DNA of 64,000 nucleotides. Origin: Aureispira anguillae (GTDB taxonomy: Bacteria; Bacteroidota; Bacteroidia; Chitinophagales; Saprospiraceae). The stretch spans positions 7,107,001-7,171,000 of the forward strand of contig NZ_AP026867.1 of assembly GCF_026000115.1 (NCBI RefSeq), in the 5' to 3' direction. Numbering within the stretch: position 1 is the stretch's first letter; every line of letters begins with the position of its first letter. The notes under the pieces are model-generated. The model was not told the DNA's origin. It was given only the letters and a program-made list of their open reading frames with translations, and ran no database searches. This document shows positions 1-64,000 of this stretch, piece by piece. The translations under genes and the position numbers were made by a program.

Positions 1-1
1 T

Positions 2-166
2 TTGGAAGGAACAGGTTATCGAGCCAATGATTTTTTTTACGAAGCCAAAGGAAATTATACCTGTTTATATACCTGCAATGTATGGGTAAATCAAGCCTTA
101 AAAAAAGCAGATGTCAAAACGGCAGTCTGGTCACCCTTTGATAAAGGAATTATGAAACATTTGTAG
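2..166 (+). CDS. C-terminal end of a DUF2459/TIGR02117-like protein (partial)
   Basis: An open frame enters from the left edge and stops at 164-166, giving the last 54 residues of a protein. Seen motifs are GYRANDFFYEAKGNY, then YTCNVWVNQALKKA and AVWSPFDKGI. A Cys-Asn-x-Trp segment followed by a Trp-x-Pro-Phe near the C terminus is the pattern I associate with the DUF2459 (TIGR02117) family, whose biochemical role is not established. The start and N-terminal two thirds lie outside the window. Its last 17 bases overlap the 3' end of the convergent DUF4261 gene, so the two genes meet tail to tail with no room for a separate terminator. Family assignment is from memory of the motif and is moderately secure. 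Confidence 0.6.
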   Translation: MEGTGYRANDFFYEAKGNYTCLYTCNVWVNQALKKADVKTAVWSPFDKGIMKHL

Positions 167-887
167 TGGGGCGCAAGATCCAAAGCCCATTTTTATTATG
201 AAAACCATCTCCTTCTGGATAACGAGTATCTTTTTCTTCTAAAATTTGAAAAGCGGGGCTTTTTTCGGTTGCCGAAAAAGTTTCTCCAGCCAAGATTTTT
301 GGTTGTTCTATGATTTGATACAAAGAAAAAATATCTAAGGTATGTATGGCTGTATCCATATCTACTGCTCCAACAATAGCATCTTTTAGCCCTAGGTTGT
401 GCATACCACAGGTATAAAATACATCATCCTGTGCTCTAAGCTTAGTGACAAAAGCATCATAAAAACGGGCTTCATCTTTTAGAGAACAGAGCGCTTTCCA
501 TGTTTCGTTGCTAAAAGCCTTGCCCGTTGTTTCTATTTTGACACCCAAACCACCTGTTTGAAGTATTGCCAAACTAACCGACATCATTTTTTGAGCTAAC
601 TCTAGACTCCCTGCACTTCCTATAATATATAAGGTAAAGGTATGTTCCTCTATGGCATCCAGTTCTTCCTTTGTCATTTTGCCCATACTGGCATATTCAA
701 AAGCTTGACGTAGGTTGGGATCTTTTTCATAAATTTCTAAGCCAAAACTTTCATTACTCTTGGAGTGCATTAGCATCATTCCAGCAAAGGTATACCCACC
801 ACTATGTTTAGCAATTGCTTCTACAATAGCATCTCTATTTTTCCACTTTCCAGGAATCCCTATTACTATAGTTTGCTCGTCTTTCAT
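150..887 (-). CDS. DUF4261 domain-containing protein
   Basis: Predicted soluble protein of 245 residues with no signal peptide or membrane segment. The beginning (QTIVIGIPGKW, then a Gly-Gly-Tyr-Phe-Ala-Gly-like stretch) and the C-terminal half with short hydrophobic strands fit DUF4261, a family of unknown function found next to stress and tellurite genes in some bacteria. The frame can be extended to 914, but I prefer the ATG at 887 because it starts MKDEQT just before the conserved strand, and because a TAnnTTTG-like box at 912-919 would place transcription start downstream of the longer ATG. It overlaps the convergent partial gene at the left edge by 17 bases. Function is unknown. Confidence 0.7.
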   Translation of the reverse strand: MKDEQTIVIGIPGKWKNRDAIVEAIAKHSGGYTFAGMMLMHSKSNESFGLEIYEKDPNLRQAFEYASMGKMTKEELDAIEEHTFTLYIIGSAGSLELAQKMMSVSLAILQTGGLGVKIETTGKAFSNETWKALCSLKDEARFYDAFVTKLRAQDDVFYTCGMHNLGLKDAIVGAVDMDTAIHTLDIFSLYQIIEQPKILAGETFSATEKSPAFQILEEKDTRYPEGDGFHNKNGLWILRPTTNVS

Positions 888-911
888 GTTACCATTTTTA
901 TTATTGAGCAG

Positions 912-919
912 CAAAATTA
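912..919 (-). promoter_or_regulatory. Possible -7 box (TAATTTTG) for the DUF4261 gene
   Basis: Read on the minus strand this is TAATTTTG, matching the Bacteroidota -7 consensus TAnnTTTG. I see no matching -33 TTG at the usual spacing, so it may be chance. It would give a leader of roughly 20 bases to the ATG at 887. Confidence 0.25.
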
Positions 920-1045
920 CAAAGAATAGTTGTCTATTTGTAATTCGAGAATTGAAAAGGAGGAAGAATAAAAAAATAGCAAATTATTTTTTATTTTTTT
1001 TTAACTTTAATAGCTTGATTCAGTAGGATGTATAAAAACAAATAG

Positions 1046-1855
1046 ATGAAACGAAATTTTAAAAATAAGGTGGTCATTATAACAGGAGCTTCTGGCAATT
1101 TGGGGCGGGCGATTTGTAAGCGTTTTGGGCAAGCGGGGGCTCAAATAGTGGCTTTGGATCTCAATACTACACTTTTGACCGATCTTGAAGCCGAACTCAA
1201 AAAGGAACAAATAAAGGTATTGCCTATTGCTTGTGATATTACCAATAAAAAATCTTGTCAGGGGGCAATAGAACAAGTGCTAAATACATGGGGGCGCATT
1301 GATGGCTTGGTCAATAATGCTGGAATTACACATATTGAAAGATATACCCAAATGGACAAAACAAAAGAAATTACTCGCCGAGTGATGGAAGTTAATTTTT
1401 TTGGAGCTGTTAATTGCACAGAGGTCGTTTTGGAGCAAATTTGTCAACAAAAAGGCGTTTTTATTAATATTTCTAGTGTAGCGGGGTTTGCACCTTTGTT
1501 GGGGCGAACGGCTTATGCTGCTAGCAAACATGCTTTGCATGGTTTTTTTGAATCCTTAAGAACAGAATTGCAAGAAGAAGGAGTGCATTGCATGATGGTT
1601 TGTCCTTCATTTATTCAAGCCCCAGCTAAAGGGAAGGCAGCTTCTGTAGGAAAAAACGCTATTTATCAGCAGAAAAAAACAATTGGTAAATCCATCTCAG
1701 CAGATGAAATTGCCAAAGATATTTTTGCGTATTGTTTGGCAAATAAGCCTTTGTTAATAGCAGGCAAAACAGGCAAAATTTCCTATTGGTTGCATCGTTT
1801 TTTCCCTAAAATATATGAACGAGCTATGATAAAAAGATTAAAGCATGATATTTAG
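1046..1855 (+). CDS. SDR-family NAD(P)-dependent oxidoreductase
   Basis: A classical short-chain dehydrogenase/reductase of 269 residues. The cofactor loop TGASGNLG is at residues 13-20, NNAG follows near residue 90, a Ser of the ISS segment precedes it, and the catalytic YAASK is near residue 158, so the Ser-Tyr-Lys triad looks intact. The Asp after the second strand (ALDLN) suggests NAD(H) rather than NADP(H). The substrate cannot be read from the sequence; SDRs of this shape act on alcohols, ketoacyl groups or sterol-like compounds. The gene is monocistronic. Its TAG stop lies inside a 7-base direct repeat (TATTTAG) that flanks the inverted-repeat element immediately downstream, so the present 3' end may have been shaped by an insertion. 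Confidence 0.85.
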   Translation: MKRNFKNKVVIITGASGNLGRAICKRFGQAGAQIVALDLNTTLLTDLEAELKKEQIKVLPIACDITNKKSCQGAIEQVLNTWGRIDGLVNNAGITHIERYTQMDKTKEITRRVMEVNFFGAVNCTEVVLEQICQQKGVFINISSVAGFAPLLGRTAYAASKHALHGFFESLRTELQEEGVHCMMVCPSFIQAPAKGKAASVGKNAIYQQKKTIGKSISADEIAKDIFAYCLANKPLLIAGKTGKISYWLHRFFPKIYERAMIKRLKHDI

Positions 1856-2013
1856 TACCCTGCAACAAAAATTTCTAAATACTTTTTAATCGAGTCTTTT
1901 AGCGATCTTCTTTTTCAAATTTTCGCCTTGATAGCGCTGCTATCAGGCTGTAATTTTCATCGAATCTCATCTAAAACGCTCTGTAAAAAACATCCATAAT
2001 TTTTGTTACAGTG
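1856..2013. mobile_element. MITE-like inverted-repeat element
   Basis: About 158 bases that pair with themselves along nearly their whole length. The ends are imperfect inverted repeats (ACCCTGCAACAAAAATT at 1857-1873 against ACACTGTAACAAAAATT read inward from about 2013). The two halves contain matching blocks around TTTTAG and GCCTGATAGC, and the centre is the palindrome GATAGC-GCT-GCTATC near 1930-1945. The 7-mer TATTTAG occurs at 1849-1855 and 2014-2020, directly at both ends, as expected of a target-site duplication. There is no open frame, so if mobile it would be mobilised in trans. It could alternatively act only as a strong terminator-like hairpin for the SDR gene. Confidence 0.55.
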
Positions 2014-2088
2014 TATTTAGCTAAAAAACAATAGAAAAAGAGAACAATAAATATTTTTGTTTGTTAAAACATTACTTCGTGGGAAACC

Positions 2089-2142
2089 CGAACAGAGCTT
2101 GCGACCTCACGAACAGAGTGAGTAACAAGACTCACGTAGTAA
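2089..2142 (+). repeat. Dispersed 54-bp repeat, copy A
   Basis: This block beginning CGAACAGAGCTTGCGACC matches 54169-54222 at 52 of 54 positions. It contains the small hairpin CTCAC-GAACAGA-GTGAG. The open frame that crosses it (2061-2246) is not a gene: it is made of the repeat and the following hairpin. It sits in the 538-base spacer between the SDR and Dps genes, which also holds the inverted-repeat element, a long hairpin and a second short-word repeat. Confidence 0.75.
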
Positions 2143-2145
2143 ATC

Positions 2146-2211
2146 GCATTAGATTGATTATCAATGTTTTTGTTGGTGAGAAAAATAAAACGTTGATAAT
2201 CAATATAATGC
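2146..2211. repeat. Long hairpin, 25-bp arms
   Basis: Left arm 2146-2170 and right arm 2187-2211 are inverted copies with two mismatches over 25 bases, separated by a 16-base loop. The arms are AT-rich with TTGATTATCAA cores. No U-tract follows, so a simple terminator role is doubtful. It may be part of a decayed element together with the adjoining 54-bp repeat. Confidence 0.6.
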
Positions 2212-2249
2212 AAGATGCTTTTTTATGTTTTTCGAAGAAAAACTAAAAG

Positions 2250-2361
2250 ACTATCTCATGACCGCAGGGAGTAACTAAGCGCAGCGCTCATGACCGTAGG
2301 GAACAATGAGTGAAGCGATCATAAGCAAAGCGCACTAACTAATCCACGAAGTGTTATTAAA
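2250..2361 (+). repeat. Short-word repeat upstream of dps
   Basis: The region begins ACTATCTCATGACC and ends with CATAAGC, AGCGCACTA, CTAAT and GTGTTATTAAA. The same ordered words occur at 3512-3589 upstream of the M23 peptidase gene. It ends about 30 bases before the dps start. Confidence 0.5.
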
Positions 2362-2393
2362 AAGAAACAAATAAATTTATAAAAACAAAAATA

Positions 2394-2870
2394 ATGGCAC
2401 CATTAAACCGAATTGGCTTGAATGCTAAAAAAGCAAAAAGCCTAGCTAGAAAATTAAATGAATTATTAGCTAATTATCAAGTGTTTTATTTGAATACTAG
2501 AGGCTTTCATTGGAACATCAAAGGAAAAGAATTCTTTGAACTGCATGTTAAATTCGAAGAACTTTATAATGATTCTGTTCTTAAAATTGATGAAATAGCT
2601 GAACGTGTCCTAACCTTGGGATACACACCATTGCATACTTATACAGATTACCTTAAATTGTCCAAGATCAAGGAGGCTAAGAATGTGTCTAATGGAGTGG
2701 AGGCCGTTCAAGAAATCTTAAATGCTTATGCTGTTTTATTGCCTTTAGAACGGGAGTTATTAGACTTATCGGGAGATTCAAATGATGAAGGAACCAATTC
2801 CTTGATGAGCGACTATATTAGAGAACAAGAAAAATTGATTTGGATGTATTCTGCGTATTTGGAGCAATAA
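2394..2870 (+). CDS. dps: Dps-family DNA-protecting ferritin-like protein
   Basis: At 158 residues it has the usual Dps length and a single four-helix Dps/ferritin domain. The ferroxidase-site signature is visible: a His in NTRGFHWNIKG near residue 40, and the Asp and Glu of KIDEIAERVLTLG near residues 65-70. Dps dodecamers oxidise and store Fe(II) using peroxide and shield DNA in stationary phase. The N terminus (MAPLNRIGLNAKKAKSL) is short and basic, which could help DNA contact. The ATG follows an A-rich leader. The gene is alone, with repeats upstream and a strong hairpin at 2899-2929 downstream. Function is confident; the peroxide-sensing regulation typical of dps is not visible here. 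Confidence 0.92.
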   Translation: MAPLNRIGLNAKKAKSLARKLNELLANYQVFYLNTRGFHWNIKGKEFFELHVKFEELYNDSVLKIDEIAERVLTLGYTPLHTYTDYLKLSKIKEAKNVSNGVEAVQEILNAYAVLLPLERELLDLSGDSNDEGTNSLMSDYIREQEKLIWMYSAYLEQ

Positions 2871-2898
2871 CCTTGTAATCTTTTGTCACAATGATTTT

Positions 2899-2929
2899 AA
2901 TGGCTTGAAGTTTAAAACTTCAAGCCATT
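2899..2929 (+). terminator. Terminator hairpin after dps
   Basis: Perfect 15-bp inverted repeat (AATGGCTTGAAGTTT / AAACTTCAAGCCATT) with a one-base centre, followed by a T-rich stretch. A second smaller palindrome, TACGATTT/AAATCGTA at 2967-2983, lies before the end of the convergent membrane-protein gene and may terminate it. Confidence 0.75.
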
Positions 2930-2994
2930 GTTGTTTTGGAGCTTATAGTTTTGTGGGCTTGATGATTACGATTTAAAATCGTACTTTTAAAGGT

Positions 2995-3432
2995 TTATTG
3001 TTTAGCACTTTGAAAAGATTTTAAGTACATCAATACAAAACTCATACAGGCTATTCCTGTAAATGCAATAGGAATGATAAAGAAATATTTGATGGAAAGA
3101 CCTAATGCAATGCTTGCTACTAAGCTATTGCCCAAGGCTAGAAGGTGATTGTTCTCAATTGTTTCTGGGTTACTTTTTAGAAACAAAAAATTGATGAAAC
3201 CATAACTAAAGACCATAAAACCCATCATTAAACTAAAACCCTGATGGAGTAAAAGTAAGTTCAATTGAGCGCCAAGTAAATCAACAGGGTGGGCTTCCAT
3301 CGCCTGAGCAATGGCTAATTCTTTAGGGTTTTCTTGGGTAAAGAGCAGAGTGCCCATAAAATGTGCCATGCCCAATAAAATGAAAGACCAAGCGCCAATT
3401 TTGTGGTATGTTTTTGATGTCATTTTTGTCAA
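2995..3432 (-). CDS. Small four-helix membrane protein, unknown function
   Basis: Predicted inner-membrane protein of 145 residues with four hydrophobic segments, roughly residues 10-30, 60-83, 97-115 and 117-137. The first helix carries GAWSFILLGMAHFMG, a His-containing motif seen in several small uncharacterised membrane families. I do not recognise a catalytic motif or a named family with confidence. An in-frame ATG lies at codon 4, so the start could be three residues shorter. Tandem promoter-like repeats precede it (3461-3491). Confidence 0.65.
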   Translation of the reverse strand: MTKMTSKTYHKIGAWSFILLGMAHFMGTLLFTQENPKELAIAQAMEAHPVDLLGAQLNLLLLHQGFSLMMGFMVFSYGFINFLFLKSNPETIENNHLLALGNSLVASIALGLSIKYFFIIPIAFTGIACMSFVLMYLKSFQSAKQ

Positions 3433-3460
3433 TAATTTTAGGAAATGAAATTAATTAGGT

Positions 3461-3491
3461 CAAAGGTACTAAAAATATCTTTTTAGGTCAA
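3461..3491 (-). promoter_or_regulatory. Promoter with -33 TTG and -7 TACCTTTG
   Basis: On the minus strand TTG (3489-3491) is followed after 20 bases by TACCTTTG (3461-3468), matching the Bacteroidota -33/-7 arrangement. It gives a leader of about 20 bases to the membrane-protein gene starting at 3432. The -33 and -7 parts lie in two near-identical direct repeats, TTAGGTCAAAGGTACTAAAAA (3455-3475) and its sister at 3483-3504, spaced 28 bases, which could also be a tandem operator. Confidence 0.55.
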
Positions 3492-3511
3492 GGTTACTAA
3501 AAAATAAATAA

Positions 3512-3589
3512 ACTATCTCACGAGTGTAACGAACCGATCTCAGGGAGCTCATAAGCGCTAGCGCACTAGCTAATTAACGGAGTATTAAA
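3512..3589 (+). repeat. Short-word repeat upstream of the M23 peptidase gene
   Basis: It carries ACTATCTCACGA, then CTCATAAGCGCTAGCGCACTA, CTAAT and GAGTATTAAA, the same word order as 2250-2361. It ends about 12 bases before the M23 start codon, so it forms most of that gene's leader. Confidence 0.5.
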
Positions 3590-3600
3590 CGGAAGTAACT

Positions 3601-4545
3601 ATGAAAAAACTAAAATTTTTTGGAGAGGTATTGGGATTGCATCCTTTTAGAGAGCGTATGAAACAAGCTAAAATTGCTTTATTTGGAGAGGAAGATGTTC
3701 CTAGTTCTAAATTTGGCTTATCTAGCTTATCCCAATTTCATCCACGAATTTCTCCCAAATTATGGCGAGGAAAAGCTTATATACCCAATAAGGTTATTGT
3801 ATCAAATTTGGTAAATCACAACCCAACTCCAATAGAAGCGGGCTGGTCGGTCAAAAAAACACAAGTTGTAGACTTTAGAGGAGGTCGATTGACCTATGAC
3901 AGCCACAATGGAACCGATTTTTCCATTCCTGTAGGGTCTACTGTTTGCACAGCAGCGGCAGGGGAAGTGGTTGCTATTTTTTCAGAATTTAACCGTGGGG
4001 GGCTTAAGATTTTTATTGATCATGGCGCTGGTCTAATGACTTGTTATGCTCACTTGGCTAGACCATTAGTAAAAGTAGGTGATCGACTAAAAAGAGGAGC
4101 AGCCATTGCTTTGTCTGGTTATAGCGGTTTGGATGCTTTGGTTTCGTTTCCCTTTGGCATTCCTCATGTTCATTTTAATACTTGGCTCAATGGAGAGCCT
4201 GTTGATCCTTTTCCGCATGATGGCTTGCCCTCTATGTGGTTGAATGGCGCTTTGCCAACGCCTGCAACTAGCGATGCGTGTGACTTTGTGCCTTCAGTTT
4301 ATAAAGAAAAACAGGTCTTAGATGTAATTAATAATTGTAAAACAGCTAGTGTCCGAAAAGAACTATTGGCAATTGCTCCCTTAAAAAAGCAGGCAGTACA
4401 GACCATTATTCAGATGAATTATTATCCTACCCGATTTAAGGCTCGTTATAATGTCTACGATCAAGCATATCCAAGGATACCTTGCTTAGATTTGCCTTTT
4501 AGTGCGACCGATTTTGATGGTATCGTCTTTTTGGATCAGCTTTAA
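3601..4545 (+). CDS. M23-family metallopeptidase, cytoplasmic-looking or atypically exported
   Basis: The protein has 314 residues. A LytM/M23 endopeptidase domain occupies about residues 95-205. The zinc ligands are visible as HNGTDF (His and Asp of the HxxxD motif, near residue 100) and HVHF (HxH, near residue 190). The family cleaves peptidoglycan cross-links or glycine peptides. There is no signal peptide or N-terminal membrane helix, unusual for a wall hydrolase. About 105 residues after the peptidase domain are not recognised. The ATG at 3601 follows a dispersed repeat that forms the leader. Catalytic family is confident; substrate and location are not. Confidence 0.82.
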   Translation: MKKLKFFGEVLGLHPFRERMKQAKIALFGEEDVPSSKFGLSSLSQFHPRISPKLWRGKAYIPNKVIVSNLVNHNPTPIEAGWSVKKTQVVDFRGGRLTYDSHNGTDFSIPVGSTVCTAAAGEVVAIFSEFNRGGLKIFIDHGAGLMTCYAHLARPLVKVGDRLKRGAAIALSGYSGLDALVSFPFGIPHVHFNTWLNGEPVDPFPHDGLPSMWLNGALPTPATSDACDFVPSVYKEKQVLDVINNCKTASVRKELLAIAPLKKQAVQTIIQMNYYPTRFKARYNVYDQAYPRIPCLDLPFSATDFDGIVFLDQL

Positions 4546-5004
4546 TCTGTTGAATAGTAATTATCTATTGCCCAATAGGATAAAAAAAGATACAAATCAC
4601 TAACAAAAATGATAAATCGTATTGTAGAATAAAGTACATAACTTATCTTTGCCCCGAAAATAACATGAGTTACTGATAGAATTGCCCTGCAAGCATTTTG
4701 CAGTTGATAACGTTTAATTAGATGTTCAACCAAACTCATTGTTATTCAAGATTCTAATACAAAGAACATTTTTTTAGATACTATTTATTTAAATTACATT
4801 AGTTTATTAGTTGTAATCAGTTGATTATTAGCAGTGTGGATCTTTGTGTTAAAAAGAGGAAGCTAAGCAAAGTAGGGGGATAAGTTTTTTTTATTCATCT
4901 ATATAAGTAAGTAGATGCCCAATTTAATGTTAATTATTTTTGTCCATCTACTTAGATAGAAAATAATAAACTGATATTAATCAACGATCAAAAAAATAAA
5001 AGAT
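4546..5004 (+). other. 459-base spacer before the desaturase gene
   Basis: No convincing gene. The minus-strand frame at 4542-4739 has no recognisable family. The spacer holds a good promoter (4622-4651), a CTGCAA/TTGCAG hairpin shortly after it, and an inverted pair based on CATCTACTTA near 4896-4918 and 4943-4960. A possible second -7 box, TATTTTTG, lies at 4935-4942. If the first promoter serves the desaturase, its leader is about 350 bases long. Confidence 0.5.
4622..4651 (+). promoter_or_regulatory. Promoter with TTG, 19-base spacer, TATCTTTG
   Basis: TTG at 4622-4624 and TATCTTTG at 4644-4651 match the Bacteroidota -33/-7 consensus at the expected spacing. Only a three-codon frame follows directly, so the transcript is either a long leader for the desaturase gene or a small RNA. 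Confidence 0.55.
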
Positions 5005-5994
5005 ATGGCTACCCATAGAGCATCAAAAAATGACTATTACTGGGCGGATGATAAAGAACCCCATTTTCAGCGTAGACAGGATATTCTAAAAGCGCATCCT
5101 GAGGTTAAAGAGCTATTTGGGATTAATCCTAAGATGAAGTACTTTACTGTACTTTGGGTGACTTTGCAAATGACGGTAGCAACCTTTTGTTATCAATTGG
5201 ATTGGATTCCATTCTTATTAGTTACTTATTTTGTTGGGGCTACTATTATTCATGGAATGTTCTTGGCGGTTCATGAAATTACACATGATATGGCATTCGA
5301 AAAGAAAGTACACAACAACTATTTGGCATTTGTTGCCAATATACCAATGGTGGCTCCTTATGCAATGGCATTTAAATATTATCATGCAATCCACCACTGG
5401 GATCAAGGAAGAGACGGCGAAGATACGGATATTCCTACTTTGGGTGAAGCAATGTTATTTAGAGGCTTTATCGGAAAAGTAATTTGGTTTGTTTCTCAAA
5501 TCTTTTTTTATGCCTTGCGTCCAATGGCAATCAAACCGCTTAAAGTTGACAAATGGGTAGTTTATAATTTTATTTTTCAATTGAGTGTCATGTTTATCTA
5601 TTTTTATAGTGTAACGACCTTTTTGGGGCTAGATGCCGCCTTATCAGCAGCGCTTTACTTATTTTTGTCGCTTGTGTTTGCAGGAGGTTTGCACCCTACA
5701 TCAGGGCACTTTATTTCTGAGCACTATGTATTTGAAGAAGGGCAAGAAACATACTCTTATTATGGACCATTGAATTTGGTTACTTTTAACGTAGGTTACC
5801 ACAATGAACACCATGATTTTCCTCGTATTCCTGGAAGCCGTTTGCCTGAATTGAGAAAAATTGCACCAGAGTTTTACGATAATTTACATTCTTATAATTC
5901 TTGGGTTGCTGTAAATTGGCGCTTTTTGACCGATAAAAATGTGACCTTATACTCTAGAACCAAACGTAAGAATCCTAACTTAAAGAAGGCATAA
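5005..5994 (+). CDS. Sphingolipid (dihydroceramide) delta-4 desaturase-like protein
   Basis: Membrane di-iron desaturase of 329 residues. Three histidine boxes are intact: HEITHD at 90-95, HAIHH at 127-131 and HNEHHD at 266-271. The N terminus (YYWADDKEPHFQRRQDIL) matches the Lipid_DES N-terminal domain that precedes the desaturase fold in DES1/DEGS1 proteins. The C-terminal block, including HPTSGHFISEHY, ETYSYYGPLNL and FNVGYHNEHHDFP, agrees almost residue for residue with animal DEGS1 as I remember it. DEGS1 converts dihydroceramide to ceramide by inserting the trans-4 double bond, using cytochrome b5 electrons at the ER. Here it would act in the cell membrane on bacterial sphinganine lipids, which many Bacteroidota make. 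No serine palmitoyltransferase is in the window. Alternatives are a delta-4 hydroxylase or a fatty-acyl desaturase. Confidence 0.85.
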   Translation: MATHRASKNDYYWADDKEPHFQRRQDILKAHPEVKELFGINPKMKYFTVLWVTLQMTVATFCYQLDWIPFLLVTYFVGATIIHGMFLAVHEITHDMAFEKKVHNNYLAFVANIPMVAPYAMAFKYYHAIHHWDQGRDGEDTDIPTLGEAMLFRGFIGKVIWFVSQIFFYALRPMAIKPLKVDKWVVYNFIFQLSVMFIYFYSVTTFLGLDAALSAALYLFLSLVFAGGLHPTSGHFISEHYVFEEGQETYSYYGPLNLVTFNVGYHNEHHDFPRIPGSRLPELRKIAPEFYDNLHSYNSWVAVNWRFLTDKNVTLYSRTKRKNPNLKKA

Positions 5995-6010
5995 ACAGGA
6001 TCTAATATAC

Positions 6011-6054
6011 ACTAAAAAGGCTGTCAGAAATTAATTTCTGACAGCCTTTTTAGT
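6011..6054. terminator. Perfect 44-base palindromic terminator
   Basis: A perfect inverted repeat with 22-base arms (outer ACTAAAAAGGCTGTCAG, centre AAATT/AATTT) starts 17 bases after the desaturase stop. The A-tract on one arm and T-tract on the other make it a terminator that works in both directions. Confidence 0.85.
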
Positions 6055-6578
6055 TTGTTGGATGTAACAAGGGTGATTCAGTAGTAAAACAAAAATACAT
6101 TTTAGTAGCTTTGTAGCTTCACAAAGTGCTGTTTATCAAAAGATAACAACAGGTGTAGTTGTTTCTTTTTAATAAAGTAGACATTAGAAGTTTTAATCTA
6201 GCCCTCATTTTGGGGCAAAATAGCAAAAAGCGGGGTAATCAATACCTCTTGTTCTTTTTGCATTGCCCAAAAAGAACCAAAAACGCTAGGACTGGATGAC
6301 TTCTTGGACAAAGTATCTTCTTGAAAGTTTAGGCTTTCAGAAACTCGCTTCGCTCAGACACCTGAAAACCTTATTTTTCTATAAGAAAAATAACAACTTT
6401 CTGCGGCGTACTTTGTTTCCAATCAGTCATATGCCCCCCCAAAAAAAAAACTCTAAAAATGGGTTATGTGATGCTTAGAAAATGATTCAAAGAAAGCTCA
6501 TTGTCAAACGTTTCATTGCAAAAATAGTAGCAAATATATTAGGACGAATATATTTGTTTTACTCCTGAAAGTCCCTAA
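6055..6578. repeat. Gene-free stretch with a decayed dispersed repeat
   Basis: No gene supported. It contains the inverted repeat GTTCTTTTTG (6251-6260) / CAAAAAGAAC (6268-6277), then AACTCGCTTCGCTCAGACACCTG-type sequence around 6341-6365 and a C7/A10 run at 6435-6450. I recall such 'contains CTTCGCTC' blocks as common intergenic repeats in this group, but that cannot be checked here. The plus-strand frame at 6296-6478 is an accident of this repeat. Confidence 0.45.
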
Positions 6579-6611
6579 CAAAAAAACGAGGCTACCTTTT
6601 AAGGCAGCCTC
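6579..6611 (-). terminator. Terminator for the cupin gene
   Basis: On the minus strand GAGGCTGCC (from 6611) pairs with GGTAGCCTC (6588-6596), one mismatch, and is followed by CGTTTTTTTG. It lies 27 bases past the stop of the cupin gene. Confidence 0.8.
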
Positions 6612-6638
6612 TAGAATTCAACTTCTTAGCTATATGAT

Positions 6639-7157
6639 TTATTTTACAAATGGGTTGCCTTCTAAAACAACTTTATCACTTTTGTTTAAAGAAGGAATAG
6701 CGCAGCAGCATTGGTAGCAATACCCCATAACAACACCAAAAGGTCCTGTTTTGATTTCATACTTTTCTCCTTGAGGAATATACATCCAATCTCCAGCTTT
6801 TAGCTCTTGATCCTTGTAGTAGATAGATCCACTAATGATAAATCGTACGCCATCTCCTTCATCGTGTGAGTGCTCAGGAACCGAAATATCAGGATTACCA
6901 ATAGAGATAAAAAACTGGCTTTGCTCAAAAGCAAATGGTAGCTGCCATTTTTTGAATCCTTGTGGCACGTTATCCGTAGCAAGTAAATTCGCTAGTTTGA
7001 TAGAATCTTCATCTTGAGAAGTAATGATCTTGTTTCCAACTCTAGTTTGAGTTTCTTTGATAGCTTGTTGGATACGGTCAAGTCCTTCTTGAAACGTTGC
7101 TTTGTTGGGAGCAAATTTGTTCTCTAGCGTCAAACTTTCTTCTGAATACGTTTTCAT
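6639..7157 (-). CDS. Cupin-domain protein
   Basis: Predicted cytoplasmic protein of 172 residues from the ATG at 7157. The frame extends to 7196, but the extra 13 residues (MGELYFLIYKKIH) look like translated leader. A single cupin barrel fills the C-terminal half: SVPEHSHDEGDGVRF gives the His-x-His...Glu/Asp metal site, and SIYYKDQELKAGDWMYIP gives the G(X)5PxG-like second motif. The C-terminal end is unusual in having YCYQCCCAIP, four cysteines in six residues, which could bind a metal or a cluster. Cupins include dioxygenases, isomerases and binding proteins; I cannot choose. A possible -7 box lies at 7274-7281. Confidence 0.7.
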   Translation of the reverse strand: MKTYSEESLTLENKFAPNKATFQEGLDRIQQAIKETQTRVGNKIITSQDEDSIKLANLLATDNVPQGFKKWQLPFAFEQSQFFISIGNPDISVPEHSHDEGDGVRFIISGSIYYKDQELKAGDWMYIPQGEKYEIKTGPFGVVMGYCYQCCCAIPSLNKSDKVVLEGNPFVK

Positions 7158-7544
7158 GTGTATTTTTTTATAAATTAGGAAATATAGTTCACCCAATCGT
7201 TAAAAAATGGCACGACAATCCTATTAGTTGATCAACTATTTTCTAACAATTAGGTTGTACTGGAATGATAAAACAAAAGTATATATTTTTTTTAAATAAA
7301 AAATGTTTTTCGATGTTTTATTTTATATGTTAACTATTGTTAATGAGTTGATAATGTTAAATTAAAGATGTTTTGCTGTTGTTGTTGAATTGGTTTGATC
7401 TAAGGCGTATAGCGATTTTATAGATAGGTTTTAGCTTAATTATAGCGATAAAATAGGTGCAATGAAAGGGTATTGTATAGCATTTGGCTATAAGCATAAG
7501 ACGGATTAGTTGAAATCCGTAGACCCAAGAAATTTTAGCCTATG
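7158..7544. other. 387-base AT-rich spacer
   Basis: No gene seen. A minus-strand TACTTTTG box (7274-7281) could be the -7 element of the cupin promoter with a leader of about 110 bases. A short hairpin ACGGATT/AATCCGT (7501-7520) lies just past the sbcC stop and may be a weak terminator because no U-tract follows. Confidence 0.4.
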
Positions 7545-10500
7545 TTACACCTCTGTCACCTTCAATTGACTAAAACCACCTCCTTTTTTGACCACATGAA
7601 TTTGAGTTGAAATATTTTGTTTGAGCTGTTCAATGTGAGAAATAATTCCAATGGTTTTGCCCTTAGATTCTAGGGTTTGTAAAGCTCGAATGGCCACTTG
7701 TAAGGTGTCGGCATCCAAGGTGCCAAAGCCCTCATCAATAAACAGGGATTCAATGGTGGCTTGTCCACCAGCCAAATCAGACAAGCCTAAGGCTAACGCT
7801 AAACTTGCCAAAAAACTCTCGCCCCCCGAAAGTGTATTGAGAGGTCGTTTATTATTGGCCTGAAAGGTATCTACAATATCAATTTCCAGAATGTTATTGG
7901 GGCGCTTGTCCTGATAATCAGCAAATCGTTTTTCCAGATAGTAGCGACCATTGATAAAGTATCGAAGATGTTTGTTGGCAAGCTGAATTAATTTGGTTAG
8001 GGTAATGCTTTGGGCAAAAACTCGAAATTTTTTGCCATCTTTAGAACCAATTATTTCTTTGAGTGCAGCCCAGCGATCGACCTCTTTTTTATAATGGCTA
8101 ATTTGATCAAGGAGCGTTTTATTCTTTTCTTCTTGAAGGGTTTGATAACGCAATTTTTCAGTGATGCTACCAATCTGTACCAACAATTCTTTGAGTTGCA
8201 CTTGCAGTTGTTCACAGGCTTGTTGCGTCTGCTCTTTATCCTCTAAAGGAAGGCTTAAGGTTTTTACAATCGTTTCATATTGTTGGGCATTTAATGCTTG
8301 TTGTTCTGAGGTAAGATTATGCTGTTGTGTTAAATCTTGTTGTTGTTGAGCAATTCTTTGCGCAATTGTAGGATCTAAAATACTAGTTTTTAATTGCTCT
8401 AAGTCGTCCAACCCAATTTGTTGAATCGCTTGAAGTAAAGCAGGGCGTTTTTTATCCAACAACAATTGAAATTGAGTTTGCTGTTTTTGTTTTTCTGAAA
8501 GGATACCAAGATTGGTGGCTTGTACTTGCTCAAGTTCTTGTACTTGTTGTTTGTTTGTTTCTACAACACGACTAAGCTCATCCAGTTGTGCTATTTTGCC
8601 TTCTTTAGCCTCGTGGATAGACGAACCACTAAATAAGTCATCACGACTGGTTTGAAGTTGTTTTAATGCTGTTTGTAGAGCTGTGGCAGCTTCTTTTTTA
8701 CGTTGTTCTTTTTCCTGTATATCCGTAATTTGCTCTTGCGTGTTGTTGAGTTTTAAATTAAGGTGTTCTAATTGAGCTGCTTGCTGCTGTTGTTGCTCAA
8801 TTTGTTCAGCATAACTATTTCTGTACTGCTCTAACAAATCAATTGCTTTGGGCAAGTCCTCTTGAATATGATAACTAAGCAATTGTTTTTTTACGGTTTT
8901 TTGAACGGCTTCGATTGTTTGTTGGTAATGGGCAATTTCTAACGTTTGCTCCTCTTTTTGCTGCTTAAAATCCTTTAGGTACAAATCATTTTGACGAATT
9001 TGGATGTTAATATTCTCATCGTCCTTTTGGCTATTCTGAATTTTCTGATGAATTTTTTGCAAAGTGCGCTCTAACTCCAATAATTTTTTAACTCCAGTAG
9101 CGGTATCTTCAATCTGTACTTTTAGCGCATTTTTTTGATGAATAAAGGGCGCAACATAGAGTTGTTTTTGTTCTATAATCGAACGGATTTTTTCTTCTAT
9201 ATTGGTCAAATTATTTAAAACTACAGTTTTGCTTTTTTGTAAATCTTGAATATTCGAAAAAATAAGACGTTGAGTACTGATAATGTCTAGGTACTTTTGC
9301 TCTAATTTTTCTCTACTCGTTTTAGCTTTAGTACGATCTTGATCTGCCTTTTTTAGGGCATAATTTATATCTATCTTTAAGTTTCTAAAGGGCTGTTGGG
9401 TAGAATAACAAAGTGGACATTCAGCACCTTCTTCGAGTTGTCCTCTAAGGGCACTCAGGTTATTTTTTTCTAGTAAACCTTGATAAACGAGTTCATAATA
9501 AGCTTCCTGATTACGAATGTTAATTAGCTGTAGCTCTTGATCGAGAAAAAGTTTGTCCAAATTCTCTAATTCAGTTTGTTTACTCTCAATATCCTCATCA
9601 ATTGTAATCAATTGCCCAAGTAGTTCTTGATGTTTTTTTCGTTCTTCCTCTACCTTCGTTAATTCTTCTAATAACTGCCCCATATTAGAGCTTTGTTCTT
9701 GAATGTAAGTTAGGTGCTCCTCATGAGTCAAGGACGGATCAAGGTGATATTCTTTGCAGAAAGCAGCATAAGCTTGTTGCTCTTTGGCAAGGATTGCTGA
9801 ATTTTTGTCGAGGTTGAGTTGGAGTTTTTGGGCTAGGATAGCTTGTTCTTTGATTTTATGCTGAGTACTGAGCTGCTTTTTGTGTGTTGCATTTAAATTT
9901 TCTTGATGTTTTTGTAATTCTTTGTACTGATTCTTTACTTCAAAAATAGTATCAGAACCTACTAAGGGAGCATAAAACTGGTGCGCTTCTAACCATTTAG
10001 TGGTAGCGATTTGAGTTTTGAGCAGTTCCTTTTTTTCTTGACCAGCAACCTGGATCAGCTTATTTTTTACAGCGGCACTTTCTGCCAATGCACTCAAATC
10101 TTTGGCTAAAGATTGAGCAATCTTTTCTTCCGTTTCAATTTGAGCATCCAACTTAACCACCTTGTCATAAACTTGCTCAAAGGCAGCATAAGCTTCCTTT
10201 GCTGTTTTATATTGCTGGGTGAGTTGCTCTTTTTCTACGTTTAATGTTTGAAGTTGAGTCTTTGTTGTGCTTGTGCTGGCTTCAAGTTCCTGAATTTCTT
10301 GAAGGGCAGTTTTAAGCTGCTTTTGAATCTGTTCTAATTCTTCTAGGGCAGGTTTAAATTCAATCGCTTTGGAATGAAGTGCCAATTGTTCAAAATAAGG
10401 TTGCGCAACTTCTTGCTTTTCTAGGATAGCAGCCAATTGCACTGACAATTCTTTTTTTTCTTGCTGCAAGCCCTCCAACTTAAGCATGATTTGCAATTGT

Positions 10501-11240
10501 TCTTGTTGCGAAGTCAATACCTCTTCTTGCGTTGAGTATTGTTGCTGGACAGACTGAAGTTGTTCGACCAATAGTGCTTTTTCTTCAGGGCTTAGTAGTT
10601 GTATATTGGCATTTTGCTCTTTTAGTTTTTCCAATTCCAATTGCGCTTCTTTGTGTCGCTCAAAAGCAGCAATTGATATTTTGGAATAACGATCTGAATT
10701 GGTAATTCGCTCCAAGATAGTGCTTCTGTCTTTGGTACCTTTTAAGAATTGAGCAAATTCTCCTTGGGCTAACAAAACCGATCGAGTAAATCGTTTAAAA
10801 TCTAAACCGCCCAATAATTGCTCAATGAGTTTGTCAACAGCTTTCTTTTTGGTGGCTAAAATTTTACTGCTTTTTCGATCGGGAGAAAGTTGGGCTAATT
10901 CTCTTTTGGAGTCAGCAAAAGAACCAGTACGAGTCTTGCGTAAGCTCCAACTGGCACGATAAACGATTTGAAGGCTTTCGAACTCAATTTCAGCAAAACA
11001 ATCTTGGCAACCATGGGTCAAAATTTGATTTTCTTTCTTGCCTATATTCATATCCTCAAACCGAGGGACCAAGCCAAATAAGGCTAACGTAATGGCATCT
11101 AGGATGGTAGATTTGCCCGCTCCTGTATTGCCCGTAATTAAAAAAAGACCACTATCTTTTAAGGGAGATGTTTCAAAATTAATATGATAGACTCCTTTTA
11201 AGGAGTTCAAATTCTTAAGGTGTATCGACAATATTTTCAT
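7545..11240 (-). CDS. sbcC: SbcC/Rad50-type exonuclease subunit ATPase
   Basis: SMC-like ATPase of 1,231 residues. The Walker A GNTGAGKST is at residues 37-45. Two very long Gln/Glu/Leu-rich coiled coils flank the zinc-hook CPLC near residue 605. The ABC signature LSGGESFLASLALALG and Walker B ESLFIDEGFGTLD lie near the C terminus. With SbcD (Mre11-type nuclease) it cuts hairpins and DNA ends, working in the nucleoid during break repair and palindrome removal. SbcD is normally next door; here neither flank carries it, so the partner must be elsewhere or this is a stand-alone paralogue. The length is at the upper end of the family because of extended coiled coils. The gene appears monocistronic. 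Confidence 0.9.
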   Translation of the reverse strand: MKILSIHLKNLNSLKGVYHINFETSPLKDSGLFLITGNTGAGKSTILDAITLALFGLVPRFEDMNIGKKENQILTHGCQDCFAEIEFESLQIVYRASWSLRKTRTGSFADSKRELAQLSPDRKSSKILATKKKAVDKLIEQLLGGLDFKRFTRSVLLAQGEFAQFLKGTKDRSTILERITNSDRYSKISIAAFERHKEAQLELEKLKEQNANIQLLSPEEKALLVEQLQSVQQQYSTQEEVLTSQQEQLQIMLKLEGLQQEKKELSVQLAAILEKQEVAQPYFEQLALHSKAIEFKPALEELEQIQKQLKTALQEIQELEASTSTTKTQLQTLNVEKEQLTQQYKTAKEAYAAFEQVYDKVVKLDAQIETEEKIAQSLAKDLSALAESAAVKNKLIQVAGQEKKELLKTQIATTKWLEAHQFYAPLVGSDTIFEVKNQYKELQKHQENLNATHKKQLSTQHKIKEQAILAQKLQLNLDKNSAILAKEQQAYAAFCKEYHLDPSLTHEEHLTYIQEQSSNMGQLLEELTKVEEERKKHQELLGQLITIDEDIESKQTELENLDKLFLDQELQLINIRNQEAYYELVYQGLLEKNNLSALRGQLEEGAECPLCYSTQQPFRNLKIDINYALKKADQDRTKAKTSREKLEQKYLDIISTQRLIFSNIQDLQKSKTVVLNNLTNIEEKIRSIIEQKQLYVAPFIHQKNALKVQIEDTATGVKKLLELERTLQKIHQKIQNSQKDDENINIQIRQNDLYLKDFKQQKEEQTLEIAHYQQTIEAVQKTVKKQLLSYHIQEDLPKAIDLLEQYRNSYAEQIEQQQQQAAQLEHLNLKLNNTQEQITDIQEKEQRKKEAATALQTALKQLQTSRDDLFSGSSIHEAKEGKIAQLDELSRVVETNKQQVQELEQVQATNLGILSEKQKQQTQFQLLLDKKRPALLQAIQQIGLDDLEQLKTSILDPTIAQRIAQQQQDLTQQHNLTSEQQALNAQQYETIVKTLSLPLEDKEQTQQACEQLQVQLKELLVQIGSITEKLRYQTLQEEKNKTLLDQISHYKKEVDRWAALKEIIGSKDGKKFRVFAQSITLTKLIQLANKHLRYFINGRYYLEKRFADYQDKRPNNILEIDIVDTFQANNKRPLNTLSGGESFLASLALALGLSDLAGGQATIESLFIDEGFGTLDADTLQVAIRALQTLESKGKTIGIISHIEQLKQNISTQIHVVKKGGGFSQLKVTEV

Positions 11241-11344
11241 GTAACGAATATAAATCTATTGTCCTGAATAGTTTCTCTTTGGAGGGGTTAATTTATGATT
11301 TTTTGATAATGAGTGGAATATTTTGTGTCAAAGCCCCTCTACAT

Positions 11345-11379
11345 AAAAAAAATCAGCCCTATCGTTTTTGATAGGGCTG
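11345..11379 (-). terminator. Terminator for the 11.5-13.4 kb T9SS gene
   Basis: CAGCCCTATC (11354-11363) and GATAGGGCTG (11370-11379) form a perfect 10-bp stem with a six-base loop. On the minus strand it is followed by a run of T. Confidence 0.85.
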
Positions 11380-11494
11380 ACAACTATTTATTAAAATAGT
11401 AACGTACTTTAAAACTAATTAAGTAAACGGGCATAAAAAAGTATAGGTATTTTTTCCTGTAAATTATGGTGAACCGTTACTTAAGAATCGATGC

Positions 11495-13366
11495 TTATTG
11501 TTTGATTACTTTTTCAATGCGTTTTTCATTGCCTGTAACAATTTGAATCGTATAGATACCACTATTGTACTTGCCTAAGTCAACTTCCGTTGTTACTTGA
11601 CCTTTTACCTCTTTTTGTAGAATCATTTGCCCAAGGCTATTAAATACTTGAATGGTGCTTGCGCTTTTGATGTCTTCAAATTGAACATTAACAACCCCGC
11701 TTGTCGGATTTGGATAAATGGGAGTAGAAGGTTTTGAACGCTCTGAAAAAGTTTCCAATTTAGATGTTCTAGGTCTTTCGCAAATATCAAACTTAAAAAG
11801 TTTGTAAACAGGATTACCGCCAGGACCAGTAGTAATCGTTGCCAAGTAATATTTGGATGGAAAGTTATACCCTGCACTAGGATATACATAATCTACTGGC
11901 TTTATGTCATGAGCCGCTGTACAATTGGTGCAAATTACTCCATTAAACATATCTGGTGAAGTAGTCCAAGTACTTAGGTCAATTTCACAAATAGACAAGC
12001 GAACAGAGTTTTCACAAGTACTAGCAGAAGCATCAATTGTTACGTCACTCCATTTACAATACACTGCAACCTCTTGAGGACCATAAAAAGTTGGATCTAC
12101 GATTGTGTTGTATTCTTGATTAGTAAATTCAGCCTGAGTAGTAGCGGTTGCTTCATTACAATCAGAGCATTCGTACAACTCGTGGTATTGAGTATAATCT
12201 TGTTCTCTACCACAACTAAGAATTTTACAATCTCTTACCGTCAAATGTTTGATGCCATTGTCAATTTGCCAAGCGAGGGTATAAGTATGCTCATGAATAT
12301 CATGATCGTTAAACTTTTCAAGAGTAAATGTTCCACTTGTCACTTTAGCAAGAAAAGCCATGTTGTTTTCGGATACAGCAAGGTGTGCGCTCCCTGACCC
12401 ATTGGTAATAACACTTGTCGAGTAATCAGTAGGATCTACTTTTACTAATTTCCAGTTTGTATTATTAGCTTCATTCATTAAATACAAAATGTCACCATTA
12501 GGTCTAAGTCCCAAGGACTGATATAAGGCATTAGAATGGTGTAAGCTTTGACCGTTAAAGTTATATTCATGAATAAGGGGAAGTGCACCTGTATTAGGAA
12601 CAGTAGGAGCGATGTAAGTGCCCGTCTTTAGTTTAATGGATCGATTGTTATACGTACCTTTATTATGCGCAATGGCAATGGTGTTTCCCTTCATGTCCAT
12701 TGATAACCACCAAGTATGCCCCTGAAGCGAGTTGCTATAAGCTTCTCCTGGTTGAGAGGTAATAAAGGTATTCAAATGAGTAAAAGAGCCATTAGCATAA
12801 CGGATAGCTTTGATGTGTACAGCACCATCATTCATTGGACTGCCAACCAATAAATCACCGTTAGGGGCAATTACAAAGTCAGCACTTCTTTGGAAATTAA
12901 AAACATGAAATCGACTAGATTGCATAATGGTATTGTTGCTTGTATTTAGCTCAAATCGTTTAACAAAAGTTTGAAAAATCGCAGGACTTCCTGTTGTAGA
13001 GTATCTTTCTTGATACAAGGCATACACCACTTTGCCATTATTAGGATCAAAAATGATTTTTGTTTTACCCAAATGATCATGAGAGTAATTCGAACTGGTT
13101 GCTATTAAGATTCCTTCTCCTTTAAAAAACTTAATGTTTCGCCAACACTGATTTCCAGAAGAACTGCTGTATTGACTTGAAATAGCATAATAGTTGATTG
13201 GTCTGCCATCTGGAGCGATCGTTTCAGGACCTAACGCACCAATTGAATTGTCTTGAGGGGAAGAGGGAGTGTTAATCGTTAATAAACCTCCAGAGGTATT
13301 GTATTGGGAAAAAATAGGGGCTATAAATAGCATGTAGGTTAAAAATGAAATAATTAAATTTTTCAT
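11495..13366 (-). CDS. Secreted T9SS-sorted protein, unknown function
   Basis: Of 623 residues, the first 20 (MKNLIISFLTYMLFIAPIFS) form a signal peptide. The last ~75 form a type A T9SS sorting domain: YPNPTSGVVNVQFED, then a Leu-Gly-Gln turn, and GIYTIQIVTGNEKRIEKVIKQ. The middle is rich in short beta strands with repeated Asn-Gly-Asp-Ile/Leu-Leu turns (PNGDLLVG, PNGDILYL), suggesting a beta-propeller-like fold. Ten or more cysteines cluster at about residues 375-490 (ECSDCNEATAT, GVICTNCTAAHD), which may form disulfides. It is expected to be carried by Sec and then T9SS to the cell surface or medium. No catalytic motif was recognised. It is probably a single-gene transcript ending at 11345-11379. 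Confidence 0.8.
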   Translation of the reverse strand: MKNLIISFLTYMLFIAPIFSQYNTSGGLLTINTPSSPQDNSIGALGPETIAPDGRPINYYAISSQYSSSSGNQCWRNIKFFKGEGILIATSSNYSHDHLGKTKIIFDPNNGKVVYALYQERYSTTGSPAIFQTFVKRFELNTSNNTIMQSSRFHVFNFQRSADFVIAPNGDLLVGSPMNDGAVHIKAIRYANGSFTHLNTFITSQPGEAYSNSLQGHTWWLSMDMKGNTIAIAHNKGTYNNRSIKLKTGTYIAPTVPNTGALPLIHEYNFNGQSLHHSNALYQSLGLRPNGDILYLMNEANNTNWKLVKVDPTDYSTSVITNGSGSAHLAVSENNMAFLAKVTSGTFTLEKFNDHDIHEHTYTLAWQIDNGIKHLTVRDCKILSCGREQDYTQYHELYECSDCNEATATTQAEFTNQEYNTIVDPTFYGPQEVAVYCKWSDVTIDASASTCENSVRLSICEIDLSTWTTSPDMFNGVICTNCTAAHDIKPVDYVYPSAGYNFPSKYYLATITTGPGGNPVYKLFKFDICERPRTSKLETFSERSKPSTPIYPNPTSGVVNVQFEDIKSASTIQVFNSLGQMILQKEVKGQVTTEVDLGKYNSGIYTIQIVTGNEKRIEKVIKQ

Positions 13367-13562
13367 GTTGTTGCTGTTGTTTTACAGTGCTTCTAACGTC
13401 ATCAGGTCATAAAATTAAAAAGCCTAAATATTCTTTTGAGTATGAGCGTAAATCGCTGATTGGTCGTGGTTGTATTTAGGGGGAATTGTGCCAGTTGCTA
13501 GAACTACTGTTTTGGAATTTTTAAATGTTTATGAATGGGTATCTAGTTTCTAGTCAATTGAG

Positions 13563-14024
13563 TTAGCAACCTCCTGTTCCAATTTGATTGATGTGAAAAG
13601 TCACTAATGAGCTACTTGTTGACTGAATGAATAATTGCTTGGTTCCGCCAGAAGAAGGATCGCATAACTGTGTGTTGTTGCCATTGCAAAAAACTTGATT
13701 GTAAGAGCCTGCTGTATGGTTAAAAAAGTCATTGCCACTCGTACTAAAACGGACAACTTTATTGACTAAGACAGCTCCTGGAGGTAATAATGCACCTATG
13801 TTAGAGCTACTGCCTGGATCAATGACAACAGCGTTGCCTAAGACAGAATATTGTGCGCCATTTAAGGTATAATTGACGATTAAAGAGGCACTAACACAGC
13901 CTTGTACGCCAGTAGAAGAACTAAGGTGTTGAACCGTGATTGTTTGATAGCAATTTTTGCACTGAGCAGAAAGGCTCGCAGAGAAAAATAGTGTGATGAA
14001 GAAAGAAAAAAATAATGTTTTCAT
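13563..14024 (-). CDS. Small secreted cysteine-containing protein, unknown function
   Basis: Predicted secreted protein of 153 residues. Residues 1-20 (MKTLFFSFFITLFFSASLSA) form a clear signal peptide. The mature part begins QCKNCYQT, contains further cysteines at the middle and near CNGNNTQLCDPSSGG, and ends GTGGC. Six cysteines in a Ser/Gly/Asn-rich beta-type chain suggest disulfide bonding outside the cytoplasm. There is no T9SS sorting domain, so it probably stays in the periplasm or leaves by another route. I do not recognise a family. It has its own spacer on both sides. Confidence 0.65.
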   Translation of the reverse strand: MKTLFFSFFITLFFSASLSAQCKNCYQTITVQHLSSSTGVQGCVSASLIVNYTLNGAQYSVLGNAVVIDPGSSSNIGALLPPGAVLVNKVVRFSTSGNDFFNHTAGSYNQVFCNGNNTQLCDPSSGGTKQLFIQSTSSSLVTFHINQIGTGGC

Positions 14025-14203
14025 TGTGTAAAAAAAATTTGGTTTAAAAATGATTTGACTTAAATGAACATAGCATTGTTACCATTTTAGCTGCAACTAA
14101 TACCTAGCATTTCACAGGATTAGAAGAAGTTATTGGAGTTCTACACCTTTTTAGGATGCTTACAAAGAAATGGAAAAAGAATAGGGGGCATATCCCATTC
14201 GAT

Positions 14204-14255
14204 TAGTGCTAAAAGATCTAAATCGTTGAATACAAAAATAGATCTTTTAGCACTA
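14204..14255. terminator. Perfect 17-bp-arm hairpin downstream of the LytTR gene
   Basis: TAGTGCTAAAAGATCTA (14204-14220) and its exact inverse (14239-14255) are separated by 18 bases. It lies about 110 bases past the regulator stop, in a 338-base spacer (14025-14362) in which I see no gene. There is no strong U-tract, so it could also be a processing hairpin, a small-RNA feature or a binding site. Confidence 0.55.
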
Positions 14256-14362
14256 ACATATTAGGATAATGAATAACTGTAGGCTGTGTTGTTATAACTG
14301 TTGGGATTGGTTCTATAACTGTTTTTAAACAGGATATTCTAGCGCTAGGAGAGTGGTATGGA

Positions 14363-15112
14363 TTATTTTAATTGATCAAAGTAATGTATGAGTGCTTCTC
14401 TACGGCGGACAGAGACGGCTATTGCATGGTTCTCAACCATAACCAATACATTCTTATCTCTTTTTTCATATCGAATGACATGATTAAGGTTTACAAGGAA
14501 GGAATGGTGGGTACGCATAAAATGATTTTCAGGCAAAATATCTTCATATTCACCTAATGATTTTGAACTGACTACTTTTCTTTGATTGACCAGATAAAAG
14601 GTCGTGTACCCTTTATCGGATTCACAGTAAATAATATCCTCAACTTGAATCAAATGAATATCACTCATTGTTTTGACAACAATTTTGCTGATTTCTGTTT
14701 TGGGACTGTCAAGATTTGATAGCAGTAATTCAAAATTTTTATGGATGCGTTGAGTTGCAATTTTTTCTTTGGCCTTAAGAATAGCGGTTGTCAATTCTGA
14801 TGAATTGATGGGTTTGATTAAGTAATCAATGGCAGATGCTTTTAATGCCTTAACTCCATACTCATTGTGTGCGGTAACAAAAATAATATTTAGGTTCTTG
14901 ATGGTAGATTGACGCAATATATCAAACCCATTGCCATCATTTAAGCTAATATCTAGAAAAATAAGGTCAGGCTTTTGGGATTGAATGGCTGCTAGGGCAG
15001 TTTTTACGCTATCGGCTTCCCGAATAGAACTAATTTCAGAAGAACAAACGGTAATTAAAGTAATCAAAGTAGCTCTAGCTAGTTCTTCGTCATCAATAAT
15101 TAATACATTCAT
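14363..15112 (-). CDS. LytTR-family response regulator
   Basis: Response regulator of 249 residues. The receiver domain (about 1-120) has the acidic pair IDDEE, phosphoacceptor Asp54 in IFLDIS, Thr80 and Lys100 in YLIKPI. The C-terminal LytTR DNA-binding domain (about 145-245) includes YCESDKGYTTFYL, FMRTHHSFLVNLNHV and VSVRRREALI, the standard beta-type DNA reader. It starts nine bases after the stop of the TPR histidine kinase, so the two are co-transcribed and form one signalling pair. LytTR regulators bind paired direct repeats; targets cannot be identified here. All conserved phosphorylation residues are present, so it should be active. Confidence 0.92.
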   Translation of the reverse strand: MNVLIIDDEELARATLITLITVCSSEISSIREADSVKTALAAIQSQKPDLIFLDISLNDGNGFDILRQSTIKNLNIIFVTAHNEYGVKALKASAIDYLIKPINSSELTTAILKAKEKIATQRIHKNFELLLSNLDSPKTEISKIVVKTMSDIHLIQVEDIIYCESDKGYTTFYLVNQRKVVSSKSLGEYEDILPENHFMRTHHSFLVNLNHVIRYEKRDKNVLVMVENHAIAVSVRRREALIHYFDQLK

Positions 15113-15121
15113 TGGGGAGAA

Positions 15122-17290
15122 TTAAAATTTAGATTGGAATGGAATTCGGAAAGAAATTATAGTACCTGTATGGTCGCTTTTTATATCAAAATCTATTTTT
15201 CTATTTTGTTTGTTATTTAAGAATTTTAATCGCTCTTTCGTAATCGAAAGGGCACGTGATTGATGTTTTTTATGTTCTAAAGAAGTTGTATTGGATATTC
15301 CTAAGCCATTATCTTTCACTTCAATATACAATTCTTCTTTGTGTTGCTGAATCTTAATAGAGATAAGTCCCTTTTTGTCCAAGTTTTTGAGACCATGCTC
15401 TAACGAATTTTCTATAAAAGGTTGAATAAGCATGGGGGGAATGAGTACATGTTTAACATCAATGTTTTCATCGATGTTAATACGATAGTCAAATTTATCT
15501 TTAAACCGCAATAACTGTAAACTAAGGTAATTTTCTAACCATTGCAACTCTTTGGCAACGGTAATGTATTCTTGAGAAGAATTATCTAGAATAGCTCGCA
15601 TCAATGTTGCAAACGAAGATAAATAATCTCCCGCTTTTATAGGGTGGTTGGTGTAGACAAAACTTTGGATGGCGACTAAAGAATTGAACAAAAAATGAGG
15701 ACTCATTTGATTTCTCAACAATTTAGATTTGAGTTCATTATTGGTTGCTGCTGCATTAGCTTTGTATTGTCTTAATAATAAGATGGATATAATAAAGATT
15801 AAAAAAGCAACCCCCATAGATAAATAGAACAACTGTCTGTTTCTAACAATATCTTTAGCTTGTAATTCTTTTTCTTTTAACAACTGTTGATTTTCTAGTT
15901 CCTTTTTTTCTGTATGGTATTTTATCTCAAGGTTTTTAATATTTTTTTGATTATTTAAAACCGTAAGACTATCCTTAATTTCATTGAGTTGTGTCAAATA
16001 TTCGTATGCTTTTTTATGGTTGTTGGTCGCAACAGAATTTTTTATTAAACCTTTAAGTGCATCTTTTTGCAATGGTAAGGCTGAGATTTGTTTAGCAGAA
16101 TCCAGTATGCCCCTAAAAGAGGAACTGCTTTGAGAATAATTTTTTGTGGCAAAGAATAATTTAGCTTGACTGATGTAAATTTCTAATAAATTGACTCTAT
16201 TGTGTACATATTCTTTCAATTCGACGGCTTTTTGGATACTTTGCTGTGCTTGTTCTAATTGATTGTTTTTTTCTAAAGCATTGCTTTTGAGAACGTAAGT
16301 GCGAACTAAATTTCCATATTCTTGTAGCGGAATAAATAATGAAATCGCCTTGTCTAAATGAAAAATGGCATTTTTCCAATCTTGAGAATGAATATAAACA
16401 ACCCCCATATTCAAATAAGCAATTGCTAACCCTAAATCATTATTGACAGTAGTATAAATATCAATTGCCCTAGCTATTTTTTTTAGTGCTTCAGGATAGT
16501 CTTTTAAATAAATATCTATCGCAGCCAAACCATCTAATACATTCGCAGATTTAGCAGGTAAGTTTAAGCTATCGTATACTTCTAGGCTTTTATATAACCA
16601 TTTAGAAGCTTCCTTATAGTTACTATCATTGTTGTACGTTCCACCTTTGAAGCTGTATACACGTGCAATTTCTCTCTGGTTATTTGTTTTTCTAAAGAAG
16701 TAAAGCGCACTATCTAAAAAATGAAAAGCAGAATCTGTTTGACGTTTTATACCATAGATACTGGCTATAAGGCTATAGGTGCTGCCTCTGTTATTTAAAT
16801 TATCGTTGGGAACTACTTTTAATAACAATTGAGCATATTCCATCGCTTTATCAGGGGCTTTATATAAGTTTTCTATTACCAACTTCTTATAAAGAAAGAC
16901 TTTATGCTCATTAATAGCTGCTTTTTTTTCTTCAATACCAGTCTTATCAAAGTAATAAAAAGCGCTGTCAAAACAAGCAATGGCCTTATTGAATTGAACA
17001 CTCTTTCGATGGATATGCCCCAACTGGGTAAAAACCTCTCCTCTCTGTTCATACGCCTTTGGCGGCAACAACCTTAATGCTTCATCACCATACTTTATTG
17101 CTTTTTTAGTATCTTTTTCTTTGTACCCAACAAGTAAGGCTTGATGTAGGATTATTTTTTTATCTATGTTTGTGGTGTTGGGTAACAGTGTTTCTAAACT
17201 GTCAAGAACAGTTTGTTGGCAAAACCCTATTTGATAACAGAAGCATAAAACAATTGAGAATACAAGTCTAAAAATCCAGGAGTTGTACAT
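15122..17290 (-). CDS. TPR-containing LytS-type sensor histidine kinase
   Basis: Histidine kinase of 722 residues. An N-terminal signal/anchor (about 1-24) is followed by a periplasmic stretch of about eight tetratricopeptide repeats (about 40-440), a coiled coil, one membrane helix (about 480-500, FYLSMGVAFLIFIISIL) and the kinase. His532 in MSPHFLFNS is the phosphoacceptor of the His_kinase (LytS/YehU) type. The N box is LIQPFIENSLEHG near 623-632, and the ATP-lid DNGLGI is at 660-665. TPRs presumably sense a protein or peptide ligand in the periplasm. It is transcribed with the LytTR regulator 9 bases downstream, and the pair sits between genes for exported proteins, which might be targets (inference). 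Confidence 0.9.
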   Translation of the reverse strand: MYNSWIFRLVFSIVLCFCYQIGFCQQTVLDSLETLLPNTTNIDKKIILHQALLVGYKEKDTKKAIKYGDEALRLLPPKAYEQRGEVFTQLGHIHRKSVQFNKAIACFDSAFYYFDKTGIEEKKAAINEHKVFLYKKLVIENLYKAPDKAMEYAQLLLKVVPNDNLNNRGSTYSLIASIYGIKRQTDSAFHFLDSALYFFRKTNNQREIARVYSFKGGTYNNDSNYKEASKWLYKSLEVYDSLNLPAKSANVLDGLAAIDIYLKDYPEALKKIARAIDIYTTVNNDLGLAIAYLNMGVVYIHSQDWKNAIFHLDKAISLFIPLQEYGNLVRTYVLKSNALEKNNQLEQAQQSIQKAVELKEYVHNRVNLLEIYISQAKLFFATKNYSQSSSSFRGILDSAKQISALPLQKDALKGLIKNSVATNNHKKAYEYLTQLNEIKDSLTVLNNQKNIKNLEIKYHTEKKELENQQLLKEKELQAKDIVRNRQLFYLSMGVAFLIFIISILLLRQYKANAAATNNELKSKLLRNQMSPHFLFNSLVAIQSFVYTNHPIKAGDYLSSFATLMRAILDNSSQEYITVAKELQWLENYLSLQLLRFKDKFDYRINIDENIDVKHVLIPPMLIQPFIENSLEHGLKNLDKKGLISIKIQQHKEELYIEVKDNGLGISNTTSLEHKKHQSRALSITKERLKFLNNKQNRKIDFDIKSDHTGTIISFRIPFQSKF

Positions 17291-17472
17291 TTTGGTGGTT
17301 TTTATTGAGGGAAATCAGTAGTAATAAGACGTATAAAATCGCTAAAAAATATCGTTGATAGTAGTTGGTTTGATTCTTTGAATGAAGGCATGAAGATTAG
17401 TATCTTGGTCTAATAGCTCAACAGGGAATACGCTCACAAATATAACTAGTTAACGGATAGAATTTAAAATAA

Positions 17473-17511
17473 ATCAGCCCTACATTTTTTATTATTAAAC
17501 GTAGGGCTGAT
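17473..17511 (-). terminator. Terminator for the glycine-rich T9SS gene
   Basis: ATCAGCCCTAC (17473-17483) pairs perfectly with GTAGGGCTGAT (17501-17511), loop 17 bases. It is 23 bases past the stop, and on the minus strand a T-rich tract follows. The stem sequence resembles that at 11354-11379 (shared CAGCCCTA), suggesting related terminators. Confidence 0.75.
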
Positions 17512-17533
17512 AGATGTTAATAGGTAGTTAAAA

Positions 17534-19396
17534 TTAATTTTTTTGAACTTTGAAAAGCCCAATATTGGTATGCAGGATATAAATTCCAGCGTCTAAATCT
17601 CTCAATTGTAGTTGAACCAAATGACCATTTTGCGTATAGTCAGTAGGAACTTGAGTAGAAATAAGTTGCCCTAGTGAAGTGTAAATTCTGATATAGGTAA
17701 TAGGAGCATACTCACTTCTAAGTTCAAGTTGTCCCAAAGTAGGGTTGGGCATTAAGGTTACTCCCTTTCCTGTACTTGGTTCTATATATACAGAACGAAT
17801 GGGAGAATAGGTATATTTCCCATTTAAATCAACTTGTTGTAATCTATAATAAGTGGTACCTGTGTTAATAAGTTGATCTGTATATTGATAATATTGGGCA
17901 TGACTAGCATTCCCCAAACTAGCAACAGTAGCAATCGATTCCCAAGAGAAACCATCTTCAGATTTCTGAACATCAAAATAGGCATTGTTGGTCTCAAACT
18001 CTGTTTCCCAGTTCAGGATTGTTTCTCTATGGTTGGGATCATAGTTGACGTTGAAATGCGTTAAAGAAATGGGCAATAAAATGGTGCTATCTGCTCCGCT
18101 ACCTGCTACAGAAGAACAACTAGCATCATTACAACCGCCGTTGCCACTAGTGGCGATTCCAACAACCGATGCTGGAGGGGAATTTAATAGGCGAATTGCT
18201 CCTTGACCACCGCCACCACCGCCACCGTGTGCTCTACCACTGTTTACATCTCCGCCATTTCCGCCATTAGTCATAACTTCAAGGGTACAGCCTGTTGGGA
18301 TGGTATAGGTTTGGATATCTAAAAGGATAGAGCCACCAGCACCACCACCACCAATTCCATCGTTTCCACCATTTGCTGCCGTTTGCCCATTGGCTTCAAT
18401 GGTTGGGGGGCTTGTACAGGATGGAACCACTAAGGTATTTGCCTTTATGAAAATAAAACCTCCTCCATTGCCACCATTGGTGGATCTACTATTATTCTGT
18501 TGACCACCGCCACCACCACCGCCTAAGAATAGTCGGTTGTTGCTAATGTAGTTATGTAAACCAATGCCAGCTGTACCGCCACAAGAATTGACCAAGGGGC
18601 AGCCCGAAGAAGTTCCTGAATAACCAGTTCCTCCATCTCCACCTGAGGTTTGATTACCTCCTCCAGCACCACCACCATTATGATGCGAACCACCACCGCC
18701 ACCATTGAGTATTTTGGCACGAGCATAGCGAAAGTTGTTGTTATTATTTCTATAAATACCCTCTCCCTTTTCACCATACTGGTTAGAATTAGAAATATGC
18801 ACAACCGTACCCGTTGTACAATTATAACTTCCACTTCGATTGGCTGATCTTGATCCTCCTCTAAATCCAATGCCATTGGCTATTATGCTGTGATTAAGCG
18901 TTAATTGATTGGTAACCTGAAATGCAACAACACCGCCAATATTTCCATTCCAAGGTAAGCCCGTTATTGAAGCGGTAGTTGCAAAATTAGGGGTTCCCAA
19001 TTCAGGATAGCTAATGATTTGCAAACGACTGTTGTTATTGATGTTATAGGTGTTTCCAAGCGTAGACGTTAAGGTGATACTAGTCACTACACCCGCTGTC
19101 TCTGTGTGTGAAAGAATTTTCGCCACTTCAAATAGACCAGCCGATTGAATATTGTTTAAGTTGCCAAAACTATTAGTATTATTGCTACTTGAAAGGCTGT
19201 TGAGTACGGCATCTTGCACTTGAAAAATGAGTACTTCTTCTCCGTCTTCAAAGGTATCAAATGATTCATTAACATTAGAGATTGTTAATGTTGCACCTGA
19301 GAGCCCCGTGACTCTTGCATAAGCATTAATCGTTTGCGCATGGCTTGCACATAAAAATGAAAAATATAAAAAGGACAATTGTAGATAAAAACGCAT
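17534..19396 (-). CDS. Glycine-rich T9SS-sorted surface protein
   Basis: The protein has 620 residues from the ATG at 19396. The upstream extension to 19441 is rejected because MRFYLQLSFLYFSFLCASHA forms an ideal signal peptide. The middle third (about residues 205-425) has many glycine runs (GGGGGSHHNGGGAGGGN, LGGGGGGGQQN, GGGGGGGQG). They alternate with hydrophobic strands such as FIFIKANTLVVP, typical of large beta-solenoid or loop-rich surface proteins. A fibronectin-like stretch (INWETEFETNNAYFDVQKS-type) and a T9SS type A sorting domain (LMPNPTLGQLELRSEY ... GIYILHTNIGLFKVQKN) close it. It probably serves in surface contact or the extracellular matrix. No enzyme motif is visible. Confidence 0.8.
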   Translation of the reverse strand: MRFYLQLSFLYFSFLCASHAQTINAYARVTGLSGATLTISNVNESFDTFEDGEEVLIFQVQDAVLNSLSSSNNTNSFGNLNNIQSAGLFEVAKILSHTETAGVVTSITLTSTLGNTYNINNNSRLQIISYPELGTPNFATTASITGLPWNGNIGGVVAFQVTNQLTLNHSIIANGIGFRGGSRSANRSGSYNCTTGTVVHISNSNQYGEKGEGIYRNNNNNFRYARAKILNGGGGGSHHNGGGAGGGNQTSGGDGGTGYSGTSSGCPLVNSCGGTAGIGLHNYISNNRLFLGGGGGGGQQNNSRSTNGGNGGGFIFIKANTLVVPSCTSPPTIEANGQTAANGGNDGIGGGGAGGSILLDIQTYTIPTGCTLEVMTNGGNGGDVNSGRAHGGGGGGGQGAIRLLNSPPASVVGIATSGNGGCNDASCSSVAGSGADSTILLPISLTHFNVNYDPNHRETILNWETEFETNNAYFDVQKSEDGFSWESIATVASLGNASHAQYYQYTDQLINTGTTYYRLQQVDLNGKYTYSPIRSVYIEPSTGKGVTLMPNPTLGQLELRSEYAPITYIRIYTSLGQLISTQVPTDYTQNGHLVQLQLRDLDAGIYILHTNIGLFKVQKN

Positions 19397-19441
19397 ATTA
19401 GACTTAATTTTATTGATGAAACCGTTTGATAGTAAAAACAA

Positions 19442-20200
19442 TAGAATCTGTAGAGATATTAAAAGATTGCTTAGTGCGTTTGATGATTTGGGGCAAAAAC
19501 CAGCCTATGCTTAAGCAAGCAAAATATGATCTATATTCATAGCATTAGAAAATATCCCTAAAGATAAAGGGGATTCCAAATTTGGGTTACTTCAACAATT
19601 AGATCTTGACTACTAGGAATAGACCTAGTAGTTGCATCTTGTGTTGCAAATAAATAGACATGAAAATGTCGTTATAAATAAACATTGGTAATGGTACATA
19701 AAGAGACTGTTATTTTGAAGATCATTTTCAAATAACGCATAGTGATATGTGAATAGTTGTTATTAACTATTTACGATAGTTGTTGATTGTGATTATTTAG
19801 ATTGTGTGTGTATTAGAGTAAATTTGGTAGGAAAGGGGTGTTTACGATTAGTTTTTTTAGTTCATATGTTTTGTAATGTGTGGTTTGGTAGTTTTTTTAT
19901 TTTAAATTTAAGGAATTAAAAGGATAAATGGACTGAATGGAGAAACAATAATAGTATCATTATTATTAAATTTGTTCAAAACTACAATTGCTTTTTTTTG
20001 CGTAAAGCTTGTATTAATGGTACCTATAGATGTTTTTTATGTACATTTCATGTTTTGTTTCTTGAAAAAAATAATAATGCTAATTGTTGGTTATAATTTG
20101 AATTTGATTAAGAATAACGCCAGTTTATACATATATTTTTTTTAGATTAAAAAGAGGTTGATAAAGAGGTAGATATTAAGTGCTGAACAGGTTAGAGAAC
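19442..20200. other. Long AT-rich spacer without a gene
   Basis: About 760 bases between two minus-strand genes; no coding frame was supported. It includes one good small hairpin, CTACTAGG (19610-19617) / CCTAGTAG (19624-19631), a GACAT/ATGTC palindrome near 19658, and extended A/T runs. It may contain the upstream promoter region of the glycine-rich gene, but I see no clear -33/-7 pair. Confidence 0.4.
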
Positions 20201-20235
20201 AAAAAAAATACCAAAGGTCGTTCAACCTTTGGTAT
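20201..20235 (-). terminator. Terminator for the M61 peptidase gene
   Basis: ATACCAAAGGT (20208-20218) and ACCTTTGGTAT (20225-20235) form a perfect 11-bp stem with a six-base loop. On the minus strand eight T follow. Confidence 0.9.
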
Positions 20236-20265
20236 CTTTAGCAATGAAGTTGTTCAAAAAGGAAC

Positions 20266-22128
20266 TTATTCAGACAGATAATTTCCCAACCATGCTTTGC
20301 GTAGTTTTATTTTTTCTTGACTAGCTTTTTCGTCAACAATCAAGGCGTGGGTTACTTCAACAGGAACCTTTTGAAGAATGCCATTGAGTTCTTTTTCTTC
20401 ATATTCTCCAGCATCATTTTTGCGCAAAACAGTAATCGTTAATTCTACTCCTTCTTTGGCAGACATTTGATGTTGTCCCAAAACGCTTTGCAAAGATTGC
20501 ATGGTTAATTCTTGCCCTTGCCATTTGTATAATAAATCACCACCTTTTAGCCCTAAAATATCTTTACCAAAGGCGTCAATACCATTTTCTTTTATTTCAA
20601 TTAGGCTTTTCGCAAAGTTAAAGCTAACGCCTCTGTTTAAGTCAAAACCAAAGGGCGAAAGTTCTGTGATAATTCCCTTCTCTTGGTAAGATACACCAAA
20701 TTGATCCATCATTTCTTGTATAGGAAGCGGTTCAGCCCCTGCAACATAACGCTTAAAGAAATCTTTCATCTCTTTTTTATAACCTGTTACCTTTCCAATT
20801 TCTTTAAATAGGCATTTATCTTTAAAAGGTTTGTCAATACCATATTTTTTAGACAAATCACTCATCATATCCTGAACGCCATAACTACCATTCGATAATT
20901 TACGAAGTTTCATATCTAGACACATATTAATTAGAGCCCCTTTTAGATATACATTAGCATATTGAGATTTGTTTTCATCCAAGCAGGTTTTGCTCATTAC
21001 CGTAAAAGGAATGGCTTGATTAAATGATTCTGCTTGACGAATTTTTTGACTCATTGTTGCTAAAAACTGTTGAATTGAAACTAATTTTTGCTTGACTTGA
21101 ACATGTTGAGCAGCATATTCTGTTCCTCCTTCATATAGCCATAAGTGCTCTGACATTTTGGGATTGATAAAATCAAAATCATGAATTTCTTTAGAATGGA
21201 TATTCAATGGAGTTACAATATGAAAAAATTCATGCGCTGCAACATCTCTAATGGTTTGACTAATTGCAGATGGATCGCCCTCAAATAAGCAATAAAACGA
21301 GGAGTAGGAATGCTCTAAAGCTCCTGCTGCACCCGAAAGGTAAAAATTACCTTCTTCATTTAAGAAAACCAAAAATGCATAACGATCAACTGGTAATTCG
21401 CCGCCTAAATATTGGCGTTGTGCTTCTAAAATAGGTTTGATGTCGGCAACCAAGTCTTTAGAATTTACACGTCCAGAAGGGGAGTAGGTATGAATAAGCA
21501 CAGTTGCTTTTCCTACTTTTATGGTAGCAGTATCAGGCGCACTAAAAAGGATAGGGTTGTCTACTAAAAAGTTGTAACTACTAGCTTCAAAAATATCGGT
21601 ATCAGCATCTCCTCCAATACGCTTCATTGCTGTACCCCCAAAAAACTTCTTAGGGCGGTCTACTTCTATTTTAAAAGGAAGTTTTTCGTACTTCTTAAAA
21701 TAACCAAAGATACCATGATTGTTAAAAACAAAAACATCGCTGTCAATATTGGTTCCCGCAGGTTCAAAAATAACATTTTTCTTATCCGTATCCCAAGTAT
21801 CTTCTACTTGATAGCTTATTTTTGATACTGATTTTGCATCCAATATTTTCCAAGTATTGGCATCAGGGTGTTCTACGGTAAGTTCCTTACCATTTTTATC
21901 CAATGCCTTAAAATCAACAACAAATCGACCAAAATCATAAACACTATAAGTTCCAGGAACCATAGCTGGCAAATGGAAGTAAAGCGTTTTTTGTTTTAGC
22001 TCAGGAACGTTTAGTTCAACGGCGATTTTATCGTTTTTTACCTCATTAAGGTTTACTTTATACTCATAAGTTTGTGCCAATAGATTGAACGTAGCCAAAC
22101 TTAATAAGCTAACCAATAATTTTTTCAT
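20266..22128 (-). CDS. M61-family (glycyl) aminopeptidase
   Basis: Secreted peptidase of 620 residues. A signal peptide (MKKLLVSLLSLATFNLLAQ) is followed by an N-terminal beta domain (about 20-170). The thermolysin-like catalytic domain contains the zinc motif HEFFH near residue 296, followed by the family's IVTPLNIHSKEI and the downstream Glu region WLYEGGTEYAA. A C-terminal PDZ-like segment (about 500-600, GLKGGDLLYKWQGQEL) completes the M61 layout. The family releases N-terminal residues, with preference for Gly/Ala in the characterised enzyme. It should act in the periplasm or outside. No sorting domain is present. A TATATTTG box (22225-22232) could be its -7 promoter element, with a leader of about 90 bases. 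Confidence 0.87.
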   Translation of the reverse strand: MKKLLVSLLSLATFNLLAQTYEYKVNLNEVKNDKIAVELNVPELKQKTLYFHLPAMVPGTYSVYDFGRFVVDFKALDKNGKELTVEHPDANTWKILDAKSVSKISYQVEDTWDTDKKNVIFEPAGTNIDSDVFVFNNHGIFGYFKKYEKLPFKIEVDRPKKFFGGTAMKRIGGDADTDIFEASSYNFLVDNPILFSAPDTATIKVGKATVLIHTYSPSGRVNSKDLVADIKPILEAQRQYLGGELPVDRYAFLVFLNEEGNFYLSGAAGALEHSYSSFYCLFEGDPSAISQTIRDVAAHEFFHIVTPLNIHSKEIHDFDFINPKMSEHLWLYEGGTEYAAQHVQVKQKLVSIQQFLATMSQKIRQAESFNQAIPFTVMSKTCLDENKSQYANVYLKGALINMCLDMKLRKLSNGSYGVQDMMSDLSKKYGIDKPFKDKCLFKEIGKVTGYKKEMKDFFKRYVAGAEPLPIQEMMDQFGVSYQEKGIITELSPFGFDLNRGVSFNFAKSLIEIKENGIDAFGKDILGLKGGDLLYKWQGQELTMQSLQSVLGQHQMSAKEGVELTITVLRKNDAGEYEEKELNGILQKVPVEVTHALIVDEKASQEKIKLRKAWLGNYLSE

Positions 22129-22224
22129 CTTTAATATTTATTTATTTGTGGTTGTCTGTACCAGCTGTAATATAGAATGGGTAGGGCAAGAATTGCATTA
22201 TAATCAAGAACCTACTTATAGCTG

Positions 22225-22232
22225 CAAATATA
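22225..22232 (-). promoter_or_regulatory. Possible -7 box TATATTTG for the M61 gene
   Basis: It matches TAnnTTTG on the minus strand 97 bases before the start codon. No TTG is found at the normal -33 distance, so support is weak. Confidence 0.3.
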
Positions 22233-22303
22233 AACTCAAAAGGTATATGTTTTGTAATTTTTTCGATGAATCTTAAATTTTGTTCTGCTAATAATCATAA
22301 AAA

Positions 22304-22325
22304 AAGCTACCTCAAAAGGTAGCTT
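22304..22325 (-). terminator. Terminator for the ExbD-like secreted protein gene
   Basis: AAGCTACCT (22304-22312) and AGGTAGCTT (22317-22325) form a perfect 9-bp stem with a CAAA loop. On the minus strand it is followed by a run of T. It lies 28 bases past the stop. Confidence 0.85.
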
Positions 22326-22352
22326 GTATACGTTCGTGTTATTTAGGTAATT

Positions 22353-23372
22353 TTATTTTAAGTCTGACCATTTCTTAGGCTCATCTGTTATCAATTTTTC
22401 TTCAATATATAATAACTCTATTGCATCATATTGCGTAATTAATTTAGGGCTTGCTTGTTGTATAGACCACCGCTGCTGAACGTCTAGTTCTAGGTAAGTT
22501 TTTTGAAATTTATTAAACGCTAATTCTTCCCAATACAAGTGAAAAGCTTCTTGGAGTGCAACTAAAACCTCTGCATATTGTTGATAAGTAACGGTTTTAT
22601 TCATGCGCAAATTAATCCATAAATATTGCTTAGGGCTTGCCTTCTCATAACTATTGGCATAGTTTTTTGCCAATTCGCTCTGAACGAGTGAGCCCAAAAC
22701 CATGGGGTTTGCTTGACGCCCTTTGAATATTATTTCGTTATTTTCTCGAAGATCAATGTGTAAGATATTTTGGGGAATGTAATGTTCTGGGCGAGTAGCC
22801 TTGGGGGCTAAGCCGAGGTGGATATTTTTATCTTTGGTTAAATGCTCTGAGTTAGGGTGGAGGGTAGAAAATGTCCCAATAGCGCTATTGCTTCCTCTAG
22901 TATTACTGGCATAATAAGCACAAGCTTCTTCTAATACCGTAAAAGGTAGTATATCGAGAGGAAGATACTGTTTTTGTTCTGGGGTCATGCTCTCGTACAT
23001 TGCTAAGTGTAGACTCTTATTGCCATAAATTTGAACCCAAGCATAAATATCTTGTAAATAATGGATTGGCAAATTAGTAGGTGCCTCTAATTTTAGATTA
23101 CTTTGCTGAATGGCTTCAGCCGTTAAATTTTCAAATTTTTGATCTAAATATTGATATAGTTTTTGTTGGCTAAATTCAACCGTTTGTTTGTCCAATACCC
23201 AATGTGCTTTGCCATCGGTATATTGTACCACCAAAAGAATAGCACCATAATCATTACCTTGATTGAGATATTGAGAACTAATGTTAGGTAACTCAATAGT
23301 TTGTGCTACAATGGAATTGGATAAAAGAATACTAGAAAGGACGAAAAGTGAGAGGTGTCGAACTAGTTTCAT
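22353..23372 (-). CDS. Secreted protein with two possible ExbD/TolR-like domains
   Basis: The protein has 339 residues from the ATG at 23372. The extension to 23405 is rejected because MKLVRHLSLFVLSSILLSNS is a proper signal peptide. No family was certain. Residues about 35-125 (ILLVVQYTDGKAHWVL ... HYLQDIYAWVQIYGNKSLHL) follow the ExbD periplasmic-domain pattern of strand, helix, strand, helix, strand. About 200-320 (ILHIDLRENNEIIFKG ... YLWINLRMNKTVTYQQYAEVL) resembles the C-terminal part of Bacteroidota ExbD, which likewise ends with a helix of the VQNELxAAYNELR type. There is no membrane helix apart from the signal, unlike true ExbD. It may therefore be a soluble relative of the energy-transducing periplasmic domain. 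The domain assignment is inference. Confidence 0.5.
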   Translation of the reverse strand: MKLVRHLSLFVLSSILLSNSIVAQTIELPNISSQYLNQGNDYGAILLVVQYTDGKAHWVLDKQTVEFSQQKLYQYLDQKFENLTAEAIQQSNLKLEAPTNLPIHYLQDIYAWVQIYGNKSLHLAMYESMTPEQKQYLPLDILPFTVLEEACAYYASNTRGSNSAIGTFSTLHPNSEHLTKDKNIHLGLAPKATRPEHYIPQNILHIDLRENNEIIFKGRQANPMVLGSLVQSELAKNYANSYEKASPKQYLWINLRMNKTVTYQQYAEVLVALQEAFHLYWEELAFNKFQKTYLELDVQQRWSIQQASPKLITQYDAIELLYIEEKLITDEPKKWSDLK

Positions 23373-23548
23373 ATATTTGTTGTTTTTGACATAGCTTAGA
23401 TCCAATTGGGAAAGTTGTCCTAGACTATTGTAATTGTAAATAAAAGTATCTTCAATAATAAACGGTTTTGGGATAGGACTAAATAGGGCAATCTGCTTAA
23501 TTGGTACAAGAAATTATTAATATAACTATAATTTTTGTGCCAAAGAAA

Positions 23549-24682
23549 TTATGAATTATTATAAATAGACAGCAAGCGCTTTTTTAGTGTATAAACGGCT
23601 TTAGTTGCATAAATATTGGATGCATTAATAAAAATGACAATCGCCAAGTCTTTTTCTTTTAAAATGCTAGTGTGCGTGTAGAACGTTCCTGCACTGCCAT
23701 CGTGTGTACTAATATGCACATCGTTACGAAGCAAGCGAGTCCAACCCATTGCATAATTCTCCCTACCATAATGTACATAATCATAAGTACTTGCTTTTAG
23801 GGCATTGTCTTTTCCTCTAAGTCCTTGAAGGTGGGCTTGTACAAATTTAGAATAGGCTTCGATAGACATACTCAAATCACCAGAAGGTGCAATAATATCT
23901 TCCATTTGAAACATATTGCGTGCCGTAACGGCACGTAGATTAGAGTCTAGGGGATTGGAGGAGTGATGCCCAAAAGGCTGATCGGGATTGTCATCGGTCG
24001 GCCACCCAATGGTAGCATGACAACCAATTGGTAAAAGAACATCATTAATAATTGCTTCTTCCCAAGCCACACCGCTAACTTTCTCTAACATTGTTGCTGC
24101 AATAGAATAACCTGCATTGGAGTATTCATACCCTTCTTTATTTCCTACTTTTGCTGGATTTTGTTTGAGCAGCCATTTGGAAAAAGATCGGCGTTTTTCC
24201 ATTGGGTCACCCAAAAAATGAGGTAAGCTTGCCAAGTCCATCGCACTGGTAAAGGGCTGTATTTTGGCTCGATGACACAACAAATCTGAAAGTGTAATTT
24301 GATGATAGGTTTTGAGGGCATCATCTTTCCAGTGTGGAAAAACATCCAATACTTTAGTGTCCCATTCAATTAAGCCGCTTTCTACCATACTTGCTGCCCA
24401 ATGAGCAGTAATTGCTTTGGTGGTAGAACCTAGATGAAAACGGTCACTTAATAAAACCTTATCTTTGCTGTGAATTCGTCGAATACCATTCACGGCAATG
24501 GCTTCAATTTTGTCGCTTCTAATTACAGCAGCAGCCATGGCTGGCATTTTGTATTGTGTCCGTACTTTTTGGAGCAATAAGTTCAGGTCTTTCAATTCAT
24601 CAATAGATTGATTTTCTAATTTAGAACTTGGAGAACAAGCCCATAAAGTGATGATAATTAGATATAGTGGTAATCGATGCAT
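23549..24682 (-). CDS. Beta-lactamase-fold serine hydrolase, lipoprotein
   Basis: Serine hydrolase of 377 residues of the beta-lactamase/class C (AmpC/esterase/DD-peptidase) family. The catalytic SxxK is STTK in FHLGSTTKAITAHW near residue 87, YxN is YSN in GYEYSNAGYSIAA near 188, and the third motif HDGSAGTF is near 330. The N terminus MHRLPLYLIIITLWACSPSS has a lipobox (LWAC), so it is probably anchored to the outer or inner membrane facing the periplasm. Such proteins include DD-carboxypeptidases, esterases and D-aminopeptidases; sequence alone does not decide. Antibiotic resistance should not be assumed. The gene lies alone downstream of the AraC-hydrolase pair. Confidence 0.85.
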   Translation of the reverse strand: MHRLPLYLIIITLWACSPSSKLENQSIDELKDLNLLLQKVRTQYKMPAMAAAVIRSDKIEAIAVNGIRRIHSKDKVLLSDRFHLGSTTKAITAHWAASMVESGLIEWDTKVLDVFPHWKDDALKTYHQITLSDLLCHRAKIQPFTSAMDLASLPHFLGDPMEKRRSFSKWLLKQNPAKVGNKEGYEYSNAGYSIAATMLEKVSGVAWEEAIINDVLLPIGCHATIGWPTDDNPDQPFGHHSSNPLDSNLRAVTARNMFQMEDIIAPSGDLSMSIEAYSKFVQAHLQGLRGKDNALKASTYDYVHYGRENYAMGWTRLLRNDVHISTHDGSAGTFYTHTSILKEKDLAIVIFINASNIYATKAVYTLKKRLLSIYNNS

Positions 24683-24749
24683 TTGTGTTGTAGTTTTGTG
24701 TGGATGTAAATGAACTCACTAAAGAACAGTCTAATGGGGCAGAGAAATG

Positions 24750-24778
24750 AGGTAATCATAGTTATGCTATGATTACCT
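24750..24778 (-). terminator. Hairpin downstream of the alpha/beta hydrolase gene
   Basis: AGGTAATCATAG (24750-24761) and CTATGATTACCT (24767-24778) form a perfect 12-bp stem with a five-base loop. Only a short T-rich stretch follows on the minus strand, so termination strength is uncertain. Confidence 0.65.
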
Positions 24779-24816
24779 AGTATTTAATAACGGATCAGGT
24801 TTTGTTCATAAGTTGA

Positions 24817-25869
24817 TTAATCGAATGCCTGTTTTACTACTTTTCCAAATTCAATTGGTTGTTCATTAAAAGGAAAGTGACTTGCATTTTTTATGGTTTT
24901 TAATTGAGCATGAGGAATATGTTGTAAATAATCGGTTAAGCTTTCTAGGGGAATAATGTCATCTTCGCCATAAATAATTAAAGTAGGAATTTGAATTTGT
25001 TTTAGATAAGGAGTGTAATCATGGACTTTTCCCATGCTAAAAAACATGGCGTATTGACACCAACCTCCAATACCAGAAAGGGAGTTTTTTATCTTATTAT
25101 GGGTGGCTGCCTCAAAATATGTTATGAATTCTTTATTGAGTTCAATTAATTGTTGTTCTGACTTTTCAAAAATAGTATTAAAATCTAAGAATCTTTTAAT
25201 ATATTCCTTGTATTCTGCTTTTAGATGTTCGGGAAGTCGATCTTCAACTTCATCGTATAACCCCTTTGATGTACTGGGCATTTTCATGACGTTGGCAGGG
25301 GTTACTAAAACTAAATTTTTTACTTTTTCAGGAAATTCAATGGCATACAGACTTGCTAAGAAGCCTCCAAAAGAGTGACCAATAATATTTATTTTTTCAA
25401 CGCCAATTTTTTGCCTAATTTGTTCTATATCCGAAATTTGAGCAGGCAAACCTAAATTTGTATGCAACTGCATCATATTGTTATAATAGTTATCCTCCTC
25501 AAAAACATCAAACGGGCGACTAGATTTTCCGCATCCTCTTTGGTCATAATAATAAAACTTATAGCTAGAAGTCAAGGAGTCCAAACCTTTCCATGCTGAG
25601 TGGTAGGGAATTCCAGGTCCACCATGTATAATTAAAACAGGTTCTCCCGTTCCTTTGGTAAAGTAATTGAGAGAGATGTTTTTACTAATTTTAAATGTAT
25701 TAGAATTGTCCTCTAGGTGATTATTTTTTAGTAAATGAGTATAGGTTGAATCTTGGCGCAAATCAGTAGGAGTATACAATGGGGCAGAGAAAAAATAAGA
25801 AAGTATCTGATAGCCTACCAAAGCAATAAGGGCTACTAGTATTGCTAAAATAATTATTTTCCTTTTCAT
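24817..25869 (-). CDS. Alpha/beta hydrolase, proline-iminopeptidase-like
   Basis: Predicted membrane-anchored hydrolase of 350 residues. One N-terminal hydrophobic helix (IIILAILVALIALVGYQIL) precedes an alpha/beta hydrolase domain. HGGPG (oxyanion region) and DQRGCGKSS are the hallmarks of proline iminopeptidase (S33). The nucleophile is Ser in GHSFGG, the acid Asp is in GEDDIIPLE, and the His is in NASHFPFNEQP, so the triad is complete. It begins one base after the stop of the AraC/GyrI-type regulator, so the two genes are one transcript and the hydrolase may act on the compound sensed by the regulator (inference). A signal-anchor suggests that the catalytic domain faces the periplasm. Confidence 0.85.
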   Translation of the reverse strand: MKRKIIILAILVALIALVGYQILSYFFSAPLYTPTDLRQDSTYTHLLKNNHLEDNSNTFKISKNISLNYFTKGTGEPVLIIHGGPGIPYHSAWKGLDSLTSSYKFYYYDQRGCGKSSRPFDVFEEDNYYNNMMQLHTNLGLPAQISDIEQIRQKIGVEKINIIGHSFGGFLASLYAIEFPEKVKNLVLVTPANVMKMPSTSKGLYDEVEDRLPEHLKAEYKEYIKRFLDFNTIFEKSEQQLIELNKEFITYFEAATHNKIKNSLSGIGGWCQYAMFFSMGKVHDYTPYLKQIQIPTLIIYGEDDIIPLESLTDYLQHIPHAQLKTIKNASHFPFNEQPIEFGKVVKQAFD

Positions 25870-25870
25870 T

Positions 25871-26773
25871 TTACATAGATTTTATGGGCACACAAATTTC
25901 AATAATGCTTTTCTTTTTAGGATGATTTTTAGGGTTGTTGCAATAAATTTCATAGCAAGCTCTCCTTTCATTTGGAATGAAACCATTTTCGCTAACCCAA
26001 ATCATCATAGCCTGCCAAGCTTGTTCAAATTCTTTAAAGTAAAGCTCAAATTTACCAACAGCATATTTTCCAGCCTCAATGGTTCTAACGTTCACCCCAT
26101 CGCTCGCATGAATCGCTTGTGTTAATTCAATACAAGCACTCTGTCTAATTTTATTAATGTCCGTGACCTCAGGGTTGTCATGATAACAGGTTAGGGTTCG
26201 ATTAGCCATAAGCCCTTTAGATGCCGCCCAATGCATCAGTTTTCCATAGGCATTACCGATTTGATCAAATGCTCCAATGTGGGTAACATAGGCAATTTGA
26301 ATAGCAGGCATTCGTTTGATTTCAATTTTTGTATGCATTGCAATAAATTTTAAATGATGATTAATATTGCAAATGTATTGGTCTATTTGTGCTTTTTTTT
26401 GTCCATTCTTGCTATTCACTTGTTTTATCTTACTAAACTCCTGCGCATTTTTTTTTAAATAAGAAGGACTAATTCCATAATACTTTTTAAATGCTTTTGA
26501 AAAACTAGAACTACTATTAAAACCATTGTTAAAAGCTATTTCAGAAATGCCAAGACTTTTGTCTATTTTTAGTTGATAGGCAGCACGTTCAATTCGTTTT
26601 CTTAGAATAAACTGATTTAAGTTTTCTCCAACAATAGATGAAAATAGTCGATGGAAATGAAAAGGGGAATACAGTGCTACTTTTGAAACGATGGCAAGGT
26701 TTAGCGGCTGATCAAGATTTAAATCTATAAACTCCATCGCTTTGTAAATCCTTTCTATATAAATTTTATTCAT
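25871..26773 (-). CDS. AraC-family regulator with GyrI-like effector domain
   Basis: Transcription factor of 300 residues. Two helix-turn-helix motifs of the AraC/XylS type occupy about residues 8-105 (LNLAIVSKVALYSPFHFHRLF and ISEIAFNNGFNSSSSFSKAFKKYYGISP). A GyrI-like/AraC_E_bind domain fills about 150-300 (IQIAYVTHIGAFDQIGNAYGKL, YAVGKFELYFKEFEQAWQAM). This is the Rob/BmrR-type arrangement in which the C-terminal domain binds small amphipathic molecules. It overlaps no gene but its stop is one base from the hydrolase start, implying co-transcription. In this family the downstream partner is frequently a resistance or detoxification enzyme. The 333-base region between its start and the CTP synthase ATG holds no gene that I can support. 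Confidence 0.9.
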   Translation of the reverse strand: MNKIYIERIYKAMEFIDLNLDQPLNLAIVSKVALYSPFHFHRLFSSIVGENLNQFILRKRIERAAYQLKIDKSLGISEIAFNNGFNSSSSFSKAFKKYYGISPSYLKKNAQEFSKIKQVNSKNGQKKAQIDQYICNINHHLKFIAMHTKIEIKRMPAIQIAYVTHIGAFDQIGNAYGKLMHWAASKGLMANRTLTCYHDNPEVTDINKIRQSACIELTQAIHASDGVNVRTIEAGKYAVGKFELYFKEFEQAWQAMMIWVSENGFIPNERRACYEIYCNNPKNHPKKKSIIEICVPIKSM

Positions 26774-27049
26774 CCTTTTAGTCGTTGATTGTAAAAAAAA
26801 ATCAATATATGAGTTGTTTGACGGTTATTTTGTTAGAAGCCAAGGAGTAGCAGCGCAGTATTAGTAAAATAATAAAAAATTTAAAAAAGAACCAACGCTG
26901 AGTCCCCAAATTACTTTCTCAAAATTGCTAACTAAACTGTTTTGGCGTTATTTTTAGAACCATCTTTTTTCGAATTAAAACTTGAAAGAAAAATATAGAC
27001 AACTATTGTGTTAAATAATTTTAAGTCTTTATACCCAAAAATCATCTAA

Positions 27050-28702
<1,653 letters not shown>

Positions 28703-28733
28703 TATAGGATACATTTCTAGATAAAATCAGAAG

Positions 28734-28769
28734 ATCGCTAATGGGAAAATTTTCCGTTAGCGATTTTTT
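28734..28769 (+). terminator. Terminator for pyrG, shared with the convergent epimerase gene
   Basis: ATCGCTAATGGGAAA pairs with TTTTCCGTTAGCGAT with one bulged mismatch, centred near 28749, followed by a run of T. The last base pairs abut the epimerase stop codon. Confidence 0.8.
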
Positions 28770-29697
28770 ATTGCTGTTCCAATAACCAGTTCCAAGTTTG
28801 TTCAATTCCCGTTTCTATTGAGACCTCAGGTTGCCAGTTTAGGATTTGTTGTGCTCGTTGGATCGAAAGAATGTTAACAGGGACATCAAAACTACGCCCC
28901 TCTAAATAATTAATGTTAGGATTTTTTTGGCTTACTTTTTTACACACTGCTAAAATTTCATTGAGGGAATATCCTAAACCAGAGCCAATGTTAAAAATTT
29001 TAGGTGTTCCCTTGTATTCCAAACTATTAACAATGCTTTGTGCAACATCTGTAACATAAACATAATCTCGAACAACCTCGCCATCTCCCCAAATTTCAAT
29101 GGTTTGATTTTGCATGATTTTTTGTAGCCAAATGCCAATTACCCCTTGGTTTTTGGTTAGATTTTGGCGAGTTCCATAGGCATTGGCAATTCTAAAAATA
29201 GAATAATCTAAGCCCTTATTCTGATAGAAAAAATGCAAATAACGTTCAAATGCCATTTTTGAAATTCCATAAGCCGAGATGGGACGAATAGGATGTTGCT
29301 CATCAATAGGGGTATAAAGCGGAACCCCATATAAGGCACCACCCGTAGAGACAAAGATGACTTTCTTAACCTTGGCTTGAACGGCTGCTTCTAACAAATG
29401 AATACTGCCTATGATGTTGCTTTGCGCATCATAAATAGGATTTTCCGAAGCGGTTTTAGGAACGGTAGTCCATGCAATATGAATGATGATATCCGTCTGT
29501 TTCAACGCTTGTAGAACCAATTGATAGTTGCCAAAATTGCCCCGAACAATATTGATTTTCGTTTGTAGATGTTGAATATTGGGGTGGATACTAGAGCTGG
29601 AGGTCAATACCGTAATATCGTGCCCTTGTTGCAGCAAAAGTTCTACAATGTGAGACCCCATAAAACCTGTTCCGCCTGTTACAAATACTTTTGCCAT
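28768..29697 (-). CDS. NAD-dependent epimerase/dehydratase (UDP-glucose 4-epimerase-like)
   Basis: Extended SDR of 309 residues. The Gly-rich loop VTGGTGFMGSH (residues 5-15) binds NAD(H), the active site Ser and Tyr-Lys occur as VSTGGALYG and YGISKMAFE, and the C-terminal ILNWQPEVSIETGI is typical of nucleotide-sugar epimerases and dehydratases. Likely substrates are UDP- or GDP-hexoses; the exact reaction (4-epimerisation or 4,6-dehydration) is not decidable by eye. It is at the left end of the polysaccharide region but is now separated from the glycosyltransferases by a restriction-modification cassette, which looks like an insertion. Confidence 0.8.
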   Translation of the reverse strand: MAKVFVTGGTGFMGSHIVELLLQQGHDITVLTSSSSIHPNIQHLQTKINIVRGNFGNYQLVLQALKQTDIIIHIAWTTVPKTASENPIYDAQSNIIGSIHLLEAAVQAKVKKVIFVSTGGALYGVPLYTPIDEQHPIRPISAYGISKMAFERYLHFFYQNKGLDYSIFRIANAYGTRQNLTKNQGVIGIWLQKIMQNQTIEIWGDGEVVRDYVYVTDVAQSIVNSLEYKGTPKIFNIGSGLGYSLNEILAVCKKVSQKNPNINYLEGRSFDVPVNILSIQRAQQILNWQPEVSIETGIEQTWNWLLEQQ

Positions 29698-29865
29698 ACC
29701 AATTTTATTATTTGTTTGTTTTACTCCTGAATGTTGGTTAGTGATGTGGTTGCTTATTGGTGTATAAGGTCGTAAAGAATAAGCGCTAATCTCAAAGCTT
29801 AAATATGAGGTTTTGGATGGATTAAATCGCTCTTGTTATCTACTGATAATCTCTCAGAATATAAA

Positions 29866-30750
29866 TTATTTTATAAGCGAATTTAGAGTATCAGTTAATT
29901 TTTGTTTTTCTTCTGTGCTTAATGTTTCTGTGTATTCAAGAAATTTTAATGCAAATTTTCTAAGGGCATTATTGAACCACTTCTCATTTTTTTGCGCTTT
30001 GTTTGATTGTACAATATTTAGCCACTCCGAAGCTAGATAGTCTTGCCAATCAGCTAAAAGTTTAATTTTAGATTGGTTCTGAGAACTATCGTAGTTGATA
30101 AAAAGGATATTGTTTTTGACCGCTCTATTTTTTTTATTCCACTGTTGGAGTGTGTTAAATCCAATTTGAGGACGAGGACTTCGATCTGGAAAAGGTAACT
30201 TTTCTGTAATACTATTTATATAATGCCCTGTCGAAACAATTGTTTTTTTTTCACTTCTTTTTACAAAAATAACCCACTCAAATGGTGCAACCTGTTGAAC
30301 ACTAGAACCTGGAATATTATTGTTTTTAGTTGATTTTAGCTCTAATGATTCAAAATAGGATGTCTCTCCATCACTAATTTCTAAATATAAATCAGGGCTT
30401 GTATAAACAGCATTTTTTGTTTCGGAGATTTTCTTTTTCTTGGTTTCGTCAAGCTCTGCTGGCAAGAAGACATTAATGACTTGAAAGGTATTAAAGCGAT
30501 CAATTTTTATAGTGATTGGATTGGAATCTATATTAATACACAGAGATTTTAGATTGGTCCCTTTAATAGTCGGGTTTTTAAGAATGTATTCTTTGAAATA
30601 TCTTTTTACAAATTCATCTGTATTAGCTTCTTCAGATTGAAATTTGATTGAATTAAGTTCGTTTTGGGTTGAATTTATTTTGTCCTCTAGTATGTAAAAA
30701 TAAAGATGCAGAAATGAATTTAAGTAGTTTATTTTTAGCCCTTTGTTCAT
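29866..30750 (-). CDS. Putative type II restriction endonuclease (PD-(D/E)xK)
   Basis: Cytoplasmic-type protein of 294 residues encoded 37 bases after the methyltransferase, in the order controller-methylase-nuclease. A nuclease motif is visible: Pro119-Asp120, then a 16-residue strand-loop, then Glu137-Leu-Lys139, followed by STKNNNIPGSSVQQ, giving PD-X16-ELK. A conserved Gln-Gln and Trp/Phe-rich stretch (EWVIFVKRSEKK) continue the core. I do not recognise the specificity family. It should cleave unmethylated sites cognate to the neighbouring cytosine methylase. The base composition is visibly more AT-rich than that of the glycan genes on both sides, as for the rest of the cassette. Confidence 0.75.
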   Translation of the reverse strand: MNKGLKINYLNSFLHLYFYILEDKINSTQNELNSIKFQSEEANTDEFVKRYFKEYILKNPTIKGTNLKSLCINIDSNPITIKIDRFNTFQVINVFLPAELDETKKKKISETKNAVYTSPDLYLEISDGETSYFESLELKSTKNNNIPGSSVQQVAPFEWVIFVKRSEKKTIVSTGHYINSITEKLPFPDRSPRPQIGFNTLQQWNKKNRAVKNNILFINYDSSQNQSKIKLLADWQDYLASEWLNIVQSNKAQKNEKWFNNALRKFALKFLEYTETLSTEEKQKLTDTLNSLIK

Positions 30751-30787
30751 GATGGTGTTTTGTGTTAATAGTTAGATTTTGAATCGA

Positions 30788-32059
30788 TTATGAATTGAAA
30801 TAAAAAGCCCAATTAGATTCAATTTTTTTTGCAATATGATAAGCTAAAAGAGGAGGGACTGCATTTCCTACAAGTTTATAGCCTTGAGAAGGACTTAATG
30901 AAAATTTCCTTCTGCCTTCATTAGTTGGGATTACAAAATTAAAATCATCAGGAAATGTTTGAATTCTAGCACATTCTCGTAAAGTTAATCTTCTTTCCTT
31001 TTTACCCATGTCGAATTCTTCATTATATTTTCCACCATTTTCTATTAAGAGTCTTCTAAATTCAATATTTCCATGATGTTCAGCTCTAATCGTAGGAGCT
31101 AATCGCTCAAGATCTACTTCTTTTTGACCTTGACAATGCCTACCCATAAATTTAGCTTTTGAAAAATGTTTTTGAGATAAATCACTGCTTGCATCTGGTT
31201 CAAAGAGATCCAATAAGACAGTTTTACATTTTGTAAAAGGTAGCATCAGTTTTTCAATGGAGGAGTAATGCATTTCTCCATTTAGCCTATGAGTAGCAAT
31301 AGGGTATGGGCTATGGGGTTCTTTAATTTCTTTTTTTGATAATGCTTTCAGAGCTATTGGAGTTAATGCAGATTTTTTAAATCCAATAAAGAAAATTCTT
31401 TCTCTTGATTGAGGAATTCCAAAATTTCCAGCGTGTAAAACTTTGGGGGCTAGTACTAGATAGCCATCCCCGTTTATTTCAGAAAAATCAGATTGTATTA
31501 TTTCCTTTACTTGCCCTAAATTAGCAAGTCCTTTTACATTTTCTGCAATAAAAATTTTAGGAGATACAATTTCTATGACTTCTTTCATCCACATGTATAA
31601 CTTCCCCCTAGTTTCTTCTGTTGGAGTTTCATGTTTAATGAGTTGACCATTGTGGTCTTTATGAGAATTAAAACCTTTTCTTTTTCCTGCAACACTAAAA
31701 TCTTGACAAGGAAAGCCACCAGTAACAATTTCAATATTTTTAGGGAATACCTTTTCGCCCTGATGATATTTTTTTACGATGTCAACAATACTCTCAACTC
31801 TAAAAATTTCATCTACTTTTGCTCCTTTTTTTCTTGAAAAGTAATCATTCCAAGCAACTTTAGCATGGGAACTTATATCATTAGAGAATTTTGTTTCAAA
31901 AGAGGTTTCTTTTAAGTAATAATAAAAGTCATCTTCCTTTTCAATCCAGTTTTTATGGACTTTTGTATTGAGCGTGCTTTTTGGTATTTTAAAACCTCCT
32001 TCAAATCCAATATCCATTCCACCACATCCAGAAAATAGTGATAATAAGTTTTTTTTCAT
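30788..32059 (-). CDS. DNA (cytosine-5-)-methyltransferase
   Basis: C5-methyltransferase of 423 residues with all hallmark motifs. Motif I is FSGCGGMDIG at 9-18. Motif IV is VTGGFPCQDFS with catalytic Cys118. ENV in IFIAENVKGL is motif VI, QSRERIFFIGF is motif VIII, LTLRECARIQTFPDDF is motif IX and GYKLVGNAVPPLLAYHIAK is motif X. A target-recognition region lies between motifs VIII and IX. It methylates C5 of cytosine in the sequence cut by the nuclease encoded next to it. It begins one base after the stop of the HTH controller, so translation is probably coupled. Recognition sequence unknown. Confidence 0.94.
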   Translation of the reverse strand: MKKNLLSLFSGCGGMDIGFEGGFKIPKSTLNTKVHKNWIEKEDDFYYYLKETSFETKFSNDISSHAKVAWNDYFSRKKGAKVDEIFRVESIVDIVKKYHQGEKVFPKNIEIVTGGFPCQDFSVAGKRKGFNSHKDHNGQLIKHETPTEETRGKLYMWMKEVIEIVSPKIFIAENVKGLANLGQVKEIIQSDFSEINGDGYLVLAPKVLHAGNFGIPQSRERIFFIGFKKSALTPIALKALSKKEIKEPHSPYPIATHRLNGEMHYSSIEKLMLPFTKCKTVLLDLFEPDASSDLSQKHFSKAKFMGRHCQGQKEVDLERLAPTIRAEHHGNIEFRRLLIENGGKYNEEFDMGKKERRLTLRECARIQTFPDDFNFVIPTNEGRRKFSLSPSQGYKLVGNAVPPLLAYHIAKKIESNWAFYFNS

Positions 32060-32060
32060 A

Positions 32061-32360
32061 CTATTTATTGCTCTTTAAGTATTTTACTTTTTGTTCTGCG
32101 AGTTGTAGTATCTTTATGGCATTTTTTTCATTTGCCAAAGCATTTACAATATTGTCACTATACCAAGATATAAGGAGTTCTTCTTGGTTTAAATCAAAAA
32201 GATTGGCAAATTTAATTACCTGTTCTTTTGATGGTTTTCTTTCCCCTCTTTCAAATTTACTGAGTATAGCTTGATCTATGTTCATTAAAGCAGAAACTTC
32301 TCGAAGGTACAACTTTTTTTCCGCTCTCTTTTCTTTTATAATCTGTCTAAATCGTTTCAT
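32061..32360 (-). CDS. XRE-type HTH regulator of the restriction-modification cassette (C-protein-like)
   Basis: Predicted DNA-binding protein of 99 residues. A single Xre/Cro helix-turn-helix occupies about residues 7-62 (LREVSALMNIDQAILSKFERGERKPSKEQV), then a helical tail (about 65-99) perhaps for dimerisation. It is first in the tight order regulator-methylase-nuclease, the usual position of controller (C) proteins that delay nuclease expression until methylation is established. The stop is one base from the methylase start. Two GAC-N7-GTC sites precede the start codon (32363-32390) and may be its operators. It is somewhat longer than classical C proteins. Confidence 0.85.
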   Translation of the reverse strand: MKRFRQIIKEKRAEKKLYLREVSALMNIDQAILSKFERGERKPSKEQVIKFANLFDLNQEELLISWYSDNIVNALANEKNAIKILQLAEQKVKYLKSNK

Positions 32361-32362
32361 AG

Positions 32363-32390
32363 GACTTTTTTTGTCAAGACAATTTTAGTC
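32363..32390 (-). promoter_or_regulatory. Candidate tandem C-box operators
   Basis: Two 13-base sites of the form GAC-N7-GTC occur at 32363-32375 (GACTTTTTTTGTC) and 32378-32390 (GACAATTTTAGTC), with centres 15 bases apart. They lie immediately upstream of the start codon of the HTH controller. C-protein operators are typically tandem partially palindromic boxes with GAC/GTC ends, though usually with a shorter spacer. Confidence 0.5.
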
Positions 32391-32490
32391 AAAAAGCACT
32401 AAAAAGACAAGCGTAATAATCCTTTTAGGGAAGAAATAGGAAGAATCGATAGCAAGAAACTATAAATATGCTCTTGCCTGTAGATCGCAT

Positions 32491-33738
32491 CTAATAAACC
32501 TCATCAATCATTTGCTGCAATACCGTTACGGAGTTTTGAATGCCTCGGTGTTTAAGTGCAGCGGCTCTACAACGCTTTTGCAGACTTGTTGGTTCTTCAT
32601 CCATAAAGGCACGTAATTTAGCCAATGGTTGCCCAAAATCTTTGGCATCTAAGCTTTCAAAAACAACACCTACATTTTCTTCTTCTGCCATAATATCATC
32701 GTCAGCAATACCTCTATTGAGGAGAAATGGAATGCCACAAGCCAAGTAGTTACCTATCTTAACAGGTGTACGGTATTTTTGCGAATCCAATGGAGGAATC
32801 GCTACCATTCCCATATCGCAAGCCGAAATATATCCTTCAATTTCATCGTAGGGAATTTTATTTAGCACGATAAAATCAGAAGCTTGAAGCCCTGCTTCTA
32901 AATAAGCTTGTTCTATCGTTTCAGATGGTGTTGGAGAAATGGTGAAAATTAGAATTTTCGGATCAAAGTCAACCAAACGCTTGCAAAATGCGGCCACCTC
33001 TTTTTCGTTATAATAAATGCCATTAAATTTTCCTAAATACAACATTAGATATCGATCAGAAGGAATCTTATATTGGTTGCGGATGCGTTGTCGGTCGGTT
33101 GCCGAAAAGGTGAATTTTTCTGTATCTACACTAATAGGAACCCGAAATAATTGGGCTTTAGAGTTCCATTTTTTTAAGAGTTCTATCGTATGAATTGTTG
33201 GCCCTGTAACATAATCTGCCTGAGTGGCCTGCAAATGTTCTATTTTATTTAGAATTTTATACTTGAGGGAACGCTCCGACCAAATCCCAAACTCTTTCAT
33301 ATACAAACTATGCGGTTCAAAACAAAAAACCATAAGTTTGAAGCGCAAGATGCGTGAAATAATATAGGCATAGCCTCCTGCAATGGCCAAAAAACCAACG
33401 ATAACTTTGGCTTGCTCTTTTCGTTTGATGCCCCAAATTTTAAAAAATAGCCCAATAAAATTCCAGAGCTTTTTAAATAAAATAAATTTGCCTCCACGAT
33501 AAGGCATCGGATGCCAGAAAATATCCTGTTGAGCTAATTTTTCTTGAATGGATTGCTGTTCTTGGGGAGAGAGTGCATAAGCCTTTTGCTCTTCGGTAAC
33601 AATATGGTAGCGATATTTTTGAGCTTCTGCTTTTTGATGCCCCAAAATATATTGATACATCAAGCCATTAAACAATGGATCCTTAAAGCTATGAGAAGCA
33701 CAGATAATGACAGAAGGTTTTTTTGTTGATGACTCCAT
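32491..33738 (-). CDS. Glycosyltransferase (GT4-like)
   Basis: Predicted cytoplasmic GT-B glycosyltransferase of 415 residues. The N-terminal half is variable (VIICASHSFKDPLFNGLM), while the C-terminal nucleotide-sugar part has YLMLYLGKFNGIYYNEKEV and DMGMVAIPPLDSQKYRTP with VKIGNYLACGIPFLL, the usual E(X)7E-like donor region. No signal peptide is present. It presumably adds one sugar to a polysaccharide or LPS-type repeat unit using a nucleotide sugar. It is separated from the restriction-modification controller gene by about 130 bases and leads downstream of the three other glycosyltransferases. The donor and linkage cannot be predicted. Confidence 0.82.
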   Translation of the reverse strand: MESSTKKPSVIICASHSFKDPLFNGLMYQYILGHQKAEAQKYRYHIVTEEQKAYALSPQEQQSIQEKLAQQDIFWHPMPYRGGKFILFKKLWNFIGLFFKIWGIKRKEQAKVIVGFLAIAGGYAYIISRILRFKLMVFCFEPHSLYMKEFGIWSERSLKYKILNKIEHLQATQADYVTGPTIHTIELLKKWNSKAQLFRVPISVDTEKFTFSATDRQRIRNQYKIPSDRYLMLYLGKFNGIYYNEKEVAAFCKRLVDFDPKILIFTISPTPSETIEQAYLEAGLQASDFIVLNKIPYDEIEGYISACDMGMVAIPPLDSQKYRTPVKIGNYLACGIPFLLNRGIADDDIMAEEENVGVVFESLDAKDFGQPLAKLRAFMDEEPTSLQKRCRAAALKHRGIQNSVTVLQQMIDEVY

Positions 33739-33855
33739 TTTGTTTTTTATAAATAATCTGAGTACAGGACAAGACGATTAGCATTGAATCAAGCCAAATG
33801 ACCTACTCTTAAAATCTAACCTTAATCATTTGCCCAAGTTGCTCTTTTTCTGTTT

Positions 33856-34743
33856 CTAAGAGAATAATTTTTTAGCTACTTTAGATAGGGCAGGTGGGTA
33901 AGTCCAAATTGCTTTTAATAAGTATTGTAGCCCCTTTTTTTTGTTGTTGCCATCTCCCCACCAGGATGCTCCCATAATCATATACATATTGGCAAAACAA
34001 AAATTTCTAAACGATTTGGATTTGAACAACTGATGTTCTTCCGCACGTTGATAAGCTAATAAGGCATCTTTTTCCATAACAGGAATGTTGCTGTGCATAT
34101 TATTATCATGAACACGATACCACCAAGTAACTTCTGGTACTCGTCCAATTTTATATTTTTGGGCAACCCTAAAGAAAAATTCTTGATCTGCGGCATTGGA
34201 TAAGGCCAAATCAAAACCACCAACTGTTTCGACAACCGTTCGTTTGACTAGAATACTACTTGGAGTCGGAACACAGGTTCCATTCCAAGACAATAAATCA
34301 TCCAAGATATACCCTTCTTTTCCACTTTTGGTTTCGCCAGTCAATTGAGATTTTCCATCCATAATAGCCATATCAGAATGCACCAAACCAAGAGCTGGAT
34401 CTGTGGCAAACTTTGCCAATTTTTTCTCCAAGTTCTGAGGCAACCAAATATCGTCGGCATCCAAAAAGGCTAGATAATCACCTTTGGAGCATTGGTAACC
34501 ATGATTTCTAGCAGAAGAAACACCTCCATTTTTTTGTTTGATGTATTGTATGCGTGTGTCTGAAGCAGCAAGCGGTTCAATGATTTGAGCTTGGTGGTCA
34601 GGAGATCCATCATCTACAATAATTAACTCAAAATTACGATGTGTTTGAGCCAATACTCCCCGAATGGTTTCTTCTATATAGTCTCCTGCTTTATATGCAG
34701 GAATAATTACAGAAACTAAATTATGATTGTTGATTGAGTTCAT
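33856..34743 (-). CDS. Family 2 glycosyltransferase
   Basis: GT-A fold transferase of 295 residues. The start VSVIIPAYKAGDYIEETI and the nucleotide-binding IIVDDGSPDHQ lead to the metal-binding DxD as LAFLDADDIW near residue 95. A WYRVHDNNMHS segment lies at about 205. This is GT2, an inverting transferase of sugar nucleotides for cell-surface glycans. Its first 23 bases overlap the preceding gene's end in another frame, indicating translational coupling. It lies on one transcript with the two upstream transferases. Confidence 0.88.
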   Translation of the reverse strand: MNSINNHNLVSVIIPAYKAGDYIEETIRGVLAQTHRNFELIIVDDGSPDHQAQIIEPLAASDTRIQYIKQKNGGVSSARNHGYQCSKGDYLAFLDADDIWLPQNLEKKLAKFATDPALGLVHSDMAIMDGKSQLTGETKSGKEGYILDDLLSWNGTCVPTPSSILVKRTVVETVGGFDLALSNAADQEFFFRVAQKYKIGRVPEVTWWYRVHDNNMHSNIPVMEKDALLAYQRAEEHQLFKSKSFRNFCFANMYMIMGASWWGDGNNKKKGLQYLLKAIWTYPPALSKVAKKLFS

Positions 34744-35842
34744 GGAATATTTTTTCTATTAGCACAGGATAACTTACCGTATTAAAAAAATTATTTAAAT
34801 ATATCTGATCAACCTTAATTTTTCCATTGAGAACATTGGCTATACTCGCTATAAAGTGATCCTTCTGGTCACTCTTTATTAAGCCTTTCCCTAACAAATG
34901 TTCTAAGTCTGTAGCAATAGATGTAATGCTAACTTTGCCTTGGGCTAAATAATTTAGGACTTTTAATGGTGTGCCTTTTAGTGATTCTATCTGAAAGTCA
35001 TAGGGAACAATACAAACCGCAGCATTGTGGACATAATATTTGAGCATGGTCGCCTTTTGTGGTCCTGTGATAACTACATTGGCTAATTTTTTTAATTGTT
35101 GAAACTGTTGTTGTTTCTGCGGAATTGTTAATTTATTAGGGCCAACTACTACTAGTTTTTTGTCGTTGAAATGAGTAGCAATATCTATTAATAATTGAAT
35201 GTTATAATAATCATTAATAGTCCCTATTTTTAAAATGGAGCCTTGATATTGGGTAAATGAAGTATTGATCTGCTCGTCAATATGAAATTCATCTGCACTG
35301 ATACCATGTGGAATATAAAGCACTGGTTTTTGATTGAGTGCAGCATAATATTCTTGGTAACGTCTTAATACAGTAACTACCAATTGAGCTTTTTGGGCCA
35401 ACAAGGAGTCTGAAAAAATATGATCAAAGGGGTCTGTAATATGATATAACTCTGTAATGGACGAATTACGCCATTGCTTACTCAAATAGGCAAATCTAAA
35501 AGGGTCAAATTTCCACCAAAGAATGGGTAAGTCAGAGGGGGGGAGTGCTAGGTATATTTTTTTTTCATTAATTTTGTCGTTTAACCACAGTGCCATCTTT
35601 TTGAATCCTCTTAAAGGAAGCGGATTATGATAGTTAACAACAGATAAGTTTTTACTGATTTTTTCTATTTGAACTTTATTGGATAAAGCCATACGAGCAG
35701 ACCAATAGTTAGGAGCATTTAGAAAAAAAACTTCATGCCCCAATTTAGCTAATTCATTGGCATAATGTTGCTTTGAAAACCAAATGTCTCCCCAAGGCTC
35801 ATTGGATGTAATTAATATCCTATATCGTTTTTTTGCACTCAT
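34721..35842 (-). CDS. Glycosyltransferase, GT-B type
   Basis: The protein has 373 residues. Near the N terminus it reads ILITSNEPWGDIWFSKQHYANELAKLGHEVFFLN, the acceptor-side Rossmann fold of GT-B enzymes. The C-terminal part has GTPLKVLNYLAQGKVSITSI, a donor-binding pattern of GT4-like enzymes. It overlaps the downstream GT2 gene by 23 bases and follows the upstream GT2 gene with no spacing, so the three are translated as one set. The specific sugar cannot be told. Confidence 0.78.
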   Translation of the reverse strand: MSAKKRYRILITSNEPWGDIWFSKQHYANELAKLGHEVFFLNAPNYWSARMALSNKVQIEKISKNLSVVNYHNPLPLRGFKKMALWLNDKINEKKIYLALPPSDLPILWWKFDPFRFAYLSKQWRNSSITELYHITDPFDHIFSDSLLAQKAQLVVTVLRRYQEYYAALNQKPVLYIPHGISADEFHIDEQINTSFTQYQGSILKIGTINDYYNIQLLIDIATHFNDKKLVVVGPNKLTIPQKQQQFQQLKKLANVVITGPQKATMLKYYVHNAAVCIVPYDFQIESLKGTPLKVLNYLAQGKVSITSIATDLEHLLGKGLIKSDQKDHFIASIANVLNGKIKVDQIYLNNFFNTVSYPVLIEKIFHELNQQS

Positions 35843-36784
35843 TTATGCTCCTTTTTTGCCAATAAAGGCTCTAATTGTATCTTTGATAAATAACTTTCTT
35901 AATTCACGTTTAAACGATTTAAGTTTTGGTGTGATCTTTTGCAAAAACTTGTATTGCGTATAAATGTTGCTCAGATTTTTGCTGGAGAAAGCTAGTCGAT
36001 AAGAATGCAATCGAGTAAATCTAATGAGTAGGCTTGTGATTTGTTCTTCAGAAAAGGTATTTTTAAAGTAGTAATAACATTTATACACTTCGTCTAATAA
36101 GCCAACCTCATTGTATCCCCAATCTTTCTCATTAAAATTGTTAACTCTAGTCTTGTATTGAGGATTGTAAATGCCTGTATGCAAGGATAAAGAATAAGCA
36201 GTAAAGTATAAAAAAAGATAAGGAGTTCTATATTCCTCTTGACTTAAATAGGAGTCCACTAAGCCATCTCGCTTGCATAAGATTCCTGACATTTGATGCC
36301 CCCAATGAGAACATTCTAGTACTGCATCAAACCCTGCTTCAAATACTTTTTCGGGAGCATTTCCTCGTACATCTTTTGTAGAATTATCCTTAAAAATAGA
36401 CACAATTCCAGGAATAATACAGCCTAAATTAGCATGTTTTTGGATCGATTCATAACAATACTGAAGATAGCCCTTTGCCAAGAAATCATCATCCCCAAGA
36501 AACAAAACAAATGGGCTGCTAGCTTTAGATAACACCGCCAAGGCATTGGGTTCTAGACCAATGTTAGAGTCGTTTCGATAATATTGAAGGATAAAACGTT
36601 CGTCTTTTTCTTTGCTAAAAAGCTCAATAAGAGCTGCGGTATTATCAGGAGAACAATTGTCTGAAATAATTACTTGAACTTGATCCCAAAGATTATAGGT
36701 TGCTATTTCCTGTTGCAGTTCTTTTAAATTAGACAAAACATCATTTCCTCTGTTATAAGTAGGAATTAGAATATCAATGAGCAT
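35843..36784 (-). CDS. Family 2 glycosyltransferase
   Basis: GT2 enzyme of 313 residues. IDILIPTYNRGNDVLSNLKE begins the GT-A fold, VIISDNCSPDNTAAL is the nucleotide part and LFLGDDDFLAKG carries the DxD near residue 98. No signal or membrane segment is seen. It starts two bases after the stop of the RmlC-type epimerase and ends directly before the next glycosyltransferase, so transcription and translation are coupled. Confidence 0.87.
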   Translation of the reverse strand: MLIDILIPTYNRGNDVLSNLKELQQEIATYNLWDQVQVIISDNCSPDNTAALIELFSKEKDERFILQYYRNDSNIGLEPNALAVLSKASSPFVLFLGDDDFLAKGYLQYCYESIQKHANLGCIIPGIVSIFKDNSTKDVRGNAPEKVFEAGFDAVLECSHWGHQMSGILCKRDGLVDSYLSQEEYRTPYLFLYFTAYSLSLHTGIYNPQYKTRVNNFNEKDWGYNEVGLLDEVYKCYYYFKNTFSEEQITSLLIRFTRLHSYRLAFSSKNLSNIYTQYKFLQKITPKLKSFKRELRKLFIKDTIRAFIGKKGA

Positions 36785-36786
36785 AT

Positions 36787-37320
36787 TTATTGTTCGTTTG
36801 TATTGTTCATATTAGGCCAAGCTCTATCTTTTTGCGATAAGTCAGGGTTGAAGGTTAACCACTGTATTTTGAACAAAGGATCATCCCAACGAATGCCTTT
36901 TTCAGAGGATGGTTCATAGATATTATCCGAATAATACAATACATCTGTATTGGCTTCTAAGGTAAGGTATCCTGTTGCAAAGCCTTTGGGGATCAATACG
37001 CCCATATCGGGCTTATCTAAGGTAATGGTGCTTGCTTTTTTATAATCAAGAGGGCTTGTTCTTAGATCGACAAATGCCAATTGAATGCTTCCTCGAAGTA
37101 CTCTAAAAAACTTAGATTCGGCAAAAGCTCCCGTTTGATAATGCAAGCCTCTGATGATGCCTTTTTCTTTGTTTTGAACAAAATTGACCTGCTTGATTTC
37201 ATAGTGTTCTAAGACCGTTGCTTGTTGGTTAAATAACTTTATAAAACCACCTCTTTGGTCAAAAAAAGCTGGGCTTTTGATGACCAAAACATCCTCTAAC
37301 AAGGTATTAGTTTGTTCCAT
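36787..37320 (-). CDS. dTDP-4-dehydrorhamnose 3,5-epimerase family protein (RmlC-like)
   Basis: Cupin-fold epimerase of 177 residues. RGLHYQ (with the catalytic-base His near residue 60), FVDLR and SPLDYKK belong to the RmlC family, as does the C-terminal EKGIRWDDPLFKIQW. RmlC epimerises C3 and C5 of dTDP-4-keto-6-deoxyglucose in L-rhamnose synthesis. The usual AHG after PKGF is replaced by ATG (GFATGYLTLE), so the precise activity may differ. RmlA, B and D are not all present nearby; only a reductase/epimerase-like gene precedes it. It is first of a four-gene set with the glycosyltransferases. Confidence 0.83.
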   Translation of the reverse strand: MEQTNTLLEDVLVIKSPAFFDQRGGFIKLFNQQATVLEHYEIKQVNFVQNKEKGIIRGLHYQTGAFAESKFFRVLRGSIQLAFVDLRTSPLDYKKASTITLDKPDMGVLIPKGFATGYLTLEANTDVLYYSDNIYEPSSEKGIRWDDPLFKIQWLTFNPDLSQKDRAWPNMNNTNEQ

Positions 37321-37374
37321 ATTATTGGCTCTGTTATTTGGCGGCAGATCATGGTGTAACGATACTCAAACATG

Positions 37375-38313
37375 TTAGCTTATCTGCGCATACAAATTTA
37401 TGTATTCTTTGATGCCTTGTTCTAGGCTTATTTTCGGTGCAAAATTAAAACAATTTTGTAGATGGGATGTATTTAAGCCTAAGTATTTCATACTGACATC
37501 TCTTTTGTTGACGGTTCCAAACGTAACTTGAGGCTGAATATCTAATTCTCCTTGAATAATGTGAAGAACTTTTTCTATCATATCTCGCACACTAATTGTC
37601 TGGCTATTAGTAAGGTTAAATATGCCTGATTCTTTGTTTTCTAGTGTTTGGAAAAGGAACTGGGTAATATCTCTAATATGGGTATATTGGCGTTGTTGTT
37701 CTCCTGAAGTAAAATTTAGTGCCTCTTGTTTTATACTGCTTTGAACAATATAAGGAATTAGGCGATTGTCATTTTCTGTAGCTCCATAGATATTTGTTAA
37801 GATAAAATGCTGTAAACAATAGGGAAGTGCCTGTTCTTTTCTTAGTTCTAAATCTATAAATCGAGTTAAGAGATTTTTGGCTGTGCAATAGGTGTTCGGG
37901 AGTGGGTTGTTATGAGCAACCAGTTCTTTTTCAGTATAGAGGCGTTCTTCGGAGTGATTCCCAATTTCAAAATAAGAACCAAAGGTAACTAGTTTGCCCT
38001 TATAATCTGCTTCTTTTAGTTTTGTTATCAATCGGATAGGCTCAAATGCATTTAACTCATAAATGGTCTGATCATTATCCTTGTGCCGTGGTTGAATGCC
38101 TGCTCCTGCACAATAAAAGATTAAATCAAAGTCCATTAAAACAGCGGTATCTAAAGGGGTGAGTGGGTAGTTGTAAGGATGCCACTGTGCAGTAGGCATA
38201 AACTGAAAAGAGTTGGTTCTACTAAATAGATGTAATTGATGATTACGTTCTTTTAATTCAGAAATAAGGGTTTTGCCTAGAAAAGAAGTCGCTCCTATAA
38301 TAGCAATAGTCAT
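37375..38313 (-). CDS. NAD(P)-dependent epimerase/reductase (extended SDR)
   Basis: Extended SDR of 312 residues with the nucleotide-binding AIIGATSFLGKTL (residues 3-15), a Tyr-x-x-x-Lys as YCTAKNLLT and the C-terminal helical segment ISVRDMIEKVL. The Tyr-Lys pair is intact. It is next to the RmlC-type gene, and such pairs make 6-deoxy sugars (for example RmlD- or FCL-type reductases), but the substrate is open. It is separated from the epimerase gene by 54 bases. Confidence 0.75.
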   Translation of the reverse strand: MTIAIIGATSFLGKTLISELKERNHQLHLFSRTNSFQFMPTAQWHPYNYPLTPLDTAVLMDFDLIFYCAGAGIQPRHKDNDQTIYELNAFEPIRLITKLKEADYKGKLVTFGSYFEIGNHSEERLYTEKELVAHNNPLPNTYCTAKNLLTRFIDLELRKEQALPYCLQHFILTNIYGATENDNRLIPYIVQSSIKQEALNFTSGEQQRQYTHIRDITQFLFQTLENKESGIFNLTNSQTISVRDMIEKVLHIIQGELDIQPQVTFGTVNKRDVSMKYLGLNTSHLQNCFNFAPKISLEQGIKEYINLYAQIS

Positions 38314-38692
38314 TTTTATAATAGTATATGGGGTTATTAAAAATAAAATGAATGCAACAGATTTATGAAAAAAAGATTTCTATGATATAGGGATTCTCTA
38401 CAATAGTAATACCATTAACACTAGAAGCGTTAAAAATCGATTTTAAAGGTTTGAAATACACCTCTGCAACAATTCTAAGAATAGTACTTATTTTTTTAGT
38501 AAGCGCTATGTTACTCACTAAGTTGATGGTTTTTTTATAGATAAGAAAGTTCTGCTAGGAATTTTTTTGTAAATTCTTGTCTGGAAAAATGAAATATTAC
38601 GTTTGTTTTTCGACTTTTGCCTAACTTTTAAACACTACTTGTCTTAATTAAGGTCAACTTTTGGAAAATAGATTAGTAGGTTAGAATGTTTT
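38314..38692. other. AT-rich spacer between divergent glycan operons
   Basis: About 380 bases with no supported gene, dividing the minus-strand glycosyltransferase set from the plus-strand Wbp-type set. It should hold the promoter of the minus-strand set, but no clear -33/-7 pair was found. Confidence 0.4.
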
Positions 38693-39076
38693 GTTCTTTG
38701 ACCAATCGTGAGGTAAACGCTAAAAGAGGGTAAGCTTTTAATTACTTTTTTGGAAAGAAAGTTATAAATAGTGTGCGGAGTTCCTATAAATACAGGACTT
38801 ATAACAAAAGGAGTAATAAACAGGCAATAAAATTTACTATTGGACAGGATTAGCTTCGCTGCTACTGCGTGGTTACTATGTTGTTAGGCATTCCAGTTGG
38901 TACATAGTACCAAAGCTACTCGTGCACTACGTTTGTGTAGCAGCTTTGTTGGAACTGCTCGTTGGTTAGCTTCCTGTTTTTGCTAGTCCCTTGTAGCTTT
39001 GGCTACAAGCCTACGCAGGTGAGCCAACATAGCTGGGGTCATGCGATTACTTCGTGATAGAGTTGTCAAAGAACCA
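38693..39076 (+). mobile_element. Mosaic inverted-repeat element E upstream of the wbpA-type gene
   Basis: About 384 bases. The right end is the 17-mer GAGTTGTCAAAGAACCA (39060-39076), identical to 54427-54443. The left end, GTTCTTTGACCAATC at 38693, is a degenerate inverse of it. Inside, 38848-38877 is the inverse complement of 54218-54247 with one mismatch in 30, and a CTTGTAGC-TTTG-GCTACAAG hairpin lies at 38990-39009. There is no protein-coding frame. It ends 27 bases before the wbpA ATG, so it carries the leader of that gene. Confidence 0.55.
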
Positions 39077-39103
39077 TATTTTTCACAATAAAATAAGGAG
39101 AAA

Positions 39104-40396
39104 ATGTATCAACAGCTCGTAAATAAAGAAAAAAAAATAGCCATTATTGGATTGGGCTATGTTGGTTTGCCGATTGCTTTGGCTTTTGCTAGAAAAGTAT
39201 CGGTTATAGGGTTTGATATCAATGCGCAACGTGTTGAAATGATGAAACAAAATATTGATCCCTCCAAAGAATTAGAAGCTAGTGCTTTTGAAGGTTGTGA
39301 CATTCAATTTACGGCTGATATTGAAGATCTAAAGGAGGCTAATTTCTTTGTGGTTGCTGTTCCAACTCCAATTGATTCTTCTCGTACCCCTAACCTCAAA
39401 CCATTGTTGGGGGCGTCTAATACCGTTGGACAAGTGCTAAAAAAAGGAGATTATGTGGTGTTTGAATCTACAGTATATCCTGGTTGTACCGAAGAGGATT
39501 GTTTGCCAATTTTGGAAGAATTATCTGGTTTAACGTTAGGAACAGATTTTAAAATCGGATACTCTCCCGAACGCATTAACCCAGGGGATAAAGAACGCAC
39601 CATTGAAAAAATTGTAAAGGTAGTATCGGGCAGTGATGCAGATGCCCTAGAAAATATCGCCAAAGTATATGAATTAATTATTGAGGCGGGGGTGCATCGA
39701 GCTACTAGTATTAAAGTTGCAGAAGCAGCAAAAGTGATCGAAAATACACAGCGTGACCTTAATATTGCTTTGATGAATGAATTGTCTATCATTTTTGATA
39801 AAATGGACATCCCTACAATGGATGTGTTAAAAGCTGCTGGAACAAAATGGAATTTCTTAAAGTTTTACCCAGGTTTGGTGGGGGGACATTGTATTGGCGT
39901 TGATCCATATTATTTGACATTCAAAGCGCAAAAATTGGATTATAACCCACAAGTAATCCTTAGTGGTAGACGTATTAATGATAATATGTCTTCTCATGTT
40001 GCTACTAAGTTAGTACAGCTCTTGCTACAGGAAGGCAAAGACCTAAAAGCAGCAAATGTACTTGTTATGGGGGTTACTTTTAAAGAAAATGTCTCTGATA
40101 TTAGAAACTCTAAAGTAGCTGATGTGGTCGCAGCACTCAAAGATTTTTCGGTTAATGTTGATGCAGTTGATCCCTATGCATCATCTGAAGAGGTAGAACA
40201 GGAGTATGGTTTTAGCCTAATAGCTGCTCCCAATAAAAAATATGATGCTGTGATTATTGCAGTAGCGCATGAGGCTTACAAAACCTTAGACGCAGCCTAT
40301 TTTGAATCCATTAGTAATGGTCAACCCATCTTAGTTGATTTGAAAAATTTATACTCAAAAGAAAGAATGAAAGACTTCATTGTTTGGAGTTTGTAA
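39104..40396 (+). CDS. wbpA: Nucleotide sugar dehydrogenase (WbpA/TviB-like UDP-sugar 6-dehydrogenase)
   Basis: UDP-sugar dehydrogenase of 430 residues. The N-terminal NAD loop IAIIGLGYVGLPIALAF (residues 13-29) is followed by the catalytic Cys in GGHCIGVDPYYL near residue 265, and by the UDP-binding C-terminal domain (VTFKENVSDIRNSKVADV). The ERINPGDKERTI segment is typical of the UDP-GlcNAc/GalNAc 6-dehydrogenase group (WbpA, TviB), which oxidises C6 to a uronic acid. It is the first step of the Wbp route to UDP-2,3-diacetamido uronic acids; the next steps are encoded at 48.0-49.7 kb. The start codon is preceded by a mosaic repeat element. The subfamily assignment is moderate, and the 2-acetamido specificity is inferred. 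Confidence 0.85.
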   Translation: MYQQLVNKEKKIAIIGLGYVGLPIALAFARKVSVIGFDINAQRVEMMKQNIDPSKELEASAFEGCDIQFTADIEDLKEANFFVVAVPTPIDSSRTPNLKPLLGASNTVGQVLKKGDYVVFESTVYPGCTEEDCLPILEELSGLTLGTDFKIGYSPERINPGDKERTIEKIVKVVSGSDADALENIAKVYELIIEAGVHRATSIKVAEAAKVIENTQRDLNIALMNELSIIFDKMDIPTMDVLKAAGTKWNFLKFYPGLVGGHCIGVDPYYLTFKAQKLDYNPQVILSGRRINDNMSSHVATKLVQLLLQEGKDLKAANVLVMGVTFKENVSDIRNSKVADVVAALKDFSVNVDAVDPYASSEEVEQEYGFSLIAAPNKKYDAVIIAVAHEAYKTLDAAYFESISNGQPILVDLKNLYSKERMKDFIVWSL

Positions 40397-40403
40397 AACT
40401 TAT

Positions 40404-40424
40404 AATCCTATTGCCAATAGGATT
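40404..40424 (+). terminator. Hairpin after the wbpA-type gene
   Basis: AATCCTATT (40404-40412) and AATAGGATT (40416-40424) form a perfect 9-bp stem with GCC loop, eight bases past the stop. The following T-rich stretch is short, so termination may be partial. Confidence 0.6.
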
Positions 40425-40486
40425 GCCTTTATTGTTGCTTATTTGCTCAATATATACTATATTGAATTGAAGAATGTATACTGTTT

Positions 40487-40522
40487 AACCTCTTTACCTA
40501 GAATTTATAAGGTGAAGAGGTT
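40487..40522 (+). other. 13-bp hairpin upstream of the giant adhesin gene
   Basis: AACCTCTTTACCT (40487-40499) pairs with AGGTGAAGAGGTT (40510-40522), one mismatch, 10-base loop. It is 126 bases before the adhesin ATG. It could be a second terminator for the wbpA transcript or a leader structure of the adhesin gene. Confidence 0.5.
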
Positions 40523-40647
40523 GAGTTGTTATAGTCTTTCTTATTAATTAAAATAAATTGGATTTGATTCAACCATAGACCACTAAAAATTAGCGGACTA
40601 CTAACTTGATCAATGTTTTTCTAATTTCTAGAAGTAAAAGAAAGTAT

Positions 40648-43600
40648 ATGAAAACGATGACCTTATTTTGTTTAGTATTCTTATTTCTCCTTCCCAATTT
40701 AGCAAAAGCCCAGCCATCCGTCAATTTAGGTACAGATACCATACTGTGCAGCGATACATTGATATTAGATGCGTCTAATGCTGGAGCTACATTTGTTTGG
40801 AATACAGGGGCAATCACTCAAACAATTACGGTGGATACTTCAGGTATTTATTGGGTAGACGTAACAGACATAACTGGAACCACAAGGGATAGTATTGTAG
40901 TGACTTTTAGACGAAGTCCTATATACACACAACAGGCTGTTGATACTGCGGTTTGTAGTGGCTTTTTTGATCTTAGTGCTGTGTCCGATACAGGAACTAT
41001 TGTTTGGTTGGATAGTCTAGGAAATACCTTAGGTTATGGCAATACACTTTCTTATAATGTAGTTGATACTGCTACTATTTGGTATCAAGCTGCTTATGTT
41101 GATGCTATTGGTAGAACGTTTGCCCAAGGAGGCAGTAGTTATCCAACTGTAAGTCGAGGAATTATATTTGATGCATCAGAAGCACTTCGATTAAATAGTG
41201 TAATGATAAGAATCAACAATGGACCCTTTACAGCAGATATAGAATTGGAAAATTCTTTGGGAACAGTCATCGCAACCAAAAGCATCAGTTATGGAGCAGC
41301 AGGCACCTATGAGGTGTTTTTAGATTTTGATATACCTGTAGGGACTAATTATACGCTTTATATGCGGAATATTAGTGGAGGGGGCGTTTATTCCTTATAT
41401 CCATTTGGAGGGAGCAGTTGGAATCAATACACCTATTCTTATATCAACCTAAAAAATGGAACCGATCCAACCGTTTATCCCATCTTTTGGGAGTGGAAAG
41501 TAACTCGCTTAGACGCTTGTTATGCAGCTTTAGATTCAGTGACACTGAACAGATTGCCAACAGCAGTAGTTGATTTAGGAGTAGATACAGTGCTTTGTGG
41601 AGATAGCATGGTTTTGGATGCGACCAATATCGGGGGAGGTTTTACTTATCAATGGAGTACAGGAGCTACAACCGCTTCTATTACAGCAACAAATTCGGAT
41701 GTATACAAGGTAACTGTTTCTGTAGGAGGAAACTGCTCGGTTGAAGACAGTATTGATCTTGTTCTAAAAGCAAGACCAACCTTTTTGCAAAGTCCAGTGG
41801 ATACTGCCTTATGCAAAGGTTGGTATGATGTAGTTACAGCTGTTAATGCAGGTATTGTACTGTGGAAAGATACTGCTGGGCATATCATAGGCGTAGGAGA
41901 TACCTTGTCTTATCATTTAGAAGATACAACAACACTTTACTATCAAGCTGTTTATCAAGATACAATTGCTAGAACGTTTGCACAAGGGGGCAGTAGTTAC
42001 CCAACTGTAAGTCGAGGAATTATATTTGATGCATCAGAAGCACTTCGATTAAATAGTGTAATGATAAGAATCAACAATGGACCCTTTACAGCAGATATAG
42101 AATTGGAAAATTCTTTGGGAACAGTCATAGCAACCAAAAGCATCAGTTATGGAGCAGCAGGCACCTATGAAGCGTTTTTAGATTTTGATATACCTATAGG
42201 GACTAACTATACGCTTTATATGCGAAATATTAGTGGAGGGGGAGTTTATTCCTTGTATCCATTTGGAGGGAGCAGTTGGAACCAATACACCTACCCTTAT
42301 ATCAACCTAAAAAATGGAACCGATCCAACCGTTTACCCGATCTTTTGGGAGTGGAAAGTAACTCGTTTGGATGGTTGTTATTCAACCCTAGATTCTGTAC
42401 AATTAGCGGTTTATCCAACAGCAATAGTAGATTTAGGAGCAGATACGATTTTGTGTGAAGATACATTAGTATTGGATGCCACTAACATAGGTGCTGGTTA
42501 TACTTATCAATGGAGTACAAATGATACAACACCTACAATTCAAGCTGCGACGACCAACCTTTATAAAGTAACCGTAAGTTTAGGAGGCAATTGTCCAGTT
42601 GTGGATAGTTTAAATTTAATAGTGAATGCCCGTCCTACTATTTTACAAAGCCCCGCAGATACTTCTTTGTGTGGTGGAAATTATAATTTGGTGGTCAATG
42701 CCAATATGGGAACGGTTCGATGGTTTGACGAATTGGATCGAACACTGGCATTACAGGATACCCTGTCTTATGATTTGGTAGATACAGCAATGCTCTATTA
42801 TCAAGCTATTTATGTCGATACAATAGGTAGGATGTTCGCCCAAGGAGGGAGTAGTTACCCAACTGTAAGTCGAGGAATTATATTTGATGTATCAGAAGCA
42901 CTTCGGTTAAATAGTGTAATGATAAGAATCAACAATGGACCCTTTACAGCAGATATAGAATTGGAAAATTCTTTGGGAACAGTCATAGCAACCAAAAGCA
43001 TCAGTTATGGAGCAGCAGGCACCTATGAAGTGTTTTTAGATTTTGATATACCTGTAGGGACTAACTATACGCTTTATATGCGGAATATTAGCGGAGGGGG
43101 AGTTTATTCCTTGTATCCATTTGGAGGGAGCAATTGGAATCAATACACGTATCCTTATATCAACCTAAAAAATGGAACCGATCCAACCGTTTATCCCATC
43201 TTTTGGGAGTGGAAAGTAACTCGCTCAAATGGTTGTTATTCAACCGTAGATTCAACGTTTATAGAGCTACTACCAACTCCTATTGTAGATTTAGGAGTGG
43301 ATACGGTTTTGTGTGGAGGAAGTTTGTCTTTGGATGCGACCAATATTGGAGCAGGCTATTTGTATAACTGGAGTACTGGGGATACAACCCCCACTATTCA
43401 GGCTACGAGTACAGATCTTTATTATGTGACGGTTAGTTATGGGGGAGATTGTGTTGTTGAAGATAGCTTAGATCTTTGGATAAAACCTCGTCCTATATTT
43501 ACACAACAGCCAGTAGACAGTATTTTGTGTGGAGGTAATTATGCCTTAACCGCAGGGGTAAATATTGGTCTTTTGCAATGGACAGACCAATTGGGCAATA

Positions 43601-46600
43601 CCTTAGCGTATGGTAATGATTTGTTGTATAACTTGATGGACACAACAACGCTATATTATGAAGCAACCTATTATGATACCATAGGTAGGACTTTTGCCCA
43701 AGGAGGGAGTAGCTATCCAACGGTTAGTGGTCGAGGAATTATATTTGATGCGACCGAGCATATTCGGTTGAATAGTGTCCATATTGATATTAATGGAGGT
43801 CCCTTTACAGCGGATGTAGAATTGGAAAATTCTTTGGGAATGGTCATTGCCTCTAAAAGCATTAGTTATGCTAGTGCGGGGATTTACGAGGTGTATTTAG
43901 ATTTTGATATACCTATCGGAACTAACTACACGCTTTATTTACGAAATGTATCAGGGGGAGGAGTTCATTCGTTGTACCCGTTTGGAGGAAACGCTTGGAA
44001 TCAGTATACCTACCCTTACATTAATCTAAAAAATGCAACCGACCCAACCGTTTATCCTGCTTTCTGGGAGTGGAAAATAACCAGGTTAACCGATTTATGT
44101 ACTTCTGGAAAAGATTCTGTCGTATTGAGTATGCTGCCTACTCCGATTATTGATTTTCCATTCGACACAATTGTTTGTAATGACTCTGTTACGTTGGATG
44201 TATATTATCCGAATGCAAGTTATAATTGGAATCAAACAAGTACAACAAGTGCTATTCTAATCACACAAGAAGGCAGTTATAGTGTTACCTCTACGATTGG
44301 AACCTGCTCGGTTTCAGATAGCATAGACGTTTATTTGACACCTATACCTATTTTAAATTTAATTTCTACAGATACCTCTACTTGTGTTGGGTTAATACCA
44401 AGAATAGCTGCTGGAGCCGATGTGGTTAAATGGTATACCGAACCAATGGGAGGAACTTACCTAGGAAGCGGAAATCATTTTATGTACCATGCACAAGTAA
44501 CCGATACAATATGGGGTGCTGGTCAAAACTTTTCGAATAAAATATACCCACAAGGTTTGGTAGATACCTTTGTTGCAGCCCAATCAGGCTACTTTTTTCC
44601 AGATCAAGTGCGGGGGCTGCTATTTGATGTACACGAAGATGTACTACTAAAGGAGGTTAGCATGTATATTAATCAAACTTCTTTGATTGGAACGATAGAG
44701 TTATGGGATGAAAACAATACCGTACTAAATAGCCAACCCATTGTCTTAACTACACTTGGGGAGAATATCATTCCCTTAGGTTTTGAGATTTTAGCAGGGA
44801 CTAATTATAAATTGATGCTTACAAATTATAATACCAATTCTGTATTATCAGAACGTCCATTTTTAGGCTTTCCAATTGATGGAGATTTTGTAACGATAAA
44901 ATCTGGGTTGCCTAGTTCAACAACCTATCAGTACTTTTATAAATGGAATGTAAATGCATTGAGTTGCCCTTCTGATCGATTGCCAAGTGTTGTGACCGTG
45001 TTGCCTACTCCTACGATTAATTTCCCTGTTGATACCATTATTTGTGGTGATACACTTATTTTGGATGCGAGTAGTTTTGGTGCTACTTCGTATCTTTGGA
45101 GTACAGGCGAAACGACCGCTTCTATTATTGTCGATTCCTCTAAAATGATTGCTTTGTTGGCAACAGATGGAATTTGCGATGATCATGATAGCGTCAATGT
45201 TTTTGTTGTAGAACCACCTAGCTTAGTGATTCCCCCTAATGATACGACAGTCTGTAAGGGAAATGTTACCTTTTATGCAACTGGTAATGCAGCTTATTAT
45301 GCTTGGTATGATTCTTTGACGAGTACCACGCCATTTGCATTGGGAGATTCTGTGATTGTTAATGTACAGGATACAACAACTTTATGGGTAGAGGGGATTG
45401 GATTTATTCCAAAATCATCCTCAATAGGAGCAAAATATGATCCCAATTCTAATCTTAATGTTTGGGGAGAACCCCAAAATAGTATTGTTCCGACTCGTGG
45501 CATGACATTTAATGTAAATTCTGCGATTCTACTAAATACCGTATCTGTTTATGTTGATACCTTTACAACAGCAACGTTAACGATTTACAAAGCAAACTAT
45601 CCTTATTATACACAAGCACTAACTTTAAGCAATATTGGGGAGAATATTATTCAGATAGATACCTTATTAGAGGCTGGAAATTATTCTATTCAGTTGGGGA
45701 ATAAATCTTCGGGAAAAATACTATTCCTTTCTCCCTATACCAACTTAGGGCAATTAAGTACTCCTGAAATAACATTTACAGGAACCGTTCCTGCCAGCCT
45801 TTCGCAACAATACATTTATTTCTTTGATTGGCGCATTTCGACCCCTTCTTGTGCTAGTGATCGTTTGCCAGTAGAGGTGATGGTTCCACCTTCTCCTGTT
45901 ATTGAAATGGCAGCGGATACAGCTACTTGTACATTATCTTCTATTGTAATAGACCCTACGCCAATCCATAACCCAGCCTATACTTATCAGTGGAATACGA
46001 TGGACACTAGCGATACCTTGGTCGTGACAACATCTGGCTATTATCAAGTTACGGTGACAAATGATGGAATTTGCGCCACGAGTCAAGATATTTTTGTTCA
46101 ATTTTTGAACACGCCAGCAGATCCAGTGGCAACTGATTTTGGGATTTGTGCACCACAAATTGTAAGTATTCCTTTGCCAACTAGTGATGGAATTGTGGTA
46201 TGGTATGATTCTAGCGATTTAAATGATGTTGTTTATTTAACAGCACCTTATGACGTTTATATAGGAGACACCACAGATTTTTGGTTGGATGTAGCCCCAA
46301 AAGCAACTACTCGAATTGGCAATCAAGCCTACGATAATCCTCAAGAAACAAGCTCTTATTTGAATTTTATTATCACCAATACTTTTGACGTTCATGAGTA
46401 TGCAGTGCTCGATTCGGTAGCAATTTATGTAAATACAGCCCCCGCTACAGTAGTCATTGATTTAATGGATTCAGTAGGAAATATTATAAATACGGTTAAT
46501 TATACAGTGACCAAGGCACGGGAGAAGGTGTTTGTTCCACTTGATTTTTTAATACCACCAGGTAACAAATATCAATTGAGTTTTTCTAGCATTAATACAT

Positions 46601-47925
46601 CGTTTTTAGTGGATCAACGTCCACTGATAACCCCCTCTTCTAGTGCAGGCATTGCCACCTTAACAGGGACGGTATTAAATGTAGACTATTACTATTTCTT
46701 TGATTGGCATTTTAGTTATGCCTATCCTGCCTGTCATTCAATGGCCGATACATTTAGCGTAACCGTTAATATTCCTGTGGATTTACCAGACTCTATTTAT
46801 ACCTGTGATTCTGTAACAATAGATGCAAGACATCCTAATATTTCATCTTATAACTGGAGCAATGGCTGGACAACAGGCTTAGTGACATTTGATAATGCAG
46901 GGACTTATGTGCTAACCATGACGGATGGTGCTGCTTGTACGGTTAATGATACAATAGTTGTGACACAGCCGATGCCTGTTGGACTTCCTGTAGGGAATGC
47001 TGCTTGTGATAATCAATTAGCAACCAATTATACCATGAATAATGCTTCTTTTGTTTGGAATACGGGAGATACAACCCATGCAATTACAATACCGAGTACT
47101 GGAATTTATGCGGTCACTGTAACGACCGATATTGGTTGTGTATTGGTTGATACAGCGTATATTTCACAAATAATAAGCCCTCCTACACCTAATTTGGGGA
47201 ATTATGTAGATGCTTGTTATACCGATACACTTGATGCAGGTTATGGAGGGCAGGGAATGTCTTATATTTGGAGTACAGGAGAGATAACACAACAAATTAT
47301 TGTTAATACATCAGGATTTTATACCGTTACGATTACTCACCCCTTAGGTTGTTCAGGTTCAGACTATGTTTCTGTTAATATAGATACGGCTCCGCATGCT
47401 GCATTCACAATTACCAAAAGCGGATGGACAGTCGCAATGAATAATACATCAACAGGGGCGCAACAAGCAACGGATTATTTATGGAATATGGGGGATGGGA
47501 CAACGTATCAAATCCCTAATCCATTTCATACTTATGCAGACTCAGGCTGTTATTTAATAACACTGATTGTGACAGATGCTTGTGGTTCTGATACCGCTAC
47601 TTTGAAAACAGCAATAGGGGTACCTGATACCTGTACGGTTGGAATTGGTCGATTAAAAAGTTCATTGGATGATATTCAATTTAAGCTAAGACCCAATCCG
47701 AATACTGGAAAGTTTCAATTGCAGTTGGATGAATCATTAAAAGAAGATACACAATTGCAACTTTATGATCTAAATGGTCGAATTGTCCACCAAGAATTAT
47801 TGTTGGCATTTGGACAAGATCGTTGGGAGATAAGAACAAATAACTTGGCAGCAGGGGTTTATTTCCTACGATTACTCAATAATAAACAAACAAGGACGCA
47901 ACGACTCGTAATTTTGAGAGAGTAG
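40648..47925 (+). CDS. Giant repetitive T9SS-sorted surface adhesin
   Basis: The protein has 2,425 residues. The start is the ATG at 40648 because MKTMTLFCLVFLFLLPNLAKAQ is a signal peptide; the frame opens earlier (40606) but adds no sense. Four homologous units of exactly 286 residues (858 bases) occupy most of residues 40-1150. Each has an Ig-like part (LGxDTxLCxxxLxLDAxN, then WSTG-type turns) and a beta-sandwich core (GGSSYPTVSRGIIFDASEAL ... NGTDPTVYPIFWEWKVTR). At least three further, diverged units follow, then more Ig-like modules with Cys pairs, a PKD domain (WNMGDGTTYQIPNPFHTYAD) and a T9SS type A sorting domain (RPNPNTGKFQLQL ... GVYFLRLLNN). It is expected to be a long surface fibre. 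It lies between wbpA- and wbpB-type genes. Repeats are described separately. Confidence 0.88.
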   Translation: MKTMTLFCLVFLFLLPNLAKAQPSVNLGTDTILCSDTLILDASNAGATFVWNTGAITQTITVDTSGIYWVDVTDITGTTRDSIVVTFRRSPIYTQQAVDTAVCSGFFDLSAVSDTGTIVWLDSLGNTLGYGNTLSYNVVDTATIWYQAAYVDAIGRTFAQGGSSYPTVSRGIIFDASEALRLNSVMIRINNGPFTADIELENSLGTVIATKSISYGAAGTYEVFLDFDIPVGTNYTLYMRNISGGGVYSLYPFGGSSWNQYTYSYINLKNGTDPTVYPIFWEWKVTRLDACYAALDSVTLNRLPTAVVDLGVDTVLCGDSMVLDATNIGGGFTYQWSTGATTASITATNSDVYKVTVSVGGNCSVEDSIDLVLKARPTFLQSPVDTALCKGWYDVVTAVNAGIVLWKDTAGHIIGVGDTLSYHLEDTTTLYYQAVYQDTIARTFAQGGSSYPTVSRGIIFDASEALRLNSVMIRINNGPFTADIELENSLGTVIATKSISYGAAGTYEAFLDFDIPIGTNYTLYMRNISGGGVYSLYPFGGSSWNQYTYPYINLKNGTDPTVYPIFWEWKVTRLDGCYSTLDSVQLAVYPTAIVDLGADTILCEDTLVLDATNIGAGYTYQWSTNDTTPTIQAATTNLYKVTVSLGGNCPVVDSLNLIVNARPTILQSPADTSLCGGNYNLVVNANMGTVRWFDELDRTLALQDTLSYDLVDTAMLYYQAIYVDTIGRMFAQGGSSYPTVSRGIIFDVSEALRLNSVMIRINNGPFTADIELENSLGTVIATKSISYGAAGTYEVFLDFDIPVGTNYTLYMRNISGGGVYSLYPFGGSNWNQYTYPYINLKNGTDPTVYPIFWEWKVTRSNGCYSTVDSTFIELLPTPIVDLGVDTVLCGGSLSLDATNIGAGYLYNWSTGDTTPTIQATSTDLYYVTVSYGGDCVVEDSLDLWIKPRPIFTQQPVDSILCGGNYALTAGVNIGLLQWTDQLGNTLAYGNDLLYNLMDTTTLYYEATYYDTIGRTFAQGGSSYPTVSGRGIIFDATEHIRLNSVHIDINGGPFTADVELENSLGMVIASKSISYASAGIYEVYLDFDIPIGTNYTLYLRNVSGGGVHSLYPFGGNAWNQYTYPYINLKNATDPTVYPAFWEWKITRLTDLCTSGKDSVVLSMLPTPIIDFPFDTIVCNDSVTLDVYYPNASYNWNQTSTTSAILITQEGSYSVTSTIGTCSVSDSIDVYLTPIPILNLISTDTSTCVGLIPRIAAGADVVKWYTEPMGGTYLGSGNHFMYHAQVTDTIWGAGQNFSNKIYPQGLVDTFVAAQSGYFFPDQVRGLLFDVHEDVLLKEVSMYINQTSLIGTIELWDENNTVLNSQPIVLTTLGENIIPLGFEILAGTNYKLMLTNYNTNSVLSERPFLGFPIDGDFVTIKSGLPSSTTYQYFYKWNVNALSCPSDRLPSVVTVLPTPTINFPVDTIICGDTLILDASSFGATSYLWSTGETTASIIVDSSKMIALLATDGICDDHDSVNVFVVEPPSLVIPPNDTTVCKGNVTFYATGNAAYYAWYDSLTSTTPFALGDSVIVNVQDTTTLWVEGIGFIPKSSSIGAKYDPNSNLNVWGEPQNSIVPTRGMTFNVNSAILLNTVSVYVDTFTTATLTIYKANYPYYTQALTLSNIGENIIQIDTLLEAGNYSIQLGNKSSGKILFLSPYTNLGQLSTPEITFTGTVPASLSQQYIYFFDWRISTPSCASDRLPVEVMVPPSPVIEMAADTATCTLSSIVIDPTPIHNPAYTYQWNTMDTSDTLVVTTSGYYQVTVTNDGICATSQDIFVQFLNTPADPVATDFGICAPQIVSIPLPTSDGIVVWYDSSDLNDVVYLTAPYDVYIGDTTDFWLDVAPKATTRIGNQAYDNPQETSSYLNFIITNTFDVHEYAVLDSVAIYVNTAPATVVIDLMDSVGNIINTVNYTVTKAREKVFVPLDFLIPPGNKYQLSFSSINTSFLVDQRPLITPSSSAGIATLTGTVLNVDYYYFFDWHFSYAYPACHSMADTFSVTVNIPVDLPDSIYTCDSVTIDARHPNISSYNWSNGWTTGLVTFDNAGTYVLTMTDGAACTVNDTIVVTQPMPVGLPVGNAACDNQLATNYTMNNASFVWNTGDTTHAITIPSTGIYAVTVTTDIGCVLVDTAYISQIISPPTPNLGNYVDACYTDTLDAGYGGQGMSYIWSTGEITQQIIVNTSGFYTVTITHPLGCSGSDYVSVNIDTAPHAAFTITKSGWTVAMNNTSTGAQQATDYLWNMGDGTTYQIPNPFHTYADSGCYLITLIVTDACGSDTATLKTAIGVPDTCTVGIGRLKSSLDDIQFKLRPNPNTGKFQLQLDESLKEDTQLQLYDLNGRIVHQELLLAFGQDRWEIRTNNLAAGVYFLRLLNNKQTRTQRLVILRE
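41113..44084 (+). repeat. Four 858-bp tandem repeats with near-identical 395-bp cores
   Basis: Core copies are at 41113-41507, 41971-42365, 42829-43223 and 43687-44084. Successive copies start exactly 858 bases apart (the fourth carries one extra codon). Copies 1 and 2 share 128 identical bases (41143-41270 and 42001-42128) with no synonymous change, and copies 1-3 differ by roughly 5% over the core. The 463-base stretches between cores, which encode the Ig-like modules, are strongly diverged although equal in length. Copy 4 is clearly older. The pattern suggests gene conversion or unequal exchange confined to the cores. Confidence 0.9.
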
Positions 47926-47954
47926 TAGCCTTGTTTATAATAAAAATAAGTCTT

Positions 47955-47995
47955 AAAAAAGCTGTGATGTGCTTAAGTGCATTACAGCTTTTTTT
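47955..47995 (+). terminator. Terminator of the adhesin gene
   Basis: AAAAAAGCTGT (47955-47965) pairs with ACAGCTTTTTT (47984-47994), with partial pairing between, and runs into T. It lies 30 bases past the stop. Confidence 0.8.
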
Positions 47996-48002
47996 ATCTT
48001 TG
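47995..48002 (+). promoter_or_regulatory. -7 box TATCTTTG for the wbpB-type gene
   Basis: It matches TAnnTTTG 39 bases before the start codon and immediately after the adhesin terminator, consistent with a fresh promoter. No good TTG at -33. Confidence 0.45.
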
Positions 48003-48040
48003 TCCCACTATAAATTTTTCTTTGAAAATCATCCTTTAAT

Positions 48041-49075
48041 ATGAAAAAAAATCATCAGGCTACTATTAAATTTGCGGTAGTAGGAGCTGGGCATATTGGT
48101 AAACGTCATGCTACTATGATTGCTAAAAATGAAGAAGCAGAGTTAGTAGCTTTGTGTGATGTTTTGCCAGCGGATTGCTTAGGGCTAGAAGAATTTGAGG
48201 TGCCTTTTTTTTCTTCTATAGAGGCATTATTGGCTGCTGATTTAGAACTCGATGTAGTTTGTATTTGCACCCCCAATGGAGTGCACGCAGAGCAAGCTAT
48301 CTTAGCATTGGAGGCAGAAAAACACGTGGTTTGTGAAAAGCCAATGGGGTTAACCAAAAAGGCTTGTGAAGCGGTTATTTTTAAATCTTTGCAGGTCAAT
48401 CGTCGAGTTTTTTGTGTCATGCAAAATCGTTATTCGCCGCCTTCTATTTGGGTAAAGCAGATCATCGAGGAAAAGCTATTGGGAGAAATTTATATGGTAC
48501 AAATTAATTGTTATTGGAATCGGGATGATCGATATTATTACAAAAATGGAAAAAAACACAGTTGGAAAGGATCTATAGAATTAGATGGAGGACCATTGTT
48601 TACACAGTTTTCTCATTTTATAGATATTCTGTATTGGCTCTTTGGAGATGTAACAAACATTCAAGCAGTATTTCATAATTTTGCGCATCAGCATTCTACA
48701 GAATTTGAAGATTCTGGAATTGTTCATTTTGATTTTATCAATGGAGGAATGGGCTGTATTAATTATTCAACGGCTGTCTTTGATTCCAATTTAGAAAGTA
48801 GCCTGACTATTATTGGGCGTTCAGGGTCGTTAAAGATAGGAGGACAATACATGAATGAAGTGGAGTATTGTAATATAAAGGACTATGAAATGCCTACATT
48901 AACGGCATCTAACCCCGCAAATGATTATGGTGCTTATAAAGGATCTGCTGCCAATCATGTGTATGTAATCGAAAACGTAATTGATGTTTTAAAAAATAGA
49001 AAACCCATTACAACCAATGCCCTAGAAGGGTTAAAAGTTGTAGAAATAATAGAAAATATATATCGCCAAAAATAA
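48041..49075 (+). CDS. wbpB: Gfo/Idh/MocA-family dehydrogenase (WbpB/WlbA-like)
   Basis: Oxidoreductase of 344 residues. The N-terminal Rossmann loop FAVVGAGHIGKRHA (residues 11-24) and VCEKPMGLT (with the conserved Lys) are standard for Gfo/Idh/MocA enzymes. The C-terminal catalytic part has WKGSIELDGGPLFTQFSHFID, where the Asp/His of the active site lie. WbpB/WlbA oxidises C3 of UDP-GlcNAc uronic acid in the Wbp route. The adjacent gene encodes a WbpD/WlbB-like acetyltransferase, which supports this subfamily. The aminotransferase WbpE that should lie between these steps is not in the window. Confidence 0.82.
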   Translation: MKKNHQATIKFAVVGAGHIGKRHATMIAKNEEAELVALCDVLPADCLGLEEFEVPFFSSIEALLAADLELDVVCICTPNGVHAEQAILALEAEKHVVCEKPMGLTKKACEAVIFKSLQVNRRVFCVMQNRYSPPSIWVKQIIEEKLLGEIYMVQINCYWNRDDRYYYKNGKKHSWKGSIELDGGPLFTQFSHFIDILYWLFGDVTNIQAVFHNFAHQHSTEFEDSGIVHFDFINGGMGCINYSTAVFDSNLESSLTIIGRSGSLKIGGQYMNEVEYCNIKDYEMPTLTASNPANDYGAYKGSAANHVYVIENVIDVLKNRKPITTNALEGLKVVEIIENIYRQK

Positions 49076-49079
49076 AAAA

Positions 49080-49129
49080 GGTAGTGGTAAACCAAGGTAG
49101 TGGTAAACCAACGTGTTTACCACTACCTT
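49080..49129 (+). repeat. Tandem 16-bp repeat with inverted partner
   Basis: GGTAGTGGTAAACCAA occurs twice directly (49080-49095, 49096-49111) and is followed by its inverse TTTACCACTACC (49116-49127). Either copy can pair with the inverse, giving two alternative hairpins between wbpB and wbpD. The second hairpin runs 49096-49127. Confidence 0.75.
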
Positions 49130-49159
49130 AATTTTACCACCACACCAAACAACAACAAG

Positions 49160-49732
49160 ATGAAATATCAAGCACATCAAACAGCGGTTATAGACAAAGG
49201 ATGTAAAATTGGAGCAGGAACAAAAATTTGGCATTTCAGTCACATCATGCCCAATTGTTGTATAGGCGAGCGGTGCAACATCGGGCAAAATGTAGTCGTT
49301 TCACCAGATGTTATCTTGGGCAACAATGTAAAAGTGCAGAACAATGTATCTATTTACACAGGGGTAATTTGCGAAGACGATGTGTTTTTGGGACCATCAA
49401 TGGTTTTTACCAATGTCATAAATCCACGATCAGCAGTTGTTAGAAGAGGGCAATACCGTTCTACCCTTGTAAAAAAAGGAGCCTCAATAGGAGCAAATGC
49501 CACAATAATTTGTGGCAATACAATTGGAGAATTTGCCCTAGTAGGAGCAGGGGCTGTTGTCACCAAAGATATTGCCCCTTACGCCTTGGTGGTTGGCAAC
49601 CCATCCAAGCAAGTTGGCTGGGTGAGTGAGTATGGGCATCGATTGGCGTTTGACAAAAACAACCTAGCTCATTGCCCCGAAAGCCAGCAAGTTTACCAAT
49701 TAGAAAATGAACAAGTCACAAGAATAGAATAA
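49160..49732 (+). CDS. wbpD: Left-handed beta-helix acetyltransferase (WbpD/WlbB-like)
   Basis: The protein has 190 residues from the ATG at 49160; the frame opens at 49100 but those 20 residues derive from the hairpin region. Hexapeptide repeats run through about residues 8-155 (IDKGCKIGAGTKIWHFSHI, CCIGERCNIGQNVVVSPDV, GASIGANATIICGNTIGEF). WbpD/WlbB transfers an acetyl group from acetyl-CoA to the 3-amino group of UDP-2-acetamido-3-amino-glucuronate. The HFSHIMPNCCIGERCNIGQN segment is characteristic of this group. The stop lies 11 bases before the MFS gene. With wbpA and wbpB it makes three of the steps to UDP-2,3-diacetamido-glucuronate. Confidence 0.85.
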   Translation: MKYQAHQTAVIDKGCKIGAGTKIWHFSHIMPNCCIGERCNIGQNVVVSPDVILGNNVKVQNNVSIYTGVICEDDVFLGPSMVFTNVINPRSAVVRRGQYRSTLVKKGASIGANATIICGNTIGEFALVGAGAVVTKDIAPYALVVGNPSKQVGWVSEYGHRLAFDKNNLAHCPESQQVYQLENEQVTRIE

Positions 49733-49743
49733 AAGGCTGAGAA

Positions 49744-50934
49744 ATGAATATTGCAGGAAATATATGGAAACTTTATGTCATAAAAATGTCCAAGTGGTTC
49801 ATGGTGTATATGCCAATTATTGTATTGTTTATACAATCTAATGGGCTTAATTTGAGAGAAGTAATGACGATTAATGCGATTTATTCTATGTCGGTTGCTT
49901 TTTTTGAAATTCCTTCGGGCTATTTTTCAGATCGGCTAGGGCGAAAAAATTCAATTATTTTAGGAACATTATTTATTACGGGGCAGTTTGGAATTTACAG
50001 TTTATCGTTTGATTTTTGGACAATGGGACTTGGGGCAATGATTGGTGGTTTAGGAGCTAGTTTTATATCAGGAACGGATTCAGCAATGCTTTATGATACC
50101 TTGCATATCTTGGATCGAAAAGGAGACTACCTAAAATGGGAAGGAAGAACCTATGCAATTGGTACTTTTTCGGAAGCCATAGCCGCTGTGATTGGTGGTT
50201 GGTTGGCTTATCAATATGGGCTAAGATACCCTATGTATATGCAGGTTGGCATCAGTTGTATAGGAGTGTTGGCAGCACTTTCTTTGGTGGAACCACCTGT
50301 TCATAAAACCCACAATAGAGGCAATTGGGAACAAGTAAAATATATCTTACGGTATACCTTTTGGGAAAATAAGAAGCTAAGGTTTTTTATTTTTCTTGCA
50401 GCTACCTTTGGTTTAGCTTCGTTATTATTGGCTTGGTTTGCGCAACCTTATTTTGATTACAAAGCGATAGCTGAAAACCAAATAGGGTACTTGTGGGCCG
50501 CCTTAAATATAACCGTTGCATTTTTTGCTTTAAATGCTCATTATAGCATGAAAATATTCAGAGAAAAACAGCTGATATTTATTATATTATTAGGGTTTAG
50601 TTTAGGATATATTGTATTGGGAATGTATGGAGGCGAATACTTATGGCTGGGTTTAGCAGCTATGTTTATGATGTATGCCTTGAGAGGATTAGCAACCCCT
50701 ACCTTTTTGAATTTGATCAATCAGCATGCTCCTTCAGATATGCGAGCCACCGTCTTATCCATTCGAGGCTTTTCTGTACGAATTATGTATGCGTTAGTTG
50801 CTCCAATATTGGGGTGGACGGCAGATGTTTATTCTATTCAAGAAACTTTTTTGTTGATTGGAGGCGTAATCGGTATTGCCACTATTGTTGCAATTGTATT
50901 TTATTCTTTAATTTTGGAAGAAGCTAAACAGTAA
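49744..50934 (+). CDS. MFS transporter
   Basis: Predicted inner-membrane protein of 396 residues with about 11-12 helices. The A-like loop between helices 2 and 3 reads SGYFSDRLGRKNSIILG (G-x-x-x-D-R-x-G-R-[KR]), the standard MFS signature. The second half has a matching loop only weakly (MRATVLSIRGF). It starts 11 bases after the wbpD stop, so it is co-transcribed and may move a product or precursor of the glycan pathway. No substrate family was recognised. Confidence 0.85.
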   Translation: MNIAGNIWKLYVIKMSKWFMVYMPIIVLFIQSNGLNLREVMTINAIYSMSVAFFEIPSGYFSDRLGRKNSIILGTLFITGQFGIYSLSFDFWTMGLGAMIGGLGASFISGTDSAMLYDTLHILDRKGDYLKWEGRTYAIGTFSEAIAAVIGGWLAYQYGLRYPMYMQVGISCIGVLAALSLVEPPVHKTHNRGNWEQVKYILRYTFWENKKLRFFIFLAATFGLASLLLAWFAQPYFDYKAIAENQIGYLWAALNITVAFFALNAHYSMKIFREKQLIFIILLGFSLGYIVLGMYGGEYLWLGLAAMFMMYALRGLATPTFLNLINQHAPSDMRATVLSIRGFSVRIMYALVAPILGWTADVYSIQETFLLIGGVIGIATIVAIVFYSLILEEAKQ

Positions 50935-50981
50935 GAACTACTCCCAATAGCAGTAACGTTATATTAAAAAGCAAATAAAAC

Positions 50982-52049
50982 ATGCGAGGTATTATTGTAA
51001 TTCTTTTAGGGGTGTTAACCTTTCAAACGCACTCAATTCTAGCGGCTCCTCTGTTAGAAAACTTTTATATTGATGATGTAAAAGCTAGAATTTATATTGA
51101 AAAATACAAACATATAGCGGTTGCCGAAATGGACCGAACAGGAATTCCTGCTAGTATTAAAATGGCACAGGGAATTCTAGAATCAGGAGTGGGAGAAAGT
51201 GAATTGGCGAGTGTGGCCAACAATCATTTTGGTATTAAATGTGGTGGAGAGGTCTGGCAAGGAGAGACCCATTATGTTTGGGATGATGAGGTTGTGAAAT
51301 CCTGTTTCAGGGTCTATGAAAGTGCAGAAGAATCTTATATTGCACACAGTGAATTTTTGCTCAATCCCAAGAAAGCATTTCGTTATGGAGTTTTGTTTGA
51401 GTTAGACAAAGAAGATTATAAAGCTTGGGCTAAAGGCTTACAAAAATCAGGTTATGCAACTTCTAAAACTTATGCTAAAAATTTAATCAGCATTATAGAA
51501 CGTCTAGAGTTGTATAAGTTAGATTATCTAACGGTGGAAGTCTTGGCCTTAACAGAAGGAGCATTAGCCGATATATTTCCTTCTATGGGACCTGATGTGG
51601 ATCGAAGTGCAGACGATACAACAACAAAAACGACTCGAATTCCAGATCCTTTTAGCGCTGTAACAGATAGCGTAGATATGGTGTTGACACTTTATGTGTT
51701 TAAAATCAATGGGATTGCTGCCGTGTATGTTCAGCCTGGGGATAATTTAGAATCTATAGCCGATCGCTACAGAAAAAAGGCAAAAAAATTATATCGTTAC
51801 AACGAATTAAAAGGCCGAGAACTCAAAGTCGGGCAATATATATTCTTAAACAAAAAAGGCAATTGTTATCAACACTCCAATACAGATGCTTCTACCAATG
51901 TACATATTGTAAATATAGGGCAAGGAATGTATGACATTGCTCAATTGTATGGAATTAAACTAAAAAGATTATTGCGTTATAATAAGGTTTATAGACATCA
52001 AGAACCCAAACCAGGGGTGCAGATTTTTCTCAAAAAGCAAAAACGCTAA
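50982..52049 (+). CDS. Peptidoglycan hydrolase: glucosaminidase (GH73) with two LysM modules
   Basis: Secreted protein of 355 residues. A signal peptide (MRGIIVILLGVLTFQTHSILA) leads to the GH73/FlgJ-type domain at about 45-165 (GIPASIKMAQGILESGVGES with the catalytic Glu in ILESG, then NNHFGIKCG). A linker follows, then two LysM modules at about 250-295 (VQPGDNLESIADRYRKKAKK) and 305-352 (NIGQGMYDIAQLYGIKLKRL). It should cleave the GlcNAc-MurNAc glycan backbone in the periplasm or at the wall. It follows the MFS gene by 47 bases but is likely separately expressed. It converges with tadA. Confidence 0.9.
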   Translation: MRGIIVILLGVLTFQTHSILAAPLLENFYIDDVKARIYIEKYKHIAVAEMDRTGIPASIKMAQGILESGVGESELASVANNHFGIKCGGEVWQGETHYVWDDEVVKSCFRVYESAEESYIAHSEFLLNPKKAFRYGVLFELDKEDYKAWAKGLQKSGYATSKTYAKNLISIIERLELYKLDYLTVEVLALTEGALADIFPSMGPDVDRSADDTTTKTTRIPDPFSAVTDSVDMVLTLYVFKINGIAAVYVQPGDNLESIADRYRKKAKKLYRYNELKGRELKVGQYIFLNKKGNCYQHSNTDASTNVHIVNIGQGMYDIAQLYGIKLKRLLRYNKVYRHQEPKPGVQIFLKKQKR

Positions 52050-52084
52050 GTCCCATAGCCCTTGTTGCTGATTAGGAGCGTTTT
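52040..52084. terminator. Shared terminator between the glucosaminidase and tadA genes
   Basis: AAAACGCT (52040-52047) pairs with AGCGTTTT (52077-52084), loop 29 bases, followed on the plus strand by further T. It overlaps both stop codons. A moderate candidate because the loop is long. Confidence 0.45.
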
Positions 52085-52518
52085 TTTTGAAAAAAAGAAC
52101 TTAACAACTGACCGCATTCTTCGGCTAAAACTCCTGTTATAATCTTAGTTTTGGGATGTAGCGCTTGGGGAGCCAATTGAGAATACCCTCGTTTGGCATC
52201 CGTAGCTCCAATGACCAACTCCCCTAGTTGTGCCCACGCTAATGCTCCTGAGCACATTACACAAGGTTCTAAGGTAACATAAAGCGTGCATTTTTGAAGA
52301 TACTTGTTGTTTAGGTATTTGCTAGCAGCAGTAATGGCTAAGATTTCTGCGTGGGCGGTAACATCTGTTAAATGTTCTGTCCAGTTGTGTGCCCGTGCTA
52401 TAATCTGTTGACGACAGACGACTATAGCCCCAACGGGGATTTCGTCGACTAGTGCCGCCTTTTCAGCTTCCTTTAACGCTTCTTTCATATAATATTCATG
52501 CGAAAAAACAGAAAACAT
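52072..52518 (-). CDS. tadA: tRNA-specific adenosine deaminase
   Basis: Cytidine/adenosine deaminase family protein of 148 residues. The zinc site is HAE in VTAHAEILAI (His, and the catalytic Glu) with PCVMC in LEPCVMCSGALA. The substrate loop NKYLQKCTLYVTLEPC and the C-terminal ATDAKRGY match TadA, which turns A34 into inosine in tRNA-Arg(ACG). Length fits. The N terminus MFSVFSHEYYMKEALKEAEKA could also start at codon 11 (MKEALKEA). It converges on the glucosaminidase gene. Confidence 0.92.
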   Translation of the reverse strand: MFSVFSHEYYMKEALKEAEKAALVDEIPVGAIVVCRQQIIARAHNWTEHLTDVTAHAEILAITAASKYLNNKYLQKCTLYVTLEPCVMCSGALAWAQLGELVIGATDAKRGYSQLAPQALHPKTKIITGVLAEECGQLLSSFFQKKRS

Positions 52519-52781
52519 CGTATCTTGGTTTTTATTATTCCTTTTTGGAAATGCAATTACTAATCAAACGTTAAATATAGGGCATTTTTGAACTAATTTT
52601 TTGAATAGGTGTAATTGTAGTAAAAATTTATACGGTACTATAAATGGATACGATTTTCAAGCAGAGTAATGATAAATAGCTCTTTGGCTAATCAATCGTA
52701 TGATAAACTCGAACAGAACATAGATTTTTACGCCTTATTTTTCCATCTACTTAACTTTCATTTAATTCTATACAATCTGAT

Positions 52782-54128
52782 ATGCACAAGCAAATTTTAA
52801 GTTTAATTTTTTTACTAATTGTAATTAATGCAAAGTCCCAAGATGCTGGAGATGAGTGGTCACTAGAAAAATGTATTAATTATGCGATTCAAAATAGTTT
52901 ACAAGTACAGCAAGCCAGTTTGAATCAGAACCAAGCCCAACTCACTAAAAAGCAAGCTATTTGGGCACAAGCTCCTACCATTAATGGTGGATTTAGAAAT
53001 GGAGTTAACTTTGGGCGATCTGTTGATTTGACATCCTATGAATTTAATACCATTCCTACCTTAACATCTGGTCTTTCTCTGAATTTAAATGGAGTGATGT
53101 TTCAAGGAGGACAAATTAGAAATACGATTAAACAAAGCAAAATAGACTTAGAAGCAGCAGAACAAGATGTACAACAAGCTAAAAATGACGTTGCCTTATC
53201 GGTTGCTCAGGCTTATTTGTCCATTTTGTTGGCAGAAGAAAATAAAGGTGTTTTGGAAGAGCAAGCGAAGGTAACCCAAGCTCAATATGAACAAACGCTA
53301 AAGTTGATTAAAGGAGGCGTATTGGCAGAAAATAGCAAATACGATTTGGAGGCTCAAATCGCTAGGGATGAAGAGAATATTGTTGTTGCTCAAAATTCCA
53401 TTGATTTAGCCTATGTAACATTAAAAACATTGATGAATATAGATGTATCGAGGGCGATGTCCATTCAGTCTACTTCGGATTTGGAGGTTGAGGAATCTTT
53501 AGAGGTGGCTACTTTAGATGAGGTCTATGCAGATGCAGTTACCAATCAACCGAATATTTTAGCCTCAAAATTACGAGAAAGAAGCGCTGAAATTGCCGTA
53601 AAAATCGCTAAAGGAGCCTTCTGGCCAACTATATCGTATTATGGAGGAATAAGTAGCAATTTCTCAACAGGGTTTAAATATCCAAACACGGATGATGTAG
53701 TGCCTTATTTTTTGCAGTTGGGAGGAACTTTTTCGGGCAATATTGGTGTAAATGTATCAGTACCTATTTTTAATGGTTTTAGAACTAAAATTGGTGTTCA
53801 ACGAGCAGAATTAGGCACCAAAATCGCAGAATTGGCAACCACCCAATTGGAAACAACTTTGAAATCAAATATAGAACGTGCATTGACCGATATTCGGGCG
53901 GCTCAAAGACGTCTGGTTGCTTCTCAAAAAAGTGTAATAGCAACTCGTTTATCAGTAGATAATACCCGCAAACGTTATGATTTAGGGGTTGTCAATTCTT
54001 TTGAATTAACGAGTGTGCAAAATACACTAATTGCAGCTGAATCAAGCGTGTTACAAGCGAAGTATGACTATCTTTTTAAGCTGAAAATTCTAGATTATTA
54101 TAGAGGAAAACCGATTACCATAAAATAA
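52782..54128 (+). CDS. TolC-family outer-membrane channel
   Basis: Outer-membrane efflux protein of 448 residues. The signal peptide MHKQILSLIFLLIVINAKS is followed by WSLEKCINYAIQNSLQVQQA, the standard TolC/OMF start, and then two helical repeats with long coiled coils and beta-strand insertions (NVSVPIFNGFRTKIGVQRAELG near the second half). TolC trimers form an export tunnel for an adaptor and a pump. The adaptor gene lies 334 bases downstream across a repeat element; no inner-membrane pump gene is present. Monocistronic, or coupled only loosely to the adaptor. Confidence 0.9.
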   Translation: MHKQILSLIFLLIVINAKSQDAGDEWSLEKCINYAIQNSLQVQQASLNQNQAQLTKKQAIWAQAPTINGGFRNGVNFGRSVDLTSYEFNTIPTLTSGLSLNLNGVMFQGGQIRNTIKQSKIDLEAAEQDVQQAKNDVALSVAQAYLSILLAEENKGVLEEQAKVTQAQYEQTLKLIKGGVLAENSKYDLEAQIARDEENIVVAQNSIDLAYVTLKTLMNIDVSRAMSIQSTSDLEVEESLEVATLDEVYADAVTNQPNILASKLRERSAEIAVKIAKGAFWPTISYYGGISSNFSTGFKYPNTDDVVPYFLQLGGTFSGNIGVNVSVPIFNGFRTKIGVQRAELGTKIAELATTQLETTLKSNIERALTDIRAAQRRLVASQKSVIATRLSVDNTRKRYDLGVVNSFELTSVQNTLIAAESSVLQAKYDYLFKLKILDYYRGKPITIK

Positions 54129-54154
54129 TTCTGGTTCTTTAGCTTATTATTTTC

Positions 54155-54442
54155 GTTCTTTGATAACTCGAACAGAGCTTGCGACCTCACGAACAGAGTG
54201 AGTAACAAGGCTCACGCAGTAACCACGTAGTAGCAGCGAAGCTAATCATGTGGAATATTAAACAGCCCAGCTCCCTTATTACTACTTTTGTTATAATTTA
54301 TAGGTAGTAAGTCGTATGTCCTGTATTAACAGAGACTACACACGACTTACTACCCATAACTTTCTTCTAAAAAAGAAATAGGAAGTTTACCCTTTGTTAG
54401 GGGGGCACACGATTTACTACGTGATAGAGTTGTCAAAGAACC
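54155..54442 (+). mobile_element. MITE-like element B with inverted ends and 9-bp direct repeats
   Basis: About 288 bases with inverted ends, GTTCTTTGATAACTC (54155-54169) and GAGTTGTCAAAGAAC (54427-54441), one mismatch. The flanks carry a direct 9-mer ATTATTTTC at 54146-54154 and 54443-54451, a fair target-site duplication. Inside lie copy B of the 54-bp repeat (54169-54222) and a 13-bp-arm hairpin, GGTAGTAAGTCGT (54303-54315) / ACGACTTACTACC (54342-54354). No coding frame. It stops about 20 bases before the adaptor start codon and fills most of the spacer between the TolC and adaptor genes. Confidence 0.65.
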
Positions 54443-54462
54443 ATTATTTTCAAACAAACAAA

Positions 54463-55800
54463 ATGGCAAACAAACGAAAAAGCAGAAAAGGATTATATCT
54501 TTTATTAGTTGTAATCATTATCATCGCAGTAGGAGGTTATTACCAGTTTAATCATAAAAAGGAAAATCCTGAACGAGTTGCTGTGGAGGCTGCTCAAAAG
54601 CGAACCATCGTAGAAACAGTTTATTCTAGTGGTAAATTATTTCCTGCTACAGAACTAGAAATTACTTCCAATATATCAGGAACCATTATAGAACTGTATG
54701 TTAAAGAAGGAGATTTGGTGAAAAAAGGACAACTGTTGGCTAAGGTCGATCCCGAAGCTTTGGTGTCTATTGTGGAACGTGCTGAGGCTGCAACAGAAGG
54801 TTCTAAGGCGCAATTGGAAGCGGTTCGTGCTCAAAAAAAACAGCTAGAGGCGCAATTTGAAAATACACGTATTATCTATACTCGCAATAAAGAGTTGTAT
54901 AAGGATGGTGTCATTTCAAAATCTGAATTTGAAGCTGCTGAGGCAACATTTAATACTTCTAAAGCCAATATCGAGGCAGCTGTTCAGAACATCTTGGCTG
55001 CCGAATATACGGTTAAGAGTTCGGAAGCAACGGTCAAGGAACAAAAGAAAAATCTGTCTCAAACTAGAATTTATGCACCAATTAGTGGGGTGGTTTCTAC
55101 CCTCTACAAAAAGCAGGGGGAACAAGTTGTAGGAACGGCTCAAATGGCTGGAACTCCTATTCTTAAGATTGCAAACCTCAAAACGGTAGAGGTACGTGTA
55201 GATGTCAACGAACGTGACATTTTAACCACTTCTATTGGAGATAGTGCAGAAATTGAGCTAGATGCTTATCCTGATCGTAAATTTTTAGGGATTGTTACTC
55301 AAATTGCCAATACAGCTACTGGGCTTAGTTCGTTGACCGCAGCGGCTCAATTGACATCAGACCAAGTGACAAATTTTGAAGTTCGAATTTTGATGCTAGA
55401 CGATTCTTATAAAGATTTGGATACACAGTCGGAGCGTTCTCCTTTTAGGGCAGGTTTGTCTGCATCGGCAGAGATCAAAACGAATACGGCAGAAAGTATT
55501 TTATCGGTTCCTGTTGCTGCGGTTACAACTAGAGAGGAGGAGGTAGAAATTGGCGTAGACAAAGAGGCTCAAAAAATAAAAGAGTATGTTTTTGTGCAAG
55601 TAGCGGATTCTGTTTTACTTCGGGAAGTAACAACAGGGATTCAAAACGATAATTTTATAGAAATTAAATCGGGACTCAAAGCGGGAGAAGTTTTGGTAAA
55701 AGCTCCTTATGATGCTATTTCTAAACTATTAGAAGATGGGTCAAAAATTAAAGTCGTAGAAGAGAAAGCTTTGTATCAAGAAAAAGAGAAAGAATCTTAA
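54463..55800 (+). CDS. HlyD/MacA-type periplasmic adaptor (membrane fusion protein)
   Basis: The adaptor has 445 residues from the ATG at 54463. The frame extends to 54394 but crosses the inverted-repeat element, and MANKRKSRKGLYLLLVVIIIIAVGG is the proper membrane anchor. After it come a biotinyl-lipoyl-like half (SGTIIELYVKEGDLVKKGQ), a coiled-coil hairpin (about 105-205), the second lipoyl half (RIYAPISGVVSTLYKKQGEQV) and beta-barrel and membrane-proximal domains. Adaptors connect an inner-membrane pump with TolC. The TolC-type gene is upstream. A MacB-like ABC transporter gene would be expected and is not here. The gene ends before another repeat element. Confidence 0.88.
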   Translation: MANKRKSRKGLYLLLVVIIIIAVGGYYQFNHKKENPERVAVEAAQKRTIVETVYSSGKLFPATELEITSNISGTIIELYVKEGDLVKKGQLLAKVDPEALVSIVERAEAATEGSKAQLEAVRAQKKQLEAQFENTRIIYTRNKELYKDGVISKSEFEAAEATFNTSKANIEAAVQNILAAEYTVKSSEATVKEQKKNLSQTRIYAPISGVVSTLYKKQGEQVVGTAQMAGTPILKIANLKTVEVRVDVNERDILTTSIGDSAEIELDAYPDRKFLGIVTQIANTATGLSSLTAAAQLTSDQVTNFEVRILMLDDSYKDLDTQSERSPFRAGLSASAEIKTNTAESILSVPVAAVTTREEEVEIGVDKEAQKIKEYVFVQVADSVLLREVTTGIQNDNFIEIKSGLKAGEVLVKAPYDAISKLLEDGSKIKVVEEKALYQEKEKES

Positions 55801-55810
55801 AGAAAAGTGG

Positions 55811-55984
55811 TTCTTTGACAACTCAAACAGAGCTTGCGATCGCACGAACTCAACTTGCTGACTCACGAGGCACGAACAAAGCGTGGCGATCTCACGAACA
55901 AAGCGATTTAATGTCTAAAATCTATATGCCCAAACGGCATAATTACGACCGTTAATTAAAATTAATTGATGATTTGTCAAAGAA
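55811..55984 (-). mobile_element. MITE-like element C (shorter member)
   Basis: The left end TTCTTTGACAACTC (55811-55824, extending to TGG at 55808) is the exact inverse of the 17-mer found at 39060 and 54427. The right end is GATTTGTCAAAGAA (55971-55984), one mismatch. The interior shares AACAGAGCTTGCGA and CACGAAC words with the 54-bp repeat but is rearranged (CACGAACAAAGCG appears twice). The whole 55801-56203 spacer holds this element, then a terminator at 56013-56053 and a promoter box at 56066-56073; no gene is seen. Confidence 0.6.
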
Positions 55985-56012
55985 GGATAAAAGTTACGAA
56001 AATAATAAATTC

Positions 56013-56053
56013 AAAAAAAAAGCTCAATCAATTCCCTCGATTGGGCTTTTTTT
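56013..56053 (+). terminator. Terminator with long A and T tracts
   Basis: AAAAAGCTCAATC pairs with GATTGGGCTTTTT (one G-U type pair), centred near 56034, flanked by A9 and T7. It serves the adaptor transcript; its A/T symmetry would also allow it to work in the other direction. Confidence 0.8.
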
Positions 56054-56065
56054 CGTAAAAAAATG

Positions 56066-56073
56066 TATTTTTG
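56066..56073 (+). promoter_or_regulatory. -7 box TATTTTTG for the ppiD-like gene
   Basis: It matches TAnnTTTG, 130 bases upstream of the ATG at 56204 and directly after the terminator. The -33 region is poor, so moderate at best. Confidence 0.4.
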
Positions 56074-56203
56074 TGCCGTTTTCTTTTTTAGAAAAGAAGA
56101 CTGTTATCTTCTGATAACAAGTATGGATTATAATTTAATAAGAATAATAAAGGCACTCAGAATACTCTGAGCGCATCAAACACGGTTAAAATACAAATAA
56201 AAG

Positions 56204-58381
56204 ATGGCTTTATTAGGGACAATTAGAAACCGATTTGGTTGGATGATGATGGCATTAGTTTTTATTGGTGTCGCATCATTTTTATTTATGGATATTAGTC
56301 CTGGTGCTAATACCGCTTCTGGTCGTGCAACAACAGTGGGCTTTGTGAATGATGACAAAGTTTCTGGCGAATTAGTACAACAATATACGCAAGAATACCA
56401 AGGAGGGAGATACCTTACTGAAGAAATTCAAGCACAAGTTTGGGAACGTATCATTGGTGAAAAATTGTTGACGCAAAAGACAATGGCAGCTGGTATGATC
56501 GTAACTCCTACCGAAATGGGAGATTTGTTCTTAAGCCCAGATCCTCGTCTATTGAGCCCTGTTGTTGTTAATCGTTTGGGCGATCCTCAAACTAGACAAG
56601 TTAATAGTGAGCAAGTAAGACAAGCTATTGATATGTTTCATAATACCAATGCCTTGTTGCAACAAGCTAATGGCGACCCACAACAAAAAGAAACTTTGTT
56701 AGAGCAGCAAAGAAATTGGTTGGCGTTAGAAAAAAGTGTAAAAGTTAGAGCGTTACAAGATAAATATTTCAAAGCATTGGAGAGCGGAATGTATACGCCT
56801 GCTTGGATGGTTGAAATGGAGCACAAAACGCAAGAAACAGGATATAATTTTGACTATGTTCGTATTCCTTATACCAACATTAAAGCTAAGGTAGAGGTAA
56901 GCGATCAAGAAATGAAAGATTACATTGCAGCACACCCTAGATTGTACAAGCGTGAAGCAACGGCTGCTATTGATTATATTGTATTTGATGTAAAACCTAC
57001 TTCAGAAGATTCTACCATCTATTTTGATGAAATGGCTCAATATGCTAAAGAATTTGCAGCTACCAAATCAATGAAAGAAGATTCTACCTTTATCCAACAA
57101 TATTATGGTACTTTTGCGCCTGATTTTTATACAGAAAGCGAAATGTCAGAACCTAAAGCAATTGTAGATTCTGTTTTTGCAGCGGAAGAAGGAACGGTAT
57201 TTGGTCCTTATATCAACAACCAAAAATACAAAGTACTTAAAAAGATTGCAGAAAAGCGTTTGCCAGATTCTGTTAAAGCTCGTCATATTTTGATTCGTGC
57301 TCAGAACCCAGAAGAGGGACAAGCAGCACGTATCTTATTAGATTCACTTAAGAATGTATTGGATACTGATCCTACTGCTTCTTTTGATTCTTTGGCTGCC
57401 CAGTTTAGCCAAGATGGTTCTAGAGACAAAGGTGGAGATTTGGGCTGGAAAGCAAAAGATGGTTCTTTTGTTCCTCAGTTTGAAGAGTATATGTTCTACA
57501 CAGGAGAAAAAGATAGCCTAAGAATTCTTTATACACAGTTTGGTTTGCACTTAATCCAAGTAACAGGTTATAAATATGAGACCGACAAAGTAGGTGTGCG
57601 TATTGCTGTGATTGAAAAAGATATTATTCCTAGTGAAGGAACTACTGAGCAAAAACAACGTGAGGTTCTTGAGTTTATTACCAACAATAGAACCATTGAG
57701 GATATGAAAAAAGCGGCTAAAGAAATGAGCTTGACGATTGCTCCTGCTACTGGTTTGGAAGAGGGTGGTTTTGAAATTATTGGTTTGGGCAAAAACTCAA
57801 CGGCTGCTGATATTATTCGTTGGGCACACAATCCTGAAACAGAGAATGGTGAAGTAACCAACCGTCCTTATTTTATGGAAAACGAACAGTTGAACTATAC
57901 TGAAAAATTTGTTGTTACAGCCTTGGTTTCTAAGTTGCCAAAAGGATTAGCTTCTATTGATGATCCTCAAGTACGTGGTGATGTAGGAAACATTTTGCGC
58001 AATGAGAAAAAGACAGCAATGGTTAAGAGCGAATTGGCTAGTTTGACTTCTTTGGATGCAATTGCTGGAAAATATGGCATCATTAAAGAATCTGCTGCTA
58101 ATGTTCAATATGGTAGTGCTAATGTTGGTACCGTTGGTGTAGAGCCTAAAGTTGCTGCACTTGCAGCTGCTACTGAAGTTGGACAAATGTCTGGCGCAGT
58201 TGGTGGAAATGAAGGGGTTTATGTCCTACAAGTAACCAGCAGAAACGAAGCTCCAGCTATCGTTAACCTAAAATCTTCTCGTGATAAAGTTTCTAGACGT
58301 ATTTCACAAGTAATTTCTACAGGTGTTTATGATAATATGAAAGACAATGCAGATATCGTAGATGATCGTTCTAAATACTAG
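56204..58381 (+). CDS. Periplasmic peptidyl-prolyl isomerase/chaperone, PpiD/SurA-like
   Basis: The protein has 725 residues. One N-terminal membrane anchor (about 12-32, WMMMALVFIGVASFLFMDI) places the bulk in the periplasm. A SurA-type N-terminal chaperone region (about 40-250, helix-rich) precedes a parvulin rotamase domain at about 360-465 (VKARHILIRAQNPEEGQA, FAAQFSQDGSRDKGGDLGW-like, GLHLIQVT). A second, degraded parvulin-like or C-terminal chaperone part follows. PpiD/SurA proteins assist folding of outer-membrane and secreted proteins, which suits a genome with large T9SS cargo and TolC. It is longer than SurA (about 430) and close to Bacteroidota PpiD-like proteins. Monocistronic. 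Confidence 0.88.
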   Translation: MALLGTIRNRFGWMMMALVFIGVASFLFMDISPGANTASGRATTVGFVNDDKVSGELVQQYTQEYQGGRYLTEEIQAQVWERIIGEKLLTQKTMAAGMIVTPTEMGDLFLSPDPRLLSPVVVNRLGDPQTRQVNSEQVRQAIDMFHNTNALLQQANGDPQQKETLLEQQRNWLALEKSVKVRALQDKYFKALESGMYTPAWMVEMEHKTQETGYNFDYVRIPYTNIKAKVEVSDQEMKDYIAAHPRLYKREATAAIDYIVFDVKPTSEDSTIYFDEMAQYAKEFAATKSMKEDSTFIQQYYGTFAPDFYTESEMSEPKAIVDSVFAAEEGTVFGPYINNQKYKVLKKIAEKRLPDSVKARHILIRAQNPEEGQAARILLDSLKNVLDTDPTASFDSLAAQFSQDGSRDKGGDLGWKAKDGSFVPQFEEYMFYTGEKDSLRILYTQFGLHLIQVTGYKYETDKVGVRIAVIEKDIIPSEGTTEQKQREVLEFITNNRTIEDMKKAAKEMSLTIAPATGLEEGGFEIIGLGKNSTAADIIRWAHNPETENGEVTNRPYFMENEQLNYTEKFVVTALVSKLPKGLASIDDPQVRGDVGNILRNEKKTAMVKSELASLTSLDAIAGKYGIIKESAANVQYGSANVGTVGVEPKVAALAAATEVGQMSGAVGGNEGVYVLQVTSRNEAPAIVNLKSSRDKVSRRISQVISTGVYDNMKDNADIVDDRSKY

Positions 58382-58404
58382 AATAGTACTGCTTTAAAAT
58401 AAAA

Positions 58405-58434
58405 ATGGCTTATCCCTCATCGGGGATAAGCCAT
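58405..58434. terminator. Shared terminator between the ppiD-like and TPR genes
   Basis: ATGGCTTATCCC (58405-58416) and GGGATAAGCCAT (58423-58434) form a perfect 12-bp stem with a six-base loop. It lies between the two convergent stop codons with T-rich sequence on the plus side. Confidence 0.85.
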
Positions 58435-58455
58435 CTTTGTTTATAAGGACTGTGG

Positions 58456-59202
58456 TTAATCGTTTTGCATTTCCAATTCAAATTGGGCAGCCTCAATCAA
58501 ATGGCTAACATCTGCCCCTAATTCTTTTGCTTTTTTTAGGTCAACCAATGCCTTTTCAAATTTTTCAAACGTCATATAAAAAGCAGCCCGCTCAGTATAG
58601 GCTTCTACATAATTAGGATTTAATTCAATGGCTTTGTTATAATTTTCGCCCGCCGTTTTAAATTCCTCTGGACTGACTTCTTGTTTAAATTTGCCACAGT
58701 GGAATTGGTATTCAGCATTGGTTGGTTCATGTTCTACGGCTTTTTTCATATCCGCCAACCTAGATTTATGCTGGTGCAAATCATTGTAGATCCAAGCTCG
58801 TGCGGCATAAAGGCTGGCTGGTTGTTCACTTAGCTCAATGGCTTTAGAATAGCTTGCTATTGCTTCTGTATACTTCTTTTGGTTGCGTAGAGCTAGACCA
58901 ATCATATAATGAATGTCAGGGTTTTTAGCATTGTATTTTAGCGCTTTTTGGCAGTATTCGATAGATTTGTCATAATCTTTCTGGTTAAAAAATTCTAGAG
59001 AGTGATTGTAATAAGCAATACCAATGTTATTAAGCGCATCCTTGTTTTTGGGATTAATAGCTAGGCATTTCTGATAACAGTCAATAGCTGTGGGATAATC
59101 ATTGGCATTGTGCGCTTTGACTCCTTTGTTATACTGTTGGATGTCTTCTTGTGCGATTAAGAAGAACGGTACAAAAATTAGGAAGGTGATTAATGTTCTC
59201 AT
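58456..59202 (-). CDS. Secreted tetratricopeptide-repeat protein
   Basis: The protein has 248 residues. A signal peptide of about 17 residues (MRTLITFLIFVPFFLIA) leads to five or six TPR units, about 34 residues each, for example DYPTAIDCYQKCLAINPKN, DYDKSIEYCQKALKYNAKN and KYTEAIASYSKAIELSEQP. The pattern has Ala/Gly at 8 and Pro at 32. TPR proteins are scaffolds; the partner is unknown. It converges on the ppiD-like gene and precedes nothing in the same orientation apart from the helicase 86 bases upstream. Confidence 0.88.
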   Translation of the reverse strand: MRTLITFLIFVPFFLIAQEDIQQYNKGVKAHNANDYPTAIDCYQKCLAINPKNKDALNNIGIAYYNHSLEFFNQKDYDKSIEYCQKALKYNAKNPDIHYMIGLALRNQKKYTEAIASYSKAIELSEQPASLYAARAWIYNDLHQHKSRLADMKKAVEHEPTNAEYQFHCGKFKQEVSPEEFKTAGENYNKAIELNPNYVEAYTERAAFYMTFEKFEKALVDLKKAKELGADVSHLIEAAQFELEMQND

Positions 59203-59287
59203 AATTATTGGTTTTTAATCAAAAAGAAGGTCGGATATACTTTTTTTGCAATAAAAATGCCAATAAGAGTAGAGCTAAAGGCGACTC

Positions 59288-62200
59288 CTATTGAAAGTAT
59301 TGTATCAGCTGTTCTTTTGCCTTGTTTTCATCCTGCCACCAATCTTTAGACCATATACGATGATAAATAAACCCAAAATTGCTGAGGTGTTCTTCTCTAA
59401 ACAAATCCCAAGCATAGGCCTCTTCTGAATAGTGCTGATGGAAGGTATCAAAATCAATCGCCCATTTAGGCTGTCCTAATGCATCGGTGACAACCAATGG
59501 AATTTCAAATCCTGCATACGGATAATTCACTAAAACTCTACTAGGAAACTGTTGTTCCAAGAAATGAATAACTCGTTCCTTAAAAACATTGTCATGGGCT
59601 TGATAAAGAAAATCGTCAACAGGCTTTTTTAGACAATGGTCATACAAAAGCTGCAAGATTGCTTTTCGAGTGGCTTCTTCTTTTTGACTAACGGCTTTGG
59701 CATAAGCCAGATAAGCATAAAAAACAGCCTTTCCTACATTGCCTTTTTCCATTATTTCCGTTCGATAATTCTCATAATACTTAGCAGGAATAGAAGTGAA
59801 AACCGCTAAGGTTTGCTTGGCACGGGTAACAATAACATTCAACAAGCGATAGCCTTTTTGTCGGTTAATGGGACCAAAATTTTGTATAAAAGAGCCATCT
59901 TCTCGCAAACCAAAAGTGGTAGAAATAATTAAAATATCTCGCTCGTCTCCCTGTATGTTCTCTAAATTTTTGACAAAAAGACCATTCATAAATAATTTTT
60001 GCAATTGGGCTCCTGCTTTGCTCTGTTCTACGGCTCGTTGCTGAATTAATTCAAGAATCAAATTTCGTTGATGGATGTTGAAGGTAGCGATTCCTACAGA
60101 TGGGCAGGATTTTCCTCGATGTGGCTGTGCCACCTTTATAATATAATCAATAATTTGCTCGGCTTCGGCAAGGTTTGTATAATTGGTATAAGCACCATTT
60201 ACGGCAAAAAACTGAATGGGAGTATATGCCTCTTTATGGGGCATGGGAGTAAGACGATTGCCATAAAACGCAGCATTCGAAAAATCAATTAAATAGGGGT
60301 GCTTGGAGCGATAATGGACTTCCAAGAAAGATTCTTTGTAAGCGCCTTCTGCCAATGCATATTCCAACAAGGATTCTGTACTTGTCAAAAAATCAATGCT
60401 CTCATTGACCAAGGCAGCTTGTTGTTCTTCTTCCTCTTGTTCATGAATTAAGACCGTATTGGACTGAAAATAATCGGAAGGTGGCATTTGTTGACTGTCG
60501 CCAGAAACAACCTTGTAACGTCCTCGCATGAGCGCACAGAAGGTGTCCTCTAAACGCAATTGACTAGCTTCATCGAATATAACAACATCAAACAAGTTTG
60601 GCTGCAAGGGCAAAATGGCAGAACAAACGGCTGGGCTAACCAATAATACAGGAAAAAAACTGGTAAATAAGCTAGGAGAAGTGGCAATGATTTTTCGCAA
60701 AGGGGTTCTTCTTCCCCCTACATGTCCTCGTTTGTTGTAAAGGCTATGGAGTTTGATAGGGGCTTTTTCTTGATGGAAACGTTCGATTTCTTGGCTTTGT
60801 TTAGATCGCCAATAACGAAGGCTATGTGAGATGAGCATTTTTTTTAGATCAGCCGTATAGCTTAAGAGTAAGTCTTTGCATTGCGTATAACTCAATTCAT
60901 CGGGGATTTTGTGTTCATTTTTTAACAAAAAGGCATGCAAATACCAACTCGTAAAGGCCGCTGCCCAGTCCTTGGGTTGCGCTTTTGCCAAGCCTTTGTA
61001 GGCGGCTTGCTGTGCTGGGGATAGTTTTATCCAAAATAACCTAAAATTATAGTAGGATTCAAAGTTCTCAAATTGCCCTTGCAACACTATGATTTGCTTT
61101 TCTAAAGCATCCAATTGTTGTTGTTGTGCCGTCAATTGCTTGTTTTTAAACTCAAATTGGCTACGGAAATGTTTAAATTGGTTGAAAGAAGCCTGAAATT
61201 GCTGCAATTCTTTTTCTATTGTTGGAATTTGATGAACAAGTGAGACATGAGGAGAAATGCAGTCTGTACTTAAGTTTTCAACAGCATTGGCAAAAACAAT
61301 TGCCCGATTATTATACCATTGTTGGGTCCAATTTCGATAGTGAACTAAATGCTGGATGAACTTCTGATGGAGCAATTCTTTGCTGTAATTGTAAACCTCA
61401 AAAGTAACATCAAAATAGTCGTATTGGCGATGCAATTCAATTAATTGTTCGTATGATTCTTGGAGCGCCTTTTCTTCAATAATGGCTGTTGTTAACGGCT
61501 CTTTTATCGGGTGAGCAATCCAATTCTTGTTGGTTTCAACTAAAAAATGCTCAAGATTGAGGCTCCAGTTTTCAATGCTAGCCCCCAAGCCTTTTACTTC
61601 TTCTAGCTGTTCTTGGAATAAAGTAGCTTCCAATTGAAAGGGCAAATCAAGCAGTTGTGTACTGTTGTATTCTTTGATAAAAACATCTAAAGTGGAGACC
61701 AGTTGTTGTGCTTGGGGGGCAAAATTTAACGGAGGGTATAAATTTTTTAGTTTAAAGTCGGCACGGTAGCGTTCTATAATCGGCTGGCAACTTGGGTACC
61801 ATTTTTCTACTTGTGCTCTATAATCTGTAAGATGTTCTAAAATGCTATAATAGTCTTGGATTACTGTTGGTCGGCCTAGTTTGATGAAGTTATACTCAAA
61901 ATACTGTTCTTGTTGGTGGACTGCTTGTAGGGCATCAAATGTTACTCGATAGGAGGCTGATGTATCAGTAGGGGTATAATTACTTGGCTGCCAATTTTCC
62001 TCATTTTTTTGAACAAAATCATCAATTCCAGCTTTAATTTTTTGAACCTTTACCTCAATTTCCTCCAATTGATCAAAGCGATCCCTTAATCGCAAGTTGG
62101 TATACTTAAATTCAATGGGAATTAATTTACTACGCAATATTTTAGTCCTAAAATTACTGAGGTGCTGGTTGATGGTTTGGGCTTCTTCCTTATAAGGCAC

Positions 62201-64000
62201 TGCTTTAAGACAGGATCTAGAACTTAAGGTGCGAACTTCTTCTTGTATAATGCTATGTTGTTCCATGTGCCAGTGATCCGTTGCTGTTCTATACGATTCC
62301 AATTGCTCCAACAACATTTCAAACGTAAAAGAAGGTCTATCTTTAGTAGACATAAAAGTAAATTTGAAATACTTGTGTTGTTTGTGCAATTTTTGCAATT
62401 GAGCAAATTGCTTTAAAACAGACGCTTTATCTTGCTCCAATTGCTTGTATTTAGCCCCCACACCCCGCAAAATAGCTCTAAAAATTCCCTTGTTTTTGTT
62501 GAAGTAAAATGGACTGGTAGCCAAACCCGTCTCAACGGTACTGATCATGGCATCCACTAAGTCCATTTTTTGCATATAAACAGCTTCAAAATGTTCTTCC
62601 AGTAGTTTTTCATAGGCATACAATGCCGCCATAATGTCCTCTTTGGCTTCCTTAATTGTATCCAAAACTTCATTGATGGTCGTATAAATATCCAACTTGA
62701 TTAAAAAAGCAGTTTGATCAATTCCTTCTATCTTTTTGGTATAGAGTTCTTCAAAATGCTGTACCAAGGCAAGGTTGTAGGCTTTAATGGTTTGGCTAAT
62801 GGCTTTTTGAGCTGCTAAACAACGTTCGTTTTGTAAGCTGACATGTTTTTCTAATAAGGTCTTAGATTGTAAATATAAAACATCTGTTAAGTGTAATTTT
62901 TTTAGATAGAGTTGCTTGTAATGTTGTTCTAGCTGCTCTTGGTAAGTCGTTTTGGTCGTGTGGATAATTTCTTGTGCTTTGCGAGTAGACCGCAAGGCTG
63001 TTGTAATACTACGCTGAATTTCTAATTTTGATTGCGTGACAGGAGTAATCTCAAAAAATTGATCGTGTACTTGATTCAATGGTTGTTCTAATGAACCAAG
63101 AGGGGCTAACAGCTTTTTTGCTTGCTCAAAAATGGGAATGATTTGTTCTAATTCATCAGCAGTAAATTCAAAACCTTCTAACGAAAGTTCTTGCTCCAAG
63201 AGTTGTTTGTTATAATGTTCGTTTGCCTTCAAAAAATGATCGACCAGTTCCGCCCATGTTTTGTCTTCTAATAGCAAGTCAAGTTGACCAGCGTGGAAGC
63301 TTTGCAACTGCTCGACTTGTGCAACCGCTGATTCCAATAAGCGCAAATAAGAAGGATAGGTTTTGTAGGTTGGATATTGTTTTTGAGCACGCTCTCGAAC
63401 AGAATTAACAACAGCCTGTCGATCTCTATAGACATCTTCTATGATAACCGTTAACTCTCCTAAACCAATAGCAACCAAATTTTGTTGTACGACTTCCAAC
63501 GCCGTTTTCTTTTCACAAACAACTAGACAGTTACCCTGGTTACTCAAGACATTGGCAATGATGCCAGTCAGTGTTTGGCTTTTTCCTGTGCCTGGAGGTC
63601 CCTGTATAACAAGGTTATTTTGTTGACCTAACAAATGGAGTAAATGTTGTTGGCTAGGGTCCATATCAACGGCTGTGAAACAATGTTTCATTAATTCTTT
63701 TTGAGAATCTTGTTGGGCAATCTGCTGTTGCAACTGTTCAATATGGTCTATAAAATAATCTAGATCATTAATGATGCTCTCTTTCTGAGATTTAAACAAA
63801 CCAAAAACTCCAGACCATAACACTTGAGGTTCTTCTAAACTTAATGCGTTGACTTGTTGAGCTTGTTTTAAGGGAGCAATAGGTTGATCTAGGCTGGCTC
63901 TAAATTCTTGGGTTAAGCTCTCAGAAATACTAGGGGATAGCTGTTGCAATTGAGCCATTACCAACATCGTTAATTCATCCTTATCTAAAATGGCATCTTC
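59288..64000 (-). CDS. Giant SF1 (DNA2/NAM7/UPF1-like) helicase with repeat-bearing insertion (N-terminus outside window)
   Basis: The frame is open to the right edge: 11 more codons without a stop precede the ATG at 63967, so the true start is outside and at least 1,570 residues are present. Walker A GPPGTGKSQT (about 63575-63601) is near the visible N terminus. The Walker B DEAS (VVIFDEASQLRLED) is about 1,000 residues later, then QGDERDILIIS and VTRAKQTLAVF, the SF1 helicase motifs V and VI. The intervening ~1,000 residues hold coiled coils and two sets of repeats (see findings). The last ~90 residues (VVTDALGQPKWAIDFDTF ... YHRIWSKDWWQ) resemble the DUF559-like/PD-(D/E)xK nuclease tail of such helicases. 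The class occurs in defence loci, but no partner gene is visible here. Confidence 0.8.
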   Translation of the reverse strand, partial: EDAILDKDELTMLVMAQLQQLSPSISESLTQEFRASLDQPIAPLKQAQQVNALSLEEPQVLWSGVFGLFKSQKESIINDLDYFIDHIEQLQQQIAQQDSQKELMKHCFTAVDMDPSQQHLLHLLGQQNNLVIQGPPGTGKSQTLTGIIANVLSNQGNCLVVCEKKTALEVVQQNLVAIGLGELTVIIEDVYRDRQAVVNSVRERAQKQYPTYKTYPSYLRLLESAVAQVEQLQSFHAGQLDLLLEDKTWAELVDHFLKANEHYNKQLLEQELSLEGFEFTADELEQIIPIFEQAKKLLAPLGSLEQPLNQVHDQFFEITPVTQSKLEIQRSITTALRSTRKAQEIIHTTKTTYQEQLEQHYKQLYLKKLHLTDVLYLQSKTLLEKHVSLQNERCLAAQKAISQTIKAYNLALVQHFEELYTKKIEGIDQTAFLIKLDIYTTINEVLDTIKEAKEDIMAALYAYEKLLEEHFEAVYMQKMDLVDAMISTVETGLATSPFYFNKNKGIFRAILRGVGAKYKQLEQDKASVLKQFAQLQKLHKQHKYFKFTFMSTKDRPSFTFEMLLEQLESYRTATDHWHMEQHSIIQEEVRTLSSRSCLKAVPYKEEAQTINQHLSNFRTKILRSKLIPIEFKYTNLRLRDRFDQLEEIEVKVQKIKAGIDDFVQKNEENWQPSNYTPTDTSASYRVTFDALQAVHQQEQYFEYNFIKLGRPTVIQDYYSILEHLTDYRAQVEKWYPSCQPIIERYRADFKLKNLYPPLNFAPQAQQLVSTLDVFIKEYNSTQLLDLPFQLEATLFQEQLEEVKGLGASIENWSLNLEHFLVETNKNWIAHPIKEPLTTAIIEEKALQESYEQLIELHRQYDYFDVTFEVYNYSKELLHQKFIQHLVHYRNWTQQWYNNRAIVFANAVENLSTDCISPHVSLVHQIPTIEKELQQFQASFNQFKHFRSQFEFKNKQLTAQQQQLDALEKQIIVLQGQFENFESYYNFRLFWIKLSPAQQAAYKGLAKAQPKDWAAAFTSWYLHAFLLKNEHKIPDELSYTQCKDLLLSYTADLKKMLISHSLRYWRSKQSQEIERFHQEKAPIKLHSLYNKRGHVGGRRTPLRKIIATSPSLFTSFFPVLLVSPAVCSAILPLQPNLFDVVIFDEASQLRLEDTFCALMRGRYKVVSGDSQQMPPSDYFQSNTVLIHEQEEEEQQAALVNESIDFLTSTESLLEYALAEGAYKESFLEVHYRSKHPYLIDFSNAAFYGNRLTPMPHKEAYTPIQFFAVNGAYTNYTNLAEAEQIIDYIIKVAQPHRGKSCPSVGIATFNIHQRNLILELIQQRAVEQSKAGAQLQKLFMNGLFVKNLENIQGDERDILIISTTFGLREDGSFIQNFGPINRQKGYRLLNVIVTRAKQTLAVFTSIPAKYYENYRTEIMEKGNVGKAVFYAYLAYAKAVSQKEEATRKAILQLLYDHCLKKPVDDFLYQAHDNVFKERVIHFLEQQFPSRVLVNYPYAGFEIPLVVTDALGQPKWAIDFDTFHQHYSEEAYAWDLFREEHLSNFGFIYHRIWSKDWWQDENKAKEQLIQYFQ

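Follow-up and report, generated by a model that had tools for sequence, protein, structure and literature searches.

We found that a gene of Aureispira anguillae, a bacterium of a marine genus, probably encodes a membrane di-iron dihydroceramide delta-4-desaturase of the DES family, which would take the cell's own ceramide as its substrate. In animals and plants, enzymes of this family give ceramide its typical double bond, and ceramide of the sphingosine type usually counts as a lipid of eukaryotes. Our reading is based on the membership of the protein in this family, on the other genes present in the same genome, on the lack of a SulA match there, and on the association of the desaturase with serine palmitoyltransferase (SPT) in two phyla.

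The gene, an intact open reading frame (ORF), lies in the window, by which we mean the whole stretch of 64,000 nucleotides that was analysed, and its features are collected in Table 1. The initial annotation had described a DEGS1-type desaturase with three His boxes, far closer to DEGS1 than to bacterial fatty-acid desaturases; its place in the sphingolipid delta-4-desaturase family, and not among the named bacterial acyl desaturases, was borne out. The motifs it quoted are present in the translation. The Pfam domain Lipid_DES (PF08557) is matched over profile positions 1-37 of 37 (E 4.1e-17, 61.8 bits, against a Pfam cut-off of 23 bits; 65.8 bits for the same gene in the genome-wide profile search), and FA_desaturase (PF00487) is found at residues 67-298 (E 3.3e-26). 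The boxes HEITH, HAIHH and HNEHH match the HX3H/HX2HH/HX2HH pattern, and their histidines are conserved in 95% or more of the rows of a 67-row alignment and invariant in one of 26 rows. PF08557 and PF00487 both occur in 26 of 26 aligned bacterial members (the window protein and 25 of the 31 loci from a contig scan). No NCBIfam model was over its cut-off for this protein; the scores with DesA (29.1 bits) and DesB (20.7 bits) did not reach the equivalog cut-off of 500, and on these scores we rejected an ordinary bacterial acyl desaturase.

Table 1. The desaturase gene, its conserved elements and the repeat that follows it, in window coordinates.
Feature	Position	Strand	Evidence
Sphingolipid delta-4-desaturase-family gene, 329 aa	5005..5994	+	Intact ORF, ATG to stop; PF08557 and PF00487
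Lipid_DES N-terminal domain, residues 7-43	5023..5133	+	PF08557
First His box HEITH, residues 90-94	5272..5286	+	H90, E91 and H94 conserved (at least 95% of 67 rows; all of 26)
Second His box HAIHH, residues 127-131	5383..5397	+	H127, H130 and H131 conserved
Third His box HNEHH, residues 266-270	5800..5814	+	H266, E268, H269 and H270 invariant (26 rows)
Perfect inverted repeat with a terminal T run, probable terminator	6014..6051	+	Direct sequence reading

The desaturase is present in a single copy; the proteins of the genome that resemble it next best share 26% and 24% identity with it. An M23 peptidase ORF lies 459 bases upstream; this distance, together with the inverted repeat and its T run (not listed by our terminator scan, whose rule takes loops of 3-8), makes the desaturase look like a single-gene unit. 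A few kb upstream, at window positions 1046-1855, there is an SDR gene (PRK06181, 262.7 bits against an NCBIfam cut-off of 215), a relative of which occurs near the desaturase in two Aureispira loci (L005 and L006); 3-ketosphinganine reductase is a candidate role only.

The DES family is common in bacteria. The closest relatives of the desaturase in the contig scan, 79-84% identical, come from five records named Aureispira, and the 31 loci of that scan, nearly all from metagenome-assembled genomes (MAGs) of which some are perhaps mis-binned, belong to records named Saprospiraceae, other Bacteroidota, Balneolaceae, Ignavibacteriae, Verrucomicrobia, Bdellovibrionales, Myxococcales and Planctomycetes kin. 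When 395 genomes of the class were searched, 39 gave a PF08557 match (38 of them above the cut-off, the window genome counted), and the domain was matched in 53 of 290 genomes of Bdellovibrionota, the phylum of one Bdellovibrionales genome from the scan (that of locus L030), which is counted here; it was matched in 0/14 control genomes in both profile searches. With its His boxes, and with a Lipid_DES domain that recurs in relatives and in none of the controls, the gene is not a chance occurrence. BLAST found no DES ORF in two of the 38 class loci that were fetched (L094 from G370 and L109 from G309), and both genomes are counted as DES+ below. Carriage of DES on mobile elements was considered and rejected, as no relative was found among viral contigs, plasmids and phages; in a BFVD fold search, the matches with E <= 0.01 were giant-virus desaturases only, at 12-16% identity. 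At one of the other loci (L008:13612-16331), short repeated peptides in the ORF translations (e.g. IQHKSRARF) suggest a CRISPR-like repeat array.

A dihydroceramide desaturase would need a ceramide to act on. The initial annotation had pointed to SPT and ceramide synthase as the genes to look for in this genome (7,793,157 bases, 3 contigs), and an SPT-type enzyme was indeed found, with bCerS-like and CerR-like neighbours. A PF00155 search gave 22 matches, three of which we judged by eye to be alpha-oxoamine synthases and then scanned with NCBIfam. One is a glycine C-acetyltransferase that passes its cut-off, the second is BioF-like and stays under its cut-off, and the third, encoded on contig C2, is SPT-like. 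The best NCBIfam model for the third is SerpalmtaseCFB (NF047600), at 487 bits and under the equivalog cut-off of 640; among solved structures it matches the serine palmitoyltransferases 8guh and 3a2b best (380 bits), against just 225 bits with the cysteate-C-fatty acyltransferase 28eh. According to PMC9304779, Lys281 marks SulA and an alanine at the same position marks Spt; the SPT-like protein has its PLP lysine at Lys255 and, thirty residues on, Ala285. Its gene is flanked by a GNAT gene (28.4 bits) on one side and by an NAD-epimerase-type, CerR-like gene (Epimerase, 136.2 bits), divergent, on the other, which looks like the arrangement expected for bCerS and CerR. PMC11334938 states that the Spt, bCerS and CerR genes often form a cluster but lie apart in those Bacteroidota that produce sphingolipids, which makes the cluster found here unusual. 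A chromosomal FA_hydroxylase protein was also found, 42% identical to the FA_hydroxylase of a ceramide cluster in a distant relative (locus L029, described below). Thus, a ceramide supply pathway seems to be present in the own genome. A review (PMC7956469) describes Aureispira marina as rich in ceramide and perhaps devoid of LPS, and a title cited there concerns 2-hydroxy-fatty-acid ceramides.

With its genes for a Rep3 initiator and a ParA-like protein, contig C2 (122,402 bases) is probably a plasmid; the SPT, GNAT and CerR-like genes (L067:16000-19829) seem to be plasmid-borne, the desaturase being chromosomal. Compared with Aureispira sp. CCB-QB1, the SPT is 95% identical and the desaturase just 81%. 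SulA gave no match in the own genome at E <= 1e-95, a search in which 70 of 80 genomes matched. Five other sampled genomes of the same group-coded family (G142, G202, G321, G342 and G361) all have SulA (5/5), with no PF08557 and no SPT at the threshold used. Set against these family members, the own genome looks as if ceramide synthesis had replaced sulfonolipid synthesis.

SPT tracks the desaturase across genomes in two phyla. In the class sample, SPT was found in 16/39 DES+ and 1/41 DES- genomes (p 1.6e-5), at a threshold that is not fully specific, since Bacillus subtilis also matches. Counted by genus, it was found in 11/22 DES+ and 1/40 DES- genera (p 1.3e-5), the 11 including one genus (g57) with SPT in just 1/11 of its genomes. 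In the Bdellovibrionota draw, an SPT-like protein was present in 39/40 DES+ against 21/40 DES- genomes (p 1.5e-6), and in 36/37 against 11/27 among genomes of at least 2.5 Mb; the diagnostic alanine was read in 30/30 fetched loci, which are the best 30 of the 60 matches and come from both the DES+ and the DES- group. Shared ancestry is partly controlled in these comparisons, by the genus tally in the class sample, the Bdellovibrionota draw coming without genus information. Among the 23 other genomes of the clade to which the window desaturase belongs (see below), 19 have an SPT-like protein of at least 47% identity, and all 17 of these 19 that were read at the diagnostic position have the alanine. 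GNAT or CerR-like genes occur within the 1.5 kb flanks of 14 of the 19 loci, and a piece of an FA_hydroxylase-like gene in those of two more. In one genome without PF08557 (G469, locus L255), an SPT match of 71% identity is interrupted by three in-frame stops and is possibly a decayed gene.

This co-occurrence is a clearer tie than gene linkage. In the distant relative L029, the genes for an FA_hydroxylase (3854-4489), SPT (4527-5765), a GNAT protein (5807-6928) and an epimerase (6929-7915) lie on one strand, and the desaturase comes directly after the epimerase (match 8001-8954, ORF to 9044). This is the one locus of the 67 examined, many with flanks cut by contig ends, in which a ceramide cluster adjoins DES. 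In the window genome DES is not beside SPT, and the 19 DES genes from the Bdellovibrionota draw (that of L030 included), five of them viewed with flanks beyond 1.5 kb, had no linkage to ceramide genes. A conserved operon around the desaturase was rejected: the recurring neighbours among the fetched loci are common to Aureispira records, and outside these there are just a few small neighbour families, of two or three loci each.

Our model suggests that SPT would join serine and a fatty acyl chain to give 3-ketosphinganine, that the GNAT protein beside it would add the N-acyl chain in the role of bCerS, that the epimerase-like protein would reduce the 3-keto group in the role of CerR, and that a 2-hydroxyl group may be put on the acyl chain by the separate FA_hydroxylase protein. 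The desaturase, using O2 and two electrons, would dehydrogenate the C4-C5 bond of the long-chain base, giving sphingosine-type ceramide. The substrate, the position of the double bond, the order of the steps, what the GNAT, epimerase and hydroxylase proteins do, and the electron donor are predictions. A small lone cytochrome b5 gene is located about 72 kb from the desaturase (G000:C1:7185007-7185216) and is a candidate electron donor only. The cytochrome b5 family was found in 1/14 control genomes, and its distribution (14/39 DES+ against 6/41 DES- genomes, p 0.026; 8/22 against 6/40 genera, p 0.056) is too weak to claim it as a DES partner.

The activity and the substrate could each be read differently. 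The eukaryotic DES family holds both desaturase and C4-hydroxylase activities, which makes C4-hydroxylation the main rival: the enzyme would hydroxylate C4, either as its sole activity or, as DEGS2 does, alongside desaturation, and its product would be a phytosphingosine-type ceramide. PF08557 and the His boxes do not tell a C4-hydroxylase from a desaturase; nothing in our data speaks specifically for hydroxylation, and we regard it as unlikely. It is very unlikely, in our judgement, that the enzyme acts on some other lipid, either a sulfonolipid (N-acylcapnine) or an ordinary fatty acyl chain. What favours a sulfonolipid comes from other genomes. SulA is nearly universal in the class sample: 23 of the 39 DES+ genomes have no SPT at the threshold and 19 of these 23 have SulA, which suggests that some members of the family may use sulfonolipids. 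SulA also accompanies SPT in 14 of the 16 DES+ genomes that have SPT, and in those the substrate is ambiguous. However, SulA does not track DES (33/39 DES+ against 37/41 DES- genomes), and the window genome has no SulA match and an SPT-like enzyme with alanine at the diagnostic position; a sulfonolipid substrate was thus set aside for the window strain. A fatty-acyl substrate is opposed by the DesA and DesB scores, both far under the cut-off. Dihydroceramide as the substrate and delta-4-desaturation as the reaction are the simplest reading and, in our view, the most likely one.

The relation of the gene to the eukaryotic enzymes was analysed with a tree of 65 bacterial rows and three eukaryotic sequences (human, fly and plant) that are approximate reconstructions and not database entries, animals and plants being the eukaryotic groups covered. 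Measured against these reconstructed sequences, the identities of the window desaturase are approximate: 43.9% to human, 44.1% to fly and 46.3% to plant. The initial annotation had called the gene animal-like, which does not hold, since the protein is no closer to the reconstructed animal sequences than to the plant one; an animal-specific origin was rejected for the same reason. The window desaturase belongs to a clade made up of 24 bacterial rows (100/99): most are Saprospirales, joined by one MAG each from Balneolaceae, Ignavibacteriae and Verrucomicrobia. This clade is sister to the reconstructed animal and plant rows together (95/83). Further out come L072, from the class, and L031, from Myxococcales (99/94). 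Rooting with acyl desaturases from the own genome failed, the outgroup branches being too long and saturated, and the placement of the window clade as sister to eukaryotes is a fair lead. A second tree was built with 18 rows from the Bdellovibrionota draw added (one of them a 44-aa fragment) and 16 others dropped. In this tree one sequence of the draw, L229, joins the reconstructed eukaryotic rows (100/92), and together they group beside the window clade (98/94). The neighbours of L229 on its contig look bacterial by eye, and its desaturase ORF is unbroken. The joining of L229 with the reconstructed eukaryotic rows leans towards an origin of the eukaryotic enzyme in bacteria; in an AU test, a grouping of the window clade and L229 without the eukaryotes was not rejected (p-AU 0.054).

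The initial annotation had also raised the idea of a transferred gene. The sister-clade position gives the gene no look of a recent acquisition from an animal. We consider it highly improbable that the gene was recently transferred from a eukaryote and has no settled function in its bacterial host. The window clade is nearer to the reconstructed eukaryotic rows (41-51% identity) than most other bacterial DES rows are (24-44%), with overlapping ranges, and this would fit such a transfer. Against it, the 24-row clade leaves the animal and plant rows outside, an SPT-like protein accompanies the desaturase in most other genomes of the clade, and the GC content of the gene (37.0%) is close to that of the window (36.2%). 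We tentatively hypothesize, while holding it to be rather less than an even chance, that bacteria invented the delta-4 desaturation of sphingoid bases long ago, that it is spread over Bacteroidota, Bdellovibrionota and others and tied to their ceramide pathway, perhaps with sulfonolipids as its target in genomes with SulA only, and that the eukaryotic enzyme was taken from a bacterial lineage near the window gene and L229.

With eukaryotic DEGS1, ifc and plant DES, the window protein shares Lipid_DES, the three His boxes, the length and the C-terminal block, at about 44-46% identity to the reconstructed sequences; it differs in belonging to its own bacterial clade and in occurring with a bacterial-type ceramide gene cluster. 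Human DEGS1 presumably starts with MG; the window protein starts with MATH and so has no MG start. The AlphaFold2 model of the desaturase (pLDDT 84.8, pTM 0.84) gave two Foldseek matches with E <= 0.001, both chains of FtsHi motor complexes (8xks_K and 8xqw_M), and weak fold matches to AlkB (8sbb, E 3.1e-3) and SCD1 (4zyo, E 0.24), which differ from it in having about 15% identity and other substrates. The Spt, bCerS and CerR genes of Caulobacter resemble the SPT-type gene of the window genome and its adjacent GNAT and NAD-epimerase-like genes, a likeness of domains and adjacency. In contrast, the term 'desatur' is absent from the Caulobacter ceramide paper (PMC11087976). Caulobacter also has CC_0202, described in PMC11324152 as a DesA-family hydroxylase of the amide-linked acyl chain. 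Like the window protein, it would be a desaturase-superfamily enzyme working on a bacterial sphingolipid; by that description it acts on the acyl chain and not on the long-chain base, and the window protein scores about 29 bits with DesA.

A literature search gave, among the papers listed, no title or abstract start describing a bacterial dihydroceramide or delta-4 desaturase; most subscription papers are outside its coverage, so this silence is weak evidence of absence. What we describe is a known kind of enzyme in a bacterial setting, possibly part of a larger evolutionary story. A DES-family gene together with what appear to be the cell's own ceramide genes makes a bacterial source of 4-unsaturated ceramide testable. 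If it is real, 4-unsaturated ceramides in marine samples would be assigned differently and a bacterial model for DEGS1 would be on offer. Given a tree with proper sampling, it also becomes testable where the eukaryotic enzyme came from.
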